From a virus, in the IMG/VR virus record IMGVR_UViG_3300049793_000097, positions 1 to 44,149 of that record: DNA of 44,149 bases; one strand, 5' to 3'. Both the position numbers and the translations under genes were made by a program. This document shows, one piece after another, positions 1 to 44,149 of the stretch (positions within the stretch are counted from its first letter, which is position 1; each line of letters opens with the position of its first letter). The notes under the pieces are model-generated. The model saw only the letters and a program-made list of their open reading frames with translations. It searched no databases and was not told where the DNA came from.

Positions 1-127
1 TCCGCCAGCCAGCCGCGCTCGGCCAGAACCGCCAACACATATTCCGTGTCCAGCGGCCTAAGCGTCACAAGGCGGGTCGAGGTCGTCAGCACGCGCACGT
101 AGCGCGGCGGGTCGCCATGACGGTGTG
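1..127. repeat. Terminal direct repeat, left copy (circular assembly overlap)
   Basis: These 127 bases are identical to the last 127 bases of the window. A repeat of exactly 127 bases is what k-mer assemblers leave when a circular or circularly permuted molecule is written as a line, so it is more likely an assembly overlap than a biological terminal repeat. The repeat lies inside an open reading frame that continues uninterrupted across the join, which supports true circularity. Confidence 0.9.
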
Positions 128-233
128 GGCGTACGGACTGCGGGACCTGAGCGCGCACCTTGCGCCGCCACCCCGGCGCTCCATTGTGGGCGCTGGCCGG
201 AATGCGGATGTCCGCAACTGTGATCCGTGTCAT
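1..233 (-). CDS. Hypothetical early protein, N-terminal part (gene crosses the window ends)
   Basis: An ATG at 233 opens a frame that runs off base 1 and continues at 44022 down to 43839 once the molecule is closed, giving a 138-residue protein. The start begins MTRITVADIRIP, and its ATG overlaps the stop of the upstream gene as ATGA, so the start is well supported by translational coupling. No known family is recognised. The N-terminal third is basic (WRRKVRAQVPQSVRPHRHG), the middle contains TEYVLAVLAERGWLAEGAVWGE, which could be a small helical DNA-binding segment, and the C-terminus is beta-rich. It sits near the distal end of the leftward early operon. Confidence 0.7.
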   Translation of the reverse strand, partial: MTRITVADIRIPASAHNGAPGWRRKVRAQVPQSVRPHRHGDPPRYVRVLTTSTRLVTLRPLDTEYVLAVLAERGWLA

Positions 234-553
234 AGGGTCCGTCCTTTCGGTTTCGTGCAGTAGATACAGGTCTCGCCACGGCGACAGAACGCGTCAATGA
301 AGGCGTCGCGCGCAGGGGCTGAGCAGTGGCAGAAGTCTTCGTCGGTTCGCTGCACGACCGGAAGCGGCAGCGCGTCGGGCGACGATTTGCGGCGCAGGTC
401 GATCTTCATGTCCCGCGTCCATTCGAATATCGGCCTCGTGCTCACGCCGAACATCTCTGCGAGGGCCTGCACGCTGAACCGGGGCCGCAGTTCGCACACA
501 AGTTTGATCTTCTCTTCGCGCGGCAGTGCGGCGTAGCTGAGCTCAGCGCACAT
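230..553 (-). CDS. Helix-turn-helix plus zinc-knuckle small protein
   Basis: This is a 107-residue protein. Residues about 27-47 (FSVQALAEMFGVSTRPIFEW) look like a helix-turn-helix of the type that recognises DNA. The C-terminal 35 residues hold Cys75, Cys77, Cys90, Cys96 and Cys99, the last two as CIYC, a probable zinc-binding knuckle. It overlaps the IHF-like gene upstream by 11 bases and the next gene by 4 (ATGA), so all three are probably co-translated. A role as a regulator or DNA-bound accessory protein is inference from the motifs; I do not recognise the family. Confidence 0.7.
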   Translation of the reverse strand: MCAELSYAALPREEKIKLVCELRPRFSVQALAEMFGVSTRPIFEWTRDMKIDLRRKSSPDALPLPVVQRTDEDFCHCSAPARDAFIDAFCRRGETCIYCTKPKGRTL

Positions 554-884
554 ACTTCGCCCGCGCTTTCCGGTTCTCTTCGAGGCGCTCGATGGCCAAC
601 ATTGTTTGCTTGACCAGTTCGACGTGACGCGCGCCGCAGAGGTCTTCGACGCGCATCAGCCTGGGGACGCCGGCCGTTCTGATGATGCGCTCGGCCTTCA
701 CGTGTGAGATGCCGCGGATCGCTCGCAGGACGTCGTAGACGCGGATCGAGTGCTCGCGCTCGCCGAGGACTGTGATCGGGTCGAGGCTGCCCGCGGCGAT
801 GCTCATCTTGATCTGGGCGTTGCGGGTTTTGGCTGCGTTGGCCAGTTCGAGGGCGATGAGGGACTGGGCGGTTGTGCAGTTCAT
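543..884 (-). CDS. Actinobacterial-type integration host factor (mIHF-like)
   Basis: This 113-residue protein aligns by eye over nearly its full length with the actinobacterial mIHF/sIHF family. It has an alpha-helical N-terminus ending NAAKTRNAQIKMSIAAGSL, then a helix-two-turn-helix segment at about residues 52-73 (LRAIRGISHVKAERIIRTAG) and a basic RxxxV segment after it. mIHF bends DNA and is the host factor that mycobacteriophage L5 integrase needs to build its intasome. Here the phage carries its own copy downstream of int, so a role in integration, excision or nucleoid remodelling is likely. The ATG at 884 overlaps the previous stop as ATGA and is preferred over an in-frame start at 917. 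It has no similarity to the HU/IHF fold of E. coli. Confidence 0.8.
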   Translation of the reverse strand: MNCTTAQSLIALELANAAKTRNAQIKMSIAAGSLDPITVLGEREHSIRVYDVLRAIRGISHVKAERIIRTAGVPRLMRVEDLCGARHVELVKQTMLAIERLEENRKARAKYVR

Positions 885-1054
885 ACGGCAGTCACCATCT
901 CGCTCGCAGGAAACCAATCGGACTCACCTTCAAGCCATACGCGCGCGCCGCTGTCCGACCATTCGACGCAGTCGACAACGCGGCGAACGTGCTGCGCGAT
1001 CACAACGTCACCCGGCTCGAATGGATCGGGCTCGTCACTCCAAATGTCGTACAT
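881..1054 (-). CDS. Small acidic hypothetical protein
   Basis: The frame gives a 57-residue acidic protein from ATG 1054 (MYDIWSDEPDPFEPGDVVIA). An alternative ATG at 1081 adds nine residues but overlaps the preceding gene by 22 bases. The pattern PGDVVIAQHVRRVVDCVEWSDS followed by ARVWLEGESDWFPASEM suggests a small beta-barrel, similar in look to SH3-like DNA-mimic or adaptor proteins, but no family is recognised. Its stop overlaps the IHF-like start (ATGA), so the two are coupled. Confidence 0.6.
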   Translation of the reverse strand: MYDIWSDEPDPFEPGDVVIAQHVRRVVDCVEWSDSGARVWLEGESDWFPASEMVTAV

Positions 1055-1059
1055 CGCGC

Positions 1060-1383
1060 CTACCTGTCCCCAAGCGCCCATACACCGCGCCCAACTGATT
1101 CCAGAATCCCGCGATTGGCGAGCTGTCGGCACACCGCATACGCGCGGTCGCGGGCGGGCTCGCAACATGGCTGACGTTGTGACTCGGGCAGGCCGGTGAT
1201 ACCCCGGCACTTCTCCGAATCGATCATGTGAATGGCGACGCCCGCCGATGCGATCGTGACCGTGGGCCAGCGCGAGAGGACTTGCAGGACGGCCTTCTGA
1301 TGCTGTGTCAGCCGGGGCAGGCGCGCGGCTTGTTTGTAATCCACGCCCCCCCCGTCTAGGCGTAATTGAGTTACGGCGTTCAT
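1060..1383 (-). CDS. Putative winged-helix DNA-binding protein
   Basis: This is a 107-residue protein. Residues about 25-105 have the layout of a winged helix: LTQHQKAVLQVLSRWP as first helix, a variable linker containing CCEPARDRAYAVCRQLANRG as recognition helix, then the wing ILESVGRGVWAL. Such proteins in early operons usually act as regulators or as replication/partition accessory proteins. ATGA overlap with the gene above fixes the start. The linker holds an unusual pair of adjacent cysteines. The fold call rests on hydrophobic pattern only. Confidence 0.6.
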   Translation of the reverse strand: MNAVTQLRLDGGGVDYKQAARLPRLTQHQKAVLQVLSRWPTVTIASAGVAIHMIDSEKCRGITGLPESQRQPCCEPARDRAYAVCRQLANRGILESVGRGVWALGDR

Positions 1384-1886
1384 GGGGCTCCCTCGATCTT
1401 GCGTTCGTATTCCACTTGCAGTTCGTATTCCGCGATCGCTGTGTGCAGTTCGGGGTGCGCGTAGAGCATCAAGTTCTCGCGCTCGTCAATCTGTCGAAGC
1501 GGCCCGCGCCACTCGTCAAAAGATCCATTGATGAAGCGGCACCCGTACATGCCCATTCGTTCATCTGTAAGTGCCGGCGTATCCGGTCCGAGCTTTCCGG
1601 CCAAGACTTTCTGATCCACGACGTGCAGCCATTCCATCTCGGTGCAGTCGTGCTCAATCCCTGCCAGGAGTCCGACACACACACCAGACTGACGAGCCTT
1701 CGCCTTACCGATGCACTTCAAGTAATCGGAGGCCTTGATGTAGCGCCCGCTTCCACTCGCTGAGTTCTTTTTCAGTTCGTGTCGGACGGTCCCGAACGGA
1801 GCCTTCTTCGGCTTGGTCAGGTGAGTGATGCAGAGCGGACAGCCGCGCTCCCCTCCATCGATGCCATGGATCTCGCAGGTGGTCAT
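1380..1886 (-). CDS. Zinc-finger-containing hypothetical protein
   Basis: This is a 168-residue protein beginning MTTCEIHGIDGGERGCPLC. The spaced Cys/His set (C-x2-H, then CPLC) is a typical treble-clef or zinc-ribbon start, as seen at the head of phage HNH endonucleases, but no HNH catalytic triad follows. The remainder is mixed alpha/beta with MEWLHVVDQKVLAGK and a charged helical C-terminus ending YERKIEG. ATG 1886 is chosen because GGAG lies 8 bases upstream and its ATG overlaps the stop of the preceding frame; a GTG at 1895 has the GGAG too close. Function unknown. Confidence 0.65.
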   Translation of the reverse strand: MTTCEIHGIDGGERGCPLCITHLTKPKKAPFGTVRHELKKNSASGSGRYIKASDYLKCIGKAKARQSGVCVGLLAGIEHDCTEMEWLHVVDQKVLAGKLGPDTPALTDERMGMYGCRFINGSFDEWRGPLRQIDERENLMLYAHPELHTAIAEYELQVEYERKIEGAP

Positions 1887-2113
1887 GCTGCACACTCCAT
1901 CCAGAACGTGCTGTGGCGCTTGCTACCGAGATTTTCCGCCGCTGCTACTGAGTTGCTACCGGTCCGACGGGAATCCGCTGGAAAGTCGTGGACACCCGTG
2001 GACCGGTATGGATACGCAACTGGTCCACAATCGCCCTTTGCAGAGCGGTTGTGGACCGATATGGACACATTGCCATACCAGCTGGGGAAATGTGTTCGAT
2101 TTGTGTCCATCAT
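1883..2113 (-). CDS. Possible 76-residue ORF across the attP-like region
   Basis: The frame starts at ATG 2113 overlapping the integrase stop (ATGATG containing TGA), and its stop overlaps the next ATG by four bases. That is the same ATGA coupling used throughout the operon and argues that the frame is translated. Against this, the product (MMDTNRTHFPSWYGNVSI and onward) is polar, has no obvious core, and the DNA is dense with direct and inverted repeats expected of an attachment site. It may be a passively open frame or a small protein coded through attP. Low-to-moderate confidence. Confidence 0.4.
   Translation of the reverse strand: MMDTNRTHFPSWYGNVSISVHNRSAKGDCGPVAYPYRSTGVHDFPADSRRTGSNSVAAAENLGSKRHSTFWMECAA
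1920..2110. other. Repeat-rich region behind int, candidate attP with arm and core sites
   Basis: Two repeat families lie just past the 3' end of int. TTGCTACCG occurs at 1920-1928 and 1953-1961 with a near copy CTGCTACTG at 1942-1950, so the copies are 22 and 11 bases apart, one face of the helix. The second family is TTGTGGACC followed by TATGGACAC: direct copies at about 1997-2014 and 2050-2068, a reversed copy of the first half at 2021-2030 and of the second half at 2103-2110. Helically phased repeats next to int fit integrase/Xis/IHF binding sites of an attP. The core crossover is not identifiable without the host attB. Confidence 0.5.
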
Positions 2114-3189
2114 GCGACTCCTAGGGGTTCCTGCTCCCGGGTTGCTTCCGTGATTTCGTTCTGAGTGCGTGTAGCTGCTACCGCGTCTGCCCGTTCAACC
2201 GCCTGCAAGGACTCTTCGATGTCCAGTTCTACATAGCTGCGCGAGAGGGTTTCGCCGTTGTCTGAATGTGTGACTTGCTTGGCGAGGTCCGAGAGGATTC
2301 CCCGCCCTCCCGCCTGGACAATGCGCGAGGTTCCGCCTGACTTGAGGTCGTAGAACCACATCTCCGGTCGGCCGTAGGCGGCGCGCACGGGGCTGAACCA
2401 GTTGTTGACCGTGTTGTTACGCATGGCGCGGCCACGAAGGTTCGTGAAGATCAGATCGTCGTCATCGCCACGCTCAAGTAGCTCAAGCCCTTCGCGCGCA
2501 ATTGGAAGGAGTGCGGTCTGCTGCGCGCGGCCCCGTTTGACTGCGGGTGTGTCGACGCGGTTTGTCTGCCAGCCAATAGCGCACTCCCGGAGCAGAAACA
2601 TGTGGGCCGGGCGAAGCATCGACCCGTAGTGGAACAGAATCATCGCGGCCATCTTGCGGCCCTTGAGTCCCGGCAACACGCGCATGGCGAGTCCCGCCAG
2701 CTCGCGCACTTCCGTCTCAGTGAGGATGACCTTGCCCGGGCGCTGGATCGGGTCTTTGCCCTTCACGCCGTCGAGCGGATTGGACTTGCACATGCGCTTT
2801 TTGCGCGCCCATTCCAGCATCGAGAATGAACTGGCGACAACGTTGGCCGAAACAGTGAGTCCCCATCGCTGCGCCGCCTCAAAGTCGTCGTAGAGCTCGT
2901 CGGGGGTTCGGCTGCCAAACGTGGCCTCCAAGACCTTTGAGTCGCGGGTGTAGTTGTCGCGGCTCTTGTACGCCAGCGATTCAACGTGCAGGTCAAGCCA
3001 CGCCTTGCGCACCTGCTTGATCGTGCGGCCAGCGGCGTTGCGGTCACCTGACTTCCACTCCACGATGAGCGCGTAGGCCTCCTCATCGGTGTCGCGGGTG
3101 CCAAGATGAATCTTGTCCTTGCGCTCTTTGCAATAGGGCATGGCGACGTAGCGATTGCCGCGCGGGTAGACGCCGGGGAATCTAGACAT
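2110..3189 (-). CDS. int: Tyrosine recombinase (phage integrase)
   Basis: This 359-residue tyrosine recombinase should insert the phage into, and with Xis remove it from, the host chromosome. The N-terminal 60 residues resemble an arm-binding domain (PRGNRYVAMPYCKERKDK). Residues 55-145 form the SAM-like core-binding domain. The catalytic domain shows Arg193 (SMLRPAHM), a candidate Lys218, His308 (THSD) and the nucleophile Tyr319 (RSYVEL). The usual HxxR box is replaced by Tyr280-Asp-Leu-Lys283, so the second arginine appears to be lysine, which is unusual and could lower activity or mark a divergent subfamily. Start ATG 3189 overlaps the Xis-like gene by 8 bases. The presence of int plus repressor indicates a temperate lifestyle. 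Confidence 0.9.
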   Translation of the reverse strand: MSRFPGVYPRGNRYVAMPYCKERKDKIHLGTRDTDEEAYALIVEWKSGDRNAAGRTIKQVRKAWLDLHVESLAYKSRDNYTRDSKVLEATFGSRTPDELYDDFEAAQRWGLTVSANVVASSFSMLEWARKKRMCKSNPLDGVKGKDPIQRPGKVILTETEVRELAGLAMRVLPGLKGRKMAAMILFHYGSMLRPAHMFLLRECAIGWQTNRVDTPAVKRGRAQQTALLPIAREGLELLERGDDDDLIFTNLRGRAMRNNTVNNWFSPVRAAYGRPEMWFYDLKSGGTSRIVQAGGRGILSDLAKQVTHSDNGETLSRSYVELDIEESLQAVERADAVAATRTQNEITEATREQEPLGVA

Positions 3190-3448
3190 TTGGTCCTCCT
3201 ATAGGTGTTGCGTATCCGCCCGCGATGCTACTGCGCCAGTAGCCATTTGCGCGGAGCCATGCGACACATTCAGAAACCAAAAACAAGTTGCCTGCGGTCG
3301 TGCGTTCAGCCACGGGCATTCCCTCGGAGATGAATACGAACACCTTCGACTTGCCGTAGTGAATCTCGCGCTGAAGTTCTGCGCGGGTAACCGGCTTCTC
3401 GTCTACGTGGACGTACCTGGGGTGGCTGTCAAGGCGCACGACAGACAC
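3182..3448 (-). CDS. Excisionase-like helix-turn-helix protein
   Basis: This 88-residue protein has the pattern of small MerR-type excisionase domains: VTRAELQREIHYGKSKVFVFI in place of the usual helix-turn-helix, then SEGMPVAERTTAGNLFLVSEC and VAWLRANGYW. In the family, a GMP turn, a beta wing and a final VxAWL helix are characteristic. Position immediately upstream of int with an 8-base overlap supports a recombination directionality factor that bends attP/attR and favours excision. A small-terminase-like helix-turn-helix has the same look, but the int linkage makes Xis the better call. Confidence 0.65.
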   Translation of the reverse strand: MSVVRLDSHPRYVHVDEKPVTRAELQREIHYGKSKVFVFISEGMPVAERTTAGNLFLVSECVAWLRANGYWRSSIAGGYATPIGGPNV

Positions 3449-3450
3449 AG

Positions 3451-3726
3451 CTAGTCCCTGACCCCTCTCGGCGACGAGACTTCCCGACTATCGGTGAATT
3501 GCGCCCCGCATTCCGAGCAGCAGTGGATCGGTGGAATCGTGCACTTGTACTCGCCTGATTTTGTGTGTCCGTTGATCTGGCACTTCGCGTAAGCCACTGC
3601 TATTTCTTCGTCGCTCATGCGGTCGAGCTTCTTCCAGTAAGGCTCAGCGGCGGCAGACGGTTCCGAACTTGCGTCCGGTTTGTCACGCTTCGGAGGGACT
3701 TTGTCCCGACCATTTTCCTTAGTCAT
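3451..3726 (-). CDS. Hypothetical protein with C-terminal zinc finger
   Basis: This is a 91-residue protein from ATG 3726, overlapping the preceding stop by eight bases. The N-terminal third is disordered and charged (TKENGRDKVPPKRDKPD then SSEPSAAAEPYW) and shares nucleotide and residue similarity with the start of the gene at 7797-8405. The C-terminal half has YKCTIPPIHCCSECGAQF, with four cysteines and a histidine, a probable zinc ribbon. Function unknown; likely a nucleic-acid-contacting early protein. Confidence 0.6.
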   Translation of the reverse strand: MTKENGRDKVPPKRDKPDASSEPSAAAEPYWKKLDRMSDEEIAVAYAKCQINGHTKSGEYKCTIPPIHCCSECGAQFTDSREVSSPRGVRD

Positions 3727-3937
3727 TTTCCTGTCCCGTCTTGTCAGTGGGGTTGGTTGCGGCGAACTCGGCTGGCTCGATGGTGATTCGGACAAGCCCG
3801 GTGGGGATTTCCAACGGCTCGGTCGAGTCCATGACATCACCGACGATTGTGAACGTGTCGGCCTTGCGTCCGGGTTGGCGGAGATCCGCCCCGTGACAGA
3901 TCATGTCGATGATTGCCGTTGGCTTCTTGCCGCTCAT
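3719..3937 (-). CDS. Hypothetical early protein, 72 aa
   Basis: This is a 72-residue protein (MSGKKPTAIIDMICHGAD) with an alternating pattern in KADTFTIVGDVMDSTEP and GLVRITIEPAEFA suggesting a compact beta-sheet. Its ATG overlaps the previous gene by four bases and its end overlaps the next by eight, as expected for a coupled operon member. No family recognised. Confidence 0.6.
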   Translation of the reverse strand: MSGKKPTAIIDMICHGADLRQPGRKADTFTIVGDVMDSTEPLEIPTGLVRITIEPAEFAATNPTDKTGQEND

Positions 3938-4254
3938 CCCTGCTCCTTACTCTTGCTGGGGGGACTGGCCAGCCATTCGCCGACCTCCCGCGCTTCGATG
4001 TATGGCTCTACGGTGAACAGCGGTTGTTCGGCGTGTCGCTTAGTTGCGGCTTCCGCGTTGGAGATTCCGCCGCAGGGGCAGGATGGCCCACCGCTACAAC
4101 ACCAGTAATCGTCGGGGTCAAGATTGAAAGCTTCGACCACACGGCCCTGCAAGATCAGCACGCGCCGCTCTGCATTCGCCAGCGTTTCGTAGGGCAGGCG
4201 CTTCACACGGTCCATGCCTTCTCGCTGCCAACACACTCGATACTGAAAGGCCAT
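3934..4254 (-). CDS. Hypothetical protein with cysteine cluster
   Basis: This is a 106-residue protein from ATG 4254, or 107 from a GTG at 4257 that would overlap the upstream stop by four bases. The first part (FQYRVCWQREGMDRVKRL then ERRVLILQGRVVEAFNLD) looks like a small alpha/beta domain. The centre has WCCSGGPSCPCGG, five cysteines within twelve residues, a probable metal-binding loop. The C-terminus is polar. Function unknown. Confidence 0.6.
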   Translation of the reverse strand: MAFQYRVCWQREGMDRVKRLPYETLANAERRVLILQGRVVEAFNLDPDDYWCCSGGPSCPCGGISNAEAATKRHAEQPLFTVEPYIEAREVGEWLASPPSKSKEQG

Positions 4255-4724
4255 CACTCGGCTCCCTTGCTTTCCGTTGCAGCTTCTAGAGCGGCGGTGA
4301 GGTTGGGTGCGGCGATCCCATCGTGTTCAACGGCGACCTGATCGGCACGCCCGAGATAGAGCACTACGGGAAGTTCGGTGCCGCAGTTGTCCACAAAGAT
4401 CAGATCGCGGTCCTGCCCCGAAAGCAACTTCTCCGCCGCTTGGTTCACTTCTACGTCTCGTTCGTTACGGCCTTGGAGGATGGCCTGTTCGCGCTGTGTG
4501 TCGATGGTGGCGAGGAGGGTTTTTGCGGCGGCGGTTTGGCGATAGGCGATTCCGTCCACCATGCCCGCGTCTACAAGCCGCCGATTGTTTGACGCCATCG
4601 ACACGCCGTTGATCTTCGCGATCCTGCCCTTGAGTAGTGAGCGCCGATTGCCATATCGCCGCAACAACTCGATCTGCTCGTCCGTCAAAGCCTCGTCGCC
4701 TATCCGTCCTTCATTGGGGGTCAT
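4254..4724 (-). CDS. Hypothetical protein with N-terminal helix-turn-helix look
   Basis: This is a 156-residue protein. Residues 14-60 (LTDEQIELLRRYGNRRSLL, then IAKINGVSMASNNRRLVDAGM) resemble a helix-turn-helix that could bind DNA, followed by a long charged helix (TQREQAILQGRNERDVEV) and a C-terminal beta segment DLIFVDNCGTELPVVLYLG. The start overlaps the gene above by four bases. The combination suggests an early regulator, but no family is recognised. Confidence 0.6.
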   Translation of the reverse strand: MTPNEGRIGDEALTDEQIELLRRYGNRRSLLKGRIAKINGVSMASNNRRLVDAGMVDGIAYRQTAAAKTLLATIDTQREQAILQGRNERDVEVNQAAEKLLSGQDRDLIFVDNCGTELPVVLYLGRADQVAVEHDGIAAPNLTAALEAATESKGAE

Positions 4725-4897
4725 TGGGTTTGCTCCTTGGGTGGCGTTCCTTCAATTGGCGGGTCGCCGGGCTTCCACTTGCCGTAGCCGGGGCGCATTC
4801 CACATTGACACACCGAATCCGCCGTGAACTGCCGGACGTATCCGCAGTCCTCGCAGGGTTTGATCGCGCCACTCTCTACTGAGACGTCAGGCGGCAT
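4721..4897 (-). CDS. Small zinc-ribbon protein
   Basis: This is a 58-residue protein from ATG 4897 (MPPDVSVESGAIKPCEDCGY). The pair CEDCG and CQCG, separated by about a dozen residues, is a minimal four-cysteine zinc ribbon. It overlaps the upstream gene by 11 bases and the downstream one by four. An upstream in-frame extension was rejected because it lies wholly inside the neighbour. Small zinc ribbons in phage early regions are often nucleic-acid or polymerase contacting; that is inference here. Confidence 0.6.
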   Translation of the reverse strand: MPPDVSVESGAIKPCEDCGYVRQFTADSVCQCGMRPGYGKWKPGDPPIEGTPPKEQTQ

Positions 4898-5579
4898 GGT
4901 CAGCCTCCTCGTTTGGTTTATTGGGCGCGGCTTCGCCGACCCGTGTCGTGACAGAGTGGATTGCGTCCCGTTCGGCTTCCTGCTCGCCCATGCGCTCAAC
5001 GATCACCTGCGCGATCTCGTCGCGGGGAATGTCGTACTTCAGCGTGTCGAGCAACCACTTTTGTTCGGCGGCGAGTGCTTCGGCAAGGTTGCGCTCTGCG
5101 GCGGCTGTGAGCGCGACCGTCTGCTCCGCGAGGTTTGCCATGCCTACATCGATGCCTGCCGTGTGTGCGTCTGTGAGAGCCCCTAGAACATCATCCTCGT
5201 CCACGCGCAAGGTTTCCGTTCCGCCGGTCCAACCTGGCTTCGGCTTGTTCCACCATTGATAGACCAAGTGGACGCCGGGACCGACGATTCGGTTCTTCTT
5301 TCCTTCGCCGAAGCCTTCAACGATCAACGTGTAGAGATTTTGGAAAGGGCCGGTTCGACCCTCGGGGGTCAGAAAGTTGCGGCACGATTCTTCGATGATC
5401 GCGGCCTTGCGCGGAGAGATTTTCTGCTTGTCGTCTCCCGCGTTAATGCCGTGAGCCGCAACGCCCTCCACGACTTCTAGAGGCAGCAAGATTGCCACGA
5501 GTTCATCGGCAGCAGACGGCCCAGAGTCACCCTCACTCTGTCGCGCTACGGGCGAAGCCCCATAGTCCTTACTGTTCAT
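4887..5579 (-). CDS. Hypothetical early protein, 230 aa
   Basis: This is a 230-residue protein from ATG 5579, overlapping the upstream stop by 11 bases. The N-terminus is a flexible tail (NSKDYGASPVARQSEGDSGP then SAADEL) that resembles tails of other early genes in this phage. The centre has ISPRKAAIIEESCRNFLTPEG and GKKNRIVGPGVHLVYQWWN, and the C-terminal half is a long helix likely to form a coiled coil (TVALTAAAERNLAEALAAEQ). No family recognised; oligomerisation through the coiled coil is plausible. Confidence 0.65.
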   Translation of the reverse strand: MNSKDYGASPVARQSEGDSGPSAADELVAILLPLEVVEGVAAHGINAGDDKQKISPRKAAIIEESCRNFLTPEGRTGPFQNLYTLIVEGFGEGKKNRIVGPGVHLVYQWWNKPKPGWTGGTETLRVDEDDVLGALTDAHTAGIDVGMANLAEQTVALTAAAERNLAEALAAEQKWLLDTLKYDIPRDEIAQVIVERMGEQEAERDAIHSVTTRVGEAAPNKPNEEADHAA

Positions 5580-6096
5580 CGCTCGCCTCCTGGTTGAGGG
5601 CTTGAAGGGTGGTGGCGAGTTTGCGGGCTGCGTGTAGTTCCTCGGCAGGGTTGTACGCCTTCCGATCACGCGCCGCAAGCAACCGCTTCGCCGCTTCACT
5701 CAGTCCATCTGGGGGCGACTGGTTGCGGTCGTATCCCGCCATGATCGCCGACGCAAACCAAGCCAGCATCGTGCCTTCATCTGTGGCGATTTCCGGCTTG
5801 TCGGTGACACGCTGCACGAACCGTTTGGCCCAGACCAGCGCATCGGGATTGCCGATGAGGTCAAGGTCGTTCTCGGTCGCTGCATTGACATGGAACGAGT
5901 TTCCCCGTGTCAGTCCATCTGGGGGTAACGGGATCTCGTTTGACTTGTCACAGATTGCGGCGACTTCAGCCGCGAAGTGTTTGCAGTCAAGCTCTCCGAC
6001 TACGTGTTGCTTGTGGAGAATCCGCAGCTCGCGCAAAAGCTCCGCCGCTCGTTCCTGGCCCTTAGGTGTTGGGGTGCTGGTCGGTGTGTCGCTCAT
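5569..6096 (-). CDS. Hypothetical phage protein, 175 aa
   Basis: This is a 175-residue protein with a helical N-terminal region (KGQERAAELLRELRILHKQH) and a middle motif W-A-x-x-F followed by DEGTMLAWFASAIMAGYDRN. The motif WFAxAIMAGxD is one I recall from many short phage proteins of unknown role. A 16-base sequence (TCAGTCCATCTGGGGG on the plus strand) occurs twice in the gene, at 5700 and 5910, encoding PPDGL both times. Start overlaps the preceding stop by one base. Function unknown. Confidence 0.65.
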   Translation of the reverse strand: MSDTPTSTPTPKGQERAAELLRELRILHKQHVVGELDCKHFAAEVAAICDKSNEIPLPPDGLTRGNSFHVNAATENDLDLIGNPDALVWAKRFVQRVTDKPEIATDEGTMLAWFASAIMAGYDRNQSPPDGLSEAAKRLLAARDRKAYNPAEELHAARKLATTLQALNQEASDEQ

Positions 6097-6380
6097 CAGA
6101 CAGGTCCTCCGTAAATCTCAGCTTCGAGTAGCTCAATGGCCGTGTGACCAGCGGGATAGGTCGGGTGAATCCAGTAGGTGTCTCGCACTTCGACAAGACC
6201 GCGTTCGGCCAGCAACTTCACCGCTCCGTTGATCGCGTTGCCGTTCATGCCGTTCATGTGACGCTTTAGATCGACCATCCGAATCGAGGCGTCGGTTGTC
6301 GAGAGTGAGGACTTAGACAGCATCCCGATGTTCCGCAGTACCTCGCTGTGCCGTGGCGTGATTTTGGTCAGCGCGCTCAT
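6096..6380 (-). CDS. Putative winged-helix regulator
   Basis: This is a 94-residue protein reading as a compact winged helix: ITPRHSEVLRNIGMLSKSS, IRMVDLKRHMNGMNGNAING, AVKLLAERGLVEVRDTYWI, with the last segment as recognition helix plus wing. Similar MarR/ArsR-like single-domain proteins regulate transcription by binding operator DNA. Coupled by one- and four-base overlaps to its neighbours. Target unknown. Confidence 0.6.
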   Translation of the reverse strand: MSALTKITPRHSEVLRNIGMLSKSSLSTTDASIRMVDLKRHMNGMNGNAINGAVKLLAERGLVEVRDTYWIHPTYPAGHTAIELLEAEIYGGPV

Positions 6381-6751
6381 GCTTCTTCACTTTCAGGGAG
6401 AGGGGATTGGGTGTGTTTGCGGCGGTTGATCAGGATTGTTTCGTTGAGATGGTTGAGCCGAAGTGCCGCAGCCTCCGCGTCCTCTCGACTGGCGCACCAG
6501 AACAGAATCGGTACGTCAGCGCCCATCTCGAAGACGCCCCAGCCGTTGTTGTCAACATCGTCCTGCGCGGGGAAGAATCGGTGGTCGGCCTTGCCCCAGT
6601 GGTAGGGCTTCAAGAAATCGCCAACACCGTCTCCCCGCCCCCCATCTAGTGAGAGGGCTGCGGCACAATCTCTCTGCAATTCGTGACCGTCTTTGGCTGC
6701 GTAAACCGCCGCCACTTCCCGATCAAGCTCTACCCATACTTTGTTAGGCAT
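6377..6751 (-). CDS. Hypothetical early protein, 124 aa
   Basis: This is a 124-residue protein from ATG 6751, overlapping the upstream stop by eight bases. It begins PNKVWVELDREVAAVYAAKD, has a glycine-rich turn GGRGDGVGDF and a cluster of aromatic residues (KPYHWGKADHRFF, NNGWGVFEM, ILFWCASREDAEAAALRL). The pattern suggests a small alpha/beta domain. No family recognised. Confidence 0.6.
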   Translation of the reverse strand: MPNKVWVELDREVAAVYAAKDGHELQRDCAAALSLDGGRGDGVGDFLKPYHWGKADHRFFPAQDDVDNNGWGVFEMGADVPILFWCASREDAEAAALRLNHLNETILINRRKHTQSPLPESEEA

Positions 6752-7400
6752 TGGGGGTCTCACTTTCAGGATTAGAGGGCGCACCTTCGGTGACCCCGGC
6801 GTCGTTGTCGATTGCCTGCGCGTGGTTTGCTCGCGTGGCGGTAAGGATCTGTGCCAGTGCTTGCAGGCGACGGCTTGCGCGGTCCAGCTCGGGGCGGTGG
6901 GGTGCATTGGCGTAAGCACCCGCGAACACGGCTGATTCGTCCATGATCGCCGCAATCGCTTTGTCCTTATAGCCTTCGGCCCAATCAACACTTGGCTCGT
7001 CGATGATTCTGTAGACGTACCCGTTGTCCCATGCGTGGTGCAGTTCATCGAGAACCTCCCGCGCCTTGCCCTCGGCCTCGGTGAAGTCCACAGAAAAGCC
7101 GTCGCCACCTTCGACCACGTAGACGGTCGTCGGCCCGTCAGATTTCACGGTGAGCGTGTAGAGCGGGAATGCAGCGGCGACAGACGAACCCGAATTCTCA
7201 ACGTCGTCTGTCACGCTCGGGGAGGGCTTCTGCCCGACCGATAATCCCGAATCCGTTTCCCCCCCACCAGCTATAGGTGCTGAGAGGGCGGTGGCGAGGT
7301 CGTCCATTGCGGTCTTTTCAGCGCCAAGCGTTCCATCCTCGTGGAAATATTCTTCGACAGCTCGCTCCGCCGCTTCTCTGACTGATTTAGGTGTAGGCAT
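6744..7400 (-). CDS. Hypothetical early protein, 218 aa
   Basis: This is a 218-residue protein. The N-terminal helix (KSVREAAERAVEEYFHEDG) is followed by a disordered linker (GQKPSPSVTDDVENSGSSVA) whose DNA resembles linkers of nearby genes. Then comes a beta segment (LYTLTVKSDGPTTVYVVEGG) and a helical region (AEGKAREVLDELHHAWDNG). The domain may fold like small phage Gp-type alpha/beta proteins, but no family is recognised. Its stop overlaps the next gene by eight bases. Confidence 0.6.
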   Translation of the reverse strand: MPTPKSVREAAERAVEEYFHEDGTLGAEKTAMDDLATALSAPIAGGGETDSGLSVGQKPSPSVTDDVENSGSSVAAAFPLYTLTVKSDGPTTVYVVEGGDGFSVDFTEAEGKAREVLDELHHAWDNGYVYRIIDEPSVDWAEGYKDKAIAAIMDESAVFAGAYANAPHRPELDRASRRLQALAQILTATRANHAQAIDNDAGVTEGAPSNPESETPNA

Positions 7401-7720
7401 TAGCTCTTCTCCGATGTGTCGTTTGTGGCGGCGGATGCGCTGAGCAGGGCGCGGATCTGTGTGACCAGCGGCCTGACGTAGCTCTCCTCGTCCTTTTTGC
7501 TCATCGTTTTGCGGTCGGTGAGATCAAGCACCGCAGCTCTCGTCGCCGTGTGAAGGTCTGGGCCGTAGCCCGTTGATGGACGTTGCGGATCACGACCGAT
7601 GCCGACCGCAAACGTGGGCTTGCCGTCGCCAGCCGTGAACACTTCGACCGAACACAAATGCAGGGCGTCGGGGAACGGGTCGTGCAACTTGAACAACCAT
7701 TCGTAGACATCGCCAGTCAT
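7400..7720 (-). CDS. Hypothetical early protein, 106 aa
   Basis: This is a 106-residue protein from ATG 7720, whose ATGA overlaps the stop of a 27-residue membrane peptide. It starts MTGDVYEWLFKLHDPFPDAL and has LCSVEVFTAGDGKPTFAVGI, a likely beta hairpin, then THTATRAAVLDL-like helical and polar sequence. No family recognised. A longer in-frame extension upstream was rejected as an out-of-phase shadow of the gene above. Confidence 0.6.
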   Translation of the reverse strand: MTGDVYEWLFKLHDPFPDALHLCSVEVFTAGDGKPTFAVGIGRDPQRPSTGYGPDLHTATRAAVLDLTDRKTMSKKDEESYVRPLVTQIRALLSASAATNDTSEKS

Positions 7721-7800
7721 CCGAACACCACCTTTCCGATAGCCACACCCATGAAGGCGAGGCTCGCGCCCAGATAGACACCGCGCCAACAGCCACTCAT
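7717..7800 (-). CDS. 27-residue membrane peptide
   Basis: A tiny frame starts at ATG 7800, coupled to the gene above by ATGA, and ends at 7717, coupled to the gene below by ATGA. The product begins MSGCWRGVYLGASLAF and continues MGVAIGKVVFG, almost entirely a single transmembrane helix. Exact four-base overlaps at both ends, as used by the rest of the operon, argue for real translation. It could be a small regulator of a membrane target or simply keep ribosomes moving through the operon. Function unknown. Confidence 0.55.
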   Translation of the reverse strand: MSGCWRGVYLGASLAFMGVAIGKVVFG

Positions 7801-8405
7801 GATTCAGTCCCTTCCTGAGTAGCGGTAAGGGCTTTGGTGGCGTCGAAAAGGGCTTCTGTGAATGTGTCGCCTTCGCCGCTGGATTCAAACTCCTCGTAGC
7901 GCCCGTCGTAGAAGCCGACACCCCAAGGGCGCTTCGGCTCATCCTTCGGCCATTCGGGGTCGTGCTCGCAGAACTCGACACGGCCAAGCTTTTTGATCGT
8001 CGCCACCGCCGCCTCATCTACCTCAGCAAGTACCTGGTTACGGGCGGCGCGATACTCGGCGTCAGCGTTGATGATGAAGTCTGAAACGGTGCCGTTCCGT
8101 TCTTCGTGCGCATCAAATGTGGTGACCACGTAGACGCTGCCGATGGGCTTGCGGTAGACACGCCATGTGCGTGGTGAGAACTTGGCTTGTTCGGCCCAGT
8201 AGAACTCACCTTCGATGCGCCCCTCATCGGCGGCAGAGAGAACGACAGGACGCTCCGGGTCTGTCACGCCATCGGTGGTGTTAGCCGCCGCATAATCCTT
8301 CTTCTGCCCGTCACTCAGAGCGGCGGTAGACGGTCCTGCTGTCTCTCCAGCTTCGTCACGCTTCGACCGAGCGTTAGCCGGTCCATTTTCTGTTGTGTCA
8401 TTCAT
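7797..8405 (-). CDS. Hypothetical early protein with modular N-terminal tail
   Basis: This is a 202-residue protein. ATG 8405 is chosen because GAGAGG sits 8 bases upstream; an ATG at 8411 is too close to it. The first 60 residues are disordered (SKRDEAGETAGPSTAALSDG), sharing nucleotide blocks with genes at 3451-3726, 4887-5579 and 6744-7400. The rest is folded-looking: EFYWAEQAKFSPRTWRVYRK, VYVVTTFDAHEERNGTVSDF and a C-terminal WGVGFYDGRYEEFES. No family recognised. Confidence 0.6.
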   Translation of the reverse strand: MNDTTENGPANARSKRDEAGETAGPSTAALSDGQKKDYAAANTTDGVTDPERPVVLSAADEGRIEGEFYWAEQAKFSPRTWRVYRKPIGSVYVVTTFDAHEERNGTVSDFIINADAEYRAARNQVLAEVDEAAVATIKKLGRVEFCEHDPEWPKDEPKRPWGVGFYDGRYEEFESSGEGDTFTEALFDATKALTATQEGTES

Positions 8406-8430
8406 TTCCATTTCCTCTCAGAGGGGGTGT

Positions 8431-9165
8431 TCAGGCTGCCGATGCCTGGTTGATCGATGGGGGTATGTCGATTGCCAACCGATGGTCCGGACCAGTCACC
8501 TTCACAACGCGGCAGCCGGCAAGCCTTGATCCGATCGCTGCGCCAATGTCTCCACCGATGAAGTCGGCGAGCTGGCCCGGTGTTTTGTTCGATGTGACGA
8601 TCAGGTCGGTTCCGCGCGTCAGGGCGTTGTCGATCGCGGCGAACAGTTGTGACGCGGCCCACTCGGACGGCTTGAATTTGTCGATGTCATCGAGCGCGAG
8701 CGCGGTCTTTGCCCGGAGCGCGGCGGTTGCCTTGGCACGCTCTTCGTCGCCGTAAGCCGCCGTGAGATTCGCCAGGAATGTGGGGACGGAAGTCCATGTG
8801 ATCGGCTTCCAGTACAGGCGCGTCCAGACCGCCGCAGCGGCGAGCCCGGTCTTACCCCGGCCAACGTCACCAATCAAGATCAGTTGTCCGCCAGCGCGCG
8901 CCCATTCGTTCGCGGCCTTGACCGCAGCGCGTGGCGCGGGTGATGTTGAGAACCGCATCAAGCGGAGTTCCTTTGGCATCATCTCGGACACGCGGCGACG
9001 GTGTTGGTCATCGAGCCGGTCGGCTTCGCGCTTCTCGTCAGCGGTGACCATCTGCGATTCACATTCGTCGCAGCGGAGCATTGATGCAAGCGAATTCGCA
9101 GCGCGATTTTCGACGCGCTCGATGCCCGTCGATTTCCCACAATCTCGGCAGGGGTAGGTTTTCAT
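8431..9165 (-). CDS. DnaC/IstB-like AAA+ helicase loader
   Basis: This 244-residue AAA+ ATPase should load the host replicative helicase on the phage origin. The N-terminus has a four-cysteine zinc finger (Cys6, Cys9, Cys32, Cys35). Walker A is GDVGRGKT at 99-106, Walker B LALDDID at 156-162, sensor 1 TSN at 191-193, and a probable arginine finger Arg214 in GSRL. These are hallmarks of the DnaC/DnaI/IstB family, and the length is typical. It directly follows the replication initiator with a four-base overlap, the order seen in many temperate phages (O-P-like). IstB transposition ATPases share the motifs but no transposase is nearby. Confidence 0.85.
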   Translation of the reverse strand: MKTYPCRDCGKSTGIERVENRAANSLASMLRCDECESQMVTADEKREADRLDDQHRRRVSEMMPKELRLMRFSTSPAPRAAVKAANEWARAGGQLILIGDVGRGKTGLAAAAVWTRLYWKPITWTSVPTFLANLTAAYGDEERAKATAALRAKTALALDDIDKFKPSEWAASQLFAAIDNALTRGTDLIVTSNKTPGQLADFIGGDIGAAIGSRLAGCRVVKVTGPDHRLAIDIPPSINQASAA

Positions 9166-9881
9166 GCGACCTCAATTCCGGCGTCGTATTTGGCTGAATC
9201 TGTTTGTGTGGATGAAGGCGCGGAACGTCCCGGCAGCGGATCACGCCAACGGCGTTCTTCTATCCACTTGTGGAGGTTCGGGCAGCCTTCGATTGACTGA
9301 TCGGTGAAGGCGTGTGCGGCGAGGTAAAGCTCGGCAGCGCCGGGAATATCGTCGGGGAGTTCGTCGCGGACTTTCCAGAGTGCCTTTTCGCGCAGCTCGG
9401 AGTGACTTCCTCGGCACCTGGTCGATGGCCACAATTTCTCTAAGGAGTTAAGGACTAGATCTAACCCCTTACCCCTAACACCTTTCGCGGGCGCACCCGC
9501 GCGTGAGGGTTGCAAAACATTGTTTGCAATTTCTTTTAACGGTTCCGCACAACCATGCGGGTTTGCGGGGTATCCCATGCTCGGTTCTTTCGGATGAGGA
9601 TTTTGGTGCTCAGTGAAGTTCTCAACCTGAACGTAAGCCTTATCCTCTACCTCATACCGGGTAATGAAGCCACCGTTGGCGAGGTCGGTCAACACAGCGT
9701 CAAAGTCCACTTCGAAGTACGGCAGGATCTTTACCTTGAGTTCGCGTGGCTGGTCCCTCAGCCGCCCCTCACGGTCGGCGTGACACCACAGTCCGGCGAA
9801 CGCCAGCATGCCGTAGGCGTTGCAATCCGCGAGTTCCGCGTCGGTGAAGAATGAAGGCTTCAAGTCACGTTTCCGCGGCAC
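9162..9881 (-). CDS. Replication initiator / replisome organiser
   Basis: This is a 239-residue protein starting at GTG 9881 with GAGAGG ten bases upstream. The N-terminal domain (FFTDAELADCNAYGMLAFAG, then WCHADREGRLRDQPRELKVK, FDAVLTDLANGGFITRYEV) matches the winged-helix replisome-organiser pattern of temperate phages, which binds origin DNA. A linker and a second, helical C-terminal domain follow (EKALWKVRDELPDDIPGAAE). It lies directly before the helicase loader, so the pair should recruit host DnaB. The linker-coding DNA is AT-rich and repeat-bearing and may contain the origin. Confidence 0.75.
   Translation of the reverse strand: MPRKRDLKPSFFTDAELADCNAYGMLAFAGLWCHADREGRLRDQPRELKVKILPYFEVDFDAVLTDLANGGFITRYEVEDKAYVQVENFTEHQNPHPKEPSMGYPANPHGCAEPLKEIANNVLQPSRAGAPAKGVRGKGLDLVLNSLEKLWPSTRCRGSHSELREKALWKVRDELPDDIPGAAELYLAAHAFTDQSIEGCPNLHKWIEERRWRDPLPGRSAPSSTQTDSAKYDAGIEVA
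9432..9545. other. Candidate replication origin inside the initiator gene
   Basis: The DNA coding the linker of the initiator is markedly richer in A and T than its surroundings. It holds a run of related TAAGG / AACCCC(T) motifs in both orientations (about 9440-9482), a GCGGG/CCCGC hairpin (9487-9500) and a 7-base inverted repeat TTGCAAA / TTTGCAA (9510-9516, 9523-9529). In lambda-like phages the origin lies within the initiator gene at just this place. The call is by analogy; no experimental motif is recognised. Confidence 0.4.
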
Positions 9882-9883
9882 TT

Positions 9884-10213
9884 CTACGCGGCCTCTCGCA
9901 ACGTCCGAAGCAACGTCTGCCCGATGCTCGCCCGCGTCTCCAGAACCCCCACAGCCGCCTTACAAGCGTCATAGGTAGCCTCGGCTGCTGTCAGGTCTTT
10001 GTACGCCTGAGAACCGCCTACAGCGACCTTGGAGCGCTCCCTTTTCTCTGTTGTGTTGCCGGGGGCTTTGGCGAAGGCGAGGGCCTGCTCATACTCGACT
10101 TCACGGACCAAGCGGGCTCGGTTTCCTGCGGCTTGTGAGAAATCATTTTGACGTTCGGCGAGGTCTTGCTCGATCGCTTGCAGGGTGCGGAGGATTGCTG
10201 CGGGATCGTTCAC
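9884..10213 (-). CDS. Helical phage protein of the recombination module
   Basis: This is a 109-residue, almost wholly alpha-helical protein (ILRTLQAIEQDLAERQNDFS, TAAEATYDACKAAVGVLETR, ending ASIGQTLLRTLREA). I recall similar short helical proteins beside phage single-strand annealing genes in actinophages, but not a named function. It lies between the coiled-coil recombination partner and the replication initiator, two bases from the initiator start. A scaffold or annealing-accessory role is inferred from context. Confidence 0.6.
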   Translation of the reverse strand: MNDPAAILRTLQAIEQDLAERQNDFSQAAGNRARLVREVEYEQALAFAKAPGNTTEKRERSKVAVGGSQAYKDLTAAEATYDACKAAVGVLETRASIGQTLLRTLREAA

Positions 10214-10216
10214 GGG

Positions 10217-11107
10217 TCAGACCGCCAACCTTGAGACTTGCTCGATCTTCACGCCGGGGATGTCGCGAATACCGGCCTTGACCACGGCGTTGAGCTTCTT
10301 TTCGTCAACGATCAGGTATTCGTCGGGAAGCTGCGAGCGATCGAGCAGTGTCCATTCCCAGACCTTTTTACGGGTCGCCTTGCCGTTCGCTGTGCGGACG
10401 GTTGCCGCAACCTCTTCGCGCTCGGCCAACTCAAAGGCCGGTCGCTCCTCGCGCTTGGCTGCGAGTTCTTCCTGCGCCTTACGTGCGACCTCTGCGGCCT
10501 CGATTGCCTTGGCCTCGGCCTCGGGATCGGCTTTTTCAGCCATCGCCTCTGACGCCTTGCGCGCGGCTTCTGCCGCTTCCTTGGCTACACGGTTGGCCTC
10601 CTCACGCTCGGCGTCGATGCGCGCCTGCTCGGCCTTTTGCTTTTCAAGGGCCTCGGCTTCCCGCCTTGCATTCTCTTCGCGAACGCGGCGCTCCTTGGCC
10701 TCCTGGTATGCGATGACCTTCGGCTTGAGGATTGCGGTCGCCTCTTCGAGCGGAGACTTCAGTTTGTTGAAGAAGTTTTGCGCGTTGGTCTTGGCTGCGT
10801 TGATCGGATTGACGACCTTCTTGCGTTCCTCCTCAACTGACTTGAGACTGCGCTTGATGTCGTTGAGCGCCTCGATCGCGTCGGCCTCTTCGGTGGCGTT
10901 CGTGACCTTCATGGCGAGAGCGCCGGCCACGATCGGGCCGATCTCCTGATTCTGCTTTTCGCCGATCGCTTCGAGGTCTTCACGCTTCGTGACTATCTGT
11001 CCCGTAACTTCTGCGTCGGATTCAGCCTGCACGTATTCGACGGGGTCGGGGACCACGGTTGTTTTTGCAACCGGGACGAAGTCCGGGGTTGCGGTTTGGT
11101 CGGTCAT
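10217..11107 (-). CDS. Coiled-coil protein of the recombination module
   Basis: This is a 296-residue protein from ATG 11107, coupled by ATGA to the putative annealing protein. Residues about 40-110 carry alternating heptads, then a very long charged alanine/glutamate-rich helix (QEAKERRVREENARREAEAL and onward to about residue 215) predicts an extended coiled coil. A compact C-terminal domain (KVWEWTLLDRSQLPDEYLIV, then GIRDIPGVKIEQ) ends it. Phages often place a protein of this look next to Erf/RecT-like genes. It may hold together the recombination complex. An upstream 46-residue extension was rejected. Confidence 0.65.
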   Translation of the reverse strand: MTDQTATPDFVPVAKTTVVPDPVEYVQAESDAEVTGQIVTKREDLEAIGEKQNQEIGPIVAGALAMKVTNATEEADAIEALNDIKRSLKSVEEERKKVVNPINAAKTNAQNFFNKLKSPLEEATAILKPKVIAYQEAKERRVREENARREAEALEKQKAEQARIDAEREEANRVAKEAAEAARKASEAMAEKADPEAEAKAIEAAEVARKAQEELAAKREERPAFELAEREEVAATVRTANGKATRKKVWEWTLLDRSQLPDEYLIVDEKKLNAVVKAGIRDIPGVKIEQVSRLAV

Positions 11108-12000
11108 GCTGATGCCTCCGGTGGGGTTGCGGCGTCGAGGCTGTAGTTGCGCCACTTGCCGTCTTTGATGGATACGGTGATGTCGAATCGGGTGCCGGTC
11201 AGGGACGCCAGCGAGCCACCAACGGGCGGCTCCATGCCGCCGCAAACGTGCTGAACAAACTCGTTGTAGTCCTGCCGCGTCGGTTCAAGCCAGAGTTTTT
11301 CCGCCGCTGGCTTTCCGCCGTTTGCGTTGGCTACGGCCGCCACCAAGATCACCTTGTCCTTGCCCTTGGCCTTGCGCCACACGGCTGAGGCGACCGTCGC
11401 GGTGAATCGCTCGCCTTCGGGCAGAACGTCCCACTGGTAGGCGTCCTCGTCAATGCGCCCCTGGGCATTCATCTGCTGCATCTCTTCGGCGGAGGTCGAT
11501 TCAAAGCCGCCGAGCTGCATCACAAATCCAAGTGGGCCACGGAGAGCGCGGGACGTTGCGCGAGTCTGCGCCATCCCCTGAAGCTCGAACGTCGGCGAGA
11601 ACTTGCGCTTCTCTTCCTCGGTCGTGCAAGATGATGTTGCGCGTCCTACTACGCGCCCGTCGAGCGTGACGGCCTCAACGGTGCATTGCCAGCCGTTTTC
11701 CAGCTGAACCATGCCGCCGATCATTTCCTGGGGGAAGACGCCGACGATGGTTCCAAGCGTTCGCCAGCCTTCAACCTTCACAAACTCTTTGCGCTCGATC
11801 ACGTCGACCATTCCGGCCTTCACGATCACGGGCTTGATGCCCTCGGCAACGCGAATGGCTTCGGCCATTTCTTCGAGCGGGTCATCCTTGTGAAAGAGCT
11901 TCACGCCTTCAATCGGTGCCGCGACTAGTTCAAGCCCTGGCACTTCGATGGCGTCGCCGGTTTCGACTACCTCTGCATCTATGATTTCTGTATCGGGCAT
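11104..12000 (-). CDS. Putative single-strand annealing (recombination) protein
   Basis: This is a 298-residue protein. The central segment VEGWRTLGTIVGVFPQ, a basic and cysteine-containing strand region, and the motif MAQTRATSRALRGPLGFVMQ resemble actinophage recombination proteins related in pattern to the Erf/Rad52-type annealers (Q-x-R-A-x-S-R-A-L being the conserved helix). Such proteins coat and anneal single-stranded DNA during phage recombination. The C-terminal third (AVWRKAKGKDKVILVAAVAN) may bind the partner protein. GGAG lies 9 bases before ATG 12000. Family assignment is from memory and needs a profile search; placement in a replication/recombination block supports it. Confidence 0.55.
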   Translation of the reverse strand: MPDTEIIDAEVVETGDAIEVPGLELVAAPIEGVKLFHKDDPLEEMAEAIRVAEGIKPVIVKAGMVDVIERKEFVKVEGWRTLGTIVGVFPQEMIGGMVQLENGWQCTVEAVTLDGRVVGRATSSCTTEEEKRKFSPTFELQGMAQTRATSRALRGPLGFVMQLGGFESTSAEEMQQMNAQGRIDEDAYQWDVLPEGERFTATVASAVWRKAKGKDKVILVAAVANANGGKPAAEKLWLEPTRQDYNEFVQHVCGGMEPPVGGSLASLTGTRFDITVSIKDGKWRNYSLDAATPPEASA

Positions 12001-12060
12001 CTGGCTAACTCCAGTTGTTCGGCGAGCCTCGGCGGGTCAAAGCGCTGGGGCTCATTTGAT

Positions 12061-12279
12061 TTACGCGGCGTCGTAGGGAAGGTTGAATATCTCTGCCGTC
12101 TCCGGGTCGGTCGGGACAATCCGCAGGTGGCGCTCGGCATCAACAACGCTGCGTGGGCGCATGAAGTCCACCGGGGTTTCGTCAATCTCACGGTCGAGCT
12201 GCGAGGCCGCGAGGCCAAGCGACACACCGTTTTGGAATGCCCGAATGAGCTTTCGCTGATGTTCTTCAAGGCTGATCAC
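12061..12279 (-). CDS. Hypothetical early protein, 72 aa
   Basis: The GTG at 12279 overlaps the stop of the membrane protein above as GTGA, giving 72 residues (VISLEEHQRKLIRAFQNG). The product is helical at first, then DREIDETPVDFMRPRSVV and a short acidic end. It resembles no family I know. About 60 bases without a gene separate it from the annealing protein; a 16-codon frame there (12005-12055) is too weak to call. Confidence 0.55.
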   Translation of the reverse strand: MISLEEHQRKLIRAFQNGVSLGLAASQLDREIDETPVDFMRPRSVVDAERHLRIVPTDPETAEIFNLPYDAA

Positions 12280-12434
12280 TTGACTCGCCTTTCCTCTCCT
12301 GTGTAGGTGTCGCGCTTTGAGCGCTGGTTTTCTTCGATGATGTAAAGGGCCAAGAAGCAGACGAGACACATCACGCATGTGAAGAGGATTCCGAGGGCAA
12401 AGAAGCCGACTGGACTGACGGCTAGGTGTGTCAT
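12276..12434 (-). CDS. Small single-pass membrane protein
   Basis: This 52-residue protein has one long hydrophobic helix (residues about 8-32, FFALGILFTCVMCLVCFLAL) followed by a charged cytoplasmic-type tail (ENQRSKRDTYTGEERRVK). It is coupled by ATGA to the gene above and GTGA to the one below. A regulator of a membrane protein or a superinfection-exclusion factor is possible; no family recognised. Confidence 0.6.
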   Translation of the reverse strand: MTHLAVSPVGFFALGILFTCVMCLVCFLALYIIEENQRSKRDTYTGEERRVK

Positions 12435-12664
12435 GCGTCCGCCTTTGGTTTTGATGAGAGGCCGCGCGCTTCGAGCCACGCTGATCGAGAGGCGACGGAT
12501 GCTGCGTGTCGCATCTCGCGGCGGCGTCCGCTGCGAGCGTGGCGGGCAATTGGCTTTCCGCCACGAGCGATCTTGCGAGCGCGGCGCTGCACTTTGGTGA
12601 CCTTGCGGCTTGCGCTCTTGCGGTCGGCTTCGACCTGCGTTCGTTCGGTTGGCGTGGCGATCAT
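12431..12664 (-). CDS. Highly basic hypothetical protein
   Basis: This is a 77-residue protein from ATG 12664 (MIATPTERTQVEADRKSASR). Nearly a third of the residues are Arg or Lys (KVTKVQRRARKIARGGKPIA, then RHARSGRRREMRHAA), suggesting nucleic-acid binding. The start overlaps the tiny upstream frame by ATGA; an ATG at 12676 would overlap it more. Arginine-rich sequence in GC-rich DNA can be an artefact, so confidence is moderate. Confidence 0.5.
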   Translation of the reverse strand: MIATPTERTQVEADRKSASRKVTKVQRRARKIARGGKPIARHARSGRRREMRHAASVASRSAWLEARGLSSKPKADA

Positions 12665-12732
12665 GCTGCGCTCCATTCAGACCAACGCCGAGAGGCAAGG
12701 TCGTGTGTGTAGGTTGAGGTCGAAGGGCTCAT
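12661..12732 (-). CDS. 23-residue peptide bridging two genes
   Basis: A minimal frame ([20 protein letters not shown] and three more residues) starts at ATG 12732, overlapping the stop of the repeat protein as ATGA, and ends overlapping the next ATG at 12664 as ATGA. Both junctions are exact. Its main role may be to carry reinitiating ribosomes from the repeat protein to the next gene; a peptide function cannot be judged. Confidence 0.4.
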   Translation of the reverse strand: MSPSTSTYTHDLASRRWSEWSAA

Positions 12733-13724
12733 GCGGGAACCGGATTTGTGGTGGCCGCCTTTAGAAGTTCTTCCAACTTGTTGCTTGACGCGGCCACATA
12801 GGACTGATACTTGTCCGCATCCCACGCATCCCACGCATCCCACGCAGCCCACGCAGCCCACGCATCCCACGCAGCCCACGCATCCCACGCAGCCCGCGCA
12901 TCCCACGCAGCCCGCGCAGCCCACGCAGCCCACGCAGCCCGCGCATCCCACGCAGCCCGCGCATCCCACGCAGCCCGCGCATCCCACGCAGCCCGCGCAT
13001 CCCACGCAGCCCACGCAGCCCGCGCATCCCACGCAGCCCACGCATCCCACGCAGCCCGCGCATCCCACGCAGCCCGCGCATCCCACGCAGCCCACGCAGC
13101 CCACGCAGCCCACGCAGCCCACGCATCCCACGCAGCCCGCGCAGCCCGCGCATCCCACGCATCCCGCGCAGCCCACGCATCCCACGCAGCCCGCGCAGCC
13201 CACGCATCCCGCGCAGCCTCAGCGATTTCCTTGGCTTCGCCTGCGGAAATCTCTTCGCCTTCGGCCATTCGGCTGTAGGCGTCGCCGACACGCTGAATGA
13301 CGGCCTTCACGTCTTCGGCCTCGACAGTCTTGATTAGACCGTGCTCGGGGTCGATCATCAGCCATGCAGCAAACTGGTTCCAGATGTTCGAGAGGTCGGC
13401 ACCGGGAGCGATTGCGCCCATGAAGCGTTCTGGCCATTCTTTCTGATGGTCGCTGCCGCGTTTGAACGCCTCGAAGATGCCTTCATAAAGGTGGACCAGT
13501 TGCGCCGGGATTCCGTACTCGTCTGTGATGGCCTGGTGGTTGCCGTCCGGGTTGTGTGTGACACACCCGACTCCGCACACCTGCAACTTCTCGCCATGCT
13601 TTTGGTAGTACGCGCCGCCAATGATCTCATCAGCTTGCTTGTGGAGATTGATCTGCCCCATCACTGATGTTTTGAGGGCTTCGTCGCCGTGGTAGGCGAT
13701 AAGAGTTTCTGTGGTGGTGTTCAT
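12729..13724 (-). CDS. Phage protein with tryptophan-rich tripeptide repeat
   Basis: This is a 331-residue protein from ATG 13724 ([18 protein letters not shown]). Residues 1-165 form a folded domain with [40 protein letters not shown] and [17 protein letters not shown] recall this domain from phage and mobile-element proteins whose C-termini are long Ala/Trp/Arg repeats. Residues about 169-302 are 44 tandem copies of Ala-(Trp or Arg)-(Asp or Ala), about 30 of them with Trp, probably one long helix. The end ([20 protein letters not shown]) is helical again. The role is unknown; filament, pore or multivalent binding surfaces are possibilities. It overlaps both neighbours by four bases. Confidence 0.75.
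12816..13211. repeat. 44 tandem copies of a 9-base coding repeat
   Basis: This is exactly 44 units of 9 bases without indels. On the coding strand each unit is GCG, then TGG or CGG, then GAT or GCT. Only two bases vary; the alanine codon and all other positions never change. Counts are AWD 17, AWA 13, ARA 12, ARD 2. No synonymous change is seen, so the array is either very young or kept uniform by slippage and unequal exchange. Frames on both strands stay open across it, giving several false long ORFs. Confidence 0.95.
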
Positions 13725-13912
13725 CGGGGAAAGCCTTTCCAGTCGATTTGATCCATAAAGAAGTCGGTGGCCGACCCACTGAGGGGGGACGGATCGGCCA
13801 CCTGTTCCGGGGAGGAAACGAGCCGCTTGCGTGCAGCCTTGGTTCTCGTCCATGAGAAGATTGAAATTGCAGTGAAGGCGCTTGAGCCGATGACGACGAT
13901 TGCGTTGTGCAC
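13721..13912 (-). CDS. Small protein with N-terminal hydrophobic segment
   Basis: This is a 63-residue frame from GTG 13912, which overlaps the preceding TAG by one base. It starts HNAIVVIGSSAFTAISIFSW, a likely membrane or signal segment, followed by a basic stretch TRTKAARKRLV and an acidic, aromatic tail. Its stop overlaps the ATG of the repeat protein. No family recognised; possibly a membrane anchor partner of the repeat protein. Confidence 0.5.
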   Translation of the reverse strand: MHNAIVVIGSSAFTAISIFSWTRTKAARKRLVSSPEQVADPSPLSGSATDFFMDQIDWKGFPR

Positions 13913-14277
13913 TACGCCACCATCCGCAACTGGCGAGCAGCTTCTAGGTCTTTACGGGCCTTCTCGATGCCATCCGGCGTCAGTCGATAGGACGCGCACG
14001 TGCGGCCGGCTTCGGTCTTTCCTTTGACCTGCGATTCGTAGACGAGGCTGAACTCCACATCAAGTTCATTCCTACGTGTACGTGCGCCGGACTGGGAGAT
14101 TGCCTGCGACCCGCGAGCAGCCACGATCGCATCCCAGATCGATTGATCTGTGCAGAGTCGCCCTTTGCGGTAGTGCCAGTAGATGGCCTGTAAGACGAGG
14201 GCGTGGTGGTCGCTCCACTGGACTTCCTTCTTTGGCTTGCCACGACGCGGGAGGTCTTCGTAGTCGTAGTGGTTCAT
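13912..14277 (-). CDS. Putative winged-helix DNA-binding protein
   Basis: This is a 121-residue protein from ATG 14277 (ATGA with the upstream gene). WSDHHALVLQAIYWHYRKGR, TDQSIWDAIVAARGSQAI and ARTRRNELDVEFSLVYESQ then ASYRLTPDGIEKARKDLE form the helices and wing of a winged-helix domain, like MarR-type or restriction/modification accessory regulators. It lies early in the leftward operon, where regulators are expected. Confidence 0.6.
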   Translation of the reverse strand: MNHYDYEDLPRRGKPKKEVQWSDHHALVLQAIYWHYRKGRLCTDQSIWDAIVAARGSQAISQSGARTRRNELDVEFSLVYESQVKGKTEAGRTCASYRLTPDGIEKARKDLEAARQLRMVA

Positions 14278-14498
14278 GACCCACACACCATGTTCAAGTC
14301 GAACAGCAAGCCAACAGCCTTCGCGACCATCGCCCGATCTTCTTCACTGAGTCGGTAGCCCCCCGGAATCTCAGATGAGTATTCGAGGACTTCTTCAACG
14401 TTCGACACAACTGCAAGAAGCGACTTGTACAAATCCATCGCTGCCTTGTCTGCGTAGCGTTCTGCGTATCGAATCTCTGTGGGATCGGTGCGCTTCAT
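14274..14498 (-). CDS. Small helical hypothetical protein
   Basis: This 74-residue helical protein (MKRTDPTEIRYAERYADKAA, then LYKSLLAVVSNVEEVLEYSS and EEDRAMVAKAVGLLFDLN) is typical of small early phage proteins. It is coupled to both neighbours by ATGA. No family recognised. Confidence 0.6.
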   Translation of the reverse strand: MKRTDPTEIRYAERYADKAAMDLYKSLLAVVSNVEEVLEYSSEIPGGYRLSEEDRAMVAKAVGLLFDLNMVCGS

Positions 14499-14809
14499 GC
14501 GTAGTTCGCAATCTGCTCGGCGAGCTTTTCGGTTTCAGCGCGAACCGCAGCGAGAGTCCATCGATCAGGCGTGTCGCCGCCATGCGCACAGTCGAAGCCA
14601 ATCGTGTAGAAGGCGTCATGTGGCTCGCCATAGGTGACTCCGCCGTGGACTTCCAGACCCTCCACATCGTCGTTCTGCACGATTGGATGGGCGCGTGGGA
14701 TCGTCACGTAGCCGCATCGGTGTCCGGGCCACCTTGCGCCGAAATCGATGAGCTTCACTTCGCATTTGAAGCCGTGCGACTGGAACTTCTTTTCAGTGAC
14801 GACGCTCAT
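14495..14809 (-). CDS. Conserved phage protein of unknown function (HRCGYV/VHGG family)
   Basis: This 104-residue protein has a motif series I recall from many phages of diverse hosts: WPGHRCGYVTIPRAHPI, GLEVHGGVTYGEP, IGFDCAHGGDTPD and a final helix AETEKLAEQIANYA. The conserved His, Cys, Gly and Asp residues suggest a compact metal- or ligand-binding fold, but no function is established to my knowledge. It is the most clearly conserved of the small early genes here. Confidence 0.7.
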   Translation of the reverse strand: MSVVTEKKFQSHGFKCEVKLIDFGARWPGHRCGYVTIPRAHPIVQNDDVEGLEVHGGVTYGEPHDAFYTIGFDCAHGGDTPDRWTLAAVRAETEKLAEQIANYA

Positions 14810-14949
14810 GCCTCCTCCTCCTCACAAACACAGTCCTCATCTTCAAGGCAGTGACACAGAGCAGGTCCTTCGACCATTTCTGATTCGTGGTATTCGAGTG
14901 CTCGCACGAAGCTCTCGCGCTGACGGTCTAGGAGTTCTTGGATGCTCAT
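14806..14949 (-). CDS. Small acidic protein with CHC and CVC
   Basis: This is a 47-residue protein from ATG 14949 (MSIQELLDRQRESFVRALEY). A helix is followed by ALCHCLEDEDCVCEEEE, whose four cysteines could bind a metal or form disulfides. The start overlaps the stop of the RHH regulator (ATGA). Function unknown; acidic small proteins of this kind sometimes mimic DNA. Confidence 0.55.
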   Translation of the reverse strand: MSIQELLDRQRESFVRALEYHESEMVEGPALCHCLEDEDCVCEEEEA

Positions 14950-15113
14950 GCGGCCTTCTCCTGATTCGCTTCGTGGCGCTCGACGTACTCGCGGATGGCG
15001 ATACGGATTTCCTGCGAACGCTTGCGCTCGTTGGTCTTGGCGACACGCTTGACCCGTTCGTCCAATTCGGTCGGGATCAGGAGGGTCACGCTCGTTGTGT
15101 CGTCTACAGCCAT
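14946..15113 (-). CDS. Ribbon-helix-helix (Arc/CopG-type) repressor
   Basis: A 55-residue protein begins MAVDDTTSVTLLIPTELDER. SVTLLIPTEL is the beta-strand that inserts in the major groove, followed by ERVKRVAKTNERKRSQEIRI and AIREYVERHEA as the two helices: the classical Arc/MetJ/CopG fold. It is the second gene of the leftward early transcript and overlaps the Cro-like gene by 10 bases, so it likely autoregulates or controls early genes, in the way Arc does in P22. Confident despite the short length. Confidence 0.75.
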   Translation of the reverse strand: MAVDDTTSVTLLIPTELDERVKRVAKTNERKRSQEIRIAIREYVERHEANQEKAA

Positions 15114-15346
15114 TCCGGCTTCCTCCCGTCGCGAGTTGCATCTTTCATCTGCTTTTCCAGATCAGCCAGCGCGTCCTTGATGTTCCGTCTGGTCCTGATG
15201 TGAGGGTTCTGCACAACCCCTGCGTAGTGGCGGCGCGACTGCCTCAACGAGAGGCGCGCGTAGCGAGCGAAGGTTTCGGGCGACATGCCCAAGCGGTCGA
15301 GTTCGTAGGCGAGTTCCGTCTTTGCCCTGGTCGATTTTGTCTCCAT
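15104..15346 (-). CDS. Cro-like early DNA-binding protein
   Basis: This is an 80-residue basic protein. LAYELDRLGMSPETFARYAR then LSLRQSRRHYAGVVQNPHIR reads as a helix-turn-helix with a following helix DALADLEKQMKDA. It is the first gene of the leftward operon, divergent from the XRE repressor, the position of Cro. The ATG is only 6 bases below a perfect TATAAT, so the message probably begins at or beside the start codon (leaderless), which is common in actinobacteria. Confidence 0.65.
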   Translation of the reverse strand: METKSTRAKTELAYELDRLGMSPETFARYARLSLRQSRRHYAGVVQNPHIRTRRNIKDALADLEKQMKDATRDGRKPEWL

Positions 15347-15352
15347 GTAGAC

Positions 15353-15382
15353 ATTATAAGCAGAAAAGACCTAAAAAGTCAA
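15353..15382 (-). promoter_or_regulatory. Strong leftward early promoter
   Basis: On the minus strand TTGACT (15382-15377) and TATAAT (15358-15353) are separated by 18 bases, close to the sigma-70 / SigA consensus. The predicted start is at or within a base or two of ATG 15346, with no room for a ribosome binding site. It should drive the whole early operon and be the target of the divergent repressor. Confidence 0.8.
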
Positions 15383-15400
15383 GGATTGGCCAAAAAAGTT
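15364..15400. promoter_or_regulatory. Candidate operators between Cro-like gene and repressor
   Basis: A-tract repeats AAAAGAC (15364), AAAAAGTC (15373) and AAAAAGTT (15393) are spaced 9 and 20 bases, roughly one and two helical turns, and overlap the -35 and spacer of the leftward promoter. They are plausible binding sites of the repressor or the Cro-like protein. The rightward promoter is less clear; TTGGCC at 15386 may be its -35. Confidence 0.4.
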
Positions 15401-15434
15401 TTCGGGTGAGATTTCGGACCATTACCTTGGAGGC

Positions 15435-15842
15435 ATGAGCGCCGAGTGGGCAGCCCGAGTCAGAGCGGCGAGGGCGTATGCCGATGTGAACCAGTTGCCG
15501 TTCGCCAAAGCAACAGGCCTCGGAAAGAAACGACTTCAGGAGTTGGAGTCGGGCAGCGGCGAGCCGATGACCCCGAATGAGCTAATTCTTGTGGCGAAGC
15601 ACTCCGGATTGCCGGAGGAGTTCTTCACAATCGATTGGGAAGTGCTTACCGCACCAATCGCAGCTGACGAGCTGTTCGATCGACTTGCGACGATCGAGGG
15701 GCAGATTGAGTTCGGCCTGTCGCTCTTGCAGGGCATGGTTGGATCGGACATTGTGAACAAGGCAGAAGAGGTCGTGCGGGCAGCGCGCGAACGAGATCAG
15801 CAAGCTTCCGAAGATCAAAGCCAACATTCGGATCAAGCATGA
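15435..15842 (+). CDS. XRE-family phage repressor (CI-like)
   Basis: A 135-residue protein has an N-terminal XRE helix-turn-helix: WAARVRAARAYADVNQLPFA, KATGLGKKRLQELESGSGEP, TPNELILVAKHSGLPEEFF. The C-terminal half is helical (ADELFDRLATIEGQIEFGLS) and would dimerise; there is no S24 peptidase domain, so any induction would not be by RecA-dependent self-cleavage. It is the only regulator on the plus strand and faces the early promoter, so it should maintain lysogeny. GGAGG sits only one base before the ATG, unusually close, and translation may be leaderless. Its stop overlaps the next start as ATGA. Confidence 0.8.
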   Translation: MSAEWAARVRAARAYADVNQLPFAKATGLGKKRLQELESGSGEPMTPNELILVAKHSGLPEEFFTIDWEVLTAPIAADELFDRLATIEGQIEFGLSLLQGMVGSDIVNKAEEVVRAARERDQQASEDQSQHSDQA

Positions 15843-16081
15843 GACTCGCCGCTCCATCCATATCGTCGGCGAGAGTTGCAATCTCGTACCTGTCACATAC
15901 CGCGCTCACGCGCCACCTACTAGTTGGGTCGCGCAACGTCCCGATGACGCTCGCGCGACCCGCTTATTCAATCAACACAACAATCGGGATCGCCCTCCTT
16001 GGCGCAGTACCAATTTTTTATCACAACTCTTTCACCACGCGCAGGCTTCTTTCGAAGTGCAACGATCTGATGGTTCTGTGA
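15839..16081 (+). CDS. Hypothetical protein of the immunity operon
   Basis: This is an 80-residue frame whose ATG overlaps the repressor stop (ATGA) and whose stop overlaps the next GTG (GTGA). It begins MRLAAPSISSARVAISYLSH and holds a moderately hydrophobic stretch TIGIALLGAVPIFYH. Composition is less convincing than its neighbours, but the paired overlaps suggest that it is translated. Expressed with the repressor, it would be made in lysogens. Confidence 0.45.
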   Translation: MRLAAPSISSARVAISYLSHTALTRHLLVGSRNVPMTLARPAYSINTTIGIALLGAVPIFYHNSFTTRRLLSKCNDLMVL

Positions 16082-16260
16082 AAACGCGCGGCCTCATTCT
16101 TTTCATCATTTTGCTCATTGTTCCGATGTTCTGGATCGGTGGCGAGTTGCATCGCGGAAACTGCATCGAGCTTCATCGAGTTGGCTGTTCTGTGTTGCCG
16201 TGGAAAAATGGGCGTTACAGACCACCCCCGTCCAAGGGCTTCGGCGACAGCGGTTTCTAA
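16078..16260 (+). CDS. Small membrane protein of the immunity operon
   Basis: This is a 60-residue protein from GTG 16078 (GTGA overlap); an earlier GTG at 16057 is possible. A basic start (KTRG) precedes a hydrophobic helix LILFIILLIVPMFWIGG, then GNCIELHRVGCSVLPW with two cysteines that could form a disulfide outside the membrane, and a polar end. Co-transcribed with the repressor and closed by a terminator, it is a candidate superinfection-exclusion or lysogenic-conversion protein. That role is inference. Confidence 0.6.
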   Translation: MKTRGLILFIILLIVPMFWIGGELHRGNCIELHRVGCSVLPWKNGRYRPPPSKGFGDSGF

Positions 16261-16323
16261 GGGGGACCCCGTGAAGATCTTTTTATCTGCCAGCCTGGCG
16301 ATTGTCTCGATTCGGGCAAAAGA

Positions 16324-16357
16324 AAAGCCCCGCCAGTCGTTAGACCAGCGGGGCTTT
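16324..16357. terminator. Bidirectional rho-independent terminator
   Basis: A perfect 10-base stem, AAAGCCCCGC (16324-16333) with GCGGGGCTTT (16348-16357), encloses a 14-base loop that itself can pair as GTC/GAC. T-rich tails follow on both strands. It lies between the rightward immunity operon and the convergent end of the leftward late operon, and should stop both. Confidence 0.85.
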
Positions 16358-16392
16358 GTTCCGTCCACCATCTTCCCTTGTCGAGGAAGTTT

Positions 16393-16908
16393 CTATATGT
16401 AGCGACGAACGCACATGATGTCGCTGCGGTAGTCAATGGGGAGGTAGTACGGCGCTGACTCTGAGCCGTGGCTGACTACGTAGGGCTTGCGGGTGATTGG
16501 GTGGAGCCTGCGAACGATTGCGGTGTGTTTGCCGGTCCCGCCGTTGCCATAGATCACCACGTCGCCGCGTCGGCAATGACGCCACTTGTGGATCTCGAAG
16601 CCGTGTTCAAGCAGCGTTCCGGTGTAGCCGCCTGCCCACTTCTGACCGTTCACAATGTCACCGATGGAGTAGTGGTCAAGGCCGTTCCAGAGACACCACG
16701 TAACGAAGGCCGAGCAGTCGGCATAGTGAGGAAACTTGCCCTTCCATGCTTTGAGCAGCAGGCGAATGCCGTCCCAACGACGACCGTTCTGCGTGTAGTG
16801 GATCGCGGGTGCGCGCTTTAGGCCGAGATCCATCGCATGTGCGGTGAGACTCCGGGCCTTGATCTTCTCGCGGCCGTTCAGGCCGGAAGGCGCGTTGCGG
16901 TTGGCCAT
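16393..16908 (-). CDS. NlpC/P60 or CHAP-type endolysin
   Basis: This 171-residue cell-wall hydrolase has catalytic Cys65 in YADCSAFVTWCLWNG and His128 in GDVVIYGNGGTGKHTAIV, the order and spacing of NlpC/P60-CHAP cysteine peptidases that cut peptide bonds in peptidoglycan. The N-terminal 35 residues are basic and helical and may bind the wall. No signal peptide is seen, so release should depend on the holin encoded just upstream. ATG 16908 has GGGGA six to seven bases before it. It is the last gene of the late operon. Confidence 0.8.
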   Translation of the reverse strand: MANRNAPSGLNGREKIKARSLTAHAMDLGLKRAPAIHYTQNGRRWDGIRLLLKAWKGKFPHYADCSAFVTWCLWNGLDHYSIGDIVNGQKWAGGYTGTLLEHGFEIHKWRHCRRGDVVIYGNGGTGKHTAIVRRLHPITRKPYVVSHGSESAPYYLPIDYRSDIMCVRRYI

Positions 16909-16909
16909 G

Positions 16910-17188
16910 TCATTCCCCTGCCTTGATGGGGACGTGGACCTTTCCGGCATCGCCGAGGTCTAGATCGGGTGGCACGAGGTTGGCTGGCGCTGTGACCTTC
17001 TGACGCGTGACAACGCCGCCACTCAGAATCAACGCGACGTAGCCGATAAGCACGTCTGTCGGCACGCTGATCTTCGCGATCTGGTTGAGAGCGACGCCGA
17101 TCAGCGCCGCGAGACCCGAGTTGATCAACGCGGGTTCGGTGCGGTAGAGCGCACGGATGTAACTCCATGCGAGTTTGAGGTAAAGCAT
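16910..17188 (-). CDS. Putative holin
   Basis: This 92-residue protein has a basic amphipathic start (LKLAWSYIRALYRTEPALI) and two hydrophobic segments (SGLAALIGVALNQIA and TDVLIGYVALILSGGVV), then a polar tail. Size, topology and position directly before the endolysin fit a holin that opens the membrane at lysis. GGGAG lies 7 bases before the ATG. About 30 bases upstream to the next frame hold nothing else. Confidence 0.7.
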   Translation of the reverse strand: MLYLKLAWSYIRALYRTEPALINSGLAALIGVALNQIAKISVPTDVLIGYVALILSGGVVTRQKVTAPANLVPPDLDLGDAGKVHVPIKAGE

Positions 17189-17218
17189 GCGGGTCTCCCT
17201 TACGGTTGACTTGAGGGT

Positions 17219-17287
17219 TTAGATGTGGCGAATAAGCCAGATCGCCGCGAGAACCGCGACGACCAAAATCAAGATGTGAAAAATCAT
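17219..17287 (-). CDS. 22-residue membrane peptide of the lysis region
   Basis: A short frame begins MIFHILILVVAVLAA and ends WLIRHI; the whole product is a single hydrophobic helix. The start is backed by AAAGGA 7 bases upstream, a better ribosome site than many large genes here have. Tiny hydrophobic peptides in lysis cassettes can act as holin-like or antiholin-like factors. Function inferred from position only. Confidence 0.6.
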   Translation of the reverse strand: MIFHILILVVAVLAAIWLIRHI

Positions 17288-17298
17288 GTTTCGTCCTT

Positions 17299-17688
17299 TT
17301 ATCCGCGTGGACCGGTTGGACCGGTTGGCCCCCGTGGTCCAGTTGCGCCAGTTACCCCGGCTGAATCACAGGCGAGCGGGGCGTAGACATCGAGTAGCGC
17401 GAGGTTTTGCCTACGCGCGTTTGCAAGCTCATCGGGGTTGTCGTGGTAGTAACGGATTGACGGAAGGCTTTTGAGTCCGCGCTCAAGCGTTACCCGCGTT
17501 CCTGCTTTGAGGACTTCGATTTGATTGCAGTTGCGGACTTCACTCGCATGGATTTCCTTGGCGAAGTCTTCGGTGTTCTGCGCTTTGTTGAACGCTCTAT
17601 ATCCGAAGCCAGCGCCGATCACCGTCACCACGAGCGCAACGTAGATCAGCAGCGCGTTCGCGACTTGTGCTTTTCTGCTTTCGCCCAT
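17299..17688 (-). CDS. Membrane-anchored protein with collagen-like C-terminus
   Basis: This is a 129-residue protein from ATG 17688 (one-base overlap with the upstream stop). NALLIYVALVVTVIGAGFGY is an N-terminal membrane anchor, followed by a helical region with two cysteines and, at the very end, about five Gly-X-Y triplets (GATGPRGPTGPTGPRG), a collagen-like repeat. Anchor plus extracytoplasmic helix resembles a spanin or a membrane-tethered lysis accessory; the collagen tip could trimerise it. No family recognised. Confidence 0.6.
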   Translation of the reverse strand: MGESRKAQVANALLIYVALVVTVIGAGFGYRAFNKAQNTEDFAKEIHASEVRNCNQIEVLKAGTRVTLERGLKSLPSIRYYHDNPDELANARRQNLALLDVYAPLACDSAGVTGATGPRGPTGPTGPRG

Positions 17689-17777
17689 CAGTGAACCCCC
17701 AATAGCATCGCGGCAATCCCAGCGGTGAGCCAAAAGGCGATCCACGCGAGTAGATAGATGTTGTCTAGCGGCTTCAT
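17688..17777 (-). CDS. 29-residue membrane peptide
   Basis: A frame from ATG 17777 encodes MKPLDNIYLLAWIAFWLT followed by AGIAAMLLGVH, one transmembrane helix. It overlaps the upstream stop by four bases (ATGA) and the downstream ATG by one. Part of a series of minute membrane proteins before the holin gene; role unknown. Confidence 0.5.
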   Translation of the reverse strand: MKPLDNIYLLAWIAFWLTAGIAAMLLGVH

Positions 17778-17950
17778 TTGTCGTTCCGCTTGTCGTCGAA
17801 TCCCGCCACGATCGGCACTCCCAGCAGCATCAGGGCCGTCCCTACCATCAACTCTGACGGCGATCGTCCCAACACCGCCACGACTGACTGAGAAATCAAT
17901 ATCGCTATGGCGATCAGGAAAATAATCGCGTCCCGCCGCTTGGGGTCCAT
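17774..17950 (-). CDS. Small two-helix membrane protein
   Basis: This 58-residue protein from ATG 17950 (TTG 17956 is possible) starts MDPKRRDAIIFLIAIAILIS, giving a first helix, then GTALMLLGVPIVAGF as a second, and ends with a charged DDKRNDK tail. Two helices with cytoplasmic charged ends match small class II holins, so this is an alternative or second holin. About 100 bases without a gene precede it and include a strong hairpin. Confidence 0.55.
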   Translation of the reverse strand: MDPKRRDAIIFLIAIAILISQSVVAVLGRSPSELMVGTALMLLGVPIVAGFDDKRNDK

Positions 17951-18009
17951 CGTCAATCGCCATTTTGGTATATGTGAATTGTCATCGAAGATCCCTTCGG
18001 TGGCGTTGT

Positions 18010-18040
18010 ACCCGTCGCGGCGTTCACGGCCGCGACGGGT
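18010..18040. terminator. Strong hairpin in the lysis region
   Basis: An 11-base perfect stem, ACCCGTCGCGG (18010-18020) with CCGCGACGGGT (18030-18040), has a 9-base loop, in the gap between two late genes. No T-run follows on either strand, so it may be an intrinsic terminator of the U-poor kind described in actinobacteria, an RNA-stability element, or a partial attenuator of the lysis genes. Confidence 0.5.
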
Positions 18041-18058
18041 CGGTTATCTTGAGGCGGC

Positions 18059-18436
18059 TTATATCTGACCGTTTGCAATCAACACGACGACGGCGAGGAC
18101 CACGGTGATAACGAAGCCCACGAGCGCGATCTGCCATGTGGTCGAGGAAAGCTGTTTGCGTTCGTTGGCTGCTGCGAGCTGGTCTTTGGTTACGTAGCCG
18201 CCGCGTTCACTTTCGATCTGTGATCGCAGCTCGTTGGCTTGCTCGTCTTTGTAGGTTTGGATTTGGCGGGCGAGGTCGAGTGCGACCGTGTCGGCGTCCT
18301 GCTTGATCCTGAGAGCCTCGGCGCGCGCTGAGGCGACCTCTGCGTACCGCCGGTCGCGTTCCTCCGCGAATCTCCGGTCACACTCGCGGACGATTCTGAG
18401 GTGCTTTTCGAGCGGGATTGTCGGCTGTTTGCTCAC
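18059..18436 (-). CDS. Coiled-coil protein with C-terminal membrane anchor
   Basis: This is a 125-residue protein from GTG 18436 with AAAGG eight bases upstream. A long charged helix (RIVRECDRRFAEERDRRYAE and onward, about residues 10-90) should form a coiled coil; the C-terminus WQIALVGFVITVVLAVVVLI is a transmembrane segment with a short tail. I recall similar phage proteins beside lysis genes. It may be an N-in tail-anchored spanin-like or lysis regulator protein. Confidence 0.6.
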   Translation of the reverse strand: MSKQPTIPLEKHLRIVRECDRRFAEERDRRYAEVASARAEALRIKQDADTVALDLARQIQTYKDEQANELRSQIESERGGYVTKDQLAAANERKQLSSTTWQIALVGFVITVVLAVVVLIANGQI

Positions 18437-18480
18437 CGTCGCGCCTTTCGTCGTTGTAAGGGCCGGGGACGTGTTCTGCG

Positions 18481-19395
18481 TTAGTAAGACCCACCGTGGG
18501 GGTGAGAGAAATGCACAGGATCTTTCGACCCGGCCCACTGAAGCTTGCTGCCCTTGGCCCTGAGAATCCGTGAAAGCTGCTCGGCGTCGGAGACGTCAAC
18601 TGCGCCACGGGGGTAGTCAGCACCTTCGTGGTTAGAGGTCCCCGGACGTGCGGCGGGTCTTACGCCTGAGTTGTAGATACGGGTCTGATCGGCGTAGCTT
18701 CGGTAGCCCGAATTGATAGTTCCCTTCCATCCGTGCTTGCGGGCGTATTCGAGCTCCGGCTTGATCCACGCAGCCACTCGGTGACCTTCAAACATCGCCG
18801 TTCCCTTGGCGCTTGTGTTCGTGGTCAGCGCCTTCGGCTTTGCCGCTGGGAGCGCCCGTGGCGCGGCAGACTTGGCTGCTGTGTCGACTGCCTTCAGATT
18901 CGTGGCCAGCTGAAGCAACGCGGTCGGGTCGTGTCGCTGCTGCAAGTACTGCTGAAGGACTGCCTTTCGGTCAGGGTTGTTGCGCTGGTCGATAAGGGAC
19001 TGGGCTGTGTCATTTCCGGTTGATGTGTGAAACGACTTGCCCGCGTGCTTGCCGTCGAGGATTTCGACCTTGACCTTGGCGGTACCCGACACACCAAGTC
19101 TTTGAGCCGCCTTGTACCAGAGGTCGATGCCACGCGTGTGACCTGCGACCCGTCCGCCACCTGCGCCCACGTCGCGCTTGGTGAGCACGAGAGACTTGCC
19201 GGTGGCGGGATTGGTGACACGTACTTTCGTCCCGTACTTCAGGTGACCCATCGCAGAAAAATCCTGCGCACCGGGATTCTTGGAAAGCTCCGCAAACGAG
19301 TTTGGGTGCTTGTTGAGGTTGTCGCCTTTGTAGCCCGTTGATCCGGTACCTGGATCGTTGGGGCCGCCGAAGGTTGACGCTCCGTATGTGGCCAT
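18481..19395 (-). CDS. Virion lysin: double-psi barrel plus M15 peptidase
   Basis: This 304-residue two-domain cell-wall enzyme has, at residues about 45-113, the double-psi beta-barrel pattern of RlpA/3D domains (GTKVRVTNPATGKSLVLTKR, DVG, GHTRGIDLWYKAAQRLG). After a helical and Pro/Ala linker, residues about 201-300 match M15 (VanY-like) peptidases: SGYRSYADQTRIYNSG, His256 in RPGTSNHEG, Asp267 in GAVDVSD, and HFSHPH near the end. It probably cuts peptidoglycan peptides during DNA entry, as it is coded next to the internal virion proteins and away from the holin-endolysin pair. A second copy of the barrel domain is at 42172-42834. Confidence 0.75.
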   Translation of the reverse strand: MATYGASTFGGPNDPGTGSTGYKGDNLNKHPNSFAELSKNPGAQDFSAMGHLKYGTKVRVTNPATGKSLVLTKRDVGAGGGRVAGHTRGIDLWYKAAQRLGVSGTAKVKVEILDGKHAGKSFHTSTGNDTAQSLIDQRNNPDRKAVLQQYLQQRHDPTALLQLATNLKAVDTAAKSAAPRALPAAKPKALTTNTSAKGTAMFEGHRVAAWIKPELEYARKHGWKGTINSGYRSYADQTRIYNSGVRPAARPGTSNHEGADYPRGAVDVSDAEQLSRILRAKGSKLQWAGSKDPVHFSHPHGGSY

Positions 19396-19418
19396 CCGTG
19401 GCCGCCTTTCGGTGAGGT

Positions 19419-22400
19419 TTAGAAGCCAGAGCCGCCGAAGCCGCTACCACCAAAGCCACCCCCGCCAAATCCGCCGGCATTCTTCTGGGGGTACTTGGGT
19501 GCGGCGTAGCCCTGCTTGGTTTCAAGCTGGTTGATCTGCCGCTCAAGTTCCTTGCGGCGCTGGACGGCCTTCACATATTCGGGCGTGCCCTTTTTCTTGT
19601 ACTGCGTTGAAAGCGCGCTGATCCGGTCGTTGAGCTTCGAGTGTTCTTTGTAGGCGTCTTCGAGCTTCTTCTTGCTCGGATCGAACGGGGTGAGCTTCAC
19701 ACCTGTAGCGAGTGCGACGGCCGAGAGCTTGTTCGTCTGACCGCGCGAGCCTTCGCCCTTGGTCATCTGCTGAATCGCAAAGTTCGTCTCGGGAAGCTGG
19801 CGGGCGATGTAGTCGGCCTTGGCGTCCCAACCCCACACCATCTTTCCGGTCTTCTTGTCAAAGAACTTCTTGACGCCGAACTTCTTCTTGAGTCCTTCGG
19901 GCAGATCCTTGACGATCTCGGGGGCGGCGACTGTCGGGGCGTAGCCCTTGCGGATCGGACCCTGAAAGAACACTGAGTAGTTCGCTGCGATCTCGGGCAA
20001 CATCTTGTAGAAGGTGAGCCGGTTGGCGACATTCTGAATCTGTGTTGCCGGATTCAGACTCGCCGAATTCAGGTCGGTCACCGGAAGTCCAAGAATCACG
20101 TCAAAGGTCGTGCCCCCGACCTTCACCGGGATCGGCAGGCCGCGCTGCTGGTAGTCCTTGTGCTGGCGGATGTACTGCTCGTAGTCGCCGTATCCCGCCG
20201 CCTTGGCTGTGTCGTTCAGAAGCTTGTTGAAGGTTGCGTATTTGCCGGGCCGCTCGAGAACCTTTGTTGCCTGAAGGCGTGAGTTGCGGGCATAGAACGT
20301 CCAGAACGGAATCGCCCTTCTGATGTGGCGTTCCGCGTTGGTCATGTCGCCGTAGTCGAAGTGATGCTTGTTGACCCAGTCGGCGGCCTCGGAAGGTGAG
20401 AGGCCGCGCTTGCGGGCACTGAGAAATGTTGCCATGCGCGGCAGGTCTTCGCGGTATTGCGAGGCCGCTGAAAGCGAGCGGGTCGCCTTGCCGACCTTCG
20501 TCTTGGCAGCGTCGAGCTCTAGGAGCGAGTTCACGTCCTTACCGATAAAGCCGGTTCCGACTGCGCCTTCCTTTTCGGCTTCGCGCAAGAGCTGGTCGTA
20601 GGTGACTGGCTTGCCGCCGATCTTGACGGTCTTTTGAAGTTCGGGAACCGTCGCGCGCTTGTCGGTGAATGATTCGGCGGATGCTTCGACCCTGTTGCGT
20701 GCGTGCCGTGCCTTCAGAATTGCGAGGGCTTCCTTGCCGGATTTTGCGGTTGTGTCAGCCAGGTACGCATTGAAAGAGTCGCCGATCAGGTTGCGAGCGT
20801 GGTAGCTCGGAAGCGGCGCGGTGACGGCAAGCTTCCACGCTCCTTGTACACGGTCATATGAGCGGCCCAGCGGATTGTCTGATTGGACGCCGATGCCGCT
20901 GACCGCGCGCTTGGCATCTTCCACAACGCGATCCTTCAGGATCACGTAGTTCGAGCGGGCCACTTCCTCTTTGGAGAGGTTGCGTCCGTGTTCAGTGTGC
21001 TTGCCGCTTGCGATTCGCGAAATGAGGTTCTTGTCCTCTTCGCTGTTCGACGCGACGCGCTCAGGTCCGCGAGGCGTGACCTTGTAGATCGACTCGCCTT
21101 CGTGCAGTTGCAGCGGCTTACCCGGTTGGACCTTGCGGCCCGCCTTGACGATGTTCTGCCAGTGTTCGCCGAGCGCCGCGCTCTTGGCTGCACGTTCGAG
21201 CTTGTGGGCGTAAACCTTCGGAACGTCTTTTGAGAAGGCAAGCGGCGATTCTGCCGCGTGTCCCATTTCAGCGTTCGCCTCATCGATGTTTCCGACGTGC
21301 GTGCGCTGATGGGCCTTCTCCGGCTTCACCTTCGACGGAAGCTTCTGCTTCTTCGCCGCCTTCGCCGCCTTCTTGTCGACGTACTTGCTTTGAAAGTGTG
21401 GGAAGTAGCCATCGTCGATCGATGTGTCACGGACGCCAGCCTTGCGCTCGGCCTCAAGAGACTTCCTGAAATCTGCCGCCACGTTCTTTGCGACGTCGCC
21501 CTTCGGCTTACCCGATTCAATGTCGGAAATGACCTTGTCGTGCTCGCCCCCTGACGCCTTAGTGAGTCCCTTCGCCTTGCGCTCAGTCGTGCGAGTTGCA
21601 TCGGTGATCGCTGCGCGAGCGCGTCGGCCTGAAGTGCGGACCGCCTTGTGTTCCGCCTTGGTCACATCCTTTGGACGGAAGTCGTGCAGGAACGATTCGC
21701 CGAGCGCTTGACCACCTGCGGATTCGCGGACCTTGGTTGACCCCTTGCTGACGCCGAGCGTCTTTGAGAGTCCAGCCGTGGCCTTGCCGCTTGTGTGCTT
21801 TTCAACGGTCTTGTCGGTGAAGGGGATGTGGACGCGAAGGCCCGCCTGGATTCCCTTGTGCTTGGGGAGTTTGGACACGGCGGTCGCAGCCGCCTTGCGT
21901 CCCGCGCGGTTGGCCACTTCCTTGGTCGCTCCCGATTTCAGCGCATCCTCGGTCGCCTTGATCGCCGCCTTTTTAGCGACCTGCTTCGCCGCCGCTTCTG
22001 CTGGGGTACTCGCGCCAAACGTCGCGTAGGTCGTTGGGTCAAGCACCACGTCAAGGCCGAAGCCAGCAACAGCCTGAACCGCCTTGCTGTGAACGCCTGC
22101 GGCCTTGAGCACTGACGAAAACCCGCCCCGATCCTTGCCTTTCAATCCTGCTTTCGCGCCTTCGAGAACGTTCTGCCCCTTGACGGCAGCCTTCGCTCCG
22201 GCGGAGATTGCGTAGGACGGGCGCGACGTTACGTCCATGACGGCGGCTGAGTCCTTAGTCGCCTTCGCTGCGTTTCGGCGAAATTCCTTGACGCTTGGAA
22301 TACCTGCTGCTTTTACCTTGACCTGATGGGCCTTGGCGTCCGAAAGGGTCGAGCCACCGGAGCGATCGAGCCGAGCGTGGGCAACTCCCGATGCCGCAGA

Positions 22401-22733
22401 ATCGAATTCGCTCTGCGCGAGTGCAAGCGCTCCGCGTGCGTCCTGAACCGCCGCCTTTGGCTGCCGACCCAGGAAGTGGATGATCTTTGAAACCGAGTCG
22501 CCGCCCTTGGGCGCACTCTTCCCCGCGCGTTCGTAGCGGTTCTTCGGCGCAGTAGGAAGCTTGGGGCGCTCCGGGGTCTTAGCGTTGCTTTTGACCTGCT
22601 TCCAAGTTTTCGGAGCTTCACGCTTCTTGCCGCGCTTCTTCGGGGTTGCCACAAGTTCAAGCGGCGTGACCTTTCGAGCGGGCTTCTTCGCGTGTGACTT
22701 CTTACCGCCTAGGCGGTCAGCACGGGTGGCCAC
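19419..22733 (-). CDS. Large internal virion / ejection protein
   Basis: This 1104-residue protein, the largest in the genome, starts at GTG 22733. The first 350 residues are Lys/Ala-rich and helical. The middle includes DRVQGAWKLAVTAPLPSYHA then RNLIGDSFNAYLAD, and further on RAIPFWTFYARNSRLQAT; RN-F/I-x-D motifs with FW-x-F resemble 'large polyvalent protein' associated domains of phage internal proteins. The last 20 residues are Gly/Phe repeats (GGFGGGGFGGSGF). Podoviruses carry large proteins of this kind inside the head and inject them with DNA. No polymerase or transglycosylase motif was recognised. Confidence 0.6.
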   Translation of the reverse strand: MATRADRLGGKKSHAKKPARKVTPLELVATPKKRGKKREAPKTWKQVKSNAKTPERPKLPTAPKNRYERAGKSAPKGGDSVSKIIHFLGRQPKAAVQDARGALALAQSEFDSAASGVAHARLDRSGGSTLSDAKAHQVKVKAAGIPSVKEFRRNAAKATKDSAAVMDVTSRPSYAISAGAKAAVKGQNVLEGAKAGLKGKDRGGFSSVLKAAGVHSKAVQAVAGFGLDVVLDPTTYATFGASTPAEAAAKQVAKKAAIKATEDALKSGATKEVANRAGRKAAATAVSKLPKHKGIQAGLRVHIPFTDKTVEKHTSGKATAGLSKTLGVSKGSTKVRESAGGQALGESFLHDFRPKDVTKAEHKAVRTSGRRARAAITDATRTTERKAKGLTKASGGEHDKVISDIESGKPKGDVAKNVAADFRKSLEAERKAGVRDTSIDDGYFPHFQSKYVDKKAAKAAKKQKLPSKVKPEKAHQRTHVGNIDEANAEMGHAAESPLAFSKDVPKVYAHKLERAAKSAALGEHWQNIVKAGRKVQPGKPLQLHEGESIYKVTPRGPERVASNSEEDKNLISRIASGKHTEHGRNLSKEEVARSNYVILKDRVVEDAKRAVSGIGVQSDNPLGRSYDRVQGAWKLAVTAPLPSYHARNLIGDSFNAYLADTTAKSGKEALAILKARHARNRVEASAESFTDKRATVPELQKTVKIGGKPVTYDQLLREAEKEGAVGTGFIGKDVNSLLELDAAKTKVGKATRSLSAASQYREDLPRMATFLSARKRGLSPSEAADWVNKHHFDYGDMTNAERHIRRAIPFWTFYARNSRLQATKVLERPGKYATFNKLLNDTAKAAGYGDYEQYIRQHKDYQQRGLPIPVKVGGTTFDVILGLPVTDLNSASLNPATQIQNVANRLTFYKMLPEIAANYSVFFQGPIRKGYAPTVAAPEIVKDLPEGLKKKFGVKKFFDKKTGKMVWGWDAKADYIARQLPETNFAIQQMTKGEGSRGQTNKLSAVALATGVKLTPFDPSKKKLEDAYKEHSKLNDRISALSTQYKKKGTPEYVKAVQRRKELERQINQLETKQGYAAPKYPQKNAGGFGGGGFGGSGFGGSGF

Positions 22734-23996
22734 TTAGTTCATCCGATGCAGGCCGAAGCTCTTGAGCGAAAGGCCGAACCGCTTGTGAAGTGCAGATTCG
22801 GTACCGGGTCCAACCCCACCCCAAATGATCTCCTGCGCGAGCGCCTTGGCCAAGTAGGGATCGCCGACCTTGGACTGAATGAGCGTCACGAACGATGCTT
22901 CATTCTTGGCATTGACCGGGAACTTGCTTCCGTCGCCGCGAGTGAGGATGCCCCCCTTGATGTTTGACTTGAGCTGACCGAGCGTCGTGCCGACCTTTGT
23001 GATCGCGGTGCGCTTGGCTGCCGGGGTGATGTTCTTTGCGCCCTTGCTGGCCTTCTTGTTTGCGGCGTTCTGCTCCATCGCAAGGTCGTGGCGCTGGCGC
23101 TCGGTGAGGTTGCCCTGCGAGATCTTCTGCGAGTTTGCCTTCAGACCGAGGTCAGCCGCTGCTGCCTGCGCCTTCTGCGCTGCCGTCTGCTGGTCGAGTC
23201 CGAATGCGGCGAGCTCTTCCTTGTACTTGCGCTCGTTGTCTCGGCCTGCGCCGATCTGCACCACTCGGTAGTCGCCCTTGTCCTTCAAAAGATCGCGGAG
23301 CTTGGACTTCAGTTCGCCCGTGCGCTTGGACTGCAAAAGGTGCTGTGCGATTTCTTCGCCTGCGCCGATGGACTTCCGTGTGTCGAGGTTTGTGGTGGCG
23401 CTTGCTCCGAGGGTGCCGATCAGTCCGCCGAACTGGTCAGCGGATGAGCGGTTGGAGGCTGCCGCTTGGTTTGCGGTGCTTGCCACGTTGGGGTCAACCG
23501 TCGCTCCGCGCAGGGCTGCGGACTTCGCGGCGTCGTTGTTGATCTGCGTCTGATTCTGGTTAAAGGCGTTCTGTGATGCGGCGGTGGCGTTGGCCATGCT
23601 CGCCTGCGCGTTTGCGAAAGCTCCGGCAGTGTTGTCGTGCGCTGACTGAACGGCGTTCAGGTAGTTCTGATACCAGTTGCCGATGTTCGCCTGTTGCTGC
23701 GGGTCCTGACCGATTTCTGTGTTGTATGACTTCTCGGCGTCCCCGAACTTCAGACTGGTCGCAGAATCAGCCTCGCGCTGGATGTCTCCGATTGAGCGCG
23801 CGCCGGTCGGGTCGCCGTTGTTGTAGGCGGCGAGGTTCTTGCGTCCGGCCTTGTGGATCTGCTCGGCTTTCTTGCGCGAGTTGACCATCTGGTTGTGTGT
23901 CATGTGGTGGCCGCCAAGCGCCTTCTTGATGCGCTTTAGCTGCTTTTCCTGATCCGCGTCGTAGCGCTTCGGAGAGCCGTAAATGTCAACTGCCAT
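22734..23996 (-). CDS. Putative internal virion structural protein
   Basis: This 420-residue protein, low in Cys and Trp, is rich in Ala, Asn and Gln. Helical segments such as NAVQSAHDNTAGAFANAQAS alternate with charged stretches; the C-terminal region QSKVGDPYLAKALAQEIIWG looks like a small helical domain. It abuts the large internal protein without a gap and follows two smaller proteins of like composition, the layout of podovirus internal-core genes. Function inferred from position and composition. Confidence 0.5.
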   Translation of the reverse strand: MAVDIYGSPKRYDADQEKQLKRIKKALGGHHMTHNQMVNSRKKAEQIHKAGRKNLAAYNNGDPTGARSIGDIQREADSATSLKFGDAEKSYNTEIGQDPQQQANIGNWYQNYLNAVQSAHDNTAGAFANAQASMANATAASQNAFNQNQTQINNDAAKSAALRGATVDPNVASTANQAAASNRSSADQFGGLIGTLGASATTNLDTRKSIGAGEEIAQHLLQSKRTGELKSKLRDLLKDKGDYRVVQIGAGRDNERKYKEELAAFGLDQQTAAQKAQAAAADLGLKANSQKISQGNLTERQRHDLAMEQNAANKKASKGAKNITPAAKRTAITKVGTTLGQLKSNIKGGILTRGDGSKFPVNAKNEASFVTLIQSKVGDPYLAKALAQEIIWGGVGPGTESALHKRFGLSLKSFGLHRMN

Positions 23997-24009
23997 AAGG
24001 AGTCCGTTC

Positions 24010-24603
24010 CTAGGTGTTGCTGTTCTGAAGTGCTGCGAGGAGACGCGCGTATGTGGCGTTTGCGGTGCCCGTGCTGAAGTTGCTTTCCGCTCCGAGCCGC
24101 TTCTGTTCCTGACCGTGCTGGAAGTCCTGGTACGCCTTCTGCTGGCCTGCGTACTGCTTGTTGTAATCGTCGGTCGCGAGGTTCTGGGCGTTCTGAGCTG
24201 CGCCTGAGTACAGGTGTCCTCGCGCTGCCATTGAGTTCAGAGCGCCGCGCTTTGCCTGCTCGAAATGCTGCTGAAGCATCTTCAGGTTGTTGTACGGATC
24301 TGATGTGTCGGTGAAGCCGAACTGCTTCTCGCCCTGCGCGTTTTCGTAGCCGATGTTTGCGAGCGCGTTCGTGCGATCGGTGCCGAGATTGTTGACCGTG
24401 GATTCGTAGTTGGTATCCCACGGCATCGGCTGGTTGGTCGGACCCGCTGGCGCGGCAGGGGCGGGCGGAGCGCCAATGGCGGCCCCAATGGTCTTGCCCG
24501 GTGTGGGCGGACCCCACTTGCGGACCGTGGTTGCCTGCGCGAGAGTCCCGGGGTGCTTGGGTGGCTTGAGGGCAGCCATGATACGGGACTTGTTATTTGG
24601 CAT
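24010..24603 (-). CDS. Putative internal virion protein, 197 aa
   Basis: This 197-residue protein has a Pro/Ala-rich basic start (AALKPPKHPGTLAQATTVRK) and a helical Ala/Gln/Asn-rich body (QHFEQAKRGALNSMAARGHL, YAGQQKAYQDFQHGQEQKRL). It overlaps the preceding gene by 11 bases. Similar Gln-rich helical proteins form the internal core of short-tailed phages. A long frame in another phase (23936-24517) is a shadow. Confidence 0.5.
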   Translation of the reverse strand: MPNNKSRIMAALKPPKHPGTLAQATTVRKWGPPTPGKTIGAAIGAPPAPAAPAGPTNQPMPWDTNYESTVNNLGTDRTNALANIGYENAQGEKQFGFTDTSDPYNNLKMLQQHFEQAKRGALNSMAARGHLYSGAAQNAQNLATDDYNKQYAGQQKAYQDFQHGQEQKRLGAESNFSTGTANATYARLLAALQNSNT

Positions 24604-24940
24604 CTACGGCTCCTTCTGCCACGGCTGCTGGTTGTTTTTCAAGATCAGTCGTGTCGATCCGGTCATCGGCGACGGCAAGGTTTGCGTAGGCGAGATTCAC
24701 GGCCTGTTCGTGGACCCGCTGCTCAACCATCAACTCTGCTTCTGCGGTGATGCTTTTTTGGCGGAATTCGGCTTTTGCTTGTGCGAGCAGGTCTGCGGCG
24801 TTCTGGAATTCACCGAGTTCGGTTTCGATCTCTGCGATGGCTGCGGTGAGCCTTGCCTTGCGAGGTTCTGTGGTGGCTACGTCTGCGGCTTCTGTCTTCC
24901 AGTTATCGAGAGTGGCTTGGAGTGTTTCTACGAATTCCAT
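24593..24940 (-). CDS. Coiled-coil virion-region protein
   Basis: This 115-residue protein is almost entirely helical (PRKARLTAAIAEIETELGEF, AADLLAQAKAEFRQKSITAE). It lies between the collar-domain fibre and the internal proteins. A fibre chaperone or minor structural role is plausible; no family recognised. Confidence 0.5.
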   Translation of the reverse strand: MEFVETLQATLDNWKTEAADVATTEPRKARLTAAIAEIETELGEFQNAADLLAQAKAEFRQKSITAEAELMVEQRVHEQAVNLAYANLAVADDRIDTTDLEKQPAAVAEGAVDAK

Positions 24941-24949
24941 TTGTCGCTC

Positions 24950-26452
24950 CTAGTAGCCAAGCGTTCCGAGGGGGACGATGATGAACCCGCCCAGAGCGCC
25001 GTTTCCGGGGTCTGCGTTTGCGCCCCACATGGCCCATAGGCCAAACTTTGTATTGAGCAGAGCGTCCTGTCCGAATGGGCCGGTCTGAGTGGTCAGGAAC
25101 GAAATACCAATTGAGTCAAACCATGCGCCAGACACCGGGTCTGCACCGTTGATGTCATTGAAGTTGCCCGCTCCGTCGTCGTAAGGGCTGACCGTGACAC
25201 CTGATCCTCCGCCGCCCAAGAGTCCCTTGGTGTCGCGGATGTAATAGATCATCGGCGTAGCGGTGTAGTTGGACCGCTGAAACAGATTGATCGTTGATGC
25301 GGCCTGCGTAACGTCCAAGATCGAGGTTGTCGCTGTGGTCCCCGAGTTGACCATGTTGAGCGTCGCGCCGATGTTGGTGAACGCGAGGTTGAAGCTCTTG
25401 GACGCTGTGAACGGCAATGAGGCCGACACGGAAGAAGTGGACATTGCGAGCACCGTCGCCCCGCCCGCTGCCACATTCATCTGCGTCGTACTCGGGAAGT
25501 TGATTCCTAGCCCCGCCGTCCCCGACTTCTGGATTGAGTTCGCCGCCCCTGAACCTGAGATGACAGCGAGCGCCCCCGTCATCGTGCCTCCAGCAAGAGG
25601 AAGCCTTGCGGTGATCTGGGTCTGCGCGTCTGAGGTCAGCGTTCCGATGTAGCCAAACTCAGTGGTGGTGACGCCGCCTGCGCCGATCTTCGTGGCGTCG
25701 ATTGCGGCGCTCGCGCTTATGTCTGCATCGACGATTGAGCCGTTGGCAATCTCCGTGCTGCCGATTGCACCTGATGCAATGGTCGGGTTCGGGTAGGTGC
25801 CCGCGAGTGACCCGCCTGCCGCACCGGTCGGGGAGCCCCCACCACCACTGGTTCCGCCGTCGCCGGATGCCAGAGCTTTGATGATGAAGTTCACGACTTG
25901 ATAGCCGTGGTTGTGTGTCCCATCGCCGCCGGTTGATCCGGTGTTGGTGGTGGCGTCTCCGAAGGTGATTCCGCCCGTGCCCGGACCGTTGCCGAGTCCG
26001 CCCGAGAGTCCGATGTGAAGTTCGGTATGGGTGTGCGCCGGGATCTCGGAAGTGGTCAGCTGATGTTTCGGGGTCCGCGAGGCAACCGCCACGCCATCGC
26101 TGTTTCCGAGTGTCGACACATCGGAGTTCGTTCCCTTACCGACAGGCGCACGTCCGCGCAGGTCCGGAAGGTTGAAAGTTGTTGATCCGTCCCCGACACC
26201 GAATGAAGTGCTGATCGCCGTAAACAGGTCTGAGTAAGTCGTGCGGGAGATTGCCGTCCCGTCGCAGATCAGCCAGCCAGTAGGTGCAGCCGATCCGCCG
26301 TACTCCACAATCGATCCAACTGGCAGTGCCGATCCGAGTTCTGAAGTGATCGTGCTGATGCCGTTACTTGCATCATCGAGTCCCCGTGCCACATCTTCAA
26401 AGTTCTGCTGTACCTGAACGTCGTTGACGAGGGGGTTCCGGAATTTGAACAT
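24950..26452 (-). CDS. Tail fibre with collar domain
   Basis: A 500-residue host-contact protein. Residues about 40-110 are a phage tail collar domain (PVGSIVEYGG, APTGWLICDGTAIS, TTFNLPDLRGRAPVGKG), and the following PAHTHTE and HNHGYQVVNFIIKA belong to the same module. Next come glycine-rich and GTYPNPTIA-type repeats used in trimeric fibres, TLTSDAQTQITARL with LPLAGGTMTGAL, and a variable C-terminal tip (GAWFDSIGISFL). It should trimerise and bind the cell surface. The start lies 39 bases from the divergent metalloprotease. Confidence 0.75.
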   Translation of the reverse strand: MFKFRNPLVNDVQVQQNFEDVARGLDDASNGISTITSELGSALPVGSIVEYGGSAAPTGWLICDGTAISRTTYSDLFTAISTSFGVGDGSTTFNLPDLRGRAPVGKGTNSDVSTLGNSDGVAVASRTPKHQLTTSEIPAHTHTELHIGLSGGLGNGPGTGGITFGDATTNTGSTGGDGTHNHGYQVVNFIIKALASGDGGTSGGGGSPTGAAGGSLAGTYPNPTIASGAIGSTEIANGSIVDADISASAAIDATKIGAGGVTTTEFGYIGTLTSDAQTQITARLPLAGGTMTGALAVISGSGAANSIQKSGTAGLGINFPSTTQMNVAAGGATVLAMSTSSVSASLPFTASKSFNLAFTNIGATLNMVNSGTTATTSILDVTQAASTINLFQRSNYTATPMIYYIRDTKGLLGGGGSGVTVSPYDDGAGNFNDINGADPVSGAWFDSIGISFLTTQTGPFGQDALLNTKFGLWAMWGANADPGNGALGGFIIVPLGTLGY

Positions 26453-26491
26453 TCGTCCCCCTTCCGTCCGTAGATCGGGTACGTTGTTTGT

Positions 26492-26977
26492 ATGATGCGG
26501 TTTTTACTTGTGGCGACTATCGCCCTCGCCGTCCTTGTTCCGAGTGCTTCTGCTGTAACGCTGGTCAATCCAGACGGATCGGTGGCGCAGCCGTACCAGG
26601 CTTGGGCGAATACAAGCCGAGTGCCGACCGTGAGTGACACGCTGGCCTTTTACACAGACAACGTGCAGGAGCGCTGCCAAGCAACAATCATCATCGGCTG
26701 CACAAGCCCGGGGTGGATTGCCCTGGCGGTCCTAAATGACGATGTTGCAGCAATGCGCTTCGGCCTGATGCATGAGCTTGGACACCGGTTTTGGGCGGCC
26801 GCACCGGCGTGGAAAATCACCGCTGCCGACAAGATCCGCGGCTCAACCGACGATGAACTAAAAGCAGACGGGTACGCAGAATGTTCACTCTGGCGTCACC
26901 CGTTTCAACATGGGACCGGCTTCGGCAATGAGCACAACTTCCGTCGCTACTGCAAACTCATTCGTAGCGCCAACTAG
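26492..26977 (+). CDS. Secreted HExxH metalloprotease-like cargo protein
   Basis: A 161-residue protein (ATG 26492, or 26495) carries a clear signal peptide (FLLVATIALAVLVPSASA). The mature part holds HELGH at 94-98 within FGLMHELGHRFW, a zinc-metallopeptidase site, with Glu130 in DGYAEC as possible third ligand and four cysteines (62, 70, 131, 154) suited to disulfides. I recall similar short proteins from Solirubrobacter-like actinobacteria, so it may be host-derived. It is the sole plus-strand gene within the late operon; its stop TAG overlaps the opposing stop in CTAG. Likely a lysogenic-conversion (moron) gene. Proteolysis itself is unproven. Confidence 0.7.
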   Translation: MMRFLLVATIALAVLVPSASAVTLVNPDGSVAQPYQAWANTSRVPTVSDTLAFYTDNVQERCQATIIIGCTSPGWIALAVLNDDVAAMRFGLMHELGHRFWAAAPAWKITAADKIRGSTDDELKADGYAECSLWRHPFQHGTGFGNEHNFRRYCKLIRSAN

Positions 26978-27654
26978 GCGTGGCGCATATCCAGTCGTAG
27001 GTTGAGGTCGATGCCCGTTGGCGCGGTGATGCTGCTCACGACGACCCCGAGCGCGTAGCTCGAACCGCTCGAAAGGGCTGAGGCTGCAAAGTCGCTGGTG
27101 TCAAACTTGAAATTGTTGTTTGTCGTGAGGCCGGACGATGCGACCGTGGAGCCGGTAACCACCGTTCCCAACGTGTAGTTGCCCGCCGAGACAGTTACGG
27201 GATAGAGGCCAGCGGTAAACACGACCGTGCTTGGCGACGTGCTTCCGACAGTGACGACCATGCGGACCCGGAAATAGGTTGTTTTGCTTGCCACCGTGAA
27301 ATCAGCGGGAAGAAAATAAAACAACGGGATCGGGTTGTTTTGAACGGTCGTCGCCCCGCTAATCGCGTATGCACCAGCAGACGTACTTGAATACGTACCG
27401 GCCACCGCGCCACCAATTCCTGATGTCTGCGCGTGAGCCAACCGGTAGACGGAGTTGTTCGGCGAAGCCAGATCTGTGTCTGAAATCGTGCCATCCAGGA
27501 TCTCGGCAGTGGTGATCGAACCGTCAGTGATGTTCGCCGCGTCAATTCCGTTGACTGCTGTACGAATCTCCGAAAGACTGGTGTCCACCTTGGACTTGAT
27601 CACGTCTCCTGTGTCGCCTGTGTTCAGCGTCTGTGAATAGCTGAGAACTGCCAT
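26974..27654 (-). CDS. Tail fibre / minor tail protein
   Basis: This 226-residue Ser/Thr/Gly-rich beta protein begins MAVLSYSQTLNTGDTGDVIK. ANITDGSITTAEILDGTISD is the DGSITTAEI repeat common in phage fibres, also found as IANGSIVDADIS in the collar fibre below. The C-terminal 140 residues look like a beta-sandwich knob. It ends exactly against the antisense metalloprotease gene. Probable fibre subunit or attachment to the nozzle. Confidence 0.6.
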   Translation of the reverse strand: MAVLSYSQTLNTGDTGDVIKSKVDTSLSEIRTAVNGIDAANITDGSITTAEILDGTISDTDLASPNNSVYRLAHAQTSGIGGAVAGTYSSTSAGAYAISGATTVQNNPIPLFYFLPADFTVASKTTYFRVRMVVTVGSTSPSTVVFTAGLYPVTVSAGNYTLGTVVTGSTVASSGLTTNNNFKFDTSDFAASALSSGSSYALGVVVSSITAPTGIDLNLRLDMRHA

Positions 27655-29196
27655 TTAGCGTTTCCCCTTAAATCGAGGTTTGATCCGCTCTATCCGCATC
27701 GTGCGTCCAAGAGTGGAGTTTGCAAAGCTGAACGAGAAGTAGAAGCCGCGCGCACCGAAGCCGCGAAGGATTCGGCGAGAGATTGAGGGACCATCGCCCC
27801 ACGTCCACGACGAGCTGCCCCACGTCCATGAACCTGATCCCCATGTCCACGTCGAGGAAGATGTGAAGTCGTAGGCGACGCCTGTTCCGGTGCCGTCGTT
27901 GAAATCTGTTCCTGCTGATGTGGTGACATTGCCGTAGGCCCACGTCTCCACTTCACGGACGGTTGTCTCTCCGTCGAAGGGCTGGAACCATCCCCCACGC
28001 CAACGTGCGCTGATTGCTGAACCTGCGTCGTCGGAGTAGCTAGAGGAGTGCCGCGCCACGTGCTTTGAACCCGTGGCATACGCGAACATGAGTTCTTCGG
28101 ATGTGGAGGGCTTGAACGTTGTGAGCGCGCCGGCGGTCCAGTCGTAGACGGTCCAATTGCCTGCGTCGGGGTCGAAGACGAGCACATGATCATTCGTCGA
28201 TGAAGTGCCGGTCGGGACGCCGAAGTAGAGCCGGTGGTTCCAGTAGGTGCCGGTGCAAGACGAGACTGCCGACTGGTTGACTGCTGACCCCGTGTACCAC
28301 CCGGGGAGCGGCTGGTTTCCAAACAGAGCGCCGATCTTGCCTGAGACAAGCTGAGGCGTGCCACCGGTGGTTTTGTAGACGCCTGAGCGACCGACGTAGT
28401 ACACACCATCGGGGGCGGCGACGATCGACTGTGGCGCGATCGGGCCGGGACCGGGGATCGTCCGATAGTTGAAGATCGGACTGCCGTCAGAGGCCTCAGA
28501 ATTGCCGTAGAACACATAGATATGCGTTTCCTTGAAGACGAGCAGAAGCTCCTGCCACGCAACCATCCCGGTGATTTCTCCATCGCCGGGGTCGAGCTGT
28601 TCGTAGTTGAGCGCGCCCCAACTGGTCGGGTCGCCTGCGTCGGAAAACCAGACAGTTGATTTGTTGGTGGTTGTCGCTGCCGGGCCGCCCGTGGTCGTCG
28701 AGAAGCCACACGTAACCAAACGATTCTCTGATGGCTGCACGGCTAGGTACTTGCCCTTTGGCACCGTCCCCATCGATGCAGGAGCCGTGAAGCTCGATCC
28801 GTCCCACTTGAAAATCTTGTCTGTCCCATTGCCGATGAACACAAGTTCAGAGCCGGGAGCGCCGTAGCGTGCGAAGTAGTGCGGACTTGCCGAGAGACTT
28901 GTCTGTGTTGCAACCGAGCCGCCTGCGGTGTTCAAGACTTGCACCGTGGTGCTCTGCCCTGCGATCAGTTGTGTCGTGCCAGAGGTCGTGTAGAAGGGGC
29001 TAAGCGAGTCGTACCTGTTCGTTGCAGCAGACGATGTGAAGGCCGCATATCCATACCGCTGCTGAATCGCTCCACGGGTCAGGAAGTCAACGTTCAGAGC
29101 GTCGATGGCGTCTGCGGGACTGATGACGCCAGAAGCGTCTTGCAGGTTCAATCCGCCTGCGAAGTTCGCGAGGTCGGGGGAAGCGTTGAAAGCCAT
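27655..29196 (-). CDS. Tail nozzle / beta-propeller tail protein
   Basis: This 513-residue protein opens with ANFAGGLNLQDASGVISPAD and LNVDFLTRGAIQQRYGYAAF, the typical start of podovirus nozzle (tail tubular B, P22 gp10-like) proteins. It continues with WD-like blades (FKWDGSS, VFDPDAGNWTVYDWTAGAL). Near the end are three Trp-rich repeats (STWTWGSGSWTWGSSSWTWG). It should form the hexameric tip of the short tail. Its stop and the previous start overlap by one base with the adaptor gene. Confidence 0.65.
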   Translation of the reverse strand: MAFNASPDLANFAGGLNLQDASGVISPADAIDALNVDFLTRGAIQQRYGYAAFTSSAATNRYDSLSPFYTTSGTTQLIAGQSTTVQVLNTAGGSVATQTSLSASPHYFARYGAPGSELVFIGNGTDKIFKWDGSSFTAPASMGTVPKGKYLAVQPSENRLVTCGFSTTTGGPAATTTNKSTVWFSDAGDPTSWGALNYEQLDPGDGEITGMVAWQELLLVFKETHIYVFYGNSEASDGSPIFNYRTIPGPGPIAPQSIVAAPDGVYYVGRSGVYKTTGGTPQLVSGKIGALFGNQPLPGWYTGSAVNQSAVSSCTGTYWNHRLYFGVPTGTSSTNDHVLVFDPDAGNWTVYDWTAGALTTFKPSTSEELMFAYATGSKHVARHSSSYSDDAGSAISARWRGGWFQPFDGETTVREVETWAYGNVTTSAGTDFNDGTGTGVAYDFTSSSTWTWGSGSWTWGSSSWTWGDGPSISRRILRGFGARGFYFSFSFANSTLGRTMRIERIKPRFKGKR

Positions 29197-29798
29197 CAGT
29201 AGCCCTCATGGCCACGATGACTGACGATGAATTCGGGTTCGTCGTGTTGCGTCTTCAGCAAGGCGTGACGCATTGCCTGCAAGTCATTGTTGAAGACCTG
29301 CTGCGCTGCTGGAATGTCTTCCCATGACCCTGCGTCCTTCATCGCGTAGATTGACGCGAGGTCGACGATCAGAAGCTGCCAGTTGGTCGGAATTACCGGT
29401 GTGTCTGATGAGTTTGAAAGCGTCGTCGGGATCTTCCAGTAGGTGATTGTGAGCGACCCGCCGACCGGGAAAGTCGTGACCGTGGTCTGCCCCGCCATGT
29501 AGTAGTAAGTGGGCGTACCAGTTGTGGTGAGGTCCGACTGCATTTCGCGCAGCGTGCGACGATCGATCGGCTTCACAGCGCCCTTGCTGGTCGCGTCAAA
29601 CACAGACTCGATTGGTCCGAGGTCTGAGATTGTTGTGGGCGGAGTCTGAGCCGTCGCGGTGGTAAGCAGAAACGGCCAGTCCGAATCGCGGCAGATGAAT
29701 TGGTATGCCTGATTGATGTAGCGCCCGTCGCGGGTGCCATCGCCCAGAACGTCGTAGCCACGGCCAGAGAGTTCGGTTTTGAGTTCGGCGAACGTCAA
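29196..29798 (-). CDS. Head-tail adaptor protein
   Basis: This 200-residue protein begins MTFAELKTELSGRGYD and has RYINQAYQFICRDSDWPFLL, a pattern typical of podovirus adaptor (T7 gp11 / P22 gp4-like) proteins, whose N-terminal helices ring the portal. The C-terminal region LIVDLASIYAMKDAGSWEDI with a long final helix also fits. It lies between the capsid-proximal genes and the nozzle gene, the expected order. Confidence 0.6.
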   Translation of the reverse strand: MTFAELKTELSGRGYDVLGDGTRDGRYINQAYQFICRDSDWPFLLTTATAQTPPTTISDLGPIESVFDATSKGAVKPIDRRTLREMQSDLTTTGTPTYYYMAGQTTVTTFPVGGSLTITYWKIPTTLSNSSDTPVIPTNWQLLIVDLASIYAMKDAGSWEDIPAAQQVFNNDLQAMRHALLKTQHDEPEFIVSHRGHEGY

Positions 29799-30307
29799 CG
29801 CTTAGCCCCTGCGCGATAACTCCAACCCTTGCCTTGATTGGCGAAGGACACACCGGGATTTCCGATCGCCTTGATCCGATCGGCGATTTCTTCTCGCCGA
29901 TCCTCGTCGTGCCTCTGGCGCGAACGTTCTGCCTTCTCGCGCTGCTGAAGGTCGCGACGCCTCATGCGCCACATTCCGTCGCCCTTCCACAAGTCGGCAC
30001 CTTTGAGCTTCTCCACATCGTTCATCGTGGGGTCGCGGTACTCGCCGTCTGGGGTTTCCAGCGGGTAGTAGGTGTCGATTGTGTTTGGGTTCTCGCGGCG
30101 AATGTGCCAGCGTCCGGGGACGATGCCCGGAGCGCTGGCGTTCTCGCCGAAGAACTTCAACGACAGGTGACGGTCGAGCCGGTACAGCTCGCGGTCGATC
30201 TCCGCGAACGGGTGCGCAGAAGCATCGGCCATCGCAATCCGCTCAGCATTCGCCTCAAGGGTGAGCTTGTTTATGCGTGCTTGTTGGGACTGCGACTCGA
30301 TTGGCAT
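29795..30307 (-). CDS. Hypothetical structural-region protein, 170 aa
   Basis: This 170-residue highly charged protein has a helical start (RINKLTLEANAERIAMADAS), a central FGENASAPGIVPGRWHIRRE with aromatic and arginine residues, and a long basic helix (RRRDLQQREKAERSRQRHDE). The central part, reading 'P-G-R-W-H-I-x-R', is found in podovirus proteins of unknown role that I recall from near capsid genes. It may be a head protein contacting DNA. Confidence 0.55.
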   Translation of the reverse strand: MPIESQSQQARINKLTLEANAERIAMADASAHPFAEIDRELYRLDRHLSLKFFGENASAPGIVPGRWHIRRENPNTIDTYYPLETPDGEYRDPTMNDVEKLKGADLWKGDGMWRMRRRDLQQREKAERSRQRHDEDRREEIADRIKAIGNPGVSFANQGKGWSYRAGAKR

Positions 30308-30616
30308 TTACTTGCCTTCCGCCCGGACGCGAACGCCGGTCAGAGTGGACAGGTCGGTTGCGTTTGTGACCTGAGACTGAACAGCTCCGGAGCCGCCACA
30401 CCAATAGACGAGGATCTTGTTGGTGGAAAAGCTGTACTGGAACGTGTATCCGCTGGTCTGAGAGATGTCAATCCAGTAGAGGTTCTTGAACCCAAGCTGC
30501 GCAGGCGTCAGCGAAAGCCCGCCGGTCGCGTAGCTGTTGTCGAACGCAAGCGTGATGTAGGTGACCTTGCGGTCGCCCTCCACGTACTGCGACTTTGAAC
30601 TGAGAGTGAGAGCCAT
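30308..30616 (-). CDS. Small beta-rich structural protein
   Basis: This 102-residue beta-rich protein (VTYITLAFDNSYATGGLSL, LYWIDISQTSGYTFQYSF, ILVYWCGGSGAVQSQVTNAT) lies directly downstream of the major capsid gene after a terminator. Size and place suit a capsid decoration or head-completion protein. It abuts the next gene with no gap. No family recognised. Confidence 0.55.
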   Translation of the reverse strand: MALTLSSKSQYVEGDRKVTYITLAFDNSYATGGLSLTPAQLGFKNLYWIDISQTSGYTFQYSFSTNKILVYWCGGSGAVQSQVTNATDLSTLTGVRVRAEGK

Positions 30617-30650
30617 TGACGGCCATCCTTTCTTCCTTGAAAATGCAAAA

Positions 30651-30680
30651 GGCGGCGCAGCCCGTGAGGACTACGCCGCC
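30651..30680 (-). terminator. Rho-independent terminator after the major capsid gene
   Basis: On the minus strand GGCGGCG pairs with CGCCGCC (30680-30674 with 30657-30651), plus two further pairs past one mismatch, with a 10-base loop and four T's immediately after. It sits 10 bases below the capsid stop and should end part of the transcripts there, giving more capsid and scaffold message than tail message. Confidence 0.75.
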
Positions 30681-30689
30681 AATTGAGGA

Positions 30690-31910
30690 TTAGGTCAGGC
30701 CCGTCAGCGCCGAGTGGGCGTTGCGACGGTCGGTGGCCAGGTTGATGCGGTAGAACAGCGCCGAACCGAAGAACGTGGTTCCCTGGATCCAGTCAAGGAT
30801 CTTGCCCTTGCCCGAGATCGAGTTCGCCCAGTACGGGTCACCGGCCTCAAGAACGAACAGGTTCTCCTTGGTCAGGTTGTACCAGTACTCGTTCTGGCAG
30901 TCCGGGTGGATGTTGATGCTCATCCCGTTCCACTTCGGCTTGTCAACTGCACCGGCTGCGATCTCTGACTCGGATGCGAAGCGCACCTGAGACTGAAGCA
31001 GCTGGTAGAAGTTGTCCGCCTGCTTGAGGCCGGTGAGCACGTAGTTCGGTGCCTTGCCGGTCTGCTGGTGGACCTTGCGCTGGCTGGTGTAGAGCAGCGA
31101 GAGGTCCAGCGCCTGAGATGTGGAGTCAACGGCTGCCGCCTGCCACTTCGGGTTTGAAGCGACCGTCAGCGTTCCGAGCGTCGCCGAAGTGCTGACGATG
31201 TTCTGGAGGCCGTTGGACTCGTAGCTCGTGGTTCCTGAGCGCGCGTTGGCGATCGACACGTAGTGGCTCGATGTGGTGGTTGCTGAGGTTGCCGTGGTGA
31301 TCGTCGGAGCGGTCACGTCGGAAGAGACTGACGTGACCTGCTGCGCGTCAACAAGCGACGCCTCTGATGCGGTTGTTCCGATGTCGACGTACTGACCGAC
31401 GTGCAGCCAGCCACGCTCAAGCGCGTTCTGACCTGCGGTCGTGTTCAGGACGATCGTGGCCGATGCCGATGTGACACCGCACTGGCAGGCCAGCGCATCG
31501 CCATTCTGGAAGAACTGGCGCGTGATGTTGCGACGGAGTTCGCCGAGCGAGCCGGAGACTTCCGTGTCGATCACGTTCGCAACCGAAAGGGCGTCGCCGG
31601 AAGTTCCGTCGATGGCCGCCGAGTCGATCTTGATCTGCGTTGAGTGGTGCGTGTAGTTCCACACCGCCTGAGTCATGTGCGTGGTGTCCGCCGAGTTCAG
31701 CGTTCCACCGGTGCTCGGCATTGCCGAGTACGAACCGCTGTGGTCCGTCACGATCGGGGTGATTGCCTGCTTGCCGACCTTGAAGGATCGGGTCTTGCGA
31801 ATGTCGTCAAGAAAAGGGTTCTCGTCGTAGAACTGACCGACAAGCTTGTCTGACGTCCATGTCTGCTTCAGTGCCTTGTCATAGGTACTGAGATCTGCTG
31901 CTGATGACAT
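30690..31910 (-). CDS. Major capsid protein
   Basis: This 406-residue protein is probably of the HK97/P22 capsid fold. Features are a helical start (YDKALKQTWTSDKLVGQFYD, then ENPFLDDIRKTRSFKVGKQA), a long loop region, GELRRNITRQFFQNGDALAC as the spine-helix-like segment and a C-terminal region FVLEAGDPYWANSISGKGKI. AAGGAG precedes ATG 31910 by six bases, the strongest ribosome site in the late region, and a terminator follows, both expected for the most abundant virion protein. Scaffold and portal genes lie directly upstream. Confidence 0.8.
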   Translation of the reverse strand: MSSAADLSTYDKALKQTWTSDKLVGQFYDENPFLDDIRKTRSFKVGKQAITPIVTDHSGSYSAMPSTGGTLNSADTTHMTQAVWNYTHHSTQIKIDSAAIDGTSGDALSVANVIDTEVSGSLGELRRNITRQFFQNGDALACQCGVTSASATIVLNTTAGQNALERGWLHVGQYVDIGTTASEASLVDAQQVTSVSSDVTAPTITTATSATTTSSHYVSIANARSGTTSYESNGLQNIVSTSATLGTLTVASNPKWQAAAVDSTSQALDLSLLYTSQRKVHQQTGKAPNYVLTGLKQADNFYQLLQSQVRFASESEIAAGAVDKPKWNGMSINIHPDCQNEYWYNLTKENLFVLEAGDPYWANSISGKGKILDWIQGTTFFGSALFYRINLATDRRNAHSALTGLT

Positions 31911-31931
31911 ATCTGCTCCTTGCAGGCACGG

Positions 31932-32717
31932 TCAGCCTTCGGCGTTGATGATGTCCGCCATCTGCTGAACACGTGCTTCCTTTGTGTTGGGTTTGAGGTC
32001 GTTCGTGACCGCGACTCCCGAAGGTGCAGGTGTGGCGAGCTTGGTCTGCTTGTAGGCGAGCTTGTTCTGCGCTTCCGCCGCCTGATACGTGATCCACGCC
32101 GACTTCATGTCGGGGCGGCCTTCGCCGTCAGGGTTTGTGATCGCAAAAGACGTGAGGATCCGGATCTCGTTCTCCGAGAGCTCACGGTCGGCCTCCTTCT
32201 CGATCTCAGACATTTGCTGGCTGAGATGTTCGAGTTCGGCGTCCTGCTGCGCCTGCATGTCCTGAGATTCAGCCTGTCCCTCGATGTAGGACTCAAGCTG
32301 CTCAAGTCGAGCAAGAGCAAGTTCACCCGGGGAGAGATCTTCCGTCTCTTCTCCGGCCTGTTCGGCCTGAAGGATTTCGCCCAAGGCCGCATAGATCTGC
32401 TGCTGATATTCGGGGTCTGATTGCAGTGCTTGCCAGCTAGTCTGAGCTTCTTCAAACTCAGTCTTTTCGGCTTCCCACTGCTTGCGCTCCTCGGCGTCTG
32501 ACATGCGCTTGCGCGTGTAGTCGCCTCGTAGCTGGTTGTAGGCGGCGGTGACGTAATCCTTGTGTTCTTCCGGAACTTCGTTCAGGTTGAACGTGGTGAA
32601 ATCGTCGCCTTCGTCGCTTGTCTCGTCGACCTGCGGAGCGTCGTCGGGGGCGTCTTCGTCTACGGGTACTTCCGGCTTGTCCGCGTCGGGGGCCGTGTTC
32701 TGGGTCGGGTCAGTCAT
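31932..32717 (-). CDS. Capsid scaffolding protein
   Basis: This 261-residue acidic protein has a disordered start (PEVPVDEDAPDDAPQVDETS) and long charged helices (EERKQWEAEKTEFEEAQTSW; ERLEQ-type heptads in the centre), ending with a short basic helix region (NTKEARVQQMADIINAEG) suited to capsid binding. Position between portal and major capsid is diagnostic. AGGAGG sits seven bases before the ATG. No protease motif is seen, so the scaffold is probably released rather than cleaved. About 80 bases to the portal gene hold no frame. Confidence 0.75.
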   Translation of the reverse strand: MTDPTQNTAPDADKPEVPVDEDAPDDAPQVDETSDEGDDFTTFNLNEVPEEHKDYVTAAYNQLRGDYTRKRMSDAEERKQWEAEKTEFEEAQTSWQALQSDPEYQQQIYAALGEILQAEQAGEETEDLSPGELALARLEQLESYIEGQAESQDMQAQQDAELEHLSQQMSEIEKEADRELSENEIRILTSFAITNPDGEGRPDMKSAWITYQAAEAQNKLAYKQTKLATPAPSGVAVTNDLKPNTKEARVQQMADIINAEG

Positions 32718-32797
32718 CGACTGTCCTCCTGCATGAAGCGGGGCCGTCTAGGGCTTGTCCGCTGATTTCGAGTCAGGGCCGCGAGGGCTTGTCTGGC

Positions 32798-34756
32798 TCA
32801 GGCTTGTTGCAGCGCTGGGAGCGACGGGAGGGGCTTTTGCCCCCCGGCTCCGGGTTGCGGCGAGGCGGCATTTGTCATGCCGATCTGGGCGGCCTGTGCT
32901 GATTGCATCTGGGCCTGCTCCATCGCCTTTTGCTGCTCGAAGTTGTCTAGCGCCTGGTCGTAGAGGTTCAGAACGAACTTGACCGGGGCGGGCTGGTTCT
33001 CGAAGTCCACCGTCATGAAGTAGTTGTGTAGGACCTCGCGGTGAACCGGAATGTTGTCGTACTTCCGTGGCTCTGGAATTGCAGCCGTCTGATAAGCATT
33101 GGGCGGTGCCTGCGGATCCAATGTGTCACCCAGAGCAAGGCACTTCTGGATCGTGCGCTGGGCGTGCTTGACCTGCAAGTCGTAGCCCGCAAGGATCTCT
33201 CCGAGGTCGCCTGCGTTGATCGCACGCGCTGCCTGCTCGGGGTTGATCGCGCCGATCTGAAGCAGGTTCATCACGCGCTGCTCCATGAACGCACGGGTCT
33301 GCGGCTCAATCGAGGCAGGAGACACGCGAACGGTGTCCTCGCCCTTCAGATCAGCACCCATGAAGGCGGGGATTGATTCAAAGCCGAGCTGGCCACGAAT
33401 CTTGATAACCCGCTCTTCTGTGTAGTGCTTCTGCACCAGATAGAGGCAGTGGCGCGAAAGCCTGCTGTAGAACTCAGCGAGATTTGCGACGAACGATTGA
33501 CGCCTTGCGGCATCGTCCTGAATCATCGTCTGGATTGCTTTTCCAGCTTCGACCTGATTGGGGATCGCGTTCTGGCTGAACACGGCCATGATGTTTTCCT
33601 TGGCCTTTTCGGCCATGGTGAAAAGCTCTGAGGGAATTGCCGGGACTGGTCGCCACTGCGGCACGTCGAATCCCGGCTTGTATTCCACAAGCTGCCCCGG
33701 TTCATCGGTGATGCGTGTTGTGATCGAGCCTTCCGGGGCCAGAATCTGCGGCATCAGCGCGAGGTTCTTCCACTCGGTGATCTTGTTCAGGCAGTCGTTA
33801 TAGGTGCGCTGATCGTCGAGGCAGTGACGAACGAGGCCCATCCCACGATCTGAGCCGGGGTCTTCGAAGTAAGAGAGGCGGTGCAATACCGGTTCATCTA
33901 CCGGGCGGCCCTTGTGGTCTGTGCAGGGGTACTCGGCAGGCGGGAGGATGATCCGGTTGTTGGCCATCGTCAGGTGTAGGCCCTTGGGGTTACTGGGCGA
34001 TGGGCGCTCCAAGTAGTCAGTGACGATTACAAGCTTGTCCTGCTTCTGCTCATCACCGAGAACGTCTGATGTGTTGGCATCGGCTGCGAGTTTTCCGCCA
34101 AGGAATCCCGGGAGCTTTTCAACTTCAGACACCGGCCGGCCAGATTCGACAAACCACCAACGCGAATCCTCAAACGGGATTCCAGGCTCCCACCCAACTT
34201 CGTTCCCCGAGTAGGTGCGGATCTTGATTTCGCCGGTTGAGACTTCGCCGTCGATCGGTGTTCCGACCTGATTGTCGAAGTAGGGCCACGCGAAGCCTTC
34301 ATCTGCCACAACTGCATACGTGACAACGGCTGAGGCTGCGCGGCGAATGTCCCACTGGTCGTGTCCGTAGATGCAGATCTTCTCTGACAGGTGCGCCGCA
34401 TCGAGGGTGTCGGCATCCGTGTTTGACGGGTCGACTTCGTATGAAGGGATGCGCTGAGTTGCGGCAGAGACTTCGGTGGCGACGCAATCGACCAAGAGGT
34501 TGTGCGTACCGCGAACACGATGGCGAGGCTTGCCAGAGCCGTCTGCATTGGTGACGGTGCCCTGCTTTACAAGATAATTCTCGGCGTTGCGAAACACATA
34601 CTGGTTGCCCCGCCAGAACTCCATGCACTCTTTCCTGAGTGCTGCGTCTTCGCGCATCCGCTTGCGACCACGGGCGATTTTGTCAAGAACAGATTTGTCG
34701 GGCTTGGTCGGTGTGGGAACTCCCACAGCTTCCTTGACCTTCTCAAGTACGGCCAT
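32798..34756 (-). CDS. Portal protein
   Basis: This 652-residue portal protein forms the dodecameric ring through which DNA is packaged. The N-terminal KIARGRKRMREDAALRKECM and EFWRGNQYV, then HNLLVDCVATEVSAATQRIP, followed by DRGMGLVRHCLDDQRTYNDC and NKITEWKNLALMPQILAPEG, are typical of podovirus (P22/T7-like) portals. The C-terminal 60 residues are a Gln/Ala-rich barrel-type helix (NFEQQKAMEQAQMQSAQAAQ). It starts inside the end of a small membrane-protein gene (14-base overlap) and precedes scaffold and capsid. Confidence 0.85.
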   Translation of the reverse strand: MAVLEKVKEAVGVPTPTKPDKSVLDKIARGRKRMREDAALRKECMEFWRGNQYVFRNAENYLVKQGTVTNADGSGKPRHRVRGTHNLLVDCVATEVSAATQRIPSYEVDPSNTDADTLDAAHLSEKICIYGHDQWDIRRAASAVVTYAVVADEGFAWPYFDNQVGTPIDGEVSTGEIKIRTYSGNEVGWEPGIPFEDSRWWFVESGRPVSEVEKLPGFLGGKLAADANTSDVLGDEQKQDKLVIVTDYLERPSPSNPKGLHLTMANNRIILPPAEYPCTDHKGRPVDEPVLHRLSYFEDPGSDRGMGLVRHCLDDQRTYNDCLNKITEWKNLALMPQILAPEGSITTRITDEPGQLVEYKPGFDVPQWRPVPAIPSELFTMAEKAKENIMAVFSQNAIPNQVEAGKAIQTMIQDDAARRQSFVANLAEFYSRLSRHCLYLVQKHYTEERVIKIRGQLGFESIPAFMGADLKGEDTVRVSPASIEPQTRAFMEQRVMNLLQIGAINPEQAARAINAGDLGEILAGYDLQVKHAQRTIQKCLALGDTLDPQAPPNAYQTAAIPEPRKYDNIPVHREVLHNYFMTVDFENQPAPVKFVLNLYDQALDNFEQQKAMEQAQMQSAQAAQIGMTNAASPQPGAGGQKPLPSLPALQQA

Positions 34757-34988
34757 TCATGGCCTCCTGTGCTTCCCAAAATCCGTTGTCATCGTCAAAG
34801 CCAACGGCGGGCGGTGACGGGGGTAGGCCTTCCGTGAGTGACGCGGCTACGGCCTGCTTAGGCGCTTGGATGCGGTCCAAGAGCTTTGCGACTTCGCGGC
34901 CGTGTTCTGCGTCCCGCTCGCCCGCCTGACGCACCATGTATGCGATAACGCACGCTTGTCCGATGGCCACGATTGCGAGGGCGAGCAT
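34743..34988 (-). CDS. Small membrane-anchored protein upstream of portal
   Basis: This 81-residue protein starts with a hydrophobic helix (MLALAIVAIGQACVIAYMVR), then a charged helix (GERDAEHGREVAKLLDRIQ) and a proline-rich tail (EGLPPSPPAVGFDDDNG). Its ATG overlaps the upstream hydrolase stop by one base and its end overlaps the portal start. A membrane protein among head genes is odd; it may assist assembly at the membrane or DNA ejection. No family recognised. Confidence 0.6.
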   Translation of the reverse strand: MLALAIVAIGQACVIAYMVRQAGERDAEHGREVAKLLDRIQAPKQAVAASLTEGLPPSPPAVGFDDDNGFWEAQEAMNGRT

Positions 34989-36265
34989 CAGGTGAGAAGT
35001 GAGAGGTTCACAGCCGTTGAGAGCGCCAGATGGCCGACTCCGTTGGGGTGCGTTCCGTCACTTGTGTAGAGGGCGTTCCAGATGCCAGAGTTGCGTGAAG
35101 TCTCTGCGGCGTCTGCGACTTCGACGTATCCCGCGAGGGGCGCGGGAACGGTTCTGATCCAGTCATTCACCTGCGTGCGAATGCCATTCGTGGCGGTCAC
35201 GGTCTGGTTGGCCGTCGTCGCCCATGAGTCGGTCGAGGTTGTGACCGGCGGCAACGTCGTCTGGTAGACACGCATTCCAAGCGCATCCATCTGTCGCCAG
35301 ATTTCACTCAGGCGTGCCTGCACGTTTACAAGTGTCTGCCCGCCGGTGATGTCGTTGATTCCGTACTCACATAGTCCGGCAGTGAAGTGTCCGCGAGAGA
35401 AGGTGTGAATCTGCGTCTGAGAGCCGTTGGCCGCCAGCCACTGACCTGCGGTTTCTCCTGAGAACGGCATCGCTCGTAGGTGGGGAATTGATGCCGCCGC
35501 GCGGATGAACCACCCTGCGCCGAGTCCGGCCACCGATGAATCGCCCTTGCCCGCGAGGATGGAATCTCCTACCGCGAGGATGGATTGTGATGTTGGCTGC
35601 GCCAGACCGAGAATCGCTGCCGGGAAGTAGCCGGCGTTGCTGTTGGCGGTGATGGTGCCGCTTGTGGTGAGGTCGGTTGAGCTTGTCGTTCCGACTGCGC
35701 CTTCGTCGGTTCCGTTCATGGCCTCACCGAGGCCGATCGGCCACTTCATGCCAGCGGAGGCAACCGAAACCTTCGTACGCGAAAAGAGCGTGTCGCCGCT
35801 TTCGTAGTGACCGCCGCAGAATCCCCAAGCGCCGCCGCCCGGTTCAATCGTGGCGTCGCGAGTCGTGCCATCTCCAAACCAGACGCGGTAAAAAATGCCG
35901 CCGATCGAGAATGCACATCGAACGGTGATCGAGTCCGTGTTGTCGGTCGGAGTCCCGCCAAAGTTGTACGAGTTTGTGAAGTGGACCCAGAACCCGGTGC
36001 CAGCGCCGATGGCGGTGTGCTTCTTCAACGTGTGCATCTGCGTGTCGGTGCCGTTGGACTGGTTGGTCGCCCCCTGGTCACGGGACACCCACGTGCTGCC
36101 GACGTTCGGAACCAGAACCGGCGCGAGATTGCGTCGTCCGGCTGCGGGGTTGTTGGTGCTCAGAGCAGGTGACGCCTGCGCGGCTCCGGTCAGTGACCGA
36201 TACATCCCCGGAGGCAGGGGGTCAGTCATGCCGTTGTATGGCTGGCTATCCCCCTGCCCGCTCAC
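34988..36265 (-). CDS. Virion-associated SGNH/GDSL hydrolase
   Basis: This 425-residue protein has its N-terminal 215 residues beta-rich and virion-like (GFWVHFTNSYNFGGTPTDNT, FYRVWFGDGTTRDATIEPGG). The C-terminal half is an SGNH hydrolase: block I SILAVGDSILAGKGD with Ser235, block III GIND at 302-305 (Asn304), and block V DGTHPNG with Asp403 and His406. Such enzymes remove acetyl or other ester groups from surface polysaccharide. Coded within the head gene cluster between terminase and portal, it is probably a structural spike or fibre enzyme that prepares the cell surface. Confidence 0.75.
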   Translation of the reverse strand: MSGQGDSQPYNGMTDPLPPGMYRSLTGAAQASPALSTNNPAAGRRNLAPVLVPNVGSTWVSRDQGATNQSNGTDTQMHTLKKHTAIGAGTGFWVHFTNSYNFGGTPTDNTDSITVRCAFSIGGIFYRVWFGDGTTRDATIEPGGGAWGFCGGHYESGDTLFSRTKVSVASAGMKWPIGLGEAMNGTDEGAVGTTSSTDLTTSGTITANSNAGYFPAAILGLAQPTSQSILAVGDSILAGKGDSSVAGLGAGWFIRAAASIPHLRAMPFSGETAGQWLAANGSQTQIHTFSRGHFTAGLCEYGINDITGGQTLVNVQARLSEIWRQMDALGMRVYQTTLPPVTTSTDSWATTANQTVTATNGIRTQVNDWIRTVPAPLAGYVEVADAAETSRNSGIWNALYTSDGTHPNGVGHLALSTAVNLSLLT

Positions 36266-36804
36266 TTGGCTTCTTCCGTGTACTCAATCGAGAACGTAAC
36301 GGTCGGTGCGTTTGTGGGAGTCGTGGCGAACGAGAGCTCGATACCTTCAGCCGCCGTGCGAAGCACAACTGGTTCCTGTTCGGACTCGTTGGCGAAGTTG
36401 AACACGTACTCACCGGGTCCGCTTGCAACCGTTCCTGTAATCGGGCAGAAGGCAGTCTTCACTGCGACTACGCCGCCACCGGTGCCTGCGGTGGGAGCGC
36501 CTGTGAAGATGCCCGGGGACGTCACGGTCGTGGCCCCTGAGTTTGAGTCCTTGGCCACTGGCACGATTGCCGTCATCGTTCCACCAGAGCCGATCGCCGC
36601 ACGCTTGGTGACAATCACATCGCCATAGACCGCAGCGGTTCCCACTGTTGCGTGGATGATGACCTTCTGGATTCGGATGATCTTCGTGGATGACCCGAAC
36701 AACTGACCAAACGGCGTGGTACCTGTCGGGACGGCCGTCTTGATGACGGTCGCAGCAACGTATGACGCCTTCTGAGTCTTCGCGTATGGGCCTCGGACAG
36801 CCAT
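36262..36804 (-). CDS. Beta-rich structural protein, 180 aa
   Basis: This is a 180-residue protein with strand-like segments (KIIRIQKVIIHATVGTAAVY, GGTMTAIVPVAKDSNSGATT) and glycine turns. The C-terminus GIELSFATTPTNAPTVTFSI completes a probable beta-sandwich. It overlaps the SGNH hydrolase by four bases. It may be a head decoration protein or the adaptor that mounts the hydrolase. No family recognised. Confidence 0.5.
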   Translation of the reverse strand: MAVRGPYAKTQKASYVAATVIKTAVPTGTTPFGQLFGSSTKIIRIQKVIIHATVGTAAVYGDVIVTKRAAIGSGGTMTAIVPVAKDSNSGATTVTSPGIFTGAPTAGTGGGVVAVKTAFCPITGTVASGPGEYVFNFANESEQEPVVLRTAAEGIELSFATTPTNAPTVTFSIEYTEEAK

Positions 36805-37190
36805 TATTGGCCCGCCTTCTTTGTAGAACTGGTTTTAGATGCGGCCTTGCTTGCGAGGGACTTTTTGGGAGAAGGCGTCTCAGCGTCTTGTGCAGGCTCA
36901 GCCTTGGCCTTCTTCGGGGTCTTTTCGAGCTGAACGGCGCGTTCTGCTTCGCCATACTCATCGATGACCGCGTGCACGGTTGCCTCGCCCAGAGCGAACA
37001 CCACCTGATCTCCGGTGTCGGCGGCGGTACGGATCAGCGGGACGTCGGTGATTTCTCCGACATATGCGCCGTCTGCGTAGAGGAACGCAGGTCCACCTGT
37101 TACGAGCGTGAATTCGTAGTCACGGGAACCGGGGAAAACCTCGGTTGCCTGCGTTGCAATGATCTTGGTTGAACCGACTGACTGGCTCAT
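36804..37190 (-). CDS. Hypothetical structural-region protein, Lys/Ala-rich tail
   Basis: This 128-residue protein has residues 1-85 forming a small beta domain (DYEFTLVTGGPAFLYADGAY, VPLIRTAADTGDQVVFALGE) and the last 45 a basic disordered tail (KTPKKAKAEPAQDAE, then SPKKSLASKAASKT). A folded head with Lys/Ala/Ser-Pro tail is reminiscent of DNA-contacting head proteins. Function unknown. Confidence 0.55.
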   Translation of the reverse strand: MSQSVGSTKIIATQATEVFPGSRDYEFTLVTGGPAFLYADGAYVGEITDVPLIRTAADTGDQVVFALGEATVHAVIDEYGEAERAVQLEKTPKKAKAEPAQDAETPSPKKSLASKAASKTSSTKKAGQ

Positions 37191-37600
37191 GCTGGTTGCG
37201 ATTCCTTTCGCGGTTTGTCTTGCGTGTTGGGTGTGTCGGTCTGCTTCTTCGTCGTTCCGCGGTCGTTGCGGGGAGCGCGTTCACGGGGCTTGAAAGATGT
37301 GTTCTCGAGGAACTTGATGTGCTGCACCGTCTCGCGAAGGCTCTCAAGCTCGGCAGTTGCTTCAGCAAGTTCAGTCGTGCGCTCGCGAAGCTGCTCAGCC
37401 TGCGCCTCGTACTGCGCCTGCGGGACCATCCCGAAGAACTTCCCGGCCTTCTCAGCGCCGGCACGCGACACATAAACCCGGATTCCGTCCGAGTAGGCAG
37501 GGGCGGGAATGTGGTTTCCGGTATCGAGCATTTCGTCATCGGATCTGTTGGTGATTGCGCATCGGCTCGGGTAGAGCGGGGCACGGTTTGTGATCTGCAT
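37187..37600 (-). CDS. Coiled-coil head-region protein, 137 aa
   Basis: This is a 137-residue protein with an N-terminal beta segment (YSDGIRVYVSRAGAEKAGKF), a coiled-coil helix (EAQAEQLRERTTELAEATAE), and a basic polar tail (RERAPRNDRGTTKKQTDTPN). It is eight bases from the terminase gene and overlaps the next by four. Role unknown; such proteins can be head accessory factors. Confidence 0.5.
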   Translation of the reverse strand: MQITNRAPLYPSRCAITNRSDDEMLDTGNHIPAPAYSDGIRVYVSRAGAEKAGKFFGMVPQAQYEAQAEQLRERTTELAEATAELESLRETVQHIKFLENTSFKPRERAPRNDRGTTKKQTDTPNTQDKPRKESQPA

Positions 37601-37608
37601 GTGTCCTC

Positions 37609-39132
37609 CTAGGCCATCGATCCCATCGGAGATGAGTCGGGCGTCATGTCATCCCCGGTCCAGGCGGGCATTACTCCGTGCTGGTAGCGAGGACGGCGTT
37701 TGTTGCTTGGCAGGCCCGTGAGCGGGCCGAAGGGTTTTGTCATGCAGCCGTAACGAGTGGCGTCAATCAGGTGGTCGTCGCCGTCTTCTGCGTCAAAGGA
37801 GCCGTCGCGCGTTTCCTTCTTGCGGTAACGCTGGATCTCCCATTTCAGGTACTGGCAGCGGGAGGAGAAGCGGAGCATCGGCTGCGGGTCGCCGTTTGGC
37901 GTCTTGTGTTGAAGCCTGCGCTTCATCTGGAACAAGCCGACTTCGCGGGCGTTCTGCGCGGGGGCGCAGTAGATGCCACACCGGGCGTACTCAGCCTGCA
38001 CCTGATCCTTGTTGACCAGTGAGCGGTTACGGGCGGATGGGTCGATCACGAACATTTCTGGAACAAGATCGCCCTTCTCGGTGCCCCAGTCAGCAAGCTT
38101 GTCCTTGATCGCCTTCGCTGCGGTTTCTACCGTGGCGTTGGATAGATAAAGCTCGTCGAAGACAAGGGCCGAGTTGTCACGGTCGAAGCTGATGAACGAC
38201 ACAGCCGTCTTGTTGAGGCCTGGGTCGATCGCCACAATGACCTTCTGGCTGGCGATAACTTCCGGGTTGATCTTGTCCTCGGGGACAATGTGGATCTCTG
38301 GGTTGAACTCCGGGAAAACGATTCCACCGAAGTGGACGAACTGACCGGACTTTCGAGCCTTACGTTCCTCATCCGTGAGTCCATCGAGGTACTCCTCTTT
38401 TTCGTCCTCGTTGAGATGCGGGTTGTCATCCATGTCGGCTTCGACGATGGTGAACTTCGGCTCATCGCGGCGGGCATAGATCGAGTCGTACATCCAACTC
38501 ATGCCCATCAGCGGAGTCATCGTGAAGACCTGATCTCCGCCGAAGTCGATCAGGCGAGCGCCGCATTCCTTCCAAATCGGCTCTGGCGGCTCCTCATCGA
38601 AATGAACTCTGTGCAGGGCAGCGCCACCGAACTTGTCAATGTCCTGCTCGAAGGTCATGAACTGAAACCACGACCCGTTGGCAAACATCAACCTGCGGAG
38701 TTGCTTGTCGAATGCCTTGTCCCATGACCCCTTGAGGAGCTGGTGACGCGGGACCCAGTCACGGATCTTCGGGAAGATCACTCCATCCAATGTGGCGGTG
38801 AAGTCTGGGACCACGATGCGGCAGTAAAACGGCGGCTGCCACTTCTTGTAACCCGCAAGATGCTCGGGCAGGCAGTCAGCGTCGACGGCTTGGATCAGGT
38901 CGTCAACGATCCCGGCGGTGGTCTTGCCCGCACGGTTGCCACCAAAGAATGCCTTCGTCCTCGTCGTGGCTTCGTGGAAAGGCTGCTGCTTGCCGTGGGG
39001 CTGGTAGATCTGAAGCGGATTGGCTGTGACGATCTGTTGAAGCTGCGCAAGCTGACGCTCAAGCTCTGCACGCTGATCATCCGGCAGGAGTGCTAGGCGT
39101 GCCTCATCGATCTCAATCTGAGGTAGCGACAT
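37609..39132 (-). CDS. terL: Terminase large subunit
   Basis: This 507-residue ATP-driven DNA packaging motor has Walker A GGNRAGKTT at 64-72 and Walker B VHFDE at 176-180. The C-terminal RNase H-like nuclease has Asp303 (AIDPG), Asp364 (VIDPSARN) and Asp453/Asp457 in DHLIDATRY. All catalytic positions appear intact. The N-terminal 45 residues include a helical region that may bind the small subunit. The packaging strategy (cos, pac or terminal repeat) cannot be read from the protein alone. It is preceded by about 150 bases without a gene. Confidence 0.92.
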   Translation of the reverse strand: MSLPQIEIDEARLALLPDDQRAELERQLAQLQQIVTANPLQIYQPHGKQQPFHEATTRTKAFFGGNRAGKTTAGIVDDLIQAVDADCLPEHLAGYKKWQPPFYCRIVVPDFTATLDGVIFPKIRDWVPRHQLLKGSWDKAFDKQLRRLMFANGSWFQFMTFEQDIDKFGGAALHRVHFDEEPPEPIWKECGARLIDFGGDQVFTMTPLMGMSWMYDSIYARRDEPKFTIVEADMDDNPHLNEDEKEEYLDGLTDEERKARKSGQFVHFGGIVFPEFNPEIHIVPEDKINPEVIASQKVIVAIDPGLNKTAVSFISFDRDNSALVFDELYLSNATVETAAKAIKDKLADWGTEKGDLVPEMFVIDPSARNRSLVNKDQVQAEYARCGIYCAPAQNAREVGLFQMKRRLQHKTPNGDPQPMLRFSSRCQYLKWEIQRYRKKETRDGSFDAEDGDDHLIDATRYGCMTKPFGPLTGLPSNKRRPRYQHGVMPAWTGDDMTPDSSPMGSMA

Positions 39133-39285
39133 ACCGCCTCCTGAAGTTGTCGCCCGCGCACCGTGGGGGGTATCACGCGGGCGCTCCGCTCAAGCTCAGG
39201 GAGGACACCCGGCGAGCGAAGAATTTGGCCATCCCTGGCCTATGGGTCGTCCGTGAAACTCGGGACCGCGTTTAGCGGTCGAAAA
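39133..39285. other. Non-coding gap upstream of terL
   Basis: Contains a 7-base inverted repeat GCCCGCG / CGCGGGC (39152-39158, 39176-39182) enclosing a G-run, and a hairpin GACCGC / GCGGTC near 39268-39284 just beyond the stop of the upstream gene, which may weakly terminate transcription. No frame or strong promoter is seen. A packaging recognition site near terL would be unremarkable here. Confidence 0.4.
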
Positions 39286-39528
39286 TTATTGGGGCATGCT
39301 GGAGAGACACATGGGGTTCCCGGTGCGCCACCAGTACTCTGCGGTGCCCTGCGAGGCGGCGGCTCCGACGATCTCACCTTCCCAGCGCTTCGTTCCGTCC
39401 TCCTGCTCAGTCACTGCCCCTTCGTAGCAACAGAGGCCCGCAGCGTCGTCCTGCGTGACGATGCGAACGCGATCGAGTGAAACCTTCCCGAATGCGAATA
39501 TGTGGCGGTCGGTCATGGTGTCCCCCAT
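39286..39528 (-). CDS. Hypothetical late protein, 80 aa
   Basis: This is an 80-residue protein with a strong ribosome site (AGGAGGT, five bases before ATG 39528), which decides the start over an ATG at 39516. The body is mixed (RHIFAFGKVSLDRVRIVTQD, TKRWEGEIVGAAASQG, EYWWRTGNP). No family recognised; likely well translated. Confidence 0.6.
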   Translation of the reverse strand: MGDTMTDRHIFAFGKVSLDRVRIVTQDDAAGLCCYEGAVTEQEDGTKRWEGEIVGAAASQGTAEYWWRTGNPMCLSSMPQ

Positions 39529-39552
39529 AACGACCTCCTATCGGGGAAGGTC

Positions 39553-39843
39553 CTAGGTCAGTTTGCCGGGGTGCCTCGGGCACCGAGCGTTCGGGCTTGA
39601 CGCTGAGAAGTCGCAGTGGCGACATTTGAAGCGTTTGGGGATGAGTTCTGGAGCGAGGGCTGCAATCTGCTCCTCAAGCTTTTTCTGCTCTTCGACGGCT
39701 TCGAGAACGGCGGGACGGAGCCATGGAAGTTCGTACGCCTCGATTGCGGCGCGGACGTAAGCGGATCGGGGAATCGGTCCCCGCGCCTCGTCCAAGTCCT
39801 CAACGAACTTGTCTGGCCAGCGGAAGTTGATCGAGCGCGTCAT
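39553..39843 (-). CDS. Ribbon-helix-helix-like protein with zinc finger
   Basis: This is a 96-residue protein from ATG 39843 (ATGA with the gene above). RSINFRWPDKFVEDLDEARG and RSAYVRAAIEAYELP have the strand-helix-helix pattern of CopG/Arc-type DNA-binding proteins. The C-terminus FKCRHCDFSASSPNARCPRH is a zinc finger of Cys-Cys-Cys-His type. It may regulate late transcription. RHH fused to a zinc finger is unusual. Confidence 0.55.
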   Translation of the reverse strand: MTRSINFRWPDKFVEDLDEARGPIPRSAYVRAAIEAYELPWLRPAVLEAVEEQKKLEEQIAALAPELIPKRFKCRHCDFSASSPNARCPRHPGKLT

Positions 39844-40262
39844 AGGCCGAGCTTGTCGGCTCGCCAAGAGTGCTTGAGCATGATGTCCATCGCCTCTAGC
39901 GTGGACTTTCCGCGTACGGCCTCTTGAAGCTCGTATCGATCCGGGTCCTCCGCTTGCTGCTCAGACGGCGTGAGAGCGTCCCATCGTTCGCGCTCGGCCT
40001 TGTCAGCGGCCCTCTTCGCTGCAATCTCCGCAGCGCGCCTAGCCATCCGTGTTGCGTTCTGACCGATAACCGCGTTCCGGTCGTATTCCTCGAAGACTGC
40101 TGGGACGTATCCAACCTCAATCTCAACGGCCTCAACCGAGCCGTGCGTCTCCTTGTGCTTGTCGCAGCCGAAGTACGGGTGAGGTCCGGGGAAGTCCTCG
40201 AAGACCCGATCACCGCAGATCGGGCAGGCGTGAATCGTGGTGGTGTGAGTGAATGTAGACAT
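39840..40262 (-). CDS. Zinc-ribbon protein with charged helix
   Basis: This is a 140-residue protein that begins with HACPICGDRVFEDFPGPHPY then CDKH, a zinc ribbon of two Cys/His pairs, followed by a long charged helix (MARRAAEIAAKRAADKAERE) and a helical C-terminus. It precedes the RHH-like gene and follows a long non-coding stretch, so it starts a transcription unit. An 11-base direct repeat overlaps its start codon. Confidence 0.55.
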   Translation of the reverse strand: MSTFTHTTTIHACPICGDRVFEDFPGPHPYFGCDKHKETHGSVEAVEIEVGYVPAVFEEYDRNAVIGQNATRMARRAAEIAAKRAADKAERERWDALTPSEQQAEDPDRYELQEAVRGKSTLEAMDIMLKHSWRADKLGL

Positions 40263-40290
40263 GTGTAGAAGATACTACGCATGTGTAGAA
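40260..40290 (-). promoter_or_regulatory. Direct repeat over the start of the zinc-ribbon gene
   Basis: CATGTGTAGAA occurs at 40260-40270, where it includes the start codon, and at 40280-40290, 20 bases apart. Between them on the minus strand is TAGTAT, a possible -10 only nine bases from the ATG. The arrangement could be an operator controlling a leaderless or near-leaderless transcript. Confidence 0.35.
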
Positions 40291-40652
40291 CGGAAAGTTT
40301 GAGGGGGAAAATCTCTAAGACGGGCTATAAATAAATGAACGGCTCGCAGTCGGGGCGCACACTCCCCCGCCCCCGTACCTAGAACTGATGGGTATTCGGT
40401 TTGAGTGTGCAGCGGATTCGGGTTCTGAGGTCGCACAATGGGTAGCAAGTGGGGCGCAACGTCAGTGTTGGTGCGGAGTTGAACCCTTGTACGCATGGGG
40501 TTCGAGTGGTCGCGCTCGCTCTGTATGTGATCGCGTACGTTTGTTCGCGCGTGGGTCAGTGGCTAGCTAGCCATCACCCATTTTCAAGAATGAACCGCTT
40601 GGTACAGAACGTGCGAGCTAAAGCATCAGTCCTGCTCCGGTATCAGCGTCGC
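40263..40652. other. 390-base non-coding region with palindrome
   Basis: No convincing frame is found in either direction. The region includes TATAAATAAATG near 40326, a perfect 14-base palindrome TGGCTAGCTAGCCA (40560-40573) set within TGGGT / ACCCA arms, and several GCG-rich repeats. The hairpin lies downstream of the leftward gene at 40653-40886 and may terminate it. Alternatively the region may be a packaging or regulatory site. tRNA-like GTTCGAGT at about 40500 has no matching stems. Confidence 0.45.
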
Positions 40653-40886
40653 TTAGCTGCGCTCGCTAATGGGAGCAGTCAGCGCCTCACCTAGCGCAAG
40701 CAGCGCATGAGTAAAGGCCTGCTGTGTGTAGAGGTTCATGTCGAACAACGCTGACATTCCAAGGCTGTCGAGTTCACTCGGGATCGAAAGCAGATATTCA
40801 GCTTTCTCGCGGTGTGTCGGTAAGGCAGCGACGTTCTCGCCGATCTTTCGGCAAACATCAGTGGGGCTGAGGTCTGAGAATTGCAT
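40653..40886 (-). CDS. Hypothetical helical protein, 77 aa
   Basis: This is a 77-residue helical protein (SDLSPTDVCRKIGENVAALP, EKAEYLLSIPSELDSLGM, TQQAFTHALLALGEALTA). It follows the putative small terminase and the basic protein in the late operon. No family recognised. Confidence 0.55.
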   Translation of the reverse strand: MQFSDLSPTDVCRKIGENVAALPTHREKAEYLLSIPSELDSLGMSALFDMNLYTQQAFTHALLALGEALTAPISERS

Positions 40887-40901
40887 GCTTCGCTGTGTCG
40901 C

Positions 40902-41438
40902 CTACCGACCACGCTGAGCAAGCAGACCCTTGGTCAATGCATCGACCTTGGTCTTGCGCTTCTGAGTGGCGGTGCCTGGCTTGTGCAGTGCAGGGAGTCC
41001 GAAGCCCTTCTGTGATGGCTTGCGGCCCTTGAGGCTTAGAGGTCCGTTGTCTGTGTGTCGCTTGATTGGACCGTTGTCGATCTGGCGGCCGTTCACGGGG
41101 ACATACTGCACGTCACCTGAGCTTGAGGGTGCTGGGCCACGCTTGATTGCTGGATACTTGCCTTGGTAAGCCATCGCTACTCCACCTTGCTGCTTTTGTT
41201 TGAGCTTCTTGTTTGCTCTGTCTAGTGCTCTTGACTGCTTCTTGCTCTTGTGAGCGAGGATTTCTTGAGCTAATGCACCGAAGATGCCTGCCGTATGGGC
41301 TTGGTGTGTTGATGCTGTTCGGGGCGTGTAGTCGTCGTGACCGCCGCCGGGGTGATCCTGCTTGGTCTGACCCCAACGGTTGCGTGGGTGATGGCTCTTG
41401 CCGTGTCCCGGTCCGCTGAGGTTGCTCTTGCGGCTCAT
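40902..41438 (-). CDS. Basic, Gly/His-rich hypothetical protein
   Basis: This 178-residue strongly basic, largely disordered protein (GPGHGKSHHPRNRWGQTKQD, KSKKQSRALDRANKKLKQKQ, KPSQKGFGLPALHKPGTATQ) is coupled to the small terminase gene by ATGA. Possibly a DNA-binding head protein, by composition. An internal ATG at about 41174 (MAYQGKYPAIKRGP) could give a shorter product. Confidence 0.5.
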   Translation of the reverse strand: MSRKSNLSGPGHGKSHHPRNRWGQTKQDHPGGGHDDYTPRTASTHQAHTAGIFGALAQEILAHKSKKQSRALDRANKKLKQKQQGGVAMAYQGKYPAIKRGPAPSSSGDVQYVPVNGRQIDNGPIKRHTDNGPLSLKGRKPSQKGFGLPALHKPGTATQKRKTKVDALTKGLLAQRGR

Positions 41439-41992
41439 TGGTTTAGTCCTTGTGTTGAGTGCTGAAGGTCTTCCGGTCTGTCTGCTTGCTCGTCGGAACG
41501 AATCTCGATCTCACGCACCGTCACCACGCCTTTGAACTGCGCGGCGAGGGACTCCAGGATCTCGTTGGCATTCCGTGTGTCCTCTGGCATTGATGTGCGG
41601 CCTGTCAACTGCTGGTGTTTGTCGATGTTCACGGCCTTTGAGACTGCGACGTTCCTTAGCGCGCCTGCAGTGTCCTTGGGGCTGAGTTCTTCAATCTGTG
41701 TGTCGAGCTTGTCCAAGAGCTTCTGTTCGGTGTTCTCGTACGCCATGGCCATCCGGACGGTGCCTTCGGCCATGTCTTCTTCGTGGCGTGCAGTGACTTC
41801 CTGCATGATTCTTGTGTAGCGATCTGGGTACGTTCTGCGGAAGTTGTTGAGCTGTTCACGTGTGACTTCGAAGCCATCTGCGCTTGCGATTTCGAGGGCT
41901 TTCTTGGTCGCGCCTGACCCGAGGGCCAAAGCTGTTAGCGCCTTGTCGATGAAATCGAATGTGTAGTTGCGGGGGACTGGTTCGTTAGCCAT
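41435..41992 (-). CDS. Putative terminase small subunit
   Basis: This is a 185-residue protein from ATG 41992 (a GTG at 41998 is possible). The N-terminal half is helix-turn-helix-like (FIDKALTALALGSGATKKAL, DGFEVTREQLNNFRRTYPD), the middle a long helical oligomerisation region (ENTEQKLLDKLDTQIEELSP), then AVNIDKHQQLTGRTSMPEDT and a short C-terminus. This layout is that of small terminase subunits that bind the packaging site. It is the first larger gene of the late operon and terL lies about 2.3 kb downstream. Confidence 0.5.
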   Translation of the reverse strand: MANEPVPRNYTFDFIDKALTALALGSGATKKALEIASADGFEVTREQLNNFRRTYPDRYTRIMQEVTARHEEDMAEGTVRMAMAYENTEQKLLDKLDTQIEELSPKDTAGALRNVAVSKAVNIDKHQQLTGRTSMPEDTRNANEILESLAAQFKGVVTVREIEIRSDEQADRPEDLQHSTQGLNQ

Positions 41993-42071
41993 GCTCACGC
42001 ACCAAATCGATCACACCGATGACATAGAACAGGGTCTTACCGATGATCCAGTAGAAGGCGTTTGAGATCAT
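41985..42071 (-). CDS. 28-residue membrane peptide at the head of the late operon
   Basis: ATG 42071 has AAAGGA nine bases upstream and starts MISNAFYWIIGKTLFYVI, continuing GVIDLVREHG: a single membrane helix with a charged end. The stop lies eight bases inside the next gene, so translation is coupled. Too short for usual gene callers. Function unknown. Confidence 0.5.
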   Translation of the reverse strand: MISNAFYWIIGKTLFYVIGVIDLVREHG

Positions 42072-42093
42072 CGGTGAGTCCTTTCAAAAGTGT

Positions 42094-42124
42094 TCGCCCC
42101 GTCTAGTGCGGATCAGTGGGGCGA
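42094..42124 (-). terminator. Hairpin between the barrel-domain gene and the late operon
   Basis: TCGCCCC (42094-42100) pairs with GGGGCGA (42118-42124) over a 17-base loop, and on the minus strand ACACTTTTG follows. It lies 48 bases beyond the stop of the gene at 42172 and could end early transcription, leaving late genes to a separate promoter. A smaller GCCC/GGGC hairpin is just upstream. Confidence 0.55.
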
Positions 42125-42171
42125 GGCTGACGGATCACGACGCCCTTTGGGGCTGGCCGTTCCGCAAGGTG

Positions 42172-42834
42172 TCACTTGCACCCGTTCCGAACCCGCCAAA
42201 GGCTGCCGACAGAATCAGTGGGGAAGTTGCTACCGAATCCCATTGCTGATGCAAGGGGCTGTGAGAAGTCGAGTGCTCGGTTGACCCATCCAGCGGGGCC
42301 GAGGTCGATGATGCGTGTCCATCGCTGACGGCCAAGGAGCTTGACCAGAAACCGCTGTCCCGTGTCTGCCCAGTGGCGAACCGTTGCGTTACTCCATCCC
42401 GAATCGGTTCCGGGGTTGATGTTGATTGCCAAGCCCTCGTTAGAAGCGGCTGAGATTCCGGTGTAAGTGCCTGAGTCATTGAAGACCGAGGTCCGTCCGG
42501 TGACCACATGGATTGGTCGACACAGCTTGGTGATCCGTTTGCCTACGTCGAGGTACGGGCCGTGTTTACAGACTCGCCGGCTCGCCTTGTGATGGCGTCT
42601 TCCGGTGATCTTGTCGAGCTTGCGAACCTGCTTGTTGTAGGTCTGCGGCGTGACCTTGTGACAGTGGGTGACTACAGGACGAACAGGTTGAACCTCCGCC
42701 ACAGTCGCTCTCGCAAAGAACGCGAGCGTTGCGACGTAAACGGCGATGAACATAAACGCAAGGCAGAACGCCCCGCGCTTTGAGATGATTTGCTTGCCAC
42801 TGATGTTTCCTCCAGTGTTGGGCGTCCACCACAC
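42172..42834 (-). CDS. Secreted or membrane-anchored 3D/double-psi barrel protein
   Basis: A frame of up to 220 residues from GTG 42834. CLAFMFIAVYVATLAFFARA is a signal peptide or membrane anchor. After a basic, Cys/His-rich linker, the last 110 residues (FNDSGTYTGISAASNEG, AININPGTDSGWSNATVRHW, RIIDLGPAGWVNRALDFSQP) form a 3D/RlpA-like double-psi barrel, as in lytic transglycosylases and the virion lysin at 18481. The start is uncertain: GGAGGA at 42808-42813 precedes no in-frame ATG/GTG but does precede an out-of-frame GTG at 42800 opening a 42-residue frame. Likely acts on the cell wall outside the membrane. Confidence 0.6.
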   Translation of the reverse strand: MWWTPNTGGNISGKQIISKRGAFCLAFMFIAVYVATLAFFARATVAEVQPVRPVVTHCHKVTPQTYNKQVRKLDKITGRRHHKASRRVCKHGPYLDVGKRITKLCRPIHVVTGRTSVFNDSGTYTGISAASNEGLAININPGTDSGWSNATVRHWADTGQRFLVKLLGRQRWTRIIDLGPAGWVNRALDFSQPLASAMGFGSNFPTDSVGSLWRVRNGCK

Positions 42835-43215
42835 GACGATTCGGGGCCGTGAGTGCTTGCATGAACCACGGGGGCGCGTCCTGCGCTGAGGTACGCGCCA
42901 CCTTTTCGTGGCCGTTTGGGGGTCGCGCTATTGCGGACCCGACCCCGCTTTAGACGGGGACGATGTTCGCGACCAAGCCCCACCCGAATGAAGAAGGCTT
43001 GGTCGCTAGTGACCGATCTAAGGCTGGTCGTCCCTAGGTGTGTCGGTCAGTTTTGGAGCCTGCCGTTTTCGGGCAGGCAAAGAATCTGTGCATCGAACAC
43101 GCCGGAAGTATGCGCGGCGTGGAGCTTGCACCGTGGGCGACCGGACCGAGGTCCATCAACACCTCTCCCACGCCTCTAATTCAATGTCAGCAATCGGACG
43201 GCAAACCTCTAACAG
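42835..43215. other. 380-base non-coding region with four stem-loops
   Basis: Between the last early gene and the barrel-domain gene. Stem-loops: 42920-42940 (GGGTC/GACCC with inner CGC/GCG and a TATT loop), 42943-42959 (CCCCG/CGGGG), 42969-43006 (11-base perfect stem GCGACCAAGCC/GGCTTGGTCGC) and 43058-43078 (GCCTGCC/GGCAGGC). None has a clear T-run. No frame in either direction is convincing. It may be a structured RNA, terminator cluster, packaging site or late promoter region. Confidence 0.6.
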
Positions 43216-43842
43216 TCATGCGGCGAGTTCATCAAGGCGTTCGCCGACGATTTGCTCCACGTTGTCTAGTTGATCTTCTGTGTATTCCGGTTCCGGTTCG
43301 GGCTTCACCGGCTTTGGCCTGTGCTTGGCCTCGCGCTCGCGCTTCTCCCGAGCTGCTTCGCGTTCGTCGTCAAGCATTGCGGCCACGTCTTGGTCGTACG
43401 GGACTTGTCCTGCATCTTGAATCGCTTTTGACGCGTTCTGTGTGTGGCCCATACCAGGCGCGAGGTAGACCGTTGGAACCGATTCCATCTGCTTGATGAA
43501 TGTCACTTCCCATTTGGCAGAGTTCTTGCAGTAGGCGACGCTGAGCGCCGTAACGACGATGCCTCCCCGGACGGGAATGTCTCGCTTGCCCTGCTTTCGG
43601 TTGTCTCCGGGTCGCCATCCCTGCCAGCGAATTCGGCGGGTCTGTCCTGCCTTGATTCCACACCCTAGACTGAAGTTGCTGGGCTTGAATCCGTCCGTGA
43701 GTTCCAGCGGACCATACTTGCGCAAATCCTTGCTGTGCTTGTGCGTGGGGTTGCCGCGAGACACCGTTTCGCGCTCCATCATCAGCGACCCCTCTTTGGC
43801 GAGCTTGTTGTACTCATCTTCCGAGACGATGATGTCGATCAT
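43216..43842 (-). CDS. Hypothetical early protein, 208 aa
   Basis: This is a 208-residue protein beginning MIDIIVSEDEYNKLAKEGSL. The middle is beta-rich with basic patches (AGQTRRIRWQGWRPGDNRKQ, IPVRGGIVVTALSVAYCK, KWEVTFIKQMESVPTVYLAP), and the C-terminal 60 residues are charged and disordered (KREREAKHRPKPVKPEPEPE) before a short helix. The beta body with basic loops could bind nucleic acid. Start fixed by ATGA with the gene that crosses the window ends. It is the last gene of the leftward early operon. No family recognised. Confidence 0.6.
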   Translation of the reverse strand: MIDIIVSEDEYNKLAKEGSLMMERETVSRGNPTHKHSKDLRKYGPLELTDGFKPSNFSLGCGIKAGQTRRIRWQGWRPGDNRKQGKRDIPVRGGIVVTALSVAYCKNSAKWEVTFIKQMESVPTVYLAPGMGHTQNASKAIQDAGQVPYDQDVAAMLDDEREAAREKREREAKHRPKPVKPEPEPEYTEDQLDNVEQIVGERLDELAA

Positions 43843-44149
43843 GCGACGTGCTCCATTCGTTCATCAAGTCCATTTCCGAATGTGACCGTGTGACGACTGT
43901 TTAGCCTCAAATCCGACCGCTCAGTCTCAATCTCGATCACCGTTTCGGCGGTCGCGACGCCGGACCGACCGCCCTCCTTGCGAAAGACTTCTTGCTGGGA
44001 GACTTCGCCCCAAACCGCGCCTTCCGCCAGCCAGCCGCGCTCGGCCAGAACCGCCAACACATATTCCGTGTCCAGCGGCCTAAGCGTCACAAGGCGGGTC
44101 GAGGTCGTCAGCACGCGCACGTAGCGCGGCGGGTCGCCATGACGGTGTG
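43839..44149 (-). CDS. Hypothetical early protein, C-terminal part (continues from base 233 on the circle)
   Basis: This is the same 138-residue gene as at 1-233. In the linear window the frame enters from the right end; on the closed molecule 44022 is followed by base 1, reading upstream to ATG 233. A GTG at 44120 would give only 93 residues and is not needed. The C-terminal part (GEVSQQEVFRKEGGRSGVA, TVIEIETERSDLRLNSRHTV) looks like a beta hairpin region. Its stop overlaps the next ATG by four bases. Confidence 0.7.
   Translation of the reverse strand, partial: HRHGDPPRYVRVLTTSTRLVTLRPLDTEYVLAVLAERGWLAEGAVWGEVSQQEVFRKEGGRSGVATAETVIEIETERSDLRLNSRHTVTFGNGLDERMEHVA
44023..44149. repeat. Terminal direct repeat, right copy
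   Basis: Identical to bases 1-127. Joining the copies leaves a circle of 44,022 bp with an intact gene across the seam. Confidence 0.9.

Follow-up and report, generated by a model that had tools for sequence, protein, structure and literature searches.

The stretch of DNA analyzed here (hereafter, the window) is a virus record of 44,149 bases. It comes from a temperate phage and contains genes for an integrase, a terminase, a portal protein, a replication initiation protein and a DnaC-like loader. On its minus strand, positions 12729-13724 form an open reading frame of 331 amino acids, with an ATG start at 13724 and a stop at 12729, whose N-terminus has homologs elsewhere. The protein is composed of a helical N-terminal domain of about 165 residues (13230-13724), an array of 44 units of 9 bp each (12819-13214), and a conserved C-terminal segment of about 28 residues that includes a helix (12732-12818). 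The two flanking parts are supported by alignments of relatives and by AlphaFold2 (AF2) pLDDT values.

Within the early region, the gene lies upstream of those for recombination and replication. Codirectional early genes follow downstream (8431-12000, minus strand) and, as judged by PHROGs matches, encode a phrog_19042 protein, an exonuclease-family protein, the replication initiation protein and the DnaC-like loader. On the other side, the early region is bounded by an ORF on the plus strand (15435-15842) that appears repressor-like with a helix-turn-helix, an assignment made by visual inspection of its translation. When 24 kb of the window were compared with phage records by megablast, no match was obtained. 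Two further minus-strand ORFs were recorded: one of 1104 residues among the structural genes (19419-22733), with no match in PHROGs, and one of 185 residues (16393-16950), which weakly matches a minor tail protein in PHROGs and contains a DCSAFVTW motif that recalls NlpC/P60 cell-wall hydrolases.

Read in frame, every unit of the array is GCG-[T/C]GG-G[A/C]T, i.e., A-[W/R]-[D/A]. GCG is followed by TGG (30 units) or CGG (14 units) and then by GAT or GCT, which yields 17 AWD, 13 AWA, 12 ARA and 2 ARD units, or 30 Trp, 14 Arg and 19 Asp residues, with zero synonymous changes. Regularity of this kind in a protein-coding stretch is far beyond chance. An earlier note, prepared from the sequence alone, had described a two-state array of 44 copies with about 30 tryptophans and no synonymous variation, and the codon count bears this out; the interval given there, 12816-13211, covers the same array one codon off the A-x-x phase. 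TRF places the array at 12816-13218 and scores it best at a period of 81 bp; likewise, its self-similarity peaks at a lag of nine units, or 81 bp (z = 3.95). The note also took alternating AWD and ARA as the trace of an older 18-base unit. AWD is indeed followed by ARA more often than expected (9 times vs. 4.6, p = 0.003), but the 81-bp period is stronger, and an 18-bp ancestral unit is absent as a general rule across arrays.

The N-terminal domain family

A profile scan of IMG/VR identified 297 relatives of the N-terminal domain (about 160 residues; family i), and isolate relatives occur in Xanthomonas phages, e.g., K1pha_60 of phage KPhi1. In alignments of 14-34 relatives, the residues H28, D32, G37, C50-x-x-G53-C54, H63, P73, LxD81, F84 and E85 of the window protein are conserved; those invariant across an alignment of 34 members include H28, G37, C50, G53, C54, H63, P73, F84 and E85. 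The window protein thus has the family residues, among them both cysteines and H28 and H63. Like the window protein, proteins of the KPhi1 type combine a conserved His, C-x3-C and His with an Ala-rich triplet tail and a C-terminal amphipathic helix. A stretch of 12 residues in the window protein aligns with an ADKLIELL-like helix that lies downstream of the arrays in its relatives, and its C-terminal segment is the counterpart of their xADKLIELLxxA. Tails of other members consist mostly of three-residue units (for example, AYA, AAD, SAE, AAN, SAL and LDR); most relatives carry S-A-A, A-Y-A, A-A-D, A-A-N or L-D-R units, unlike the A-[W/R]-[D/A] of the window. The earlier note had likened the N-terminal domain to phage and mobile-element proteins with similar tails, and kin of the domain were found in IMG/VR, in Xanthomonas phages and on plasmids. 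The plasmid sequences are distant: in sphingomonads, relatives lacking both the array and the cysteines adjoin thioredoxin genes. Distant relatives of this kind are L146:3831-4718, L147:3986-4870 and L149:2992-3831, the first of which directly precedes trxB and is accompanied by TldD-related peptidases and an M3 peptidase.

The window domain has no match in Pfam, NCBIfam, PADLOC or PDB, and none of 34 family members matched the PADLOC models of anti-phage defense proteins. Some members, and only some, weakly match phrog_3416, whose function is not known. Foldseek detected no solved structure related to the window protein and, in BFVD, only uncharacterized phage proteins; matches to Plasmodium_HRP were weak, compositional and below cut-off, and were discarded. 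Searches by sequence and by fold therefore found no known function for this protein, and in our literature searches the arrays were nowhere described. The scan also points to a large family, made up of early phage proteins, that is missing from Pfam and NCBIfam.

Length variability, which the earlier note had proposed, was observed: arrays of relatives range from 0 to 137 amino acids, with the proviso that copy numbers may be wrong, as the IMG/VR arrays are assembled sequences and many contigs stop partway through one. Homologs without the repeat, named in the note as evidence against its reading, exist in part: L123 is array-free, and the arrays of L048, L158 and L166 are degenerate. The array is therefore not essential to the fold, and some family members can do without it. 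In two other members, L092 and L121, the tail switches abruptly to sequence rich in Pro/Thr or Arg/Gly, a change that resembles the effect of a frameshift in the array.

The earlier note suggested that the array could bind nucleic acid, membrane or itself. With Arg or Trp at every third residue, it might bind nucleic acid and aid early replication or recombination. Its location upstream of genes for these processes is in line with such a role, as is the position of the relative L104 directly after a RecT gene. However, the window array contains 14 Arg vs. 19 Asp residues and so has no clear basic face, related tails have Y/D, S/E or N in place of W/R, and the window protein matches no DNA-binding family. 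We consider this role very unlikely.

Recurrence of the array in unrelated proteins

IMG/VR was also scanned with a degenerate DNA pattern that left silent bases free, and 43 stretches were detected. The array type is thus not unique to the window, and the earlier note understates the case. It is present in at least five N-terminal contexts: the window domain, DUF7666-like, Imm5_like (L004, L007, L018, L025 and L027), DUF6745 (L020) and one unnamed. DUF7666-like proteins (family ii), which score near or below the cut-off of PF24703 (20.5 bits for L013, cut-off 27), share with the window protein the A-[W/R]-[D/A] array, its codon flavors and its placement between an N-terminal domain and a C-terminal segment, but their N-terminal domain is unrelated and their C-terminus different. 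Similarly, the Imm5_like (PF21805; 26.9 bits for L004, cut-off 25) and DUF6745 (PF20530) proteins carry arrays of the window type and flavors between unrelated flanking domains. The window protein itself matches none of PF24703, PF21805 and PF20530.

Codon flavors cross family boundaries. GCG..GMT occurs in families i, ii and iii and with DUF6745, GCA..GMC in families i, iii and iv, and GCC with AGG in families i and ii. In L031 (3-716), an N-terminal domain of family i is joined through the array to a C-terminus of family ii, at a contig edge; this gene may be a natural recombinant or an assembly chimera. Judged from the sequences, exchange of the array module among unrelated families is a possibility.

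The L031 join also bears on whether the array is an artefact, i.e., a short-read collapse or a chimera. Many contigs terminate inside arrays, as do the records of XapPhi1 and XapPhi2. Nevertheless, isolates from different countries have nearly identical tails (KPhi1 and phiXaf18, 99.7%), and the open frame runs past the array into a conserved C-terminus, and we regard an artefact as highly improbable, although the number of units counted in the window could still be inaccurate. Sequences that begin or end inside arrays include L011/L040, L010/L015, L016/L033 and those of XapPhi1 and XapPhi2 (L138 and L139). Phage genomes that are circular or permuted appear to be broken at the arrays during assembly, and users of viral assemblies should be warned that such arrays break them and may wrongly join them.

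Silent and replacement variation

We analyzed 39 array runs comprising 747 units, counting deviations from the modal base of each array; positions 1, 2, 5, 6 and 7 of the unit were fixed by the search pattern and carry no information. The silent positions 3 and 9 deviated in 1 and 3 units, respectively, vs. 293 and 262 of the 747 units for the replacement positions 4 (W/R) and 8 (D/A). Silent bases were constant inside each array and different from array to array: the modal base was G in 25, T in 8, A in 4 and C in 2 arrays at position 3, and T in 21, C in 12, G in 5 and A in 1 at position 9. Most arrays use CGG for Arg, but L023, L026, L031, L044 and L155 use AGG. In 66 tails of other composition, the modal Ala codon accounted for a share of 0.86, compared with 0.47 in their N-terminal domains. 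Taken at the level of sequence, these comparisons demonstrate homogenization of each array, variation limited to two replacement positions, a nearly free order of units and presence in unrelated proteins, as well as independent codon solutions for Arg (CGG or AGG) and Ala (GCG, GCA, GCT or GCC). This evolutionary pattern has good support.

Coding minisatellites under concerted evolution are characterized by near-identical tandem units, block duplication and in-frame length change. The arrays resemble them in all three respects and bear their hallmark, silent identity within arrays and silent divergence between them. They differ in that variation is limited to two replacement positions, the same ones in unrelated genes, and silent sites are cleaner than replacement sites. 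In most arrays, the variable sites take two states only (T/C or T/A; A/C), unlike the targets of diversity-generating retroelements, in which adenine-directed variation to all bases goes with a reverse transcriptase and a template repeat. Codon bias was rejected as an explanation: arrays pick GCG, GCA, GCT or GCC individually and depart from the usage of their own N-terminal domains. Avoidance of palindromic restriction sites as the reason for the few silent flavors was likewise rejected by inspection, as the Arg units of the commonest flavor contain GCGC and CGCG.

Turnover was evident from comparisons of related genes. Array genes with 75-88% identical upstream DNA differ in array length and order. 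Tails of isolates that are 99.6-99.8% identical are nearly unchanged, with few substitutions and a gap of 3 bases at most; at 84% identity, isolate tails differ by more than 120 gap columns. Across arrays, the states follow one another almost at random, with weak effects only, and a register of salt bridges along a helix (R at i, D at i+4) was rejected because its effects were weak and inconsistent.

Could the arrays be neutral coding minisatellites, grown recently by slippage from a short seed that happened to contain W/R and D/A units, their composition unselected? The 81-bp block period of the window array, the existence of an array-free homolog and the absence of silent change, which is predicted for recent expansion from a seed, are in favor of this idea, and recency, given the block period, may partly account for the lack of silent change in the window array. 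However, nearly all 39 runs vary at the same two replacement positions despite different silent backgrounds and Arg codons. Mixed W/R, D/A arrays are read in one common frame inside recognizable genes, and runs of the pattern outside these genes (L011/L040, L012, L030, L032 and L034) lack the mixture, being almost pure Trp and in other or short frames; such runs are few, and as a control they are suggestive. Simulated neutral gain and loss of blocks with mutation also failed to reproduce the pattern, producing polymorphism at all nine sites. When turnover was combined with purifying selection but no composition rule, no more than 6 of 120 runs gave the pattern seen in the data. Once composition was constrained, 114 of 120 runs at a low mutation rate did so, with silent sites staying clean and minor fractions at positions 4 and 8 of 0.37 and 0.37 (observed, 0.39 and 0.35), figures that indicate sufficiency and not proof, as we set the composition limits to resemble the data. 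Overall, a neutral origin is unlikely. The earlier note had seen very recent expansion or ongoing homogenization, with two tolerated switch positions. Homogenization and the two positions agree with the present data; recent expansion alone is insufficient, because nearly every array varies at the same two replacement sites and at almost no silent one.

A predicted helical arm

The reading we favor, with a probability of roughly 0.55, is that the array is an Ala-rich helical arm of variable length, selected for composition and placed between a small globular domain and a closing helix. According to this model, 9-bp units would be gained and lost in blocks, which would homogenize each array, silent codons included. 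Selection would maintain the composition of the arm, with Ala at every third residue, a Trp/Arg mixture at the second position and an Asp/Glu plus Ala mixture at the third, and would act little on unit order or exact arm length. The arm of this early-infection protein might then serve as an interaction surface or as a spacer of adjustable length.

Structure predictions are consistent with an arm: arrays were predicted to be helical in two unrelated proteins, beside confidently predicted conserved segments. The AF2 model of the window protein (34 sequences; pLDDT 76.9, pTM 0.66) has a mostly confident helical N-terminal domain; most of residues 11-170 reach pLDDT 83-95, the exception being a Cys loop at about 31-60. 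The array is modeled as two long helices (161-234 and 243-326; block means of about 46-82), and the closing C-terminal helix has a block mean of about 97 (residues 311-320). In L017, a DUF7666-like protein, a beta domain precedes the array and a closing beta segment follows it; the array is predicted to be helical at both ends, with a low-confidence center (pLDDT 37-51). Because the post-array segment is conserved while array length varies freely, the arm probably leaves the domain and rejoins it, and a helical hairpin is plausible from the models; a helix or hairpin is not established by them, since confidence within arrays spans 37-88 and Ala-rich repeats are readily predicted to be helical. 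The helix proposed in the earlier note is therefore in line with AF2 at low to medium confidence; its single continuous spiral is less likely than a hairpin, given the conservation and confident prediction of the segment that follows the array.

Alternatively, the array could drive self-association, forming coiled oligomers or condensates with a valence set by copy number. Its multivalent composition of aromatic, Arg and acidic residues, free order and variable length would suit such a role; the confidently predicted closing helix favors an intramolecular arm instead, and self-association appears quite unlikely. A more far-reaching form of the arm model, which we find doubtful, is that the arrays represent a module selected only for composition and periodicity, rebuilt repeatedly by 9-bp turnover and traded among unrelated early proteins by recombination through arrays, that provides an expandable helical arm directed at a host target that changes fast.

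In these arrays, found in dozens of phages and several unrelated families, nature offers a case in which, inside a single array, conservation is higher at silent than at replacement sites, and composition-level selection on a low-complexity protein segment becomes testable. Finally, the DUF7666-like domain of L017 (3358-4230) shows a weak fold similarity to Arr, the rifampin ADP-ribosyltransferase (9iaf and 2hw2; probability 0.98 and 0.91, E about 0.02), which suggests that the DUF7666-like family has an ART-like fold.
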